Positions 1 through 64,000 of a DNA stretch of 64,000 nucleotides are shown here, one piece after another. The translations under genes were made by a program, and so were the position numbers. The notes under the pieces are model-generated. The model saw only the letters and a program-made list of their open reading frames with translations, had not been told where the DNA came from and made no database searches. The DNA is from Muribaculaceae bacterium (lineage in GTDB: Bacteria > Bacteroidota > Bacteroidia > Bacteroidales > Muribaculaceae). Position 1 is the stretch's first letter. Every line of letters begins with the position of its first letter. Location of the stretch: assembly GCA_029057985.1 (NCBI GenBank), contig JAIDYR010000004.1, forward strand, positions 52,336 to 116,335, given 5' to 3'.

Positions 1-282
1 CCCCTCTCCTCCTCTTCTCCTCTTTCTCCTTCTCTCATTCTCACCTTCACAACCCAAGGCTAATCATCCGACCCACATCAACATCCCGACTTAGGATACC
101 GATGCGGGTCTTATAAAATCCTGAAGTCACTAATAGCTCTAATAGGTCAGCCCAAAAAGTAAAGAGGAATACCCTATCCTCTCATGCCATTGGTATCATC
201 GCGAAGTTGACCGATCATACCCTATTTTTCCAATCATAAAAGATATCCCCACACTATTCTTACTTCCCTTATTTACAAAAAA

Positions 283-343
283 TCCCTCATTGAGGGACAA
301 AAATCGGCAAAAACATCCCTCAATGAGGGATGTTTCGCCGATT
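283..343. repeat. Nested palindromes TCCCTCATTGAGGGA and AATCGGC(A)AAAACATCCCTCA-TGAGGGATGTTTCGCCGATT; possible terminator of the minus-strand gene at 457-1803
   Basis: Read directly; on the minus strand TCCCTCAATGAGGGA is followed by TTTTTT. Confidence 0.7.
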
Positions 344-456
344 CCTATAATTTAGAGATAATTTTGAGACTGTAGAATAAAACCCGTTTTAGTCAACTAC
401 CTCTAAATAATCTCGATTTAGCCAATTAAATTCGTATCTATCCGTCGGGATCTGCT

Positions 457-1803
457 CTAATGCAATACTTTACGCACCCTATTGCCTTGCCTGCATATTG
501 TCAGTCCTCGACCGGGAGAGTCCAGACGTACGCCATCAATTGAATAGTATTCAATATTTTCCTCGACAGCTGCATTTTCTATTTTTCTTATGCCTGAAGA
601 AAATCTTTGATAGTCAGAAAATTCTACATCTCCTCGCTTTTTGTATCCCTCTGATTCTTCCCAACTGGTATAAAAAGATACTTCACAAGTCAAAGGATAC
701 CCCTCAATATCATCATAAGCAACTCTGTTTAGACTATCATTCCATATTTCTGCAAATCCCCCGTCTGGATCTGCAATTCCATCAACAACTTCTATATTAA
801 TGCCAAACTTATCTATTAATTTATACCCGCCATATAGGTTTGCATTTACGTAGTTTTGTTTGGAAGTGGTGAAGTAACTTCCTAAATCGTCAAGATATTT
901 AATAGTATATTTTTCACCACTAAGTGTTAATTCCACATTTCTATCATTATAATTCGCAAATGCCCATCTTTCTCCATAATAATCATCCGTCACCTTAAAA
1001 CTCTTCACTCTGTTTCTGCTGTCGGGCTGATAAATGGAGGAACGGATATCACCATAATTGAAATCTATTATCTGGCCGTCTGTCTCATACCATTCGATAT
1101 TATCAAATCTATATCTTAATGATAAGTCTGTTTCCCCATACGACGAAGGAGCATATTCATCAATGGCAATAGCAACCCCATTTTCATATTTGATAATCAG
1201 CTGATAGCACTTTGCGAAAGAACCGTCAAAAGTTGTTTCAAAATGACTATAACTTGTGATATTCCCATCATAATCCCTATCTATTTCTAATTTATCAGTT
1301 ACGTATTCTTCTCCTGTCATCAAATTCTTTACAGAGTTTTTCACTACTAAATCTTTGAGAATATCATCATACTCTTTGAACGAAATTAATCCAGGGATAA
1401 ATTCACCATTCTCACTCAAGATGAATTGATTGGCTTTTTCGACTCTTCCTAATTCATCATATTCATATACTACTTTACTAACAGTCTTACTATACGCTGA
1501 CTCGATAATATATTCTTTTATCCAGCCTTCGGATGTATATTTATAAGTATCGGTTGATTCCAATATTTTCTCACCATTTACTCCGCATCCATAGGTCACG
1601 ACTTTGCCGGGTTGCCACTCACCGTTGAAATACGAATTTCCGTATCCACTCAATGTATTTATTCCGACTCCAACTCTACGCGGGATTGCGGCTTTGATTT
1701 CATGCCCTCCAAGCCTCTTCTCATTAGCATATCCCGATCCCGAAATCAGACTCAGCATCAGAATTCCGATCAGAGCTACGTATTTCATTACTTTTTCCTT
1801 CAT
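457..1803 (-). CDS. Secreted hypothetical protein with YD-like segments and a C-terminal YYSIDGVRL...RQGNRVRKVLH tail
   Basis: 448-aa ORF with N-terminal signal peptide. Confidence 0.75.
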   Translation of the reverse strand: MKEKVMKYVALIGILMLSLISGSGYANEKRLGGHEIKAAIPRRVGVGINTLSGYGNSYFNGEWQPGKVVTYGCGVNGEKILESTDTYKYTSEGWIKEYIIESAYSKTVSKVVYEYDELGRVEKANQFILSENGEFIPGLISFKEYDDILKDLVVKNSVKNLMTGEEYVTDKLEIDRDYDGNITSYSHFETTFDGSFAKCYQLIIKYENGVAIAIDEYAPSSYGETDLSLRYRFDNIEWYETDGQIIDFNYGDIRSSIYQPDSRNRVKSFKVTDDYYGERWAFANYNDRNVELTLSGEKYTIKYLDDLGSYFTTSKQNYVNANLYGGYKLIDKFGINIEVVDGIADPDGGFAEIWNDSLNRVAYDDIEGYPLTCEVSFYTSWEESEGYKKRGDVEFSDYQRFSSGIRKIENAAVEENIEYYSIDGVRLDSPGRGLTICRQGNRVRKVLH

Positions 1804-1807
1804 TTCT

Positions 1808-2686
1808 TTATTTTCTTTTATTTATCTTTTTATACTTATCCTTTTTCATTTTAAGCATCTCACGAGCGATGGACGATTTCAGATGATAGACAGGTTCGCA
1901 TACCATTATTTTAAGTTTCTCATTATTAATATTTTCATCAGAGAAAACGGAAAGAGCTATTGATGCATCACGAAGATTGTAAGCGTTTGCATATAAATGT
2001 CCATCAAAGTAATCACTCTCTATTAAGGCATAACGTTCATCTATGTATTCTTGAGCATTATAGTTATAATACAATTCATCTGTGACATATATTGACGAGC
2101 CATTAAGTCCGCCGTCTTTAAAGGAAAAACCATACCAGGGAAATTGTTCCTCCGGAAGCGTATATAGCAGTTGTTGATTTTCATCTACCATTATATCTAA
2201 ATGTGGAGGCATCTCAGCTTTAATTTGAGATCTTGAGGCACCCCATGTGATGATTGTATCGAAATTTTTATTCTTTGGTGTCACGGTCACCTTGCAGGTT
2301 GCTGTCTTCTCTCCCTTCCTAAGAATGATCGTAGTAACGCCAACATGATTTGCAGTAACTTTACCATTATTATCCACACTTGCCACGAAAGGATTCATGG
2401 ATTCCCATTCGACGTTTTTCTCTTCCGTCTGGAGTTGAAACTCATTCTTATACTTCATGGATAAAGATGTCATATTCAGGGTCAACTGAAAGTTCCCATT
2501 TTCATCTTCCTCATCCGGATCTTCAACCCCTGGTTCCTGACTTCCTGGGTTCTGACCGGTATCTTGGTCATGCCATGGCTTATCCTTATCGGGTTCTGCC
2601 TCTGGTTCGTCTCCACAAGATGTGACCATCATTCCTGCCATAAGAAAGACAGACAGGAGAAGAAATGCTTTAATCATTTCTTTCAT
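1808..2686 (-). CDS. Lipoprotein with Big_2-like (bacterial Ig-like) domain
   Basis: Lipobox MMVTSCGDE; LTLNMTSLSMKYKNEFQLQ...VASVDNNGKVTANHVGVTTIILRKGEKTATCKVTV is Big_2-like. Confidence 0.75.
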   Translation of the reverse strand: MKEMIKAFLLLSVFLMAGMMVTSCGDEPEAEPDKDKPWHDQDTGQNPGSQEPGVEDPDEEDENGNFQLTLNMTSLSMKYKNEFQLQTEEKNVEWESMNPFVASVDNNGKVTANHVGVTTIILRKGEKTATCKVTVTPKNKNFDTIITWGASRSQIKAEMPPHLDIMVDENQQLLYTLPEEQFPWYGFSFKDGGLNGSSIYVTDELYYNYNAQEYIDERYALIESDYFDGHLYANAYNLRDASIALSVFSDENINNEKLKIMVCEPVYHLKSSIAREMLKMKKDKYKKINKRK

Positions 2687-2718
2687 ATTCTAAATTCTTA
2701 TTTTGTTATGTTATTCTA

Positions 2719-3627
2719 TTATTTTACAATAGCTCGCCTGCCCATTCTCTTCCAAGGTTTAAACTTCAATCTAAGTAAATCAGCTGATCCGTCTGCACGC
2801 GTAATCGTTGAATATCCATAGTTAGTGGTCGATCCGTTGAATTTCTCACTCTTTATCGTTCCATTATAATTCAACGTAAAGGAGAAGGGCCTGCTGAACT
2901 CATAGTCATCTTCATCATCTTCATATAAGTTTATGACCATTTCGTCTGGAAGATATACCGGACCATTTCCAAATAGTCCAACTGCAAACAGAACATCACA
3001 GAAATCTTCAAAATTGTATAAGAATCCGAGAGGGAACTGACGAAACCGATTTTCCTCAATTCCATACTCAATCTCTATATCAGAAGAAAAACCATATTCC
3101 TGTCCATCATTAACCTCAACCCCCTTATATGCTATATGTCTTAAATTGCCATTTCTCCATATAAAATTCTGCTCCGTTTTAAGCGATATGGTTTCCACAT
3201 GATCTTTATTATGGTATTGTATTCTGCCTGAAATATCTTCAGTCATCTTGGTCAGACAATTATCCTTATCGTAAGAAAAGGTATATTTCCCGGTATCTCT
3301 CGATTGATATGAATCTGAATCGTCTATGACTGAAAATGACATTTCAGAGATAAGACCTTTTGAGAATTTAAGATTGTATTCGATTCCATCGAAATACATC
3401 TTGTTTTTGTCATAATCTATAGTTACCTCTTCACCCTCATAATCCTTAAATTTATAAGGTCTGCCATTTTCATCGTAACGGATCTTACACTCTCCTACCG
3501 ATGTCACTCTTCGTCCGTCCATGTCGGAGACTCCGACATCGGGCATATCATCTTTACTGCAAGCACTCACTTGAACAAGGACCATGATGCTAAACATCAT
3601 AATCCAAAAAGTTTGGAATCTTTTCAT
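2719..3627 (-). CDS. Hypothetical lipoprotein
   Basis: Lipobox VQVSACSKDD; 302-aa ORF. Confidence 0.7.
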   Translation of the reverse strand: MKRFQTFWIMMFSIMVLVQVSACSKDDMPDVGVSDMDGRRVTSVGECKIRYDENGRPYKFKDYEGEEVTIDYDKNKMYFDGIEYNLKFSKGLISEMSFSVIDDSDSYQSRDTGKYTFSYDKDNCLTKMTEDISGRIQYHNKDHVETISLKTEQNFIWRNGNLRHIAYKGVEVNDGQEYGFSSDIEIEYGIEENRFRQFPLGFLYNFEDFCDVLFAVGLFGNGPVYLPDEMVINLYEDDEDDYEFSRPFSFTLNYNGTIKSEKFNGSTTNYGYSTITRADGSADLLRLKFKPWKRMGRRAIVK

Positions 3628-3634
3628 GATATTA

Positions 3635-5803
3635 TTATTTTACTATTAGTTTTTCAACATTTTCTCCCTGACGGATAATATAGCATCCCGAAGGAAGCGA
3701 TTCTACTGATTCGCGTTCAACGTTTCTACGGATAATCATTCCATCTATATTGAAAATATCCACTAATCCGGCTCCTTCATTAACCAGCGAAATATCAGAG
3801 TTGAGATGCACCTCATATTCAAAAACGAACTTTGCATCGAAATTCTGTCTGCCTGTGAAGCGTCCGGTAACAAGACTCTTATGCATTCCGACCTCCGTCT
3901 CCAATGCAGGAAAATCTATTATTTCAAGTTGATAATCAGGAATGTTACACTCAAAATTTACCTGAGGATAGGTAGTTCCCTCCAAGAAATCCTTATTATC
4001 GGGAATTGCCATAGGCAAAATTTCTCCATATTCTTTATATTCAGCATATTCTTCTACGTCAGGTACATAAAAAGATTCTGAGCCTCTCCAGTAGAATGCC
4101 GATGTCTTTTGAGGAGCCATTAATGGAAGTAGGACTATATCTTTAAGCGTTGGTGAATGAAAACTTCTCCATTCCAAGAGTTTGACATTTTCAGGAATCA
4201 CTATAAATTCCAACGCTGTATTCTCAAAGGCAGCCATCCAAATTGCCGAAAGCGAAGAAGGAAAATAAATCTCCTCTAAAGATGTGCAATCCATAAATGC
4301 ACTTCCTCCTATTTCCTCGATAGCATTACCCAAGGTTACATTTTTCAAAGAACTGTTATTCTTAAATAAATTATCCGGTATCCTTTTTACTTTATTTCCG
4401 AAAATACAATTCTCAATTGCTGACCCTATATCAAAATGTGTGGAAATAAATTTGATATTTGCATTCTCAGCATTCCATCTCAAAATCTTTAGTTTCCTGC
4501 ATAAAGCGAATAACTCCCAACTATATAATTCCTTGAGTCCTTCACCTATGATAAGTTCTTCGAGATTTGGACAGTTATATATAGCGTTGTATCCTATAAT
4601 TTCTACATTATCCGGGATACTTAGAATCTTTATCCCGGATTTTTCAAAAGCACTTTCATTGATCAAGATAAGAGACTCCGGCAAATCTATATTTTTCAGA
4701 TTAGTACAGTCGTACACAAAATAACCCGGCAGCATGGTGACGTTATCGCCGAATGTAATCTTTCTTAGAGCAGATGAAAACATGCTACTCTTATAATTCT
4801 CCGGAATTGTCTCTATCTCCTTTGCATTCCATACTACCTCGTTTAAGGATTGGCAACCGGAGAAAGCACGCATCCCAACATAAAATACTGACTCAGGAAT
4901 CACCACTTTCTCAAGCCTGTTATTACCCTCAAACATATAATCTCTTATTCCCCGTGTCCCGGGCTTAAATTCTATGACAATCTCATCAAAGGAATTATCA
5001 GGAGTATACATATATGCTGCGTTATCAATATAGACCACTTCCCCAACCGGTTGCTCCGCTACCCATGCGGTACCTGCGAAGGCTTTGTTACCAACATATT
5101 CAATGCTTCCTTTTGTGGTTATATTAATTAAAGATGAGACAGACATGAACGTCTCATCGGGCACTATTTTCACCTCCGACCCAAAATTAACAGTCTCTAC
5201 TCCGCTGCCTACAAAGACTCCACGATATTGATTATTAATCCAATGATTATAGGGATTAACTTTGCAATCAACAGCATTCCAATTAAGTGTCTTGATATTG
5301 CGACATGCTCCGAAACTATTGACCTGAATAGACTTCAGATTGCGGGGTAGCGTTATTTCTTCAAGTCCGAAACAAGAATAAAAAACACATCCTAACTCTG
5401 ACCCCCCATTATCCCCAATTCTTTCTAAAGATTCAGGAAAAGTTATATTCTTAATACTTTGACAGTTATAGAAGGCTTTATTTTCTATAGCAATCAGCCC
5501 TTCCGGTAATGAGACTGTTTCTATATTGATATAATCACTAAAGCTATCGCTTCCGACAGTTGTAATTCCTCGTTCGATTACGACATGCTTGATCATATCC
5601 TTCAGATCATACCATCCGGGATAATTACCCACACGATAGTCATAATTAGTCATAGCGCCTTCTCCGGAGATTGTAAGCGTATAGTCGGAGGATGAATAGG
5701 TCCAGTAAGCTTCGGCTCCGCATCCTCCACTGCGGGCGAAAGTCTGAAGACTGGAAAGAAGGAGCATTAGCATTGATAACGCAATCAAAATCCTTAACTT
5801 CAT
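3635..5803 (-). CDS. BspA-type leucine-rich-repeat surface protein
   Basis: Repeated LPEGLIAIENKAFYNCQSIKNITFPESLERIG-type units; signal peptide; C-terminal IFNIDGMIIRRN...CYIIRQGENVEKLIVK. Confidence 0.85.
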   Translation of the reverse strand: MKLRILIALSMLMLLLSSLQTFARSGGCGAEAYWTYSSSDYTLTISGEGAMTNYDYRVGNYPGWYDLKDMIKHVVIERGITTVGSDSFSDYINIETVSLPEGLIAIENKAFYNCQSIKNITFPESLERIGDNGGSELGCVFYSCFGLEEITLPRNLKSIQVNSFGACRNIKTLNWNAVDCKVNPYNHWINNQYRGVFVGSGVETVNFGSEVKIVPDETFMSVSSLINITTKGSIEYVGNKAFAGTAWVAEQPVGEVVYIDNAAYMYTPDNSFDEIVIEFKPGTRGIRDYMFEGNNRLEKVVIPESVFYVGMRAFSGCQSLNEVVWNAKEIETIPENYKSSMFSSALRKITFGDNVTMLPGYFVYDCTNLKNIDLPESLILINESAFEKSGIKILSIPDNVEIIGYNAIYNCPNLEELIIGEGLKELYSWELFALCRKLKILRWNAENANIKFISTHFDIGSAIENCIFGNKVKRIPDNLFKNNSSLKNVTLGNAIEEIGGSAFMDCTSLEEIYFPSSLSAIWMAAFENTALEFIVIPENVKLLEWRSFHSPTLKDIVLLPLMAPQKTSAFYWRGSESFYVPDVEEYAEYKEYGEILPMAIPDNKDFLEGTTYPQVNFECNIPDYQLEIIDFPALETEVGMHKSLVTGRFTGRQNFDAKFVFEYEVHLNSDISLVNEGAGLVDIFNIDGMIIRRNVERESVESLPSGCYIIRQGENVEKLIVK

Positions 5804-5854
5804 TTTATAGTTAGGTTGAATGCTCTTCAGATTCCCCGGACAGAGCGGTATTAA

Positions 5855-5954
5855 TAAAAAAAGCGTAGGAATCTGTATCAGTAACCGTCCTACACTCTGA
5901 GGCTTCTCGCATTGCCCTATCTATGTCGGACGGCAACCTGCAGAAGCCCACGCT
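5855..5954 (-). terminator. Terminal stem plus U-tract at the 3' end of the ncRNA candidate
   Basis: AGCGTGGG (5954-5947) pairs with TCCTACGCT, then TTTTTTT (minus strand). Confidence 0.6.
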
Positions 5955-6206
5955 CGTATATGCAATGATCGTATCGACCCAATTCTCTCACGAGAACACC
6001 GGGCCGATAGCGGATATCACATATCCACGGGCATCTACCGTTGCTCAACCCTTGACATAGATATGAAATTTTGCGAGAATTTCAGAGTGCCAAGAATCAG
6101 CGCGGATAAACGCTTTTAATCACAAAAATCAGACAATCATTTGATTGTCAATTTTGCATATCCCACCCCACTTATCCCCTGCAGGGGCTTCTGCGATGAG
6201 ATTTGC
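5855..6206 (-). ncRNA. Candidate structured non-coding RNA, ~350 nt, class unresolved
   Basis: Promoter TTTG-N20-TAACTTTG (minus strand) at 6242-6211; several hairpins; terminal stem AGCGTGGG/TCCTACGCT followed by TTTTTTT; no coding ORF. Confidence 0.6.
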
Positions 6207-6210
6207 ATTG

Positions 6211-6242
6211 CAAAGTTATAAAAATAATTTAATAATCCCAAA
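6211..6242 (-). promoter_or_regulatory. Bacteroidetes primary sigma promoter for the ncRNA candidate
   Basis: TTTG (6242-6239), 20-nt spacer, TAACTTTG (6218-6211) on the minus strand. Confidence 0.7.
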
Positions 6243-6275
6243 TCAGTCAAAAATTTTCCTACCTATTTGATTGTA

Positions 6276-6313
6276 AAAAGGAAACCGCGACGGGGATGCC
6301 ATCGCGGTTTTTG
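6276..6313 (-). terminator. Terminator after rplQ
   Basis: AAACCGCGA-N-TCGCGGTTT hairpin flanked by A/T tracts. Confidence 0.7.
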
Positions 6314-6352
6314 TATCGCAGATCCGGGAAGTCCGGATCGATTGAGTCTGAA

Positions 6353-6823
6353 TTACTCTGCTGTCTTTTCTTCTGCTGCGGGAGCTTCTGCGGCAGGAGC
6401 AGCTGCAGATTTCTTGCGGCTGCGGCGAGTTGCTTTCTTCTTGGGAGCGGCTTCAAGCATTGCTTCGTTGAAGTCTACGAACTCGATCATGCACATTTCT
6501 GCATTGTCACCGAGACGATGACCTGTCTTGAGGATACGAAGGTATCCACCCGGACGCTCCGCAACCTTATCGGCGATAACACCGAAAAGTTCCTTGACAG
6601 CTTCCTTGTTCTGAAGATAGCTGAAGACCAGACGACGATTAGCCATGTCGTCTTTCTTCGAGCGAGTGATGATGGGCTCGGCAAACATGCGCAGAGCTTT
6701 AGCCTTGGCTACAGTCGTGAAGATGCGCTTGTGCATGATCAGCGAGATGGCCATGTTTGACAGAAGCGCTTCGCGATGGCCTTTCTTACGGCTGAGGTGA
6801 TTGAATTTTTTATTATGTCTCAT
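6353..6823 (-). CDS. rplQ: 50S ribosomal protein L17
   Basis: [29 protein letters not shown]. Confidence 0.97.
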
Positions 6824-6829
6824 CGCTTG

Positions 6830-7828
6830 TTACTCTTTATCTAATTTATATTTGGAGATGTCCATCCCGAAGGTCAGGTTAAGGTTGGCAAGAAGCTCAT
6901 CCAGTTCAGTGAGTGACTTGCGGCCGAAATTGCGGAACTTCAAGAGATCATTCTTATTGAAGACTACAAGTTCGCCCAGAGTCTCTACCTCTGCACTCTT
7001 CAGGCAGTTGAGGGCACGGACGCTGAGGTCCATATCCGCAAGCTTGGTCTTGAGAAGTTGGCGCATATGGAGCACCTCCTCATCAAATTCTTCCGGATCC
7101 TCATCCTGCTTATTCTCCATGGTCATCTTCTCGTCTGAGAAGAGCATGAAATGATGGATCAATATCTTGGCGGCTTCCTTAAGGGCATCCTTCGGAAGAA
7201 TAGAGCCATCAGTGGTGACTTCGAGGAGAAGTTTCTCATAGTCGGTCTTCTGCTCGACGCGATAGTTCTCGACGGAGTATTTCACATTCTTGATGGGAGT
7301 GTAGATTGAGTCGATCGCTATGACTGCAGGATCGGCATCGCCAATCATCTCGCGGTTTTCATCAGCGGGGACCCAACCGCGACCCTTATTGATTGTGAAC
7401 TCCATCTTGAAACTTGCGTTGGGATCAAGATGGCAGATGACGAGTTCGGGATTGAGGACTTCAAAGCCCGTCAGCACCTTACCCAGATCGCCAGCCTTGA
7501 GAACGTCAGTTCCGGAGACTGTCACCTCGGCTTTTTCAGCTTCGATATCCAGAGTCAGCTGCTTGAAGCGTACCTGCTTGAGGTTAAGGATCATGTTGAT
7601 GACATCCTCTTTTACTCCCGGAATTGTGTCAAGTTCGTGTGCTACTCCTTCAATCTTGATGGAGTTGATGGCGAAACCGCTCAGCGACGACAGAAGGATG
7701 CGTCGGAGTGCGTTGCCGATGGTCTGGCCGTAACCGGGTTCAAGAGGACGGAATTCAAACTTGCCGAATGAATTATCCGCCTCAAGCATGATGACCTTCT
7801 CGGGCTTTTGAAATGCTAAAATTGCCAT
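6830..7828 (-). CDS. rpoA: DNA-directed RNA polymerase subunit alpha
   Basis: [26 protein letters not shown]; alpha-CTD at the C-terminus. Confidence 0.98.
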
Positions 7829-7844
7829 TGGTCTCTATTGTTTA

Positions 7845-8450
7845 TTATTTAGAATACAACTCGACAATTAACTGTTCCTTAATTGTCTCGGGGATATCCT
7901 CACGTGTGGGGACGTGGAGGAAGCGTCCTGACTTGGAGCTTTCGTCCCATTCGATCCAGGGATACTTGCTATGGTTGAAGCCTGCAAGTGCATCGGCGAT
8001 CACTTCGAGAGATTTGGATTTCTCGCGGACACCGACTACGTCGCCGGGCTTAACCTGATAAGAAGCGATGTTGACAACATGGCCGTTGACTGTGATGTGC
8101 TTGTGAAGCACGAGCTGGCGGGCTGCCGGACGGCTGGGAGCTATACCCAGACGATATACTACATTGTCAAGGCGGCTTTCGAGAAGCTGAAGAAGCACCT
8201 CACCGGTAATACCCTTAGTGCGGGCTGCTTTCTCAAAGAGGTTGCGGAACTGGCGTTCCAACACTCCATAAGTATATTTAGCTTTCTGCTTCTCACGGAG
8301 CTGGATGCCATACTCCGAAGTTTTCTTACGACGATTGACGCCGTGCTGGCCCGGCGGATAGTTCTTCTTTGCCAGAACTTTATCCTCGCCATAGATGGCC
8401 TCGCCGAATTTACGGGCGATTTTTGATTTGGGACCTGTGTATCTTGCCAT
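7845..8450 (-). CDS. rpsD: 30S ribosomal protein S4
   Basis: [22 protein letters not shown]4 domain [10 protein letters not shown]. Confidence 0.98.
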
Positions 8451-8757
8451 TTTAATTTTATCTTTTTGAGGAGTTTACTCATTCGTGCCCATCTGACTTT
8501 GCAAGCCGCCAAAGCGCAGCCGCGACCATCGAGAGAAAGTTACCATCTGATTCGCTTCGCCCGTCTCTCATCCTCTTTCTCTCACGAGCGATCGGAAGAA
8601 AGACTATTCGGTTGAGGCGTCGACATCATTATTGTGATGGTCTATTCGCTTTATTATCGGCTTATTACTGCCCTATGGGAATACTCAAATGAAGCAATTC
8701 CTTTTTGATTGAAGATGATTGAGTCTATTATGAATTTCTGAAGATAATTCGAGATTA

Positions 8758-9147
8758 TTAAACTCTTCTTCTCTTCGGGGGGCGACATCCGTTGTGGGGA
8801 AGCGGAGTTACGTCCACGATTTCTACTACCTCGATGCCGGCGCCGTGCACGGTGCGGATTGCGGATTCGCGGCCGTTGCCCGGGCCTTTCACATACGCCT
8901 TAACCTTGCGGAGGCCAAGATCGTAAGCGACCTTTGCGCAATCCTGCGCTGCCATCTGAGCGGCATAGGGAGTATTCTTCTTTGAGCCACGGAAGCCCAT
9001 CTTGCCTGCGGATGACCAGGAGATAACCTGACCCTCTGAGTTGGCAAGACATACGATGATGTTGTTGAAGGAGCTGTGAACGTGAAGCTGACCCATTGCG
9101 TCAACCTTGACGTTACGCTTCTTAGCTGCAGCTGTCTTTTTTGCCAT
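8758..9147 (-). CDS. rpsK: 30S ribosomal protein S11
   Basis: [15 protein letters not shown]...CRPPKRRRV. Confidence 0.98.
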
Positions 9148-9156
9148 GTTACTTTA

Positions 9157-9537
9157 TTATTTAGTAGCTTTCTTCTTGTTAGCGACTGTTTTCTTACGGC
9201 CCTTACGTGTGCGGGCATTGTTCTTGGTGCTCTGGCCACGGACGGGAAGACCGATACGATGGCGGATGCCACGGTAGCAGCCGATGTCCATGAGGCGCTT
9301 GATGTTGAGCTGGATTTCTGTGCGGAGGTCACCCTCTACTTTGTGATCCGCCTGGATCACTTCACGCACTGCGGCTGCCTGGGCGTCAGTCCAGTCCTTG
9401 ACCTTGATGTCTCTGTCGACTCCGGCCTTGCTAAGGATTGAATTGGCTGCGCTGCGGCCAATTCCGAAGATGTAGGTAAGGGCGATTTCGCCTCGTTTGT
9501 TCTGCGGCAAATCTACGCCGACAATTCTTACTGCCAT
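9157..9537 (-). CDS. rpsM: 30S ribosomal protein S13
   Basis: [27 protein letters not shown]. Confidence 0.98.
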
Positions 9538-9564
9538 ATTTCTATGCTTCGATTTTTTGGATGA

Positions 9565-9681
9565 TTAGCCCTGACGTTGTTTCAACTTCGGGTTCTTTTT
9601 GTTGATTACATAAAGGCGGCCTTTCCGGCGTACGATCTTACTGTCCGGAGTGCGCTTTTTGATTGATGCTCTGACTTTCAT
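9565..9681 (-). CDS. rpmJ: 50S ribosomal protein L36, Cys-less form
   Basis: Hand translation [38 protein letters not shown]; not in the ORF track. Confidence 0.95.
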
Positions 9682-9702
9682 ATATTTTGATGTCGTTGTG
9701 GT

Positions 9703-9921
9703 TTATTTGTATCTGAAAGCGATTCTTCCCTTGCTGAGATCATAAGGTGACATTTCAACCTTTACCTTGTCGCCGGGAAGGATCTTGATGTAATGCATTC
9801 TCATCTTGCCTGAGATATGGGCTGTGATCTCATGCCCGTTCTCGAGCTCGACCTTGAACATAGCGTTGGAAAGCGCTTCAAGAATTACACCATCAATTTC
9901 GATTGCAGCTTGTTTTGCCAT
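9703..9921 (-). CDS. infA: Translation initiation factor IF-1
   Basis: [41 protein letters not shown]. Confidence 0.98.
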
Positions 9922-9958
9922 ATTTGAATTATTAGCTTGGTATGAGTTATTATCCGGT

Positions 9959-10747
9959 TCAGAACTCGCGGCCTTTGGATCTCAGGACTTCTTCAACGTA
10001 TTTAAAAGTCGTCAGAATCTCCGGGTCCTCGGGAGTGATGAGTATCTGATGCTCGAAGTGCGCGGAAGGTTTACGGTCGCGGGTGCGACATTGCCAGCCG
10101 TCTCTTTCGATTACGATATTTTTGCTTCCCATGTTAATCATCGGCTCGATGCAGATCTCCATGTTCGGCTTCAGCACGGGTCCTGTGCCACGACGTCCGT
10201 AATTTGGCACTTCCGGATCTTCATGCATCTTATGGCCGATGCCGTGACCACACATCTCACGGACCACACTATATCCTGCGCGCTCGCAATATGTCTGGAC
10301 AGCGTTGGCTATATCTCCTACTCTCTTTCCGCCGCGTGCCGCCTCGATTCCCACGTATAGGGATTCCTTGGTGACCTTAAGCAATCGCTCCGTCTTCTCG
10401 TCGATCTGTCCGACAGCGAATGTATAGCAGCTGTCGCCGTGCATGCCGTTGAGTTCGACTACGCAGTCTGTGCCTATGATGTCCCCCTCGCGAAGAGCGT
10501 AATTGGAAGGGAATCCATGGACTACAGTCTCATTGACTTCGATGCAGAGTGTGCCGGGAAATCCGCCGTACCCCAAGCAAGCGGGCTTACCCCCGTTATC
10601 GAGGATAAACTCGCGTGCTATGGTATCCAGCCGCATTGTCGTCACTCCCGGCTCTATCCATTTGGCGACTTCGCCAAGAGTGCGGCTCACGAGATCGCAG
10701 GCCGCGCGCGACAATTCGATTTCTTCCGGTGTCTTGAGATATATCAT
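9959..10747 (-). CDS. map: Type I methionyl aminopeptidase
   Basis: M24 family: [19 protein letters not shown]. Confidence 0.96.
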
Positions 10748-10798
10748 ATCGTCTTGGATGATACTCTTACCTTAAAACGTTGTTACAATCTATTTCAA

Positions 10799-12136
10799 TT
10801 AGAATACGCCTTTACCTGTCGTGCGGCCTTGGATGCGTCCGTCCTTCATAAGACCGTCATAGTGACGCATCAGCAGATGGCCCTCGATGATACGCAATGT
10901 ATCAAGGATAACGCCGACAAGGATCAGCAGCGATGTGCCACCGAAGAATTGAGCGAAACTTCTGTTAAGACCGCAGACATAGGCGATCGAGGGCAGGATT
11001 GCCACGATGCCGAGGAAGATAGATCCGGGAAGAGTGATACGCGACATGATGGAATCGAGATATTCCACAGTCGGCTTGCCGGGCTTGATGCCGGGGATAA
11101 AGCCGTTGTTGCGTTTCATGTCTTCCGCCATCTGCTGCGGACGCACTGTGATTGCAGTGTAGAAATATGTGAAGGCTACGATCATCAGGAAGTAGATGAT
11201 ATTGTAAGTCCAGCTATACATATTTGTCAGCGAACCCCAGAAGCCGGTGTGGCTTGTGGAGAAGCCTGCTACAGTCACAGGGATAAACATGATTGCCTGA
11301 GCGAAGATGATCGGCATTACGCCGGCCGCATTCACTTTCAGGGGGATGTACTGGCGCGCACCACCGTATTGCTTGTTGCCTACGACACGCTTTGCGTACT
11401 GCACGGGCACCTTGCGGGTACCCTGCACGAGCAATACTGCTCCTGCGATCACTGCAAGCAGGATGACGATCTCGAGCAGGAAGATTACCAGGCCGCCACC
11501 GGCTGAGTTCATCAGACGCTGAGTGAATTCCTGGAAGAAAGCTTCCGGCAGACGGGCGATGATACCGATAAGGATGATGAACGAGATACCGTTGCCGACA
11601 CCCTTCTGGTCGATTCTTTCGCCGAGCCACATGATGAACATCGATCCGGCTGCAAGCACGATCGTCATGAAGACTACCGTCCAGAAGCCCATATCCACGT
11701 AGCCTCCGGCCGCTGTCACCTGATATTTCAGATTCATCAGATACGCCGGACCCTGAAGAAGCAGGATAAGAACTGTGAGATAACGGGTATACTGGTTGAG
11801 CTTCATTCGGCCGCTCTCACCCTCACGCTGCATCTTCTGGAATGCGGGAAGCACCATGCCGAGCAACTGAATTACGATCGATGCCGTAATATAGGGCATG
11901 ATACCGAGGGCGAAAATTGAAGCCTGGGAGAATGCGCCGCCCGAGAACATATCGAGAAGCTGCATCAGGCCATCCGAAGTGAAGTTCTTCAGCGCCATGA
12001 GTGAATCCGGGTTGATGCCCGGAAGGACTACATAGCAACCGAAGCGGTAGATCACCACAAGCAGCAGAGTGATGCCGATGCGGTGACGCAGATCTTCTAC
12101 GCTCCAGATATTTTTAATTGTTTGAGAGAATCCCAT
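10799..12136 (-). CDS. secY: Preprotein translocase subunit SecY
   Basis: Multi-TM protein; GINPDSL, LGIMPYITASIVIQLL. Confidence 0.98.
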   Translation of the reverse strand: MGFSQTIKNIWSVEDLRHRIGITLLLVVIYRFGCYVVLPGINPDSLMALKNFTSDGLMQLLDMFSGGAFSQASIFALGIMPYITASIVIQLLGMVLPAFQKMQREGESGRMKLNQYTRYLTVLILLLQGPAYLMNLKYQVTAAGGYVDMGFWTVVFMTIVLAAGSMFIMWLGERIDQKGVGNGISFIILIGIIARLPEAFFQEFTQRLMNSAGGGLVIFLLEIVILLAVIAGAVLLVQGTRKVPVQYAKRVVGNKQYGGARQYIPLKVNAAGVMPIIFAQAIMFIPVTVAGFSTSHTGFWGSLTNMYSWTYNIIYFLMIVAFTYFYTAITVRPQQMAEDMKRNNGFIPGIKPGKPTVEYLDSIMSRITLPGSIFLGIVAILPSIAYVCGLNRSFAQFFGGTSLLILVGVILDTLRIIEGHLLMRHYDGLMKDGRIQGRTTGKGVF

Positions 12137-12146
12137 TTTATGTCAG

Positions 12147-12593
12147 TTATTTTTTGACCACGCTTCCGCCGGCTGCCGTGATGGCTTCTTCCGCCTTTTT
12201 GGAGAACGCGTCAGCTTCGACTTCAAGTTTACGAGTGAGCTCGCCGTTGCCGAGAATCTTTACGAGGCAATTCTTAGCCACGAGGCCGGCGTTGCGGAGT
12301 TCCTCCACGCCGATCTTTTCGAGATTCTGCGCTGCTGCAAGAGCTTCGAGAGCATCAAGGTTAATAGCCTTGTACTCTTTGCGATTGATATTCTTGAAGC
12401 CGAATTTGGGGACACGGCGCTGAAGAGGCATCTGGCCACCTTCGAAGCCGATTTTGCGACTGTAGCCCGAACGGGATTTCGCACCTTTGTGACCGCGGGT
12501 CGAAGTGCCACCGTAGCCGGAGCCGGGACCGCGACCTATGCGTTTGTTCTTCTTATTGCTGCCGGGAGCGGGTTGAAGATTATGAAGTTCCAT
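12147..12593 (-). CDS. rplO: 50S ribosomal protein L15
   Basis: MELHNLQPAPGSNKKNKRIGRGPGSGYGGTSTRGHKG. Confidence 0.97.
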   Translation of the reverse strand: MELHNLQPAPGSNKKNKRIGRGPGSGYGGTSTRGHKGAKSRSGYSRKIGFEGGQMPLQRRVPKFGFKNINRKEYKAINLDALEALAAAQNLEKIGVEELRNAGLVAKNCLVKILGNGELTRKLEVEADAFSKKAEEAITAAGGSVVKK

Positions 12594-12619
12594 TTTCTTG
12601 CTTACTTTAGATCTGATTG

Positions 12620-12799
12620 TTAGAGAGTTGTCACTGCTACAAGATGACTTACAGCCTTTACCATGCCGCGAATTGAAGCATTGTCCTCATGGACTACTGT
12701 CTGATTCATCTTCTTAAGGCCGAGAGCGTCCAGTGTGCGCTTCTGCACAGCCGGGCAGTTGATGCGGCTCTTGATCTGTTTGATTGCTATCTGTGCCAT
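12620..12799 (-). CDS. rpmD: 50S ribosomal protein L30
   Basis: Hand translation [59 protein letters not shown] (59 aa); not in the ORF track. Confidence 0.95.
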
Positions 12800-12813
12800 T
12801 TCGGATCTTGATC

Positions 12814-13332
12814 TTATTTGCCGTTAAACACTTTTTCGACCGGAATACCGCGCACTGCAGCAACCTGCGCCGGCGAGCGAAGTTCGCCAAGTGCTTCGAT
12901 AGTGGCCTTTACAAGGTTGTGGGGGTTGGAAGAACCCTTTGATTTTGCAAGCACGTCAGTGATGCCTACGCTTTCAAGCACAGCACGCATTGCGCCGCCG
13001 GCCTTTACTCCGGTACCCTCGGAAGCAGGCTTCAGGAAGACGCGTGAACCGCCGAACTTCGCTGCCTGTTCGTGAGGAATTGTGCCTTTGTGAACCGGCA
13101 CACGGATAAGATTCTTCTTGGCTGCGTCTACGCCCTTGGCGATAGCGGCCTGCACTTCATTGGCTTTGCCGAGGCCCCAGCCTACTACGCCGTCTTCATT
13201 GCCGACTACGACGATGGCTGCGAAACTGAAAGCGCGTCCGCCTTTTGTAACCTTGGTCACACGGTTGATGGCCACGAGACGGTCCTTCAGATCGAGATCA
13301 TTAGTGGATTTTACTCTATTTGTCTTTGCCAT
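12814..13332 (-). CDS. rpsE: 30S ribosomal protein S5
   Basis: [41 protein letters not shown]. Confidence 0.98.
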
Positions 13333-13340
13333 GATTTCTT

Positions 13341-13682
13341 TTAGAATTTAAGACCGGCCTCACGCGCTGCGTCGGCCAATGATTTTACTCTGCCGTGGAA
13401 AAGATAACCGTTACGGTCAAATACGACTGTCGTGATGCCTTTCTCGAGCGCTTTCTTTGCGATCTCTGCGCCTACTTTGGCTGCCACCTCCGACTTCGTG
13501 CCTCCTTCAAGACCCTTGGAAGAAGCTGCGACCAGTGTTGCGCCGGCAAGGTCATCGATTACCTGCACATAGATGCCCTTGTTGGAGCGGAAGACGCTCA
13601 TGCGCGGACGCTCTGCAGTGCCGGATATTTTACCGCGAATGCGGGTTTTGATTTTATTTCTTCTTGCGATTTTTGATACCAT
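13341..13682 (-). CDS. rplR: 50S ribosomal protein L18
   Basis: [20 protein letters not shown]...[24 protein letters not shown]. Confidence 0.97.
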
Positions 13683-13697
13683 TGCTTCCTAATTTTA

Positions 13698-14252
13698 TTA
13701 TTTAGCATTTGCGGACTTGCCGGATTTGCGACGAATGATCTCGCCCACAAATTTGATACCTTTACCCTTATAGGGCTCGGGCTTGCGGAGCGAACGGATC
13801 TTGGCGCATACCTGGCCGAGAAGCTGCTTGTCGGCGCTCTCAAGAATGATAAGAGGATTCTTGTTGCGCTCGGACTTTGCCTCTACCTTGATCTCTTTAG
13901 GAAGTTTGATGAAGATGGCGTGGGAGAAACCGAGTGCGAGTTCGAGCACCTGGCCCTGGGATGTTGCACGGTAACCTACGCCTACGAGTTCCATCTCTTT
14001 CTTATAACCTTCCGATACGCCTACCACCATGTTGTGGATGAGGGCACGATAGAGACCGTGCTGAGCGCGGTGTTCGCGCTGATCGTCGGGACGTGTCACT
14101 ACTACGTGGCCGTCTTCTACCGCTACGTGGATATCGGGGTTGATCTCTTGCGACAGCTCGCCCTTGGGGCCCTTAACTGTCACTACATTGCCATTTACCT
14201 GGACTGTCACGCCGGCAGGTATCTCAATCGGGGCTTTACCTATTCTTGACAT
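13698..14252 (-). CDS. rplF: 50S ribosomal protein L6
   Basis: MSRIGKAPIEIPAGVTVQVNGNVVTVKGPKGEL. Confidence 0.98.
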   Translation of the reverse strand: MSRIGKAPIEIPAGVTVQVNGNVVTVKGPKGELSQEINPDIHVAVEDGHVVVTRPDDQREHRAQHGLYRALIHNMVVGVSEGYKKEMELVGVGYRATSQGQVLELALGFSHAIFIKLPKEIKVEAKSERNKNPLIILESADKQLLGQVCAKIRSLRKPEPYKGKGIKFVGEIIRRKSGKSANAK

Positions 14253-14267
14253 TTCTGATACCTCCTA

Positions 14268-14666
14268 TTAATAAACGTAACATAATACTTCGCCGCCGAC
14301 CTTGAGGTCTTTAGCTTCCTTGTTGGTCATCACACCCTTCGAAGTCGAAAGGATTGCGATTCCGAGGCCGTTAAGCACGCGGGGCATGTCTTTGTAGCCT
14401 GTGTACTGACGGAGACCGGGACGCGAAATGCGCTTGAGGTCTTTGATCGCGTTGATCTTGTCGATCGGATCGTACTTGAGGGCGATCTTGATTGTGCCCT
14501 GCGGATTCTGGCCCTCCTCGAACTTATAGTTCAGGATATAGCCTTGGTCGAAAAGGATTTTAGTGATCTCCCTTTTCATCTTTGATGAGGGAACCTCCAC
14601 CACGCGGTGTCCGGCATGGATGGCGTTTCTCAATCTCGTCAAATAATCTGCTATTGGATCAGTCAT
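14268..14666 (-). CDS. rpsH: 30S ribosomal protein S8
   Basis: MTDPIADYLTRLRNAIHAGH. Confidence 0.98.
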   Translation of the reverse strand: MTDPIADYLTRLRNAIHAGHRVVEVPSSKMKREITKILFDQGYILNYKFEEGQNPQGTIKIALKYDPIDKINAIKDLKRISRPGLRQYTGYKDMPRVLNGLGIAILSTSKGVMTNKEAKDLKVGGEVLCYVY

Positions 14667-14775
14667 TTTTTTGGATTGTTAAATTGATTCAGATTTTCTG
14701 AACAATATTTAATACTCACGTGTGTCAATGGGCTTACCGACAAGGTCGCCCTTGCCAATAAGCTCAAAAACTTTG

Positions 14776-14806
14776 CAAAGATACTCGGAATTTCCGATAT
14801 ATCAAA
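14776..14806 (-). promoter_or_regulatory. Internal promoter upstream of rpsH
   Basis: TTTG-N19-TATCTTTG on the minus strand. Confidence 0.7.
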
Positions 14807-14882
14807 ATTTTGCGCCTATAAATTAATGTTTTGGCACTTATTTTTCAAATTTTTGGGGATTCCTCGTGCTGCGGAAGAGTAA

Positions 14883-14921
14883 AAACGAAAAAAAGCGCCA
14901 CCCGGATTCCGGATGACGCTT
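14883..14921 (-). terminator. Intrinsic terminator between rpsN and rpsH
   Basis: AAGCGTCATCCGG-AAT-CCGGGTGGCGCTTTTTTTC on the minus strand. Confidence 0.8.
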
Positions 14922-14952
14922 CGTATGATCTTGATTGATTTTACGTCGGATT

Positions 14953-15255
14953 TTACCAGCTTGCTTTCTTAACGCCGGGGATCAGACCAGCGGATGCCAT
15001 TTCACGGAATTGGATACGCGAAATGCCAAACTGACGCATATATCCTTTCGGACGGCCGGTAAGAGTGCAACGGTTGTGAAGACGCACCTTGGATGCATTC
15101 TTCGGGAGTTTCTGAAGCTTGGTGAGCGCTTCGTAGTCGATGTTACCCTCGGCGTCGGCCAGAGCGGCCTTCTTGAGAGCAGCTTTCTTCTCAGCGTATT
15201 TGGCCACCATCTTCTGGCGCTTTACCTCACGCGCCTTCATTGATTCTTTTGCCAT
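14953..15255 (-). CDS. rpsN: 30S ribosomal protein S14
   Basis: [28 protein letters not shown]; no zinc-ribbon cysteines. Confidence 0.97.
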
Positions 15256-15268
15256 ATTTTATCGAGGG

Positions 15269-15817
15269 TTATTTATTTTCGTGTTTGAACGGAAGACCGA
15301 ATTTCTTAAGAAGTGCGAAGCCTTCTTCGTCGGTCGGAGCAGAAGTAACAAACGTGATGTTCATACCCTGCAGTTTGGGAACACTGTCGATGTTGATCTC
15401 GGGGAAGATGATCTGCTCCTGAATGCCGAGTGTATAGTTGCCGCGGCCATCGAGCTTGGAGTTGATACCCTTGAAGTCGCGGATACGGGGAAGAGCAACC
15501 TTCACGAGACGCTCCAGGAATTCATACATCTTGTCCTTGCGGAGTGTGACCATAGCGCCGATGGGCATTTTCTTACGGAGCTTGAAGTTGGAGATATCCT
15601 TCTTCGAGAGAGTGGGCACGGCTTTCTGACCTGTGATGGCAGTAAGCTCGTTGAGAGCAGTCTCGATGAGTTTCTTATCCTGGGTTGCAGCGCCGAGGCC
15701 CTGGTTGATCACGATCTTTTCCAGACGGGGCACCTGCATTACAGTGCTATAGTTGAACTCCTTCTGAAGTTCGGGAACGATGCGTTCCTTGTAGTCATTT
15801 CCAAGTGTCGTGCTCAT
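15269..15817 (-). CDS. rplE: 50S ribosomal protein L5
   Basis: [32 protein letters not shown]. Confidence 0.98.
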
Positions 15818-16137
15818 TATTTGATCTCCTCTCCAGATTTTTTAGCGATTCTTACCAGTTTGCCTGCTTCGTTGAGCTTGCGGCCGACGCGGGTCGGCTT
15901 GCCGGTCTTGGGATCGAGCGGATTAAGCTTGGATATGTGAAGCGGGGCTTCCATTTTTACGATTCCTCCCTGAGGATATTTTGCATTGGGCTTCATGCTC
16001 TTGGAGATGATATTGATGCCCTCTACAATAGCGCGCTCCTTTTTGGGGAACACTTCGAGCACACGGCCGGTCTTACCCTTGTCGTCACCAGAGTTGACGT
16101 AGACCGTATCGCCCTTCTTGATATGTAATTTTGCCAT
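15817..16137 (-). CDS. rplX: 50S ribosomal protein L24
   Basis: [29 protein letters not shown]. Confidence 0.97.
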
Positions 16138-16164
16138 TGTTGACTTGATAAGTTTAAGACGTTA

Positions 16165-16530
16165 TTAAAGTACCTCCGGCGCGAGGGACACGATCTTCAT
16201 ATTAGTGCCGCGAAGCTCACGCGCAACGGGGCCGAAGATACGAGTGCCGCGAAGTTCGCCGGCATTGTTGAGAAGTACGCAAGCGTTGTCGTCGAAACGG
16301 ATGTAGGAGCCGTCGGGACGGCGGATTTCCTTCTTCGTGCGGACAACTACCGCTTTGCTGACTGTGCCCTTCTTAACGTCAGACGAAGGGATGGTGCTCT
16401 TTACTGTAACGACGATTATGTCGCCAACCGAAGCGTAGCGACGGCCTGTGCCGCCAAGAACATGAATGCAGAGCGCTTCTTTCGCACCACTGTTATCTGC
16501 AACTGTCAAACGTGATTCACTCTGGATCAT
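16165..16530 (-). CDS. rplN: 50S ribosomal protein L14
   Basis: [27 protein letters not shown]. Confidence 0.98.
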
Positions 16531-16532
16531 AG

Positions 16533-16793
16533 TTACTTAACTTTTTCGATTATTTCTACGAGTCTCCATCTCTTGGTCTTGCTCAAGGGGCGAGTCTCCA
16601 TCAGGCGAACTGTATCACCGATCGAGCATTCGTTGTTCTCGTCATGAGCATGATACTTTTTTGTCTTGTTGACAAACTTACCATAGATAGGGTGCTTCTC
16701 TTTCCACTTGATTTCGACAGTGATTGTCTTGTCGCACTTGTTGCTCGAAACAACCCCGATTCTCTCTTTTCTTAAATGTCTCTTTTCTTCCAT
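16533..16793 (-). CDS. rpsQ: 30S ribosomal protein S17
   Basis: [34 protein letters not shown]. Confidence 0.97.
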
Positions 16794-16819
16794 TTTTTAA
16801 AAATTCTTTTCGGGGGTGA

Positions 16820-17026
16820 TTACTTGGAAGCTGCCTCAGCAATTTCCTTCTGGCGCAACACTGTCTTCAGTCGGGCAATCTCCTTGCGATCTTTTGTGAT
16901 CTTGGAGGGATTGTCGATGGGAGATATCGCGTGCGCTACTTTCAATTCACGATAAGCCTTCTCGGAAGCTTCGATCTGAGCGCGGAGTTCCGGAATGCTT
17001 AATTCCTTGATTTCTTCCTTTTTCAT
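16820..17026 (-). CDS. rpmC: 50S ribosomal protein L29
   Basis: MKKEEIKELSIPELRAQIEASEKAYRELK. Confidence 0.96.
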   Translation of the reverse strand: MKKEEIKELSIPELRAQIEASEKAYRELKVAHAISPIDNPSKITKDRKEIARLKTVLRQKEIAEAASK

Positions 17027-17105
17027 TTGTAGTTTTTTACTTTCTTGGATTGCGAAATCTGCGCCCCTACGCCAAGCATACAGGCACAGAAATTCAATTC
17101 GACCG

Positions 17106-17136
17106 CAAAATTAATGAAAATATTTTAATTATCAGC
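17106..17136 (-). promoter_or_regulatory. Candidate internal promoter upstream of rpmC
   Basis: TAATTTTG on the minus strand; the -33 element is weak. Confidence 0.5.
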
Positions 17137-17225
17137 TATTTTCATCATCTTTTCTGCCGTTTTCCCTGAATTTTCCGCATTTTTAACGATTTTTCTCCTT
17201 AGAAACCCCTACTCCCCTATCCATA

Positions 17226-17269
17226 AGAAAAGCCCGATAAGGATTTTGTCTTCCTTGCCGGGCTTTTCT
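17226..17269 (-). terminator. Intrinsic terminator between rplP and rpmC
   Basis: AGAAAAGCCCGGCAAGGA ... TCCTTATCGGGCTTTTCT hairpin on the minus strand. Confidence 0.7.
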
Positions 17270-17289
17270 GAGTTTATGCGATTGTCGGA

Positions 17290-17721
17290 TTAAACGTTCT
17301 GGCTGGGATCATAATCGCGGCGCACTACAAACTTCGTGATGACGGGAAGTTTCTGAGCTGCCAGGCGAAGTGCTTCCTTAGCGATGTCATAGCTTACGCC
17401 CTCGACTTCGATAAGGATACGTCCGGGAGTGACGGGCGCAACGAATCCTTCGGGGTTACCTTTACCTTTACCCATGCGGACCTCAGCGGGTTTCTTAGTG
17501 ATGGGCTTATCGGGGAAGATGCGGATCCAGATCTGACCCTGACGCTGCATGTAGCGGGTCACGGCGATACGTGCGGCCTCGATCTGACGGCCGGTGATCC
17601 ATTTCGACTCCAAAGTCTTGATGCCAAACGAGCCGAAGGCGAGCTGATTGCCTCTCTGAGCCTCACCTTTCATGCGGCCCTTTTGCGAACGGCGGTATCT
17701 GGTTCTTTTAGGTTGTAACAT
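17290..17721 (-). CDS. rplP: 50S ribosomal protein L16
   Basis: [33 protein letters not shown]. Confidence 0.98.
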
Positions 17722-17754
17722 GATTATATCTGTTAATTGGAGTGAATACTACTT

Positions 17755-18486
17755 TTAACGGTTATTGTTCTTCTTGTTGCGGAAGCCGCCCTTACGGCCG
17801 CCACCCTGGGGGCGTCCGGGCTCTTTCTGTCCGATGGCGTATGAGGGAGTAAGCTCCTTCTTGCCATAGATTTCGCCGCGGCAGATCCATACTTTTACGC
17901 CGAGGATACCGACTTTCGTCAACGCTTCTACCAAAGCGTAGTCGATATCAGCACGCAGAGTGTGGAGCGGAGTGCGACCTTCCTTGAACATTTCAGAACG
18001 AGCGATTTCAGCACCATTGAGACGGCCGGATACCTGCACCTTGATGCCTTCGGCACCCATGCGCATTGTAGACTGGATAGCCATCTTGATCGCGCGGCGG
18101 TAAGCCACCTTGTTTTCGATCTGACGAGCAATATTGCTTGCCACGATTTCTGCATCCAGTTCCGGGCGCTTGATCTCATAGATGTTGATCTGGACTTCCT
18201 TGCCGGTCAACTTCTTGAGTTCCTCCTTGAGAGCGTCGACATCCTTGCCACCCTTACCGATGATCATACCGGGGCGGGAAGTGCAGATAGTGACAGTCAC
18301 CATTTTGAGGGTACGCTCGATGATGATTCTTGAAACGCTTGCCTTGGCAAGACGAGTGCGGAGATACTTACGGATCTTGGAGTCCTCAAGGAGGGTCTCA
18401 CCGTATTTCTTGCCGCCATACCAGTTTGAGTCCCAACCGCGGATTACACCCAGGCGATTGCTTATCGGATTAACTTTCTGTCCCAT
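17755..18486 (-). CDS. rpsC: 30S ribosomal protein S3
   Basis: [32 protein letters not shown]. Confidence 0.98.
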
Positions 18487-18493
18487 CTTGCGA

Positions 18494-18898
18494 TCAATTG
18501 TTTTCGTTATTAATAGTATCCACGTAGATAGTCACGTGGTTGGAGCGTTTGCGGATACGATAGCCGCGGCCCTGCGGAGCGGGGCGGAGACGCTTGAGCA
18601 TGGGAGCTGCGTCTACGAAGATTGTCTTTACGTAGAGTTCGCCGGCCTCTGCCTTGCGATCGTTTTTCTGTTCCCAGTTGGCAATAGCCGAGCGGAGAAG
18701 TTTCTCCACGCGGTTTGACGCCTCTTTATTGGAGAATTTGAGGATGCCGAGGGCCTTGAAAACCTCCTGACCGCGCACCATATCTACGACGAGGCGCATC
18801 TTGCGGGGAGAAGTAGGCACATTGCGGAGCTTTGCGAAATATTCGCTTTTGCGAGCCTCCTTAATGGCATCTGCTGATTTTCTTTTTCTTAAACCCAT
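18494..18898 (-). CDS. rplV: 50S ribosomal protein L22
   Basis: [33 protein letters not shown]. Confidence 0.97.
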
Positions 18899-18937
18899 TG
18901 TATTGAATTTCTATTTTTTCGGTTTGTTATAGGGCCA

Positions 18938-19207
18938 TTATTTCTTCTTATTGCCTCCGTGGCCACGGAAGGTACGTGTCGGCGCGAACTCGCCGAGCTT
19001 GTGGCCTACCATGTTTTCTGTCACGTAGACGGGGATGAACTTGTTACCATTGTGCACTGCGAAAGTGTGGCCTACGAAGTCAGGGGAGATCATGGAAGCA
19101 CGGCTCCAGGTCTTGATGACCGACTTTTTACCGCTTTCTTCCATAGCAGCCACTTTCTTTTCGAGCTTTACGCTGATAAATGGTCCTTTTTTAAGCGAAC
19201 GACTCAT
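18938..19207 (-). CDS. rpsS: 30S ribosomal protein S19
   Basis: [19 protein letters not shown]...[15 protein letters not shown]. Confidence 0.98.
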
Positions 19208-19229
19208 AGTTGTCTCTTTTTATCAAATT

Positions 19230-20096
19230 TTATTTCTTTCTTCTTTCAATGATATACTTCGAAGAATGTTTCTTCGGAGAACGTGTCTTCAGGCCCTTGG
19301 CATAAAGACCGGTGCGAGAACGGGGATGGCCACCGCTCTGACGACCTTCACCACCACCCATCGGGTGATCGACAGGGTTCATAACGACACCACGGTTGTG
19401 GGGACGACGGCCCTGCCAACGGGAGCGGCCGGCTTTACCGCTGCTCTCAAGAGAGTGCTCGGAGTTGCCGACTACGCCTACAGTGGCGCGGCATGAAAGA
19501 AGCACCTTGCGGGTTTCACCCGAAGGCAATTTGATGATCGCGTAGTCACCTTCGCGAGAGGTCAACTGAGCGAACGTGCCGGCGGAGCGAGCCATGCTCG
19601 CGCCCTGACCGGGCTTGAGTTCGATACAATGGATGAGCGTACCGACGGGAATTTTCGAAAGGGGAAGAGTATTGCCGACTTCGGGGGCAACGTCTTCACC
19701 GCTCATTACGATCTGACCTACTTCCAGTCCGTTAGGAGCGATCATGTAAGCCTTGGAGCCATCCTTGTAATAAAGGAGTGCGATGCGTGCGGAGCGGTTG
19801 GGATCGTACTCGATAGTCTTCACGACAGCGGGCACGCCGTCGTTGATACGCTTGAAGTCGATGAGACGCAATTTTCTCTTATGACCACCGCCACGATAGC
19901 GGGTGCTCAGATGACCGGAAGAGTTACGGCCGCCGGTCGAACGCTTGCCGACGATAAGAGATTTCTCTGGTGCGTTAGCAGTCGATTTGCAAAGTTTAGT
20001 CTCGCCATTTACCTTGACGTTCTCTTCGCGTTTGAACACACCAATAATCTTGTGTCTTTGGCCCGGTGTTGTGGGCTTGAATTTTTTTACTGCCAT
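19230..20096 (-). CDS. rplB: 50S ribosomal protein L2
   Basis: [19 protein letters not shown]...[14 protein letters not shown]. Confidence 0.98.
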
Positions 20097-20104
20097 TGGA
20101 ACGT

Positions 20105-20395
20105 TTAAATATTGCTGTAGTAATCGATTGTCTGACCCTCAGCTACGGTCACGTAAGCCTTCTTGTAAGCGGGCTTCTGACCGCGGATGAGGCCGGCCTT
20201 TGTATAGCGGGCTTTACGCTTGCCTGCATAGTTGGCCGTGTTAACTCTTACGACGCGTACATTGTAGAGCTTCTCTACGATGTCTTTGATCTGAAACTTG
20301 TTGGCCTCGGGAGACACAGCGAAAGTATAGCAGTTCTGCTTTTCGCTGTAGGCGGTGGCCTTTTCAGTCACGATAGGTTTGATATCGATTTTCAT
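20105..20395 (-). CDS. rplW: 50S ribosomal protein L23
   Basis: [44 protein letters not shown]. Confidence 0.96.
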
Positions 20396-20416
20396 TTCTT
20401 CTGATCTCCGTGGGGT

Positions 20417-21043
20417 TTAAAGTTGATTAAGAACGTTTACGCTGTCTTCTGTAAGAAGGATGGCGTCAGTGTTGAGCACTGTGTAGGCGTTCAGGTCCAT
20501 TGCACGCTGAAGAAGCGCATTGGGCACGTTGCGAACTGAAAGAAGCACGTTTTCGTCCTTCTCGGGAAGAACTACGAGCACCTTCTTATTCTCAAGCTTG
20601 AAGCTCTTTGCCATTTCCATGTAGCTCTTTGTGCGGGGAGCCTCAAATGTGAAGTTCTCTACTACGAAGAGGTTGGGAACTTTTGCAGTCAGAGCGATCT
20701 TGCGGGCAAGCGCCTTCTGCTTCTTGTTAATTTTAGAGCGGTAGTCGCGCGGACGCGGACCGAAAACTGTGCCGCCACCGCGGAGAAGCGGAGAGTTGAT
20801 ATCGCCTCGACGTGCGCCGCCGCCGCCCTTCTGACGGATAAGCTTGCGGGTCGAACCGGAGATTTCAGAACGCTCCTTGCTCTTATGTGTGCCCTGACGC
20901 TGGTTAGCGAGGAACTGCTTCACGTCGAGATAGAGAGTGTGCTCTGCATTACCCTCAGTAAGGTCGCGGCCAAACACTTCATCATTCAGGGTCACCTTGC
21001 GACCCGTGTCTTCACCTTTGATGTTATATACTGCTACTTCCAT
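20417..21043 (-). CDS. rplD: 50S ribosomal protein L4
   Basis: [35 protein letters not shown]. Confidence 0.97.
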
Positions 21044-21660
21044 TATTTCTCAACTGAAACGATTGAACCTTTGGGTCCGGGGATGGAACCCTTGATAATT
21101 AAAAGATTGTGTTCGGGGAGAACCTTGATTACCTGAAGGTTCTGCACTGTCACACGCTCATTGCCCATCTGGCCGGCCATACGCAGACCCTTGAACACTT
21201 TAGCTGGATAGGAGCAGGCACCGATTGAACCGGGAGCGCGAAGACGGTTGTGCTGGCCATGGGTCTTCTGACCTACGCCGCCGAAACCGTGACGCTTAAC
21301 CACGCCCTGGAAGCCTTTACCTTTGCTTGTGCCGACTACGTCGACAAAAGCTCCTTCCTGGAAGAGATCTACTGTCAGTGTGTCTCCAAGTGCAGGGGTA
21401 GTCTCAAACGACTTGAACTCGGCCAAGTGGCGCTGCGGAGTTACTCCGGCTTTCGAGAAGTGGCCTGCTTCTGCCTTATTGGTATGCTTCTCCTTCTTGT
21501 CCTGGAAGCCTACCTGCACAGCTTCATAGCCGTCCTTTTCGATAGTCTTGATCTGAGTAACAACACAAGGACCTACTTCGATAACAGTGCACGGCACGTT
21601 TTTGCCGTCGGCACTGAAAACGGATGTCATTCCGATTTTTTTTCCTAATAATCCTGGCAT
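21043..21660 (-). CDS. rplC: 50S ribosomal protein L3; start trimmed to MPGLLGKK
   Basis: [15 protein letters not shown]; the longer ORF start (21813) adds a non-L3 N-terminus. Confidence 0.96.
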
Positions 21661-21880
21661 TTCTACTGTTTGGATTGTGAAGCATTGCGAGTCGAATTCC
21701 GGGGTCGGCCCAGCCTTCCTCCACAAGAGGCTTCGATTGCTTATTACTTGGTATTTATTAAGTTTACTTATTTGGGGATTCCGGCCGCAGAAGATTGATC
21801 TTCTCCGGGCCACGGGTCAGCCATGACCCGGAGATGTCAGATTATTTCCTTGTCCGGAATGTCCGGTCTCCATTCAGATA

Positions 21881-22186
21881 TTAAACCTTGATGGAAACGT
21901 CTACACCGCTGGGAAGCTCGAGCTTCATCAGAGCGTCGACAGTCTTTGCTGTAGAACTGTAGATGTCGATCAGACGCTGGTAAGAGCTGAGTTCGAACTG
22001 CTCGCGGCTCTTCTTGTTGACGAATGTGGAGCGATTGACGGTGAAGATGCGCTTATGTGTCGGCAGGGGGATAGGACCACTGACGATGGCGCCGGTAGAT
22101 TTCACTGTCTTGACGATCTTCTCGGCTGACTTATCGACGAGATTATGATCGTAGGATTTCAGTTTGATTCTGATTTTTTGGCTCAT
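21881..22186 (-). CDS. rpsJ: 30S ribosomal protein S10
   Basis: [25 protein letters not shown]. Confidence 0.98.
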
Positions 22187-22204
22187 TGTTATATCAGTAC
22201 TTTA

Positions 22205-24343
22205 TTATTTCAACAGATCTACGCGGCCCTGAACCTCTGTGAGCACGTTGCGCGCAATTGAGTTACTTACTTCTGCATAGTGGCTGAACGACATTGTGCT
22301 GGTTGCACGTCCGGAAGTGATCGTACGAAGTGCTGTCACATAACCGAACATTTCTGCCAGAGGAGCCTTTGCCTTGACGATACGGGCGCCGCTACGGCTT
22401 GTCTCCATGCCTTCAACCTGGCCACGACGCTTGTTAAGGTCGCCGATTACGTCACCCATGCTTTCTTCAGGAGTGACTACCTCGATCTTCATGATCGGCT
22501 CCATCAGGACGGGACCTGCCTTTTCTGAACCATGCTTGAATGCCTGGATAGCGCAAAGTTCGAATGAAAGCTGATCGGAGTCAACGGGGTGGAAGGATCC
22601 GTCGATCAGAGTGACCTTGAGCTGCTCTACGGGGTAGCCTGCAAGCACGCCGTTCTTCATTGCAGTCTGGAAGCCCTTCTGCACGGAGGGGATATATTCC
22701 TTAGGTACGTTACCGCCCTTCACTTCATCGACAAACTGAAGGTTACCTTCGAAGCCTTCGTCGACGGGTTCGATGCGAACGATGATGTCGGCATACTTAC
22801 CACGACCACCGGTCTGCTTCTTGAATGTCTCGCGAAGCTCTACAGGTTTAGTGATAGCTTCCTTGTAAGTCACCTGCGGACGACCCTGATTACATTCAAC
22901 CTTGAATTCACGACGCAGACGGTCGATGATGATGTCAAGGTGAAGCTCACCCATACCGGAGATAACGGTCTGGCCTGTCTCCTCGTTGGTCTCTACACGG
23001 AAAGTCGGGTCTTCTTCAGCAAGCTTCTGAAGGCCTACTCCGAGCTTGTCGAGGTCCTTCTGAGTCTTGGGCTCTACTGCGATACCGATCACGGGATCGG
23101 GGAATTCCATAGCCTCGAGTACGATGGGAGCATCCTCAGCACAGAGAGTATCACCTGTGCGGATGTCCTTGAAGCCGACGCCGGCACCGATGTCACCACA
23201 TCCGATCTTCTCTTTCGGATTCTGCTTGTTGGAGTGCATCTGGAAGAGACGGGAAATACGCTCTTTCTTACCGGAGCGGGTATTAAGCACGTAAGAACCT
23301 GCTTCGATTTCACCGGAATAAACGCGGAAGAAGCAGAGACGACCTACATAGGGGTCGGTAGCAATCTTGAACGCGAGGGCCGACATAGGAGCGTCAGCAC
23401 GGGGCTCACGCACTTCGATAGTGTCGGGATCCCCTACAGCGTGGCCTTCTACAGCGCCCGCATCTTCAGGTGAGGGAAGATATGCGCAGACTGCATCAAG
23501 AAGAGTCTGCACACCCTTATTCTTAAATGAAGAACCGCAGATCATCGGGTTAACCTGCATTGCGAGGGTTGCCTTGCGGATTGCCTTGCGGATTTCATCT
23601 TCAGATATTGAAGAGGGATCATCGAAATACTTCTCCATGAGGACGTCGTCGAACTCAGCGAGAGTCTCGAGCATCTTGTCACGGTAGGATTCTGCCTCTT
23701 CTCTAAGATTTGCGGGGATTTCTTCGATAGAATATTCAGCGCCCATGCTCTCATCATGCCAGAAGATTGCCTTCATTGTGATGAGGTCGACTACACCCTT
23801 GAAAGTCTCTTCAGCACCGATAGGTATCTGAATGGGGAGCGGATTGGCTCCGAGCACTTCCTTCACCTGGCGCACTACTTCAAAGAAGTTGGCGCCGGAG
23901 CGGTCCATCTTGTTGACGTAGCCGATACGCGGCACGTTGTACTTGTCAGCCTGACGCCATACAGTCTCAGACTGGGGCTCAACGCCGCCGACAGCGCAGA
24001 ATGTAGCCACGGCGCCATCGAGCACACGCAGCGAACGTTCCACCTCGACTGTGAAGTCGACGTGTCCCGGAGTGTCAATAAGGTTGATTTTGTATTTCTC
24101 GCCGTCATAGTTCCAGAACGTTGTGGTAGCGGCGGATGTGATGGTGATACCACGCTCCTGCTCCTGCTCCATCCAGTCCATTGTAGCGGCGCCGTCGTGT
24201 ACCTCACCGATCTTGTGAGTCAAGCCCGTATAGAAAAGGATACGTTCGGAAGTTGTGGTCTTACCGGCATCGATGTGCGCCATGATGCCGATGTTGCGAG
24301 TGTATTTAAGTTCGTCGTGTTTAGCCATTGTGTTATTCTCCAA
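22205..24343 (-). CDS. fusA: Elongation factor G
   Basis: [25 protein letters not shown]; full-length 712 aa. Confidence 0.98.
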
Positions 24344-24820
24344 TTAAAATCTGAAATGAGCGAATGCGCGGTTGGCTTCTGCCATGCGGTGCATGTCTTC
24401 TTTACGCTTGTAAGCGCCGCCCTGGTCGTTGAATGCGTCGACGATTTCAGCCGCGAGTTTGTCGGCCATAGTCTTGCCTCCACGTTTACGCGCGAAGATG
24501 ATGAGATTTTTCATGGAAATAGATTCTTTGCGGTCTGCGCGAATCTCTGTGGGCACCTGGAAAGTAGCGCCACCCACACGGCGGGATTTAACCTCCACCT
24601 GGGGAGTCACGTTGTCGAGGGCCTTCTTCCAGATTTCGAGAGCAGACTTCTCTTCATTGGGCATTTTGGCCTTCACGGTCTCAAGAGCCGAATAGAAGAT
24701 TGTATAGGCAGTATTCTTCTTGCCGTCATACATCAGGTGATTCACGAATTTTGTCACCTTTACATCATGAAAGACAGGATCGGGGAGTATAACCCTTTTC
24801 TTTGGCTTTGCTTTTCTCAT
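24344..24820 (-). CDS. rpsG: 30S ribosomal protein S7
   Basis: [30 protein letters not shown]. Confidence 0.98.
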
Positions 24821-25069
24821 TTTTTCTAAAATGTGGTTTTGTTTTTGGTTGCTTCGGTGGGGCTTGCGTTTAGTGTTTCCGCCCGATTACTTCAACTCCG
24901 CTCTCTTGCGGAATTTACTCAACCTTTCAGCGTTCCAATAAATCAGAAACCGGGATGATTTGATTATTGATTTGATTGATTTGCTTCAACCCGTCTTACT
25001 GCCTTCTTATTTTATAAAGCCTTGGAAGGCGCCTTCAGACGGATTGACCTGGCGCTTTGAAGCAGTCGA

Positions 25070-25453
25070 TTACTTCTTGGCAGCCTTAGGACGCTTGGCT
25101 CCGTATTTTGAGCGACGCTGCGTGCGACCCTGCACACCGGCTGTATCCAATGTGCCGCGCACGATGTGATAGCGCACACCGGGAAGATCTTTCACACGTC
25201 CGCCGCGCACCATTACGATAGAGTGCTCCTGAAGGTTATGACCCTCTCCGGGGATGTAGGAGTTGACCTCCTTGCCGTTGGTCAGGCGCACACGAGCCAC
25301 CTTACGCAGAGCGGAATTAGGCTTCTTCGGGGTCGTAGTGTACACACGCACACATACGCCGCGACGCTGCGGACATGAATCCAATGCCGGCGATTTGCTC
25401 TTGTCTTTAAGAACCGTACGTCCTTTTCTTACTAATTGCTGAATAGTAGGCAT
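25070..25453 (-). CDS. rpsL: 30S ribosomal protein S12
   Basis: [12 protein letters not shown]...[31 protein letters not shown]. Confidence 0.98.
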
Positions 25454-25602
25454 TCTGTTAATATGTTATTTAATGTTCTGTTTCTTCATTCTTCTGCATA
25501 TCGGAAATCAGCTTGACTTCCAATACACAACATTCACCGACTAACAGGCTATAATCTAACCAATTAGCGGCAATCTCGCTCTGAATATTCCTCAAAGCGT
25601 TG

Positions 25603-25633
25603 CAAAATTACTAAAAATAAACGATTTACGCAA
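25603..25633 (-). promoter_or_regulatory. Promoter of the rpsL ribosomal-protein cluster
   Basis: TTG-N20-TAATTTTG on the minus strand, ~140 nt before the rpsL start codon. Confidence 0.7.
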
Positions 25634-25828
25634 GTATCGCTGAAAAATTTTTCGTTCCGTAGATAAGTTTTTCACTTTTTTTATGTTGCTTTCAGCGCTT
25701 TTTATTAATTTCGTAAAAAATTATTCTTTTACGACCTTTCGGACTTCTCAATTTATGGATCAGCGCAATCACCCGACCATAACTCCGACAGTTTCCGACC
25801 GGTCATCTCAAATTTAACCTTAAACCTG

Positions 25829-27523
25829 ATGGAACAACGCATCATTGAATGTGTCCCCAATTTCTCGGAGGGACGCGACCCACAGAAAATCAAGGAAATC
25901 ACGGAGGCTATCACCTCCGTAAAGGGGATTCGCCTGCTCGACGTAGATCCCGGGGAAGCTACCAACCGCACTGTCGTCACTTTCGTAGGCAGTCCGGAAG
26001 ATGTCACTGAAGCTGCTTTCCGCGGCATTAAACGTGCTTCAGAACTTATCGACATGAGAACTCACCATGGCGCTCATCCCCGCATGGGTGCTACCGACGT
26101 CTGCCCTTTGATTCCGGTAGCAGGCGTGACCCTGGAAGAGTGTGCCGAACTCTCCCGCAAACTCGCCGAACGAGTAGCTACAGAACTCAACATTCCCACA
26201 TATTGCTATGAAGCTGCAGCTTTCCGTCCGGAGCGCAAGAACCTCGCAGTCTGCCGCGAAGGAGAATATGAGGCACTCCCCAATAAGATGGGAAATGAGG
26301 AGAAAGGCCCTGACTTCGGCAATCGCCCTTATGATGAGGATGTAGCCCGCACCGGCGCAACTACAATAGGAGCCCGCAACTTCCTTATCGCTGTCAACTA
26401 TAATCTCAATACGACTTCCACCCGCCGGGCCAACGCAATCGCTTTCGATGTCCGCGAGAAAGGTCGCCCGATGCGAGAGGGAGGCAAAGTGACCGGGAAG
26501 CCGGTGAAGGATGAGAATGGCAAACCGATCATGATTCCCGGCACATTGAAGGGTACTAAGGCCATCGGATGGTATATCGACGAATATGGTATCGCTCAGG
26601 TTTCAATGAATATTACAGACATAACTGAAGTGCCGCTCCACGTAGCCTTCGATGAAGTCTGCAAGAAGGCCGATGCCCGCGGAGTCCGCGTGACGGGGAC
26701 AGAGATCGTAGGTCTCGTGCCCAAGAGCACTCTCATCGATGCCGGTAAATACTTCCTCCGCAAGCAGCACCGCTCGGTGGGCCTGCCCGAAGAGGAGATC
26801 ATCCGCATCGCAGTCAAGTCGATGGGACTCGACGAACTCAAACCTTTCGATCCGCGCGAGAAAGTGATCGAATATATGATCGAGGATACTGACAAGAAGA
26901 AACTCATCGACCTCACTGCACGCGGTCTCGCTGAGGAGACAGCAAGCGAGAGCCCGGCTCCCGGCGGAGGCTCTATCTCTGCTTATATGGGAGCGCTCGC
27001 GGCAGCTCTGGGCACTATGGTAGCCAATCTTACTGCTCATAAAGCAGCCTTCGACGATCGCTGGGAAGAATTCTCTGACGCGGCAGAGGAAGGGCAGAAT
27101 CTTATGGATCAGTTGCTTCACCTCGTAGATGAAGACACGGCCGCCTTCAACCGCATTATGGATGTCTTCGCCATGCCGAAAAAGACAGATGCCGACAAGG
27201 CCGCCCGCGCGGAGGCTATGGAAGCCGCCACTTTGTACGCTACGGAAGTGCCCCTGCACACTATGGAGACCGCCTTCAAAGTATTCCCCTTGCTCCGCAA
27301 GATGGTAGATGACGGCAACCAGTCGTCGATCACCGATGCCGGCGTTGGCACTCTGGCCGCGCGAGCAGCAGTGCGTGGGGCATTCCTTAATGTCAAGATC
27401 AACGCATCCGGCCTCAAAGACAGGGCTAAAGCCGAAGAACTCATCGCTCGCGGCGCAGAGATTGAGAAAGAAGCTGCACGCCTCGAAGCTGAGATCCTCG
27501 CCGACGTCGACTCCAAAATTTAA
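25829..27523 (+). CDS. ftcD: Bifunctional glutamate formimidoyltransferase / formimidoyltetrahydrofolate cyclodeaminase
   Basis: MEQRIIECVPNFSEGRDPQKI...THHGAHPRMGATDVCPLIPV; C-terminal cyclodeaminase-like ESPAPGGGSISAYMGALAAAL. Confidence 0.93.
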   Translation: MEQRIIECVPNFSEGRDPQKIKEITEAITSVKGIRLLDVDPGEATNRTVVTFVGSPEDVTEAAFRGIKRASELIDMRTHHGAHPRMGATDVCPLIPVAGVTLEECAELSRKLAERVATELNIPTYCYEAAAFRPERKNLAVCREGEYEALPNKMGNEEKGPDFGNRPYDEDVARTGATTIGARNFLIAVNYNLNTTSTRRANAIAFDVREKGRPMREGGKVTGKPVKDENGKPIMIPGTLKGTKAIGWYIDEYGIAQVSMNITDITEVPLHVAFDEVCKKADARGVRVTGTEIVGLVPKSTLIDAGKYFLRKQHRSVGLPEEEIIRIAVKSMGLDELKPFDPREKVIEYMIEDTDKKKLIDLTARGLAEETASESPAPGGGSISAYMGALAAALGTMVANLTAHKAAFDDRWEEFSDAAEEGQNLMDQLLHLVDEDTAAFNRIMDVFAMPKKTDADKAARAEAMEAATLYATEVPLHTMETAFKVFPLLRKMVDDGNQSSITDAGVGTLAARAAVRGAFLNVKINASGLKDRAKAEELIARGAEIEKEAARLEAEILADVDSKI

Positions 27524-27561
27524 TCTGATATTCCACTGAGCTTCAGATTATCAAACATATC

Positions 27562-27602
27562 TACTGCATCCCGGAAGCCCATCTCTTTCGGGATGCAGTT
27601 TT
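27562..27602 (+). terminator. Terminator after ftcD
   Basis: ACTGCATCCCG ... CGGGATGCAGTTTT. Confidence 0.75.
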
Positions 27603-27628
27603 AGACCCCGTTTTATAAAACGGGGTCT
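27603..27628. repeat. Perfect 26-bp palindrome AGACCCCGTTTTA|TAAAACGGGGTCT
   Basis: Read directly. Confidence 0.85.
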
Positions 27629-27675
27629 TAAAGACTGACCGGATGGGCCATTGAGCAAATACAGAAATAACTTAT

Positions 27676-29247
27676 ATGCGACGTCTCCTCCTATTCTTAT
27701 CTATTATATATATTTCGCTCACTGCCTCAGGAAATCGGGAGGCACTCCGGAAACTTGACGAAGTCATAAGAGATCGAGCCAAATATGAGATTCCCAAACG
27801 GGAAGCAATTCTAAAGTCGCGCGCAGAATATGAAAGTGCTGCCGATGACGATGCACGATATAACGCTCTAAGAGGACTCTATGAAAATTATCGATCTTAC
27901 AGAATCGATTCAGCCCTTATCGTAGCGAATCAGAGACTTGACATTGCACGCCGGCTTGGTGTCGCATCAAAGATTGCATCGGCCTCTATTAATCTGGCCG
28001 AAGGCTATGCTCGATCGGGATCAGCCGATATCGCCATCGGAATTCTCGACACCTTAAATCCCGCCTCCTTACAGGCTCACCACTATAAATATCGTAATGC
28101 TGTCTATCGCGAGGCATATCGCTCAAAAGTAAATACCTCCGTAATTCCCGAAGAAAAAGAATACCTCACGCGGCGGCTCAAGACTCTGAATGATTCGGCA
28201 TTGACCGGAAGCGATAAAACATCAAAAGGTTATTATACCCTTACCGCCGAAAAACTCTGCGATGCCGGCCTATATTCAGAAGCCATAGCAACTATCCAAG
28301 AAGCGCAGAAGCACTATGATTTTTCTCAAGACGCAGCCATGCTGGCTACAATCGGCGATGTCTACCTTAAAAGTGGCGACCGACAGAAAGCTATAGATTA
28401 TCTCGCCTCCTCAGCAATTATCGATATTTCCTCAGGCACAAAAGAATATCATTCTCTTATTACTCTGACCTCTCTCTTGCTTGAGCAAGGCGATGTTAAA
28501 CGAGCTTTCGAATATATCAACTGCGCTTTTGAAGACGCTGAATTTTCTCACGCAAATCTCCGCACTGCCCAGATCATGAAGATAATGCCTGCAATCGACA
28601 AAGCCTTTCATGAGTCGGAGCGAGAAAAACGAACCTTAACAACAATATTCCTAATTATTGCAGGGATACTGGTCATTGTATGCCTGCTCCTGCTGGCATG
28701 GTATGTCAAAGCCCTCCATGAAAATCGCCGGATGCTTGCTACGATTGAAGAAATCAACAAATCTCTGGCTGAGAAGAACGCAGCTCTTGCAGATGCCGAT
28801 TCACTCAAATTGCACAACATCAATATGCTTATGAAGGCAAATTCGGAGTATATTGCAAGAATAAAGGCACTCAGAAAGAATATTTATCGATGTCTTAAGG
28901 CAAATCAATACGACAAAGCCCTCGAATTCGCGAAAGATAAGCAAAACGAGATCAATGACATCTACGTCTTTCAAGGTCTCTTCGACGAAGCTTTCATTTC
29001 TATGTTTCCTGACTTTATTGATAAGGTAAATATATTTATGAGAGAGAAGATAGAACCTAAAGAATCAGGCCGACTCACTCCCGAACTTAGAGTCATTGCC
29101 ATGATGAAATTAAGAATGGGCTCTACTGAAGAGATCTCCTCCTTATTCCATTATTCCAATCAGACAGTCTACAACCTGCGCACCTCGATCCGAAATATAC
29201 TTAATATCTCTTGGGATGAATTTGAGAAAAAGATAGACGATATCTAA
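27676..29247 (+). CDS. TPR / single-TM / coiled-coil / C-terminal HTH regulator, DUF6377-like
   Basis: N-terminal TPR repeats, TM LTTIFLIIAGILVIVCLLLLAWYV, C-terminal VIAMMKLRMGSTEEISSLFHYSNQTVYNLRTSIRNIL. Confidence 0.8.
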   Translation: MRRLLLFLSIIYISLTASGNREALRKLDEVIRDRAKYEIPKREAILKSRAEYESAADDDARYNALRGLYENYRSYRIDSALIVANQRLDIARRLGVASKIASASINLAEGYARSGSADIAIGILDTLNPASLQAHHYKYRNAVYREAYRSKVNTSVIPEEKEYLTRRLKTLNDSALTGSDKTSKGYYTLTAEKLCDAGLYSEAIATIQEAQKHYDFSQDAAMLATIGDVYLKSGDRQKAIDYLASSAIIDISSGTKEYHSLITLTSLLLEQGDVKRAFEYINCAFEDAEFSHANLRTAQIMKIMPAIDKAFHESEREKRTLTTIFLIIAGILVIVCLLLLAWYVKALHENRRMLATIEEINKSLAEKNAALADADSLKLHNINMLMKANSEYIARIKALRKNIYRCLKANQYDKALEFAKDKQNEINDIYVFQGLFDEAFISMFPDFIDKVNIFMREKIEPKESGRLTPELRVIAMMKLRMGSTEEISSLFHYSNQTVYNLRTSIRNILNISWDEFEKKIDDI

Positions 29248-29425
29248 GATTATATATCTCCCTATAGGGTATTTATTATCTACTCTCCGACTATATGTAG
29301 ACTATACTATTTTATTATTTATCAATATATTAGTTTTTCAAACCATCTACTATAGATATCTACCTGCTGAAGCGGAGGACCATCGGAGATATTAACTTTG
29401 CAGTGTTAACCAAAATAACTCTGAC

Positions 29426-32400
29426 ATGAAAAAATTAATCTCTGGCGTGTCGCTGCTCATGTTGGTCCTGATGCCGATGAAGGCTGCGACCCTTAACGTA
29501 GTGGTTCCGGACGGGACAAAGAAATGCTACGTCTGCGGAGGATTTAATAACTGGGATGCTGCCTCGGCTCCGGCTATGATCTCTTCCGGTGAAAACCTAT
29601 TTACTCTCGATCTGCCGGAAGCAGACGATACAATGATGGCGAAAGGCTATAAATATCTATGTGGGCAAGATTGGCTATACGTGGAAAAGGATGCTTCCGG
29701 AGGCGAAGTAGCCAACCGCACCAAACCGGGTAACCCCGATAAAGTCGCCTCGTGGCGCTCGATTCCCGAATGGACAATAGAAACAGCAGATCTGATCGTC
29801 AACGGCATTCCGCGTAAAGTAAAAATCTATCTTCCTAAAGGATATGAAGAGGACGAATCGGCGACCTACCCCATCATTTATTACAATACAGTCCAGCAAC
29901 GCTACAGCAATGCCGGTGACGATAACGATAACGGCGACAATTTCTTCGGGCCTCTCTCATGGAATGCCCATGACACTATGGAAAAACTTCGCGACGAAGG
30001 TTCTCCCGCCTACATTATGGTGCAAGTGCCGAGCTTCCTGGCAGAGAACACTATGGCGGCTCATCCCGAATTTATGGGCACCGGCGCAATCGAATCCTAC
30101 TTTCAGGGGTTCGCATCGACGATTATACCTTATATGGAAGAGAATTTCCGGGTAAGAAAGGGCGCAAATAATACAGTAATAGCAGGTGCTGATTATGGAG
30201 CGCTATTCGCAATTTATGCGGCCGCCTCCCATCCTGAATTATTCTCAAGATGCGTAGCCATGTCGCCCATGCTCTGGATCAACAGATCCGAATTTATGGA
30301 TCTTGCTTCCCGGGCAGCCGACAACCGCTACTATATCTCCACAGGATCTCTTGAGCCTGAATGGATTCGCGACGATGCTTCTGAATTCCATTCAATCCTG
30401 AGCAATTCAGTTCCAAATAAGGCATATTTCACTATTTATCCCGGAGAATCCCACAACGATGATTCCTGGGGAAAATCGTTTCCTTTTGTCCTGAAAGCAA
30501 TTGCAGCCGACGACATGCCTATAATAGAAGAAGCTTCTGCTTTACGTTATAGTCCCGCCTCGGAAGCGCCCAAATCTTCGTCTCTGGAATCAGCTGTCTA
30601 TACCCTCTACGCCGGACCGGACGAGAATAGCCTTGACTATATCGGTCAACTCTCATTTACTGATGATTACCGCAAGAAAGGGAGCAATAGCCCTGTAAAA
30701 GCGCAGGTAATCACCTACGATATCCCGACCGAATATAAAAGTAAATATTACTGGAACATTGCTTGCGGCGAAGGCGATGCAATATCATGGCTCTATTCTG
30801 CTCCAAAAAACATCGGCTTCTCAAGCAAAAAATCAGACACTTCATGGCATAATATCGCAATCTTTGAAGACGGGAGCCTGCAAAACAATGCTGTCCTATC
30901 CAAAGGATTCAAAGTAGTGACAGCTAAAGAGAGCATCCTGATGACTCAGAGTGGCGACTATACGTCAGTAGCCACAGTAAAATTCCCGGGTGAAGACAAG
31001 ACTTTTAAGATACACATGGGTAGTGTCAACACAGGCACGGACTTAGGAGCTATTACTCCTGCCATAACGCTGAGCGACAACTGCGTCGAAGCAGAAATCA
31101 GCTATGATTTCAACCTCAATAAAGTCATAGTCAATGAGACTCAGTTTGGCGAAAGCCTCGACAATGTCAAGGTAGTAGCCTTCACGGCTGTCCCTTCCGT
31201 AGCAACTGAGGGATCCAATGTCAATGTCAACCTTCAACTTAACAATGACTGCGACATCGAACTGGACGCCAAGCACAACTTCAATGAGAATGTCGGGCTG
31301 GCATTTACAAAAATTACCGAGGGCAACTATAGCCTTACTATCGAAAACGCTAAGGAAGGAATCTATGCTTTGAAGATAAGTCTTATCGCCGGCAATAACC
31401 GGATTGATGATGCGGCAGAAATCGACATCAGGGTACTCCCTCTCGAGGACTCTCACCAAAAATCGATATCCGTCAATGCCTATAAGGATATAGACTGGAC
31501 CTCCACGGGCAGATATAAAGCCAATTTCCACACCCATACATCTCAATCATTTGACACTCAATACACTACTACACAAGTAGTAGATAAATACAAGAAGGCT
31601 TCTTACGATATACTCGCACTTACCGACCATGACGCCAATCCCTATCCATGGTCGATGTTCGATCTCTGGAATCCGGCAGCAGAGAGCCGTGATCCTGCGG
31701 AAATGGGAATGCTTGCAATTCCAGGTTGCGAACTCAGCAAAGACAGCCGCAACAACTGGAGCGAAAGTTCCGGCGGAGACTTCAATCATCATACTGATCT
31801 CTTTACCGGTCGGCAGGGACAGGAATTCATGTCGCTACGTGAATCTTACGCTTACACGGAAGCTCTTGGCGGCCTTCAGATTATAAATCATCCCGGTCAA
31901 TACTGGAATTTATCGACTGAATATAAGAACGGTGAGAAAAATTCTCCCGAATGGCATGCCGAAAACTTCAAACTGTATAAATCCCTTGTCGGCCTTGAAG
32001 CCTACAATCAGGGTAACAGGCGCCAGAACGATCGTATTCTCTGGGATCAGATTCTGACCCTTACGATGCCCTCACGACCTGTATGGGGATTCTCTTGCGA
32101 CGATACCCATACTGCCGAGCAGTATTTCCGCAACTATCAATACATGCTGATGCCTGAACTTACCACCGACGCACTAAAAGAAGCTCTTATTAAAGGTCAT
32201 ACTATCTTCTCGTATGAATATACAGGATCCGGGAAAGCTCTTTGTCCGCATATTACATCAATTGAATGTGATGAGGAGAAGCATCTTATCACTATTAACT
32301 CAGATGATGCCGATAATATTCAGTGGATCTCATCATTCCATCGCACAGGAACCTCAGCTTCAACTGCAACCAACACTATCGTCGGCCACGGCAAGACTTT

Positions 32401-32758
32401 TGACTATACCGGATTCCAAGGCACATACGTTCGCGCTCTTCTTACCAATAAACACGGCGAGACTGCGACTCAACCTTTCGGGTTTGCCGAAGATATTTTT
32501 ACTGACGTAAAAGTTGAAGAGCTTGCCCGGGAGAATAAATTCTCTGTATCTAATCATGCGAATGAAATCTCAATAAAGTGCGACGAAGAGATTGAGAGAA
32601 TTTCAGTCTTCAATTCGGCAGGAATGATGGTAAAGTTCATTCATTGCGAAGATGCCCACGAAGTCACTTTCTCAACAGAAGATCTTGAAAAAGGAGTATT
32701 CATCATCGTAGCCGCCACCAAGACCACAGCATATACCTCAAAATTTATCATCGAATAG
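29426..32758 (+). CDS. Secreted multidomain protein: alpha/beta-hydrolase (esterase D-like) plus PHP-type metal-dependent phosphoesterase, with T9SS-like C-terminal tail
   Basis: Signal peptide; GADYGALFAIYAAASHPELFSRCVAMSP esterase motif; NFHTHTSQSFDTQ...DILALTDHDANPYPWS PHP motif; C-terminal RISVFNSAGMMVKF...GVFIIVAATKTTAYTSKFIIE. Confidence 0.8.
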   Translation: MKKLISGVSLLMLVLMPMKAATLNVVVPDGTKKCYVCGGFNNWDAASAPAMISSGENLFTLDLPEADDTMMAKGYKYLCGQDWLYVEKDASGGEVANRTKPGNPDKVASWRSIPEWTIETADLIVNGIPRKVKIYLPKGYEEDESATYPIIYYNTVQQRYSNAGDDNDNGDNFFGPLSWNAHDTMEKLRDEGSPAYIMVQVPSFLAENTMAAHPEFMGTGAIESYFQGFASTIIPYMEENFRVRKGANNTVIAGADYGALFAIYAAASHPELFSRCVAMSPMLWINRSEFMDLASRAADNRYYISTGSLEPEWIRDDASEFHSILSNSVPNKAYFTIYPGESHNDDSWGKSFPFVLKAIAADDMPIIEEASALRYSPASEAPKSSSLESAVYTLYAGPDENSLDYIGQLSFTDDYRKKGSNSPVKAQVITYDIPTEYKSKYYWNIACGEGDAISWLYSAPKNIGFSSKKSDTSWHNIAIFEDGSLQNNAVLSKGFKVVTAKESILMTQSGDYTSVATVKFPGEDKTFKIHMGSVNTGTDLGAITPAITLSDNCVEAEISYDFNLNKVIVNETQFGESLDNVKVVAFTAVPSVATEGSNVNVNLQLNNDCDIELDAKHNFNENVGLAFTKITEGNYSLTIENAKEGIYALKISLIAGNNRIDDAAEIDIRVLPLEDSHQKSISVNAYKDIDWTSTGRYKANFHTHTSQSFDTQYTTTQVVDKYKKASYDILALTDHDANPYPWSMFDLWNPAAESRDPAEMGMLAIPGCELSKDSRNNWSESSGGDFNHHTDLFTGRQGQEFMSLRESYAYTEALGGLQIINHPGQYWNLSTEYKNGEKNSPEWHAENFKLYKSLVGLEAYNQGNRRQNDRILWDQILTLTMPSRPVWGFSCDDTHTAEQYFRNYQYMLMPELTTDALKEALIKGHTIFSYEYTGSGKALCPHITSIECDEEKHLITINSDDADNIQWISSFHRTGTSASTATNTIVGHGKTFDYTGFQGTYVRALLTNKHGETATQPFGFAEDIFTDVKVEELARENKFSVSNHANEISIKCDEEIERISVFNSAGMMVKFIHCEDAHEVTFSTEDLEKGVFIIVAATKTTAYTSKFIIE

Positions 32759-32785
32759 TTAGCACCAACAAAATTTCACAACAAG

Positions 32786-32820
32786 AAAGGTCCGCGCTCA
32801 GATTGACGCGGACCTTTTTT
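32786..32820 (+). terminator. Intrinsic terminator after the esterase-PHP gene
   Basis: AAAGGTCCGCG-N10-CGCGGACCTTTTTT. Confidence 0.85.
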
Positions 32821-32865
32821 AATTATCTGACTATTCAGATCTTATTTATGGTATAATTTCTATAT

Positions 32866-34203
32866 TTATTCTCCAAAGGGATCTTCTACTGCTCCCCCAT
32901 CCAGTATTACTTCGAGAGATTCTTTGTCGCCATTCTGCTGAACATTGGAATCTGTATAGGATTTATCCCATCCGCAGATCTCGACTGTGAACTTTATGGA
33001 CTCGCCGAAGATAGGTTTGTACTGGAGATCGAAGTGCAGAGTCTTTGATTCTTCATCGCCGTCTTCCCAGCCTTCGTAGTCATAACCTTCAGCTCCGGGA
33101 GCTACGAAGCCGGCACCGTTTGTGAAGTCTACTTGATAGTCGACATAGTTGCCGGCAAGCCAGGTAGTGCCCACAGGGAAGATTGCCCATGCATATTTTT
33201 CGCCATCGATAGTCTCGGTGATATTGTCTACACCCTTTTCGAACGGATAGACAACCTTATTATCATCTTTCTGCACGATCTGGATGAGCAGACCTATATA
33301 GGCCACACCCTCCTTGCAGAGGAAACGCTGATCGCTTTCTTCAGATGCGAGTTCGGAAGGAAGAGTCTGCGGAATAAGAAGGAAGCTTCCATCAGTTTCA
33401 GCACCTGACATGAGATCCGCGCTGCCGTCAATCTCTATCCCTTTCGCGAATTTATGCTCTACCGAAGCTTTCTGATCAGCATACGTCCATGTGAAATAAG
33501 AATGCATGCTGCCGTCGCCGGCAGAAGGATCATACTTGCAATCACCGGTCATAGCGATATTCCCGAAGCGGACGCCCGCTACCTTATAGGTATATTCTGA
33601 ATTATCATTCTTAGCCTTCGAAACGAAGACCTTAGAAAGAGCATGCTTGAAATAAAGATCTAAGGAAGGATATGTGTCATCACGCTGAACGCCACCTACT
33701 CCATCGATTATGATATCCTCCTGAGAATTGATATCTGAATTTACGGTGTATCCTTCGATCAGCAGATTGCCGTTATCCTCAGCGTTGGGCTGGCCCAGGC
33801 TTGCGCTAACATTAGAAAGAGTCGAGGGAGCATACGCCAAGAAGGAGACCGGAGAGAAGTCGGAAGGGAAATACATAGGCGTATCGGAACGGAAATACTG
33901 CATATCGCCGTTGGCATCACCCTCGACAGTAGAACGCTTGAATTCTACGGGAGAAGTCCACCATGCCGAAAGCTGGCCCTCTCCTTCACGCACTGCATCA
34001 AGATCTCCCTTGAGGCCGATGACCATGAATGAGTTTAGAGACTCGGAAGTTACTTCTGCGCCACGAGTAGCCTTGAAAGTACGCGCACGGAAGTTGATTG
34101 CATTGTCTGCTCCATGGTTGGCTGCCATGTCAAGGACATCCTCCTGAGAGCAAGATGCGAGTGTAGCTGCAGCTACACATAACATAAACAATGATTTCTT
34201 CAT
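32866..34203 (-). CDS. Fimbrillin family lipoprotein
   Basis: Lipobox ATLASCSQED; INFRARTFKATRG N-terminus; neighbours DUF5119 and DUF3575. Confidence 0.75.
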   Translation of the reverse strand: MKKSLFMLCVAAATLASCSQEDVLDMAANHGADNAINFRARTFKATRGAEVTSESLNSFMVIGLKGDLDAVREGEGQLSAWWTSPVEFKRSTVEGDANGDMQYFRSDTPMYFPSDFSPVSFLAYAPSTLSNVSASLGQPNAEDNGNLLIEGYTVNSDINSQEDIIIDGVGGVQRDDTYPSLDLYFKHALSKVFVSKAKNDNSEYTYKVAGVRFGNIAMTGDCKYDPSAGDGSMHSYFTWTYADQKASVEHKFAKGIEIDGSADLMSGAETDGSFLLIPQTLPSELASEESDQRFLCKEGVAYIGLLIQIVQKDDNKVVYPFEKGVDNITETIDGEKYAWAIFPVGTTWLAGNYVDYQVDFTNGAGFVAPGAEGYDYEGWEDGDEESKTLHFDLQYKPIFGESIKFTVEICGWDKSYTDSNVQQNGDKESLEVILDGGAVEDPFGE

Positions 34204-34259
34204 GTGTTTGATGTTTTGTTGGTTAATATTATGGTTTTAGTTTGATATAGTAGGCTTAT

Positions 34260-35276
34260 CTACATTCCGATAAATTCCGTATTCCCCTCCCAGTCTGCTA
34301 CTCCCGGCGACCAACCTCCGCCTCCGATCGGCTTCGGGATTACGAGAGAGTCTAAAACGACTCTCGCATCCGGAGTGGAAGAATTATGAATCTGCTCGGT
34401 CACATCATGCACCGATTGCCAAGTCTGCCCATCCGTCAGTGTAGCCGTGACGGCCAGAGTGTGGCGGGCTTCGGTAGATCTTGAAGGCTTATGTTGGACT
34501 ATATCATTTTCACCGCAATGGCCGAATGTCAGAAGCTCACCCATCAATCCTCCCGAGGGAAGGGCGTACATTTCAAAAATATGGGTGACGGTCTCTTCTC
34601 CCGTCATCCCTCTTCCGGGATGCAGCGTACCCGACATTCCTGAGATTGCTGCGGAAATCCTCATCGATTTCGAGAAATTGACGGGATTATGGATGACAAA
34701 AGTGTATCTATGGACGACGCCTTTCATCATAAATCTTACTGTTTGCAATTCTTTGCTTCCCTCAGCACTCTTTTTGATCTCAAGCAGGTCAATGGCAGAA
34801 ATCCAGATATCGTCAGGGGAATTGACGATTCTTTCGTCATCCATATTTTTCAGTCCCTGAGCTCCCATATTAAGTCCGGTCCTGAGATTCAGATCTGTAA
34901 GCCGCAATCCGAAATTCCCATATTCCTGAAATCCTACGTAGCTATGGCAATCAGTGTCATTGTTATGGCAAATTGCAGCATATCTGCCGGGAGGAAGCGA
35001 CACTCTTCCTCCGGTCGATCCTTTGAAATCAAATGCTATCGGAGGCACCTTGCCCGCTCTCCCATCCGGAAGATCCAGACGGAAGAAATAAACGGTCATA
35101 CCCTGAGGTGAAGCATCCGGATGATCGCCCCAGTCAAATATGACTTCAACCTTCTCAGGATTGACTGCTCCGGGATAGTCCAGTTCGATATGATTGCAAG
35201 CTCCTGAGAGAAGCATCTGCAAGGTCAAGACTATCAACTGAATCAAGAGTATATGTCCTTTCTTTTTCATTTTCAT
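34260..35276 (-). CDS. DUF5119-like lipoprotein
   Basis: Lipobox LLSGACNHIELDYPG; VIFDWGDHPDASPQGMTVYFF. Confidence 0.75.
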   Translation of the reverse strand: MKMKKKGHILLIQLIVLTLQMLLSGACNHIELDYPGAVNPEKVEVIFDWGDHPDASPQGMTVYFFRLDLPDGRAGKVPPIAFDFKGSTGGRVSLPPGRYAAICHNNDTDCHSYVGFQEYGNFGLRLTDLNLRTGLNMGAQGLKNMDDERIVNSPDDIWISAIDLLEIKKSAEGSKELQTVRFMMKGVVHRYTFVIHNPVNFSKSMRISAAISGMSGTLHPGRGMTGEETVTHIFEMYALPSGGLMGELLTFGHCGENDIVQHKPSRSTEARHTLAVTATLTDGQTWQSVHDVTEQIHNSSTPDARVVLDSLVIPKPIGGGGWSPGVADWEGNTEFIGM

Positions 35277-35284
35277 ACCCTTGA

Positions 35285-36055
35285 TTAATGTCTTGATTTA
35301 CTAATATTTCTATTTTCTCGCCCCAACAACCAGACGAGTGAGATCTCAGCCTTTGCAGGCCCGATCCAACTCTGCCTTACTGTAGATTGCCAAGCATGGC
35401 TCTCCCCTTGTGCCTCATACTTCTCCATCTTGCCCCCAATCCAACCTATTCCTATCGAGAAATCCATATTCAGGCGTGATGTCAGGGGGAGAGAATAGCC
35501 ATACTCCACTCCGGCATTGATCCAGGCTCTATTCCAAAGATTCTCACCGGGCAGACCTCCTAAATATCCTTTATGTCCAAACTCGAAACAGAAGGTAAAC
35601 ATTCCGGCATATAGACCGATATGATGTCCTGTAAGTGGTTTTAATCGCGATTTATTACCAAACCACCATCTTCCTTCTACTTCGCCGCCATAAATTCGCC
35701 AAAGCCTATGTCGGCTTTCTCGGCTCCACCAGGCATACATCCATCCGGCCGAAACCGAGAATCCCTTCCCCACATAAAATTCAACACCGATATTAGGTAC
35801 TGCCAATGCATCATAGAGCAAATTGGTCTTAATATCGAAATAAAGAGATTTTGTCGGATTATTTTCGAGAGAATTTGCGCAGACAAGACTCCCGGAAGAA
35901 TTTTCGTCACATATTTCATGCGCGACAGCCCTCTGCACACCTATCGACATGCAGAGAAAAACTATCCCTATAGTCCATGCAACAGACTTCAGAATATGAC
36001 AAATATGGCAGATTCGCAGGCTCTGCATATTCTTCCAATCGATGAAAAAATTCAC
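35285..36055 (-). CDS. DUF3575-like outer-membrane protein (start may be 36028)
   Basis: KSLYFDIKTNLLYDALAVPNIGVEFYVGKGFSVSAGWMYAWWS. Confidence 0.78.
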   Translation of the reverse strand: MNFFIDWKNMQSLRICHICHILKSVAWTIGIVFLCMSIGVQRAVAHEICDENSSGSLVCANSLENNPTKSLYFDIKTNLLYDALAVPNIGVEFYVGKGFSVSAGWMYAWWSRESRHRLWRIYGGEVEGRWWFGNKSRLKPLTGHHIGLYAGMFTFCFEFGHKGYLGGLPGENLWNRAWINAGVEYGYSLPLTSRLNMDFSIGIGWIGGKMEKYEAQGESHAWQSTVRQSWIGPAKAEISLVWLLGRENRNISKSRH

Positions 36056-36306
36056 AATCCTCCGCCATCCGGCGAAGGGTTAAAACAAAAAAAGAGATAG
36101 CCAAAAAATCGGGAAGAGATGTTTAACGGCTATTATCAGCTGACTTTATGGAGAGTGGAGAGGCGGTTGTGGAGTGTGGAGAGATAGGCATGAGGATTTT
36201 AAAATTATGAGTAAGAGAAGAGTGGTGATGAGTGTAATAAATACGTTTTTCTGTAAGATCCGTGGATATCTATCCGGAGAGGCTTACTATATTTAGGAGT
36301 GGCTTG

Positions 36307-37524
36307 CTATTTATAGGAAGAGGCAACTTCGAAGACACGTTCGTATATGCGGCGATCGGATTCCGTAAGTTGAATATTCCTGCGTCCCATTACTCGCTCA
36401 GCTATCTGATAAAATTTCTTCAGCGACACATCAGTCATGCCGCTGACCGGTGAACCCTCAAGGAAGCTGGGAATGAAGACGCGGGGGAAGCCCGCTCCGT
36501 GAATATTGACTCCCACTCCTATTACGGTAGCCGTATTAAACATGCAATTTATTCCCGCCTTACTGTGATCGGCCATAATAAGACCACAGAACTGAAGGTC
36601 GGTACGCATGAAAGTATGCTTGGGGTAATTCCAGATACGTATCTTTGAGTAGTCGTTCTTAAGATTGGAGGCGTTGACCCCCGCTCCCAAATTACACCAC
36701 TCCCCTACTACGGCATTTCCAAGATAGCCATCATGAGCTTTATTGGAATAACCGAATATTACGGTATTCTGCACCTCTCCGCCTATCTTACAATATGGTC
36801 CGAAGGTAGTAGCGCCGTAAATCTTGGCGCCCATCTTTATCTGCGCGTTATTACACAAGGCCAAAGGACCGCGCAGACATGAGCCTTCCATTACGGTAGC
36901 ATCCTTACCGATATAAATCGGACCATCCTTTACATTCAGTATAGCGCCTTCGACAGAAGCGCCCTCCTCAAGGAATATCTGCTGACGTCCGTCTTGCCCT
37001 ATCGGCGCGCCGATGACGCGGTTACTTTCAGAAAGCCACCTGGAAGTGCGGCCTTTGGTCATTCTATAGAAATCTGATATTAGAGCGCGCGCATTGTTAA
37101 GGAAAATATCGAAGACATATCGGATGATTACTCCCGAGCCTTCCGGCAACGACCATACTTTAGCGAATCGCTCTTCATCAAGCTGAGCTTCAGAACCTCT
37201 GAAGGCTACGATATCGCCATCGAGTCTGTAAGCCTCGCCGGGTTGAAGAGCAGCAATTTTTTCAGCAATTCCCTCCTCGGGAAGAAGATTGCCGGCAACG
37301 AAGTAGAGATCAGAATCATCAGCAGGACAAGTGCCGAATTTTTCCCTCTGGAACTCCACAGGCCGATAGCAATACTCGCCCGGGAGGATCTCCTCCCAGA
37401 CCTCTCGGAGTTTGCGAATACCTATACGGAAATCCGCTACAGGACGGGTATACGACATCGGCAACAGGTCGGCGTGCGACTGATCAGTGTCAAAAAGTAC
37501 TATATGTCGATTAATCCTATTCAC
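36307..37524 (-). CDS. GlmU-family putative sugar nucleotidyltransferase / hexapeptide acyltransferase
   Basis: IVLFDTDQSHADLLPMSYTRPVADFRIGI; hexapeptide region IGKDATVMEGSCLRGPLALCNNAQIKMGAKIYG. Confidence 0.85.
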   Translation of the reverse strand: MNRINRHIVLFDTDQSHADLLPMSYTRPVADFRIGIRKLREVWEEILPGEYCYRPVEFQREKFGTCPADDSDLYFVAGNLLPEEGIAEKIAALQPGEAYRLDGDIVAFRGSEAQLDEERFAKVWSLPEGSGVIIRYVFDIFLNNARALISDFYRMTKGRTSRWLSESNRVIGAPIGQDGRQQIFLEEGASVEGAILNVKDGPIYIGKDATVMEGSCLRGPLALCNNAQIKMGAKIYGATTFGPYCKIGGEVQNTVIFGYSNKAHDGYLGNAVVGEWCNLGAGVNASNLKNDYSKIRIWNYPKHTFMRTDLQFCGLIMADHSKAGINCMFNTATVIGVGVNIHGAGFPRVFIPSFLEGSPVSGMTDVSLKKFYQIAERVMGRRNIQLTESDRRIYERVFEVASSYK

Positions 37525-37765
37525 AATTGAAGAAATGAGTTATCTTATCAGATTTCAATTCTAAGATTATATTGAGCTTACTCAAATTTTTAGATTGAAA
37601 TGCAAATTTACAAATTTTTTGGGAATATTTTAGGTAGAAGATGATTTTTCATAATTTTTTTGAATTCTGTTGGTGAACCCTATTTTATTTTTGGTGATTA
37701 TTTTGAGTTAAAGATGGTTTTTCCGTAATATTTTTGTATATTCGCGATTGAAATCTTAATCCGAT

Positions 37766-37979
37766 ATGAAATATCCCGTTGGAATACAATCTTTCCCTAA
37801 ACTCAGGGAAGAAGGTTTTGCATATGTCGACAAGACCGGATATATAGTATCTTTTAGACCGCGATTATGCCGGGCGTTTCGCGATGGATTCGCGCCAACT
37901 CTACCTTATCGGAGCTAATTTCTCCGACACTCTGAACGAAGATACTCCGTTAAAGTGGCAGATAATAAAAGTTGATTGA
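37766..37979 (+). pseudogene. Relic of an AAA-ATPase-like / PD-(D/E)XK nuclease gene (PF09820/PF08011-type) with the middle deleted
   Basis: Hand translation: frame 1 MKYPVGIQSFPKLREEGFAYVDKTGYIV; a second frame gives DYAGRFAMDSRQLYLIGANFSDTLNEDTPLKWQIIKVD*. Confidence 0.75.
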
Positions 37980-38036
37980 TTTCATCCGTTATCTAATCAC
38001 TATAAGATATCAAAATTTAATATTATAAAATCCTTT

Positions 38037-39833
38037 ATGGAAAAGAAGAATCTAACCTACCTCGCCAATCTGCGCGAGGCAATGAAAAAACACAATATCG
38101 ATGTCTGCATCATTACAGGCACAGACCCCCATCAGTCTGAAATCCCGCCCCATCACTGGCGCGGCCGCGAATGGCTGACTGGATTCGAATCCTCCAACGG
38201 CACCAACGGCACAGCCGTCATCACATCAGATGACGCTCTTTGCTGGACCGATTCCCGCTATTTCCTGCAGGCCGAAGATCAGCTTCAGGGCACCGGGTTC
38301 CGCATGATGAAGGAAGACGGGCCGGAGGCCGTAGACCTCATAGATTGGGTCACGGAGCATACGAATAAAGGCCAGACAGTAGGCATCGACGGAATGACAT
38401 TCTCTATTTCCTTCGCCCAGCGCCTGCAGCAGGAACTCAACGACAATGGAGTAAACCTCAACACTGACTTCCCGCAATTTGACTATATCTATCCCGATCG
38501 ACCGGAGCGCCCCAAAAACAAACTCTTCGTCCATGATGAGAAGATTGTCGGCGAGACCGTCGACAGCAAAGTAGCCCGCATCCTTGAAGCCGTAAAATCA
38601 GAACTCGCCAACGCCGTGATGATCTCCGCCCTCGATGATATCGCCTGGGCCACCAACCTGCGCACAGCAGGCGACATCACCTACTCCCCAATCTTCGTCA
38701 GCTATCTCTATCTCGCCGATGATAAGAGAGTACTCTTCGTTGACGCCGACAAATTGACTCCGGCCGTAGAAGAGCACCTCAAGAAATATAATATCGAGGT
38801 TCAGCCTTACGATGATGTGCTTAAATTCGTAAGCGAATTGCCTAAATCGACACGCCTGCTTATCGACCCGGAGAAGACTTCCCGCGGTCTCTACGACCAT
38901 CTTGGCTGCACTCCCGTATTCGGCGGGTCGGCAGTGGCCAAACTTAAGAGCGTCAAGAATCAGACAATGCTCAAAAACCTCGCTACTGCCATGGAAAAGG
39001 ACGGCGTCGCACTGACCAAGTTCTTCATGATGATCGAAAAAGAATATCCTACCGGGACTCTGACGGAGGTAGAACTCGGGAAGCGCCTGCGCGCTCTGCG
39101 TCTGGCCGACGAATCCTGCGTCGACGAATCTTTTGCTGCAATCGTCGGTTGGAACGGCCACGGAGCAATCGTCCACTACGAAGCGACTCCCGAGACTGAT
39201 GTCGCTATCAAGGGTCAAGGTCTGCTGCTCGTAGACAGTGGCGGCCAATATACTTTCGGCACTACCGATATTACCCGCACCATCGCGCTCGGGGGCGCTA
39301 CCGATGAACAGCGCCATGATTTCACACTGGTCATGAAGGGGCACATCGCGCTTGCACGCGCCATATTCCCCGAAGGAACGACCGGGCATCAGCTCGACGT
39401 CCTCGCGCGCCAATTTCTCTGGGCCGAAGGCAAGGCCTACTATCACGGCACAGGCCACGGCGTAGGATTCTTCATCAACTGCCACGAAGGGCCGCAGAAT
39501 ATCCGACTCAATGCCAATCCTACTCCTCTTGAGCCGGGAATGATCACGAGCAACGAACCCGGACTCTATCTGACCGACAAATATGGTATCCGATGCGAGA
39601 ATCTGATTGTTACAGAGCCTCATGCCACTACTGAATTCGGCAACTTCTATGACTTCAAGGTCATGACTCTCTTCCCCTTCGACCGCACTCTCTTCCAGAC
39701 TGAAATCATGACCGATGAGGAACTTCAATGGCTTAATGACTATCACGCTATGGTAGCATCGCGTCTCTGTCCGCTACTCTCTGCCGAGGAAGCCGAATGG
39801 ATGAAATCCAAGTGCGCTCCTCTCACCAGATAA
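38037..39833 (+). CDS. pepP: Aminopeptidase P family (Xaa-Pro) peptidase
   Basis: M24B: YHGTGHGVGFFINCHEGPQNI, LLVDSGGQYTFGTTDITRTIALG. Confidence 0.93.
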   Translation: MEKKNLTYLANLREAMKKHNIDVCIITGTDPHQSEIPPHHWRGREWLTGFESSNGTNGTAVITSDDALCWTDSRYFLQAEDQLQGTGFRMMKEDGPEAVDLIDWVTEHTNKGQTVGIDGMTFSISFAQRLQQELNDNGVNLNTDFPQFDYIYPDRPERPKNKLFVHDEKIVGETVDSKVARILEAVKSELANAVMISALDDIAWATNLRTAGDITYSPIFVSYLYLADDKRVLFVDADKLTPAVEEHLKKYNIEVQPYDDVLKFVSELPKSTRLLIDPEKTSRGLYDHLGCTPVFGGSAVAKLKSVKNQTMLKNLATAMEKDGVALTKFFMMIEKEYPTGTLTEVELGKRLRALRLADESCVDESFAAIVGWNGHGAIVHYEATPETDVAIKGQGLLLVDSGGQYTFGTTDITRTIALGGATDEQRHDFTLVMKGHIALARAIFPEGTTGHQLDVLARQFLWAEGKAYYHGTGHGVGFFINCHEGPQNIRLNANPTPLEPGMITSNEPGLYLTDKYGIRCENLIVTEPHATTEFGNFYDFKVMTLFPFDRTLFQTEIMTDEELQWLNDYHAMVASRLCPLLSAEEAEWMKSKCAPLTR

Positions 39834-39887
39834 TCATAGTTAATAGTTAACAATTAATAGATAATAATTGCTTTCGACAGAATAACC

Positions 39888-40472
39888 ATGGCAATCATTC
39901 AATCCGTCAGAGGATTTACCCCCGAAATAGGCCCGGGCACTTTCCTGGCCGCCAACGCCGTAGTAGTCGGCGACGTCACTATGGGCCGGGACTGCTCGGT
40001 CTGGTTCTCGACAGTGCTACGCGGCGACGTTAATACAATCACTATCGGCGATCGCGTAAACATCCAGGATGGCAGCGTCCTGCATACTCTCTACGAGAAA
40101 TCTACGATCGAGATAGGCAATGACGTATCAATAGGTCATAATGTCACTATCCACGGAGCCAAGATCCACGATTACGCACTCATCGGAATGGGCGCCGTAG
40201 TCATGGACGACGCTGAAGTCGGTGAAGGCGCTCTTGTTGCCGCAGGATCCGTAGTGCTGAGCCGCACCAAGATCGGACCGCATGAACTTTGGGGCGGCGC
40301 TCCCGCTAAGTTCATCAAAATGGTAGAGCCTGAAAAAGCCAAGGAGATGAACGTCAAGATAGCCAAAAACTATCTGATGTACTCCCGCTGGTACGAGACA
40401 GGCGAAGAGGCTGCCATGAATCAGCGACTCCCGGAACTCGAAGAAGCAATGGATTCCGAAAATCCACAGTAA
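39888..40472 (+). CDS. Gamma carbonic anhydrase family hexapeptide protein
   Basis: VWFSTVLRGDVNTITIGDRVNIQDGSVLH, VSIGHNVTIHGAKIHDYALIGMGAVV. Confidence 0.9.
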   Translation: MAIIQSVRGFTPEIGPGTFLAANAVVVGDVTMGRDCSVWFSTVLRGDVNTITIGDRVNIQDGSVLHTLYEKSTIEIGNDVSIGHNVTIHGAKIHDYALIGMGAVVMDDAEVGEGALVAAGSVVLSRTKIGPHELWGGAPAKFIKMVEPEKAKEMNVKIAKNYLMYSRWYETGEEAAMNQRLPELEEAMDSENPQ

Positions 40473-40537
40473 GAAGCCGCTTTCGCCTCGGAGATCCCTG
40501 TCGAAAAGGCCAATAAACCTGCAAATTGACAAAAATG

Positions 40538-40583
40538 AATGTTTCAATCAAATTTTTTCGTAAAAAAATTTGGTTGAAACATT
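40538..40583. repeat. Long inverted repeat overlapping the rpsU promoter
   Basis: AATGTTTCAATCAAATTTTTT / AAAAAAATTTGGTTGAAACATT. Confidence 0.85.
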
Positions 40584-40600
40584 TGAATTATATAATTTTG
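40569..40600 (+). promoter_or_regulatory. Promoter of rpsU
   Basis: TTTG-N20-TAATTTTG. Confidence 0.7.
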
Positions 40601-40724
40601 CATCCGCATTGTAGACCGGCCTTTGCGGGGAAGGGGAAAAAAGTTTCCTTACTCAGACATGGGAGTGCAGAGCCAACCGAAATGCGCAAACTATAAAAGC
40701 ATAAAATCAAAGTAAAAAAGAAAA

Positions 40725-40919
40725 ATGATAATCGTACAACTCAAAGAAGGGGAAAACATCGAGAGAGCCCTCAAGAAATTCAAACGTAAATTTGAAAAGA
40801 CCGGTATTGTAAAAGAACTCCGCCGTCGCCAGGCATTCGAAAAGCCCAGCGTTGCAAACCGCAAGAAAATGATGAAGGCTGTCTACGTTCAGCAGCTTCG
40901 TCAGGAGGCAGAGCAATAA
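40725..40919 (+). CDS. rpsU: 30S ribosomal protein S21
   Basis: MIIVQLKEGENIERALKKFKRKFEKTGIVKELRRRQ. Confidence 0.97.
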   Translation: MIIVQLKEGENIERALKKFKRKFEKTGIVKELRRRQAFEKPSVANRKKMMKAVYVQQLRQEAEQ

Positions 40920-41040
40920 TAGGCTCCTCGCCGTCCCGGCGATAAATCAATTTTTCTAAGCCATATCACATCCGGTGCAGATCCTCCGTCACACCGACGG
41001 AGTTTCCGCGCCGGATGATTGTTTCTATATGGATGATTGA

Positions 41041-42009
41041 ATGGTATCTATGACGGAATTCATCAACTATCTGAAGTACGAACTCGCCAGATCTCCCCTC
41101 ACCGTAGAAGCCTACGAGCGCGACCTGACGCAGTTTATCAAATTCTGTGTCGGCCCTGACACGTCGAATTTCGACCCGCTTCGGATCGACGCCCGACTCA
41201 TACGCCGATGGATAGCATCTCTTTCCGAAGCCGGCAACTCTCCGGCCTCGCTCCGACGTAAGACCCAGAGTCTGCGAACCTACTTCAAATTTCTTTGCCG
41301 TCGGGATCAGCTTAAAACCAATCCGGCCGACGACATCATTCTTGCAAAACTCCCCAAGCCGCTGCCTGATTTTGTAGCCGACGCCGATCTGCGCCGGCTG
41401 ATAAATTCTGCGTCATCCGATAACGCGGGAACTTCCCGATCTCAATCATCTGAAATATCCGATTCAGAGCGTCGGCTTTCCGAGCGCCAATCCTTCGAAG
41501 CTGTCCGCGATCATATCATTCTCCATCTGCTCTATGCGACGGGGATGCGCCGCTCCGAGATTCTCTCTCTGACCGACTCCCATGTCGACTTCTCCCTCCG
41601 GCAGATAAAAATTATCGGGAAAGGACGAAAGGAACGCATCATCCCTATCGCTGACGAGCTTATCTCCGATCTCCGGCGATGGCAGACTATTCGCGACGCT
41701 ACATTCCCTGACCTTCCATCTCCGCGGCCGATAATAGCCACTCGCCACGGAGCCATGTCGGCCTCCAATCTCGAGCTCATCATAAAGCGCCTGCTAAAAA
41801 ATGAAAACGCAGGACGCAAATCCCCTCATACGCTACGCCACTCCTTCGCGACCTCCATGCTCAACGGTGGCGCCGACTTGAATGCCGTGCGCGCAATATT
41901 AGGCCACTCCTCGCTGTCAACAACCCAGATCTACACTCATCTCCAATTTTCCGACCTCAAGGATATCTATTATCGCGCTCACCCGCGCGGTAAAAAAAAT
42001 CCTGATTGA
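41041..42009 (+). CDS. xerC: Tyrosine recombinase, XerC-like
   Basis: Catalytic motifs ATGMRRSEI, HTLRHSFATSMLNGGADLNAVRAILGHSSLSTTQIYTH. Confidence 0.92.
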   Translation: MVSMTEFINYLKYELARSPLTVEAYERDLTQFIKFCVGPDTSNFDPLRIDARLIRRWIASLSEAGNSPASLRRKTQSLRTYFKFLCRRDQLKTNPADDIILAKLPKPLPDFVADADLRRLINSASSDNAGTSRSQSSEISDSERRLSERQSFEAVRDHIILHLLYATGMRRSEILSLTDSHVDFSLRQIKIIGKGRKERIIPIADELISDLRRWQTIRDATFPDLPSPRPIIATRHGAMSASNLELIIKRLLKNENAGRKSPHTLRHSFATSMLNGGADLNAVRAILGHSSLSTTQIYTHLQFSDLKDIYYRAHPRGKKNPD

Positions 42010-42190
42010 CGAACTCTATTACAAAGATTTTTGTTACCTTTGTAAAATCCCCTCGAAACTCTCATTTCCTCGACCGCATGCTTTTTTTCGCCGATAGCCA
42101 GATGGCTGTCCGCGTATTCGGAAAGCATCATCTCAGCGAAGCGATTCCTCTCAGGGAATCCCGATGTCTAACCTTCTAATCTCTACAACT

Positions 42191-42484
42191 ATGGTAGCAA
42201 AAATTAATGCAGTACACTTCGAAATCTCTGAACGCCTCGAGAGTTTCATCCATAAGAAAGTCGACAAACTTTTCCGTCGTTATGACTTCATTTCAGAGAC
42301 TGAAGTGACTCTGAAGGTCGTAAAGCCCGAGACATCCCTCAATAAGGAGGCTCAGATCAAGCTCCACGTTCCCGGCGCATCCGAAGTATTCGCATCCAAG
42401 ACCTGCGACACATTTGAAGAAGCCGTAGATCTCTGCATCGAAGCTCTCGAACGCCAGCTCGAAAAAATCAAAGAAAAGAAATAA
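42191..42484 (+). CDS. hpf: Ribosome hibernation-promoting factor
   Basis: MVAKINAVHFEISERLESFIHKKVDKLFRRYDFI...DLCIEALERQLEKIKEKK. Confidence 0.9.
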   Translation: MVAKINAVHFEISERLESFIHKKVDKLFRRYDFISETEVTLKVVKPETSLNKEAQIKLHVPGASEVFASKTCDTFEEAVDLCIEALERQLEKIKEKK

Positions 42485-42502
42485 GCGCAGACTCCGACCA
42501 TA

Positions 42503-42964
42503 ATGAGTCCGCTTGACAACGTTAGAATATTGGAATTCCCCGGGGTGGCTGATCCAGCCCGGGGAGTTCTTACAGTGGCCGAACATATCCACTTCGACCG
42601 CACGCTCCCCTCGGGAGTAGCTGAGACTTATCTCTTCCCCATCAACAGGGTATTTTATATCCATGGAATCCCGCCCGGTGGAAGACGCGGAGGCCACGCT
42701 CATAAATCCAATTGCGAAATTCTCATATGCATCAACGGAGCGTTTGACCTTACTCTATCAGATGGATTTCGCCAACAGACATATCATCTCAATGACCCGA
42801 CCAAGGGTATTGTGATTCCTCCCGACGCATGGACCCGGATGGAGAATTTCAGTCCTGATACCATCCTGATGGTTCTCTGCTCGGAAGAATACTCCGAAGA
42901 AGGATACATTCATGACTTCTCAGCTTATAAGACCTACATCTCACAGCATTATGGACTTTCTTAA
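42503..42964 (+). CDS. FdtA/QdtA-type cupin, sugar 3,4-ketoisomerase
   Basis: INRVFYIHGIPPGGRRGGHAHKSNCEILICINGAF. Confidence 0.85.
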   Translation: MSPLDNVRILEFPGVADPARGVLTVAEHIHFDRTLPSGVAETYLFPINRVFYIHGIPPGGRRGGHAHKSNCEILICINGAFDLTLSDGFRQQTYHLNDPTKGIVIPPDAWTRMENFSPDTILMVLCSEEYSEEGYIHDFSAYKTYISQHYGLS

Positions 42965-52176: not shown

Positions 52177-53346
52177 ATGAAAAAGATATTGATATGCGCG
52201 CTTGCGGCTTTGGCAACTCTGCCGATTATGGCTCAGGAAGCACCCCAGGATAGTCTGAAAAAGAAAAAAGATAAATTTGAAGTGAAGCCTACCGGACGTA
52301 TCCTCATGGACGGAGGGGTATTTATCTCCCCCGACAAGCCCCTCTTTAAGGATGGCTTCGCCATTCCGGATGCACGCCTCGGAGTTAAGATGAAATATGG
52401 CAAATGGGATGCAAAAGTCGACGTCGGATTCGCCTATGGCAAAGTCGGACTGAAAGACCTGTATATCGGGTATACTTTCAATGACAAGATGAACATCAAG
52501 ATTGGTTCGTTTATCCATCAGTTCGGGCTGCAGAGCGCTACTTCAAGCTCTATGAAGCCTACTATGGAGGAACCTATCTCCAATGCGATCTTCAACGATC
52601 CCCGCCAGCTCGGAGTGCAGTTTGAATATAGCGATGATAAATTCCTCGCTACTGCCTCTTATCACATGGAGCCGTCCGCCACAACATTCATCCTCCAGCC
52701 GGAGCAATTCACTCAGGAAGGGTATGGACTGCGCACCCGACTCGTATATCGTCCGTGGCACGAGGCCGGGAAGATGGCACAGATAGGTATTTCCGGCGCA
52801 TTCGCCACTCCGCAGCGCTACGGCAATCCTGACACTCACAATGCCTTCCAGTTCAAGGCTAATTTCCCGAGCCGGGTAGCCCAGATCGCAGCCCTCTCCA
52901 CTGACGTCACCGATGCCAAAGATCTCTTCAAGCTTTCTCCCGAACTTCTGCTAAGCTACAATCGCTTCGCACTGGAATCGCAATATTACTGGGTGGCGGT
53001 CAATCGCCGCAAAGGCCTTTCAGCCTATAATGCCCAGGGTGCTTACGTAACTTTGCGTGGGCTGCTTATCGGCAATACATATAGCTACGATATGTGGGGA
53101 GGCGGCATCGCCACTCCGGCGCCAAAGACTCTTGAACTCGTACTCGACTATAACTATACGCAGCTGACGGACGCTTCCGCCGGAATGTTCGGAGGAAGAC
53201 TCAACGACTTCTCTGCTACGCTCAACTATCAGATCAACAAATATATGATTGCGCGTCTGCACTATTCTTACACGCATACTTGGGATGGCGCTCCTGTGAA
53301 TACTTCACTTAATGCTATTCTTGCCCGCCTGCAGGTAATCTTCTGA
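52177..53346 (+). CDS. Outer-membrane porin, OprO/OprP-like
   Basis: Signal peptide; beta-barrel pattern; AKVDVGFAYGKVGLKDLYIGYTFNDKMNIKIGSFIHQFGLQ; terminal Phe. Confidence 0.75.
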   Translation: MKKILICALAALATLPIMAQEAPQDSLKKKKDKFEVKPTGRILMDGGVFISPDKPLFKDGFAIPDARLGVKMKYGKWDAKVDVGFAYGKVGLKDLYIGYTFNDKMNIKIGSFIHQFGLQSATSSSMKPTMEEPISNAIFNDPRQLGVQFEYSDDKFLATASYHMEPSATTFILQPEQFTQEGYGLRTRLVYRPWHEAGKMAQIGISGAFATPQRYGNPDTHNAFQFKANFPSRVAQIAALSTDVTDAKDLFKLSPELLLSYNRFALESQYYWVAVNRRKGLSAYNAQGAYVTLRGLLIGNTYSYDMWGGGIATPAPKTLELVLDYNYTQLTDASAGMFGGRLNDFSATLNYQINKYMIARLHYSYTHTWDGAPVNTSLNAILARLQVIF

Positions 53347-53349
53347 TCC

Positions 53350-54111
53350 ATGACTGATACGGAATTAAAATCCCTTCTTGACGCTGAGGCTGAAAGGATT
53401 AATACTCCTGCTTTCATAGCTGACGATCCGGTGCAGTTTCCGCGCCGGTTCGTCAGGCAGGAGGATATTGAGATCGCAGCCCTGCTTTCAGCCATAATCG
53501 CATGGGGCAACCGCAAGATGATATGCCGGGATGCCGACAGGATTCTTGATATAATGGGCGATCATCCGGCCGACTTCGTACGCGACGGGGCATACGAAGA
53601 CCTCGATCCGGATATGAATCTCCACCGCACATTCTTCGTACGCAATTTCCAGCATCTTTTGCGAGGGCTAAGAGCCATCTACAGAAAATATCCCAATCTG
53701 GATGCATTCTCAGCATCCATACGCGCCGGAGAAACCGACTTCCCCGCCTGGAATCTTGTCGGCGCGATGAATGAAATCATAGCGGACGCCAACGGAGGCT
53801 TGCGCGATTCGCGGGCGCTTCCGCAGAATCTTAAGACAACGGCGCTCAAGCGCATCAACATGGCTTTGCGATGGCTCGTGCGCGACGACGGAATAGTCGA
53901 TATGGGAATTTGGAAGAGTATTCCCCAAAGCAAGCTTTTTATTCCGCTTGATGTTCACGTCGGGAACACGGCCCGCGAACTGGGTCTTATAACCCGCAAG
54001 GCCAACGACCGAACTGCAACCGAACAGCTGACAGCCAAGCTGCGTGAATGGCGTCCCGACGACCCGACTTTCTATGACTTTGCCCTCTTCGGCATTGGAA
54101 TGAAGTTATAA
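53350..54111 (+). CDS. TIGR02757-like family protein
   Basis: DPVQFPRRFVRQEDIEIAALLSAIIAWGNRKMI...KLFIPLDVHVGNTAREL. Confidence 0.8.
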   Translation: MTDTELKSLLDAEAERINTPAFIADDPVQFPRRFVRQEDIEIAALLSAIIAWGNRKMICRDADRILDIMGDHPADFVRDGAYEDLDPDMNLHRTFFVRNFQHLLRGLRAIYRKYPNLDAFSASIRAGETDFPAWNLVGAMNEIIADANGGLRDSRALPQNLKTTALKRINMALRWLVRDDGIVDMGIWKSIPQSKLFIPLDVHVGNTARELGLITRKANDRTATEQLTAKLREWRPDDPTFYDFALFGIGMKL

Positions 54112-54119
54112 CAAAAAAC

Positions 54120-54150
54120 TTGCGTATTATCTTATTTTTCGTTAACTTTG
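54120..54150 (+). promoter_or_regulatory. Promoter upstream of the gldE-like gene
   Basis: TTG-N20-TAACTTTG. Confidence 0.6.
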
Positions 54151-54220
54151 TGGCCGATAACCAAGTTTTACACTGATTTTGGACGCAGACCCTTTACCGA
54201 CCGACTCCCCTATTCTGTCG

Positions 54221-55522
54221 ATGATCCTGATGACGACATCGGCTATTCAATTTCATGCTCCCGCCAATTGGGCGAGTTGGATTTCCCTTATTATAATAGC
54301 AATTATCTGTCTCGCTGTCTCGGCATTTGTCTCAGGCAGCGAAATGGCTTATTTCGGACTGACTCATTCCCAGATTGATGAGCTCAAGGAGGAAGATTCG
54401 AGGTCATCCCGCAGAGTGCTCGATATGCTCCGCAATTCTGAGCGTCTGCTTGCGACCATTCTGATAGCCAATAATCTGGTCAATGTGACTATGGTTGTCT
54501 TGCTGACGTTTGCCATATCTCAGACAGTCAGATTTAATTCTGAAATTCTCGATTTCCTGCTGCAGACAGTCTTCCTTACATTTCTTCTGCTTCTATGCGG
54601 CGAGATTTTTCCAAAACTCGTGGCCAGAGGCAATACGATGAAATGGGTCAGCTCGACCTCGGGCGCTCTTCATCTTCTGGAAAAGATACTTTCAGTCCCG
54701 GCAGGAATAATGGTAAGATCGACAACCCTTATCAACCGGATAGTCCATAAGAAAGAGGAGCAATTGTCGACTGACGTGCTTGAGCGCGCCCTCTCCATAT
54801 CCGATATAGAAGAGGGCAAAGAGAAGGAAATGCTGGAGGGAATCCTCAGTTTCGGAGAAAAGGAGGCGGCTGAGATAATGATATCGCGCGTCGACGTGAC
54901 TGCAGTCGAATATCATGCCACCTGGAATGAAATAATCCGGGTCATCCTCGATTCGGGATATTCCCGAATCCCGGTCTATGACACCTCGCAGGACACGATC
55001 CGCGGCATTCTATATTCAAAAGACCTCCTCCCATATATCGGGCGAAGCGATGACTCTTTCCGTTGGCAGAGCCTTATCCGCGAAGCCTTCTTTGTGCCCG
55101 AATCCCGCATGATTGATGACCTTCTTGAAGATTTCCGCAAGAAGCGCATCCACATCGCCATAGTCATCGATGAATATGGCGGCACTCAAGGCATAGTCAC
55201 TCTTGAGGACATCATAGAGGAAATCGTAGGGGAAATCGACGATGAATATGATGACACGGCCTCCATGTACCGCAAGGTAGCTCCCGGCATCTGGCTGATG
55301 GATGCAAAAATCTCTCTCGGCGACCTCTGCCGGGTACTCGATATCGACGAGGAGTCTCTTGGAGATACAGGGGAAGCGGAGACGCTCGCAGGATTGCTGC
55401 TTGAAATCAAGGGAGATTTCCCGACAGCCAAAGAGATTCTTACTCGCGGAGAAATAAAATTCCAGGTGTTGAAACTTGAAAAGCATCGTATCACAAAAGT
55501 AAAGGTAATGTATGACAACTGA
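54221..55522 (+). CDS. gldE: CNNM/CBS-domain hemolysin-family protein, GldE-like
   Basis: SAFVSGSEMAYFGLT, GEIFPKLVARGN; CBS region GYSRIPVYDTSQDTIRGILYSKDLL; IVIDEYGGTQGIVTLEDIIEEIVGEI. Confidence 0.82.
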   Translation: MILMTTSAIQFHAPANWASWISLIIIAIICLAVSAFVSGSEMAYFGLTHSQIDELKEEDSRSSRRVLDMLRNSERLLATILIANNLVNVTMVVLLTFAISQTVRFNSEILDFLLQTVFLTFLLLLCGEIFPKLVARGNTMKWVSSTSGALHLLEKILSVPAGIMVRSTTLINRIVHKKEEQLSTDVLERALSISDIEEGKEKEMLEGILSFGEKEAAEIMISRVDVTAVEYHATWNEIIRVILDSGYSRIPVYDTSQDTIRGILYSKDLLPYIGRSDDSFRWQSLIREAFFVPESRMIDDLLEDFRKKRIHIAIVIDEYGGTQGIVTLEDIIEEIVGEIDDEYDDTASMYRKVAPGIWLMDAKISLGDLCRVLDIDEESLGDTGEAETLAGLLLEIKGDFPTAKEILTRGEIKFQVLKLEKHRITKVKVMYDN

Positions 55523-56234
55523 ATTCATTTATTGGCGCCACGACACGAGTGTCGGCGTGCGCGTAGAGGAACTCTCAGGCTGCGAAGACAAATCACCGAA
55601 ACTCTGGAAAATTCTGGCATTGCAGGTATTCGGCGAGAATGGCGGCGAACGCTATCGGGAGGTAGGTCATTATCCGTCGGGAGCTCCTTATCTGGAAGAT
55701 TCAGTGCAGAGAATTTCAATCTCCCATACTCCGCATTTTATGGTTGTCGCCTCATTACCCCGCACACCGGAAGCTCATCTCGATGAATTCAACACCCGCA
55801 CAGCTATGGGAATCGATACCGAGAAATCTGATCGTGAGCAGGCTCTCAACGTAGCGGCACGCGTCATGAACGAAGCGGAAATAGAGCTCATGGATTCCTT
55901 TGCTTATGATCTTTCGCAAGGCTCTTCTCAGCGCCCTGCCATTCCCGAGAAGACAGCAAAGATTCGCTCCGCAGTACTCGCCTGGACTATCAAGGAGGCT
56001 CTCTACAAAGCTGCTTTGGAGGAAGGGATCGATTTCAAGAATAATCTGAGAATACTTAAATTTCCTGAGATATGCAGCGGCCCGCTTGTAAAATCTCCTA
56101 TATTGGGACACGCTGAGATCGATCTGGAAGGAATCCCCGGGCCAATTGAGATGAAGCTCTTCTCTTATCTCTCGGAAGGTCATATAGTGACTATCGCCTT
56201 ATCTTCAAAATGCGCTACATTCAAGAAAAAATAA
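55512..56234 (+). CDS. 4'-phosphopantetheinyl transferase superfamily protein
   Basis: RISISHTPHFMVVA, MGIDTEKSDR, WTIKEALYKAALEEGIDF. Confidence 0.85.
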   Translation: MTTEFIYWRHDTSVGVRVEELSGCEDKSPKLWKILALQVFGENGGERYREVGHYPSGAPYLEDSVQRISISHTPHFMVVASLPRTPEAHLDEFNTRTAMGIDTEKSDREQALNVAARVMNEAEIELMDSFAYDLSQGSSQRPAIPEKTAKIRSAVLAWTIKEALYKAALEEGIDFKNNLRILKFPEICSGPLVKSPILGHAEIDLEGIPGPIEMKLFSYLSEGHIVTIALSSKCATFKKK

Positions 56235-56529
56235 GACCTGACAAAACAGCATGTCAAAATTATAACCTGACAAAACAGATTGACCCTGACTTCGGTGAAG
56301 TCAGGGTCAGTCATTATAGATTTATTTGATTTTCTGAATCAGTTTAGAGCCCGTTTACTAAGAACTGTTAAAATTTCATTTTGATCGAATATCAACGATA
56401 AAACGCCCATATTTTAGCCATTTTCGATCTTTTCATCAGTCACGATGCCCGCATCGCGCCTTCTTCAAAAATCGAAACTGCCTCAAAATCTGTACATTTT
56501 CTCGTTAACATTCTTTAGTAAACTGGCTC

Positions 56530-57252
56530 TTAATCGCGGCCGCCTCCGAAGATACGGAGAAGGAAGATAAAGAGGTTGATGAAGTCGAGGTAAAGATTCA
56601 TGGCTCCGATAGTAGCCAGGCGATCAGTTACGCCCGGATCAAGGTTGGCTTGAGCCAGACGGCGGATTTGCTGAGTATCCCATGCCGTCAGACCGACGAA
56701 GAGCAGAACGCCTACGATTGATACCACCCATTCAATCGTGTTGCTGTGGGCAAACCAATTGACGATCATCAGGATTATAAGCCCGAAAAGAGCCATCATC
56801 AGGTAGGAGCCGAACTTCGAAAGGTCGGACTTGGTGAAATATCCATAGACACTCATTGCGCCGAATGTGCCGGCGGTAATGAAGAGAGTATAGACGATTG
56901 TGCCGATTCGGTAGACAAAGAATATAGGAGTCAGCCACGCTCCCATAAGAGCTGAGAAGACACAGAACCAGAAGAGCAAAGTACCCTGCTGCATCTTCAG
57001 CGCACGCGACGGGATAATCCATGCCATGGCGAACATTCCTATGAGCATACCCCAGAATACAATCTTATTCCCGAAGAAGAACGCGATTGCTGAGGGGGAA
57101 GATGCGATGCCGAGTGCGCAGAATGCAGATATCAGCAAGCCGATAAACATTCGCACGTAAACCTTACGCATCACGGTATTGACCTGAGTGGTCAACCCGG
57201 CGGATGACCCTCCATAGTAAGGAGGAGGAGTCTGAGAATTTCTGTAATCCAT
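56530..57252 (-). CDS. Bax inhibitor-1/YccA family membrane protein
   Basis: Seven-TM pattern; AWDTQQIRRLAQ, GAMNLYLDFINLFIFLLRIFGGGRD. Confidence 0.92.
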   Translation of the reverse strand: MDYRNSQTPPPYYGGSSAGLTTQVNTVMRKVYVRMFIGLLISAFCALGIASSPSAIAFFFGNKIVFWGMLIGMFAMAWIIPSRALKMQQGTLLFWFCVFSALMGAWLTPIFFVYRIGTIVYTLFITAGTFGAMSVYGYFTKSDLSKFGSYLMMALFGLIILMIVNWFAHSNTIEWVVSIVGVLLFVGLTAWDTQQIRRLAQANLDPGVTDRLATIGAMNLYLDFINLFIFLLRIFGGGRD

Positions 57253-57390
57253 ATTTGTATTTAATTTTGTGGGTTAGTCGTCATTGACAAATTACTTCGT
57301 TTCCGACGTGATTCTTTATAAGAAAACGCTTATAAGGATTGGGATTGTTCGAAGAATCTATCACTTTTGACACAAATTTCGTGCCAAAGT

Positions 57391-59172
57391 TTACATTCTC
57401 TCCGGCATTTCCATGCCGAGAAGTTGCGTTCCGGAGCGAAGCGTGCGAGCTACGATCTGCGACAGATTAAGACGCAGGCATCGGGTAGCCGGATCATCTT
57501 CCTTCAAAATGGAGTAATCATGATAGAATTGATTATACTCCTTAGCAAGTTCATAGCAATAATTGGCGATGACAGCCGGAGAGTAATTGCGTCCGGCTTC
57601 GGCAACTACCCCCGGGAAATCCGCAATTTTCTGAATGAGCACCTGCTCTTTCTCGTTGGGTACGGCTTCGGCATAGGAGCATGACGCGAGTTCATCGGCA
57701 GCCTTACGACATACGCTGCGGATACGGGCATACGTATATTGCAGGAACGGCCCCGTATTACCATTGAAATCGATCGACTCCTTGGGATTGAAGAGCATAT
57801 TCTTTTTGGGATCGACCTTCAGCAGGAAATACTTAAGGGCGCCGAGTCCGACCATACGGGCGATTTCTTCCGCTTCCTCTTCAGGCATGCCGTCGAATCT
57901 GCTCGCAGCAGCCTCCCTGGCATTAGCTATCATTGTATCCATAAGGTCGTCGGCATCGACAACAGTGCCTTCACGGGATTTCATCTTACCCTCGGGGAGT
58001 TCGACCATTCCGTAGGAGAAGTGGGTAAGGGATTTACCCCATTTGAATCCGAGTTTGTCGAGTAGCAGACTGAGAACCTGAAAATGATAGTTCTGCTCGT
58101 TGCCGACAACGTAGATCATCTTGTCGATAGGGAAATCCTGATATCTGAGTTTGGCAGTGCCTATATCCTGAGTCATATATACGGAAGTGCCGTCAGAACG
58201 CAGAAGAAGTTTATGATCAAGGCCGTCGGGAGTAAGGTCGGCCCATACAGAGCCATCATCCTTCTTATACATTATGCCCTTCTCCATGCCGCCGAGCACG
58301 AGATCCTTACCTTCAAGATATGTGTCGGATTCGTAGTAGATTTTATCAAAATCTACACCCAGACGCTTGTAGGTCTCGTCAAAGCCGGCATATACCCATT
58401 CATTCATCATTTTCCAGAGACTGCGCACTTCTTCGTCGCCGGCTTCCCAACGACGGAGCATCTCGCGGGCCTCTTTCATAAGTTCAGACTCTGTCTCGGC
58501 TTCCTCTTTTGAAAGGTTCTTCTCATTCATAAGCTGATTAAGCTCAGCTTTGTAATGCTTGTCGAAAAGGACGTAGAAATCTCCTATAAGATGGTCGCCT
58601 TTCTTGCCGGCTGATTCGGGGGTCACTCCTTCGCCCCATTTTTTCCATGCAAGCATCGACTTGCAGATATGAATTCCGCGGTCATTGACAATATTGGTCT
58701 TCACTACCTTCTTACCATTGGCCTTGAGAATCTGAGAGAGGGAGTAGCCAAGAAGATTATTACGGACGTGTCCGAGATGAAGGGGCTTATTAGTATTGGG
58801 GGATGAATATTCCACCATGACCAATTCCGAATCTTCAGTCGGAGTTAAAAATCCGAAGTTCTCTTCGCCTTGAATTTCATGAAGCAGATTACGCCAGAAT
58901 TCAGCGCTCACAGTCAGGTTAAGGAAGCCCTTTACGGCATTGAAAGCCGCTACAGCATCTACATTTTCTTTCATCCAGGCGCCGATTTCCTGTGCTGTAG
59001 CCTCGGGCGCCTTGTGAGAAGCCTTGAGGAAGGGGAAAACGACAACTGTCAGATGCCCTTCGAATTCTTTCTTCGTAGGCGAAACCTGCACATTTGCCGG
59101 GGCAATCTCAGCGCCATAAAGTGCCTTTACAGCATCGCTGACGCCCTGCGCGATAATCTCTTCTATTTTCAT
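57391..59172 (-). CDS. argS: Arginyl-tRNA synthetase
   Basis: VEYSSPNTNKPLHLGHVRNNLLG (HIGH-type motif); C-terminal LGMEMPERM. Confidence 0.97.
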   Translation of the reverse strand: MKIEEIIAQGVSDAVKALYGAEIAPANVQVSPTKKEFEGHLTVVVFPFLKASHKAPEATAQEIGAWMKENVDAVAAFNAVKGFLNLTVSAEFWRNLLHEIQGEENFGFLTPTEDSELVMVEYSSPNTNKPLHLGHVRNNLLGYSLSQILKANGKKVVKTNIVNDRGIHICKSMLAWKKWGEGVTPESAGKKGDHLIGDFYVLFDKHYKAELNQLMNEKNLSKEEAETESELMKEAREMLRRWEAGDEEVRSLWKMMNEWVYAGFDETYKRLGVDFDKIYYESDTYLEGKDLVLGGMEKGIMYKKDDGSVWADLTPDGLDHKLLLRSDGTSVYMTQDIGTAKLRYQDFPIDKMIYVVGNEQNYHFQVLSLLLDKLGFKWGKSLTHFSYGMVELPEGKMKSREGTVVDADDLMDTMIANAREAAASRFDGMPEEEAEEIARMVGLGALKYFLLKVDPKKNMLFNPKESIDFNGNTGPFLQYTYARIRSVCRKAADELASCSYAEAVPNEKEQVLIQKIADFPGVVAEAGRNYSPAVIANYCYELAKEYNQFYHDYSILKEDDPATRCLRLNLSQIVARTLRSGTQLLGMEMPERM

Positions 59173-59268
59173 ATTTAATATGTAGTCTTGTTGATTTCTT
59201 TTCGTTTTGGGATACCTTAGACCCCGTTTAATAAAATAAGTTACAAAATTAATGATTTTTTCTTGTTT

Positions 59269-62200
59269 CTACAAATAGACTTGCTCGACTTCCCCTTCTT
59301 TAATATACCATAAGTATCCTTCGACATGGGGGGCGCCCGCATACTCCCGCAGCTTACGCATATAGTTACGCACCTGGCTGCGATAGGCTGACCGGTTGGA
59401 CGTACCGAATTTATAATCTATCACAGTCATTGACCCATCCTTGTTTACAAGCACCCGATCGGGACGCCGGGTCCGGCTGCCGGCCTGGATGAGAGGTCGC
59501 TCATTGAGGACCTTTCTGCTCCCGTCAAACCATCCATAGTCTTCGACCGACATAAGCGCTTTCTCCAGAAGCGGATAATAATATTCAATCTCATCTCGGC
59601 TTATCCTCCCCTTGACACGCATCTTTTCAAATCCTTTACGCAGATCCGATGCTTCCCTGACATATTCCAGTACCCCATGAAGCAGGCTTCCGACAGAGCG
59701 TGGATCCTGACGATCATCTTCGGCAGGATCTTCGTAGAGTTGATCTTTTTCCGGAGTATACTGGAGTATCGGACGATTGGAATTTACAAAATATTCGCTG
59801 ATCTGACGGTCTTCGGAAGCCGATTGTTTCTCCTCGCGGTATCGTTTAAGAGTAGACGCTACGTCTTGTATGGGCATGCCGTATTCATAAGCGGCCGGGC
59901 CTATCTTCATTTCTTCATCCGAAGGCATCATTTCCATCTCATCCGGTCTGTTCTTGGCCGAATACTCGTCATATCTTCCTATAATCTCCTTAATGGCAAC
60001 TCCCATTGATTTCTTCGCGGCTTCGGAGGATGCGACCCCCTTTTTACGGGATTTAGTTTCCTCCTCCGATTCTACTACGTCATCATCGGCGGGCAGGCCA
60101 GCCTGCCATATATATAGCTCACATATAGGTCGAGTCATTGCCACGTAAGCCTTATTGAGCTGATCGGCGCGCACATTCTTCACAGCTTCGCTCCGTATCG
60201 ACTCAAACGGCGTATTCTTCCATTTCGTTTCAGACTTGCTGATCAGAATCGGCATCATTGAAGGCAGATACTCCGCCAACGGAAAATCTTCGGGAATCTC
60301 CACCCATGTCCACTCATCTTTCATCTCGAGACTAAAATCCAGTTCGGGCAGCAATACACAGGGAAATTCCAGACCTTTGGACTTATGGATTGTCATCACC
60401 GATATAGCGTCGGAACCTTCCGGAGAGATGACTGCGACATTACACCCTGCCTTATCCCACCATCTCAGAAAACTACCGATATCCGAAGGCCATACCTCGC
60501 AGTAGGCCAATACCTCATCCTGGAAGGCTGCAAGATAGATGGCATCGTTTCGTTTGAGTTCGTCGGCGACAAATATCTCAGTCAGCGCCTCCACCAAGGA
60601 CGGAAGGGTGACGGCCTGCATCCCTGCAAGAAGTTCAGACATTACATCTCCATCGAAATCTCCGCTAAGAAAGTTTTCGATTCGCTCCTGCATATCTTCA
60701 TCGCGATGGCTCATGCAATAGTAACGGAAATGTGCGGCCAAGGGGAGCCAATTAGTGCGTATCGACTTGTCGTCATCTTCAGAATCCGCAAATTTGCCTT
60801 CCATGCCGTTCTGAATCATACGCAGACATTCGACTACAGTCTGCACGGCTTTAGAAACACCGAGTTTTAGAGAATCCTCCCCAACGAATGAAAGTTTCTG
60901 AAGCGACTCGTCATCATCAGTCATCGAGCGATCCGAGAGATAGGAAATAATTTCTCCGGCAGCTGCATTCGAATTGGTCAGAATGGCAATTTCTTTCTGT
61001 AAGTATCCGCGGCTCAACAGATTATTGATGCGATGATATATACTCTCCAGAAGAGTTTCGGAAAGTCGATCTACTACGTCACTTTCCTTTTTTTCTCTAT
61101 TTTCAGCGTAGAACTCAACGCAAACATATCCTTTTTCCTCCTTCTTGGCAGGAAATTGAACCGTATTGGCGTAAAGATTTTCGAGGCCGCCACCAAGCAG
61201 ATCAGTGAGATGGCGAAAGAAGAAATTATTGAATTTGACGATTCTACGCAGACTGCGGTGATTAGTATTTTCAGCTTTTGCATGTCCGCGCATATCGAGT
61301 CCGGGGAATTCATCCGGCACCCTTCCGGTGATGAGCGTGGGGTCTGCGCTGCGGAAGCGATATATGCTTTGCTTGGCATCTCCAATGATGAGATTCTCAT
61401 TGTCATGGCTCTCGCTTTCACGCAAAAGAGGCACCATATTGTCCCATTGCATACGTGAGGTGTCCTGAAATTCATCTATAAGGAAGTGATGAAATCGGGA
61501 GCCGTGGCGTTCGTAGATAAATGGCACGTCATCATCTGCTATAATACGCCGAAGAATCGTATTGGTATCCGAGAGTTTCATCGTGCCGCTCTCGACAAGG
61601 AATTGCTCGCCGCGCTTATGCAGTTCGCGCATCAGGCCAATACGCGGCACACTTTTTTTAAGCAGCTGCCAGAGTTGATTATTCGCAGAAGCCTTCCATT
61701 CCGACCATTCATCAAAAGCCTGACGCAATTTATTGAGAGCTTCCACCAGAGAGTGGCACCGTTCCGCGTAAATACCGAGCATTTTCTTTTTATCGGCATC
61801 TTTCCCCTTCCATAGATTTTTCTCAGTCCATTCTTTCGGGCCGGATAGTTTTAAATCATCAGCAGGATCTGCCGTTGAGGAGGCGAACTTGGCGAGTTGG
61901 CCGGGGAGTAAGTGTCCGTAGGCTATGTAATCCTTCATTGGCTCGGATGACATAGCCGCCGCTTCATCAATCACGTTATTGGCGGCCTCGTTGACGCGCG
62001 CGAACCTGTCGGTCAGTTCATCATCAAATAGCCTTCCGCCTTCATCGAGCGCTTTCAGAAGGTCGCCGCCGTTGTCAAAGTATTCGGTCAGTCTCGCACG
62101 CGGGATTTTATTTTCTTCCTTATCGAATTCGTCGGCAAGTTTTCTGAATTCATCAAGAAGGGTACTTGAACGGGGATTGGCATCAGCCGATATCTTCTGA

Positions 62201-62802
62201 TCGAATACATTCCATCCTTTTTTACCGGTGCGTATCCGCTCCTCAATATAATGTCGCACCCAGCTTTCGGTCACTTTATCGAGGTTACCTCCGGTAAGAT
62301 CATCAATCATTCGGAGCACTACTTCACGATTGACGGCGCCCGTATTGATAATGACTTCATATCCGTCGGGGAGATCTGCTTCGTAGGCAAATGTGCGGAG
62401 TATTGCCTGAAAGAAGGAGTCGATTGTCATTACGTTGAAATCAGAATAGCAGTAAAGGAGATAGCGGAGTGCTATCCCGCAACTCCGGCTGATTTCATCG
62501 GGAGTTGCTGAAAATTCATCCATGAAGTCCTGCATATACGTAGTCGCTCCCGGATTGGCGGGATCGACGTTATAGGCCAGATCGTTGAGTTTGGCCATTA
62601 TGCGTTGCTTCATCTCGTCAGTAGCCTTGTTAGTGAAAGTTATGGCAAGGATATGGCTGACGGAATCGCGAAGTTCGTTGTCATCACGCAGACGTGGCCT
62701 TGTGGCACCCTCATCCTTTATGGATATAAGCAGGCGCAGGAATTTCTTTGTCAGCGTATAGGTCTTGCCTGAGCCGGCTGAAGCGCGTTGAAGAGTTAGC
62801 AA
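59269..62802 (-). CDS. UvrD/AddA/RecB-like helicase-nuclease
   Basis: Walker A ASAGSGKTYTLTKKFLRLL; LIDEFQDTSRMQWDNMVPLL; C-terminal nuclease VIDYKFG. Confidence 0.92.
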   Translation of the reverse strand: MLTLQRASAGSGKTYTLTKKFLRLLISIKDEGATRPRLRDDNELRDSVSHILAITFTNKATDEMKQRIMAKLNDLAYNVDPANPGATTYMQDFMDEFSATPDEISRSCGIALRYLLYCYSDFNVMTIDSFFQAILRTFAYEADLPDGYEVIINTGAVNREVVLRMIDDLTGGNLDKVTESWVRHYIEERIRTGKKGWNVFDQKISADANPRSSTLLDEFRKLADEFDKEENKIPRARLTEYFDNGGDLLKALDEGGRLFDDELTDRFARVNEAANNVIDEAAAMSSEPMKDYIAYGHLLPGQLAKFASSTADPADDLKLSGPKEWTEKNLWKGKDADKKKMLGIYAERCHSLVEALNKLRQAFDEWSEWKASANNQLWQLLKKSVPRIGLMRELHKRGEQFLVESGTMKLSDTNTILRRIIADDDVPFIYERHGSRFHHFLIDEFQDTSRMQWDNMVPLLRESESHDNENLIIGDAKQSIYRFRSADPTLITGRVPDEFPGLDMRGHAKAENTNHRSLRRIVKFNNFFFRHLTDLLGGGLENLYANTVQFPAKKEEKGYVCVEFYAENREKKESDVVDRLSETLLESIYHRINNLLSRGYLQKEIAILTNSNAAAGEIISYLSDRSMTDDDESLQKLSFVGEDSLKLGVSKAVQTVVECLRMIQNGMEGKFADSEDDDKSIRTNWLPLAAHFRYYCMSHRDEDMQERIENFLSGDFDGDVMSELLAGMQAVTLPSLVEALTEIFVADELKRNDAIYLAAFQDEVLAYCEVWPSDIGSFLRWWDKAGCNVAVISPEGSDAISVMTIHKSKGLEFPCVLLPELDFSLEMKDEWTWVEIPEDFPLAEYLPSMMPILISKSETKWKNTPFESIRSEAVKNVRADQLNKAYVAMTRPICELYIWQAGLPADDDVVESEEETKSRKKGVASSEAAKKSMGVAIKEIIGRYDEYSAKNRPDEMEMMPSDEEMKIGPAAYEYGMPIQDVASTLKRYREEKQSASEDRQISEYFVNSNRPILQYTPEKDQLYEDPAEDDRQDPRSVGSLLHGVLEYVREASDLRKGFEKMRVKGRISRDEIEYYYPLLEKALMSVEDYGWFDGSRKVLNERPLIQAGSRTRRPDRVLVNKDGSMTVIDYKFGTSNRSAYRSQVRNYMRKLREYAGAPHVEGYLWYIKEGEVEQVYL

Positions 62803-62813
62803 AATTCGAAGGA

Positions 62814-64000: not shown

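Follow-up and report, generated by a model that had tools for sequence, protein, structure and literature searches.

The locus examined here raises the question of what a structured, ORF-poor stretch of about 350 nt on the minus strand is doing between a ribosomal operon and a gene for a secreted leucine-rich-repeat protein. It lies in a 64,000-nt stretch of a Muribaculaceae contig (JAIDYR010000004.1), which was analysed as a whole and is referred to as the window. An earlier note, made from the sequence alone, had described it as an orphan structured RNA with its own promoter and terminator, possibly of the 6S or Bacteroidales-1 type. We favor another explanation, to which we assign a probability of roughly 60%: that promoter, leader, terminator and gene form a transcription-attenuation switch of a new Bacteroidales family. 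The reason, as judged from sequence comparison, is that the terminator strands have conserved, mutually exclusive pairings.

What the earlier note had read from the letters is in place. TTTG (6242-6239), N20 and TAACTTTG (6218-6211) occur on the minus strand as described, and the ~350 nt from this promoter to the T7 (5862-5856) are indeed poor in ORFs. All named pairing elements are also present: GACAATCA-AA-TGATTGTC (6149-6132), GGATAT-GTG-ATATCC, GCCGTCC...GGACGGT, the TATCGGCCC...GGGTCGATA hairpin and the terminal stem AGCGTGGG/TCCTACGCT with its T7. Of these, the GCCGTCC/GGACGGT and AGCGTGGG/CCTACGCT pairings are conserved, but the GACAATCA and TATCGGCCC hairpins fall in variable parts. 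Likewise, the proposed 3' end at the T-run does resemble an intrinsic terminator, but the unit continues beyond it through a further hairpin (5846-5822) to an ATG at 5803. The upstream neighbour, a ribosomal operon whose last gene is rplQ (stop near 6353), has a terminator hairpin of its own at 6310-6282, and the RNA is therefore a separate transcription unit. Folded as a single sequence the element reaches -141.9 kcal/mol, compared to -102.8 +/- 5.9 kcal/mol for shuffled sequences (z = -6.7; 0/100 shuffles); the rod obtained as this minimum-energy structure was superseded by the covariation model. That the element is more than a chance arrangement follows from the recurrence of its sequence plan, with compensatory changes, in 176 distinct full-length cores. 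Table 1 gives the coordinates.

Table 1. Parts of the element, its helices and the genes that follow it (window positions).
Feature	Positions	Strand	Evidence or remark
Bacteroidetes-type promoter, TTTG/N20/TAACTTTG	6211..6242	-	TAnnTTTG upstream of core in 156/170 copies vs 5% of control positions
5' domain; CAGAAGCCC (6193-6185) is the 5' strand of long-range helix K with 5949-5941	6160..6210	-	
Variable linker with non-conserved hairpin GACAATCA-AA-TGATTGTC (6149-6132)	6117..6159	-	Relatives without matches over query 53-95
Conserved core, AAAGCGTTTATCC ... CCTACGC plus T-run	5856..6116	-	176 distinct full-length relatives
Helix P1, GCGUUUAUC (6113-6105) : GGUAGAUGC (6039-6031)	6031..6113	-	99.6% paired, mostly invariant
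Pseudoknot PK, UAUC of P1 alternatively pairing GAUA 5879-5876		-	97.4% paired, 18 both-side-changed cells
Helix P2, GAUUCUUGGC (6098-6089) : GUCAAGGGUU (6056-6047)	6047..6098	-	94.7% paired, 5/11 pairs both-side-changed
Pseudoknot helix P3, ACUCUG (6088-6083) : CAGAGU (5899-5894)	5894..6088	-	97.1% paired, 6/6 pairs both-side-changed
Pseudoknot helix P4, UUCUCGC (6079-6073) : GCGAGAA (5910-5904)	5904..6079	-	98.2% paired, 6/7 pairs both-side-changed
Pseudoknot helix P5, AUCUAU (6062-6057) : AUAGAU (5924-5919)	5919..6062	-	80-82% paired, all pairs both-side-changed
Variable stem-loop with GGATATGTGATATCC and the GTGA-capped hairpin of the earlier note	5960..6028	-	No sequence conservation in alignments A2, A4
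Antiterminator-like helix AT, GUUGCCGUCC (5937-5928) : GGACGGUUAC (5890-5881)	5881..5937	-	92.1% paired, 5/10 both-side-changed
Terminator-like hairpin T, GUAGGA (5893-5888) : UCCUAC (5870-5865)	5865..5893	-	92.8% paired, 4/6 both-side-changed
Long-range terminator stem LT, GCGUGGG (5953-5947) : CCUACGC (5869-5863)	5863..5953	-	97.6% paired, mostly one-sided changes
T-run (T7), directly 3' of the terminator stem	5856..5862	-	Run of 4-9 in 139/176 copies
Post-terminator hairpin GCUCU...AGAGC, purine-rich loop CCGGGGAA	5822..5846	-	Motif over-represented in relatives' spacers
Putatively regulated gene, secreted BspA-type leucine-rich-repeat protein, 722 aa	3635..5803	-	LRR_5 E = 3e-95
Probable remaining operon, three co-oriented secreted-protein genes (3627-2719, 2686-1808, 1803-457)	457..3627	-	Co-transcription inferred

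The element is no orphan, as had been supposed, and is one copy of a multi-copy family. BLASTN with 358 nt found matches in 32/61 related genomes, many of which had more than one; most matches cover query positions 96-358. For genome surveys we used R1, a covariance model built from the element's 3' part; the 3' half of the window copy scores 111.7 bits. R1 matched 132/149 sampled genomes and 28/29 genera of the organism's own (Muribaculaceae-like) family, at 1-16 matches per genome, counts that run slightly high because a few matches merely mirror a true copy on its antisense strand. Outside this family, the model matched 20 genomes, which belong to 13 further Bacteroidales families, and none of 299 sampled from elsewhere in the phylum. 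The organism's own genome holds about 8 sense copies that differ strongly from one another, their scores ranging from 111.7 to 40 bits. Among named genomes, a scan for the signature pattern matched Duncaniella muris, Heminiphilus faecis, Phocaeicola oris and Barnesiella sp. WM24, along with many Muribaculaceae, Prevotella and other MAGs. Three signature copies (L123, L125, L158) lie in contigs labelled as Lachnospiraceae or Pseudoflavonifractor MAGs, which are possibly mis-binned or mislabelled Bacteroidales. By sequence comparison, we assign the element to an order-specific Bacteroidales family of structured RNAs.

The covariation analysis that the earlier note had called for supports a defined fold. 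Mutual information over 153 sequences (effective number 138), computed with no structure assumed, picked out a set of helices, and their pairs were counted on an independent 80-sequence alignment. For fold model A (P0, K, P2, P3, P4, P5 and AT) we found that: (i) 90.9% of cells were paired, compared to 80.2% after shuffling; (ii) 36/54 pairs had changed on both sides; (iii) the covariation score was 0.347 versus 0.164, with 0/500 shuffles as high; and (iv) slid versions of the model were only 33-50% paired. The strongest mutual-information signal (z up to 55, up to 6 pair types) comes from P3, where a variable six-base strand always matches a second strand 180-200 nt away. Helix K is 84-89% paired with both-side changes in 5/9 pairs, and in most relatives its 5' strand forms the loop of a hairpin, P0 (GACCG/CGGTC), that is poorly formed in the window copy. 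The fold is a multi-pseudoknot: P2 is crossed by P3, P4 and P5, P0 by K, and P3-P5 by AT. Mutually exclusive alternatives, namely T, LT, PK and helix B, are conserved too; PK covaries and competes with P1. T and AT are mutually exclusive, sharing GGA 5890-5888, and LT excludes both K and T. A GUUGCC:GGGCAAU helix shows mainly one-sided changes, as LT does.

The position of the copies relative to genes indicates how such an RNA would be used. Among 170 distinct copies with sufficient upstream sequence, TAnnTTTG was found 25-170 nt before the core in 156 (92%). When ORFs are measured from the first ATG that follows a stop, one of 100 aa or more begins 20-100 nt past the T-run in 102/168 copies (61%) compared to 4.9% of random windows, and the same ORF criterion applied to the divergent side gave 11/158. 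The starts peak at 40-70 nt past the T-run; the ATG of the window's BspA/LRR_5 gene is at 52 nt. A -7 promoter element was found in 0/144 spacers between T-run and gene, and upstream genes lie on either strand at random (76:65); the downstream gene must therefore be reached by read-through from the leader promoter. An upstream promoter, a constant spacing to a co-oriented gene and a promoterless interval are what characterize a cis-regulatory leader, and we accordingly read the element from its sequence context as a cis-acting 5' leader of about 350 nt, not a stand-alone RNA. The exceptions are a few copies that have no T-run or no downstream gene. Inspection by eye, the only search made for one, revealed no short leader peptide.

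How the leader may control the gene is suggested by the strand CCUACGC, which precedes the U-run and has two conserved partners, GUAGGA (in T) and GCGUGGG (in LT). Both partners have conserved, overlapping competitors: GGACGGCAAC of AT in the case of GUAGGA, K and helix B in that of GCGUGGG. The sequence thus holds the parts of a transcription attenuator, a terminator-like hairpin with a U-run and a conserved competing antiterminator helix (AT against T, K against LT). In our working model the nascent leader would fold into a compact multi-pseudoknot made of P0, K, P2, P3, P4, P5, AT and either P1 or PK, these helices all being mutually compatible except P1 with PK. This state would occupy both partners of CCUACGC, GUAGGA in AT and GCGUGGG in K, leaving CCUACGC free, and RNA polymerase would continue into the gene, which begins about 50 nt further on. 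Without the pseudoknot, CCUACGC would pair with GUAGGA (T) or GCGUGGG (LT) before the U-run and transcription would stop; some signal would select between the two states. Both the control of termination and its direction are our inference. In the window copy hairpin T has only modest stability (-7.0 kcal/mol), and the minimum-energy structure contains LT together with AT and not K, so that the choice would have to fall to kinetics or a ligand. Which state terminates is uncertain, and the switch may have the opposite polarity.

There is precedent for this layout. Riboswitch and attenuator leaders in general share with the element a promoter, a conserved pseudoknotted core, conserved exclusive helices, a U-run and a following gene; compared to most of them, however, it is larger and more knotted, its regulon has no common pathway and it has no Rfam match. 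The c-di-GMP riboswitches resemble it as multi-copy leaders for diverse accessory and surface genes, but no Rfam model matches and the element's architecture is different and far larger. We tentatively entertain, at somewhat less than even odds, that the RNA senses its signal directly, as a riboswitch of a new class or in some other way, in which case it would be an order-specific general sensor, in up to about 16 copies per genome, that licenses accessory surface and conflict genes.

The genes behind the leaders bear on what might act on it. Of 132 non-redundant downstream proteins, 20 carry LRR_5 and the others vary widely (outer-membrane barrels, C10 proteases, TerB, a protein kinase, AbiGi and others); no common pathway is obvious among the 132, and PADLOC families gave single matches each. 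Signal peptides are modestly enriched (81/110 leader genes versus 216/400 neighbours, p = 0.0002), an enrichment that was not significant in a smaller matched set. The three further operon genes in the window are mostly secreted-protein-like, with matches to a DUF4595-like domain (below cut-off) and Big_2. In the same genome (G000), several LRR_5/BspA genes lie inside the operon that follows a leader copy on contigs C49, C66, C69 and C91, sometimes with a small gene first. By inspection, the genes after other copies in this genome look conflict- or stress-related: L093 (C91) resembles HKD-type helicase-linked proteins, L084/L096 (C91) a metallo-beta-lactamase fold and L090 (C29) TerB. Downstream of copies L002, L012, L138 and L143 a small, precursor-like protein, rich in Cys and Gly and with a twin-arginine-like start, sits beside a radical-SAM-like ORF, perhaps a RiPP locus.

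Accessory genes, often for surface proteins in operons and with no common metabolite pathway, are also what one would expect if the leader recruited a protein instead of binding a metabolite. The pseudoknot would then be the binding site for processive antitermination of the EAR/LoaP type, for a NusG paralogue of the UpxY type or for another RNA-binding protein, and the operon would be read through many terminators. UpxY-type antiterminators have been discussed for Bacteroides capsule operons (e.g. PMC7315117, PMC7819879), and the epsC/EAR RNA (RF01735), known from Bacillales (PMC2864571, Table 1), and other processive-antitermination RNAs are likewise leaders upstream of surface-product operons. 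However, the element has no sequence or structure match to EAR, nor does any other Rfam family match, and the exclusive terminator and antiterminator strands within it better fit a self-contained attenuator. We regard protein recruitment as possible though doubtful.

The spacer between T-run and start codon offers another potential output. In most relatives it contains a purine-loop hairpin (GCCAACGAGRGGANGACCGNGGC, with variants such as stem-GTGAGTC-stem); a GRGGR/AGGGR loop motif is present in 107/144 spacers, compared to 27.5 expected, with stems that vary strongly around a conserved loop. Protein or ribosome binding by this hairpin is possible. Pairing of its loop with the P4 strand UCUCGC was considered and has no supporting covariation. 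In L006, L105 and L153 a strong inverted repeat (GAACTGAATACCATTC...GAATGGTATTCAG) takes the place of the usual hairpin, and these copies have no standard T-run. If the T-run were no terminator in the cell, the hairpin with its GRGGA loop could be the real output, acting on translation; the excess of the motif and its closeness to the start codon (about 40 nt or less) would fit. Against this, spacers fold no better overall than shuffled ones (-8.0 versus -7.9), the motif lies well away from where a Shine-Dalgarno sequence would normally be found, and hairpin T, which has a U-run behind it, shows covariation. We consider this reading unlikely and retain attenuation of transcription as the better one.

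More improbable still is a stand-alone RNA that stops at the T-run and has the gene as a chance neighbour, whether as an sRNA acting in trans or in a housekeeping role (6S-like or other). The element's own promoter, terminator-like end and stable fold would suit such an RNA, but the constant, co-oriented, promoterless spacing to the downstream gene, about 50 nt, argues against it, as do the copy number of 1-16 per genome and the conserved hairpin past the T-run. RNAs of the 6S type form a long, double-stranded rod whose central bubble resembles an open promoter, and are encoded by free-standing genes; the element, by contrast, is by covariation a multi-pseudoknot and is placed before genes. 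The suspected likeness of GCGAGAAGCCT to 6S dissolves in the same way, GCGAGAA being the 3' strand of covarying helix P4. Neither RF00013 nor RF01693 matches the element, and RF00013 finds nothing in the genome. Bacteroidales-1 (RF01693) is, like the element, a structured RNA of Bacteroidales (PMC2864571, Table 1), but it has an ordinary copy elsewhere in this genome (G000:C110:11320-11510, L217; 102.3 bits, cut-off 60). The reported absence of tmRNA, RNase P and SRP hallmarks is borne out, Rfam 15 giving no covariance-model match at gathering score in the window; at six diverse loci holding copies the only such matches were two nearby tRNAs. A permissive search of the window stretch (E up to 10) returned nothing relevant, its RsaE and BSnc120 matches being terminator look-alikes far below cut-off. 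We found no paper containing the conserved sequence strings. PMC2864571 lists two motifs of possible relevance that have no Rfam number, Bacteroides-2 and GUCCY-hairpin; outside a comparison with these two, the family is, judging by Rfam 15, previously unlisted.

A dispersed mobile or recombination element acting as DNA (MITE-like or a gene-cassette site) would account for short, multi-copy units with similar ends (AAAGCGT...ACGCTTT) beside variable accessory genes, but is highly improbable given compensatory base changes, which indicate selection on RNA structure, the fixed orientation and spacing to the gene and the strong divergence of copies within one genome; at the sensitivity used, phage and plasmid records gave no matches, and viral contigs none for an exact 26-base motif.

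The family marks a sizeable gap in the map of bacterial RNA regulation: a large, knotted and probably regulatory RNA, near-universal in the sampled genomes of a dominant gut family and there in up to 16 copies, is absent from Rfam. Its putative regulon can be named for testing, and comprises BspA-type surface proteins, proteases and conflict-type genes. The covariation-supported helices make both the structure and the signal addressable in the cultivable Duncaniella muris, Heminiphilus faecis and Phocaeicola oris.
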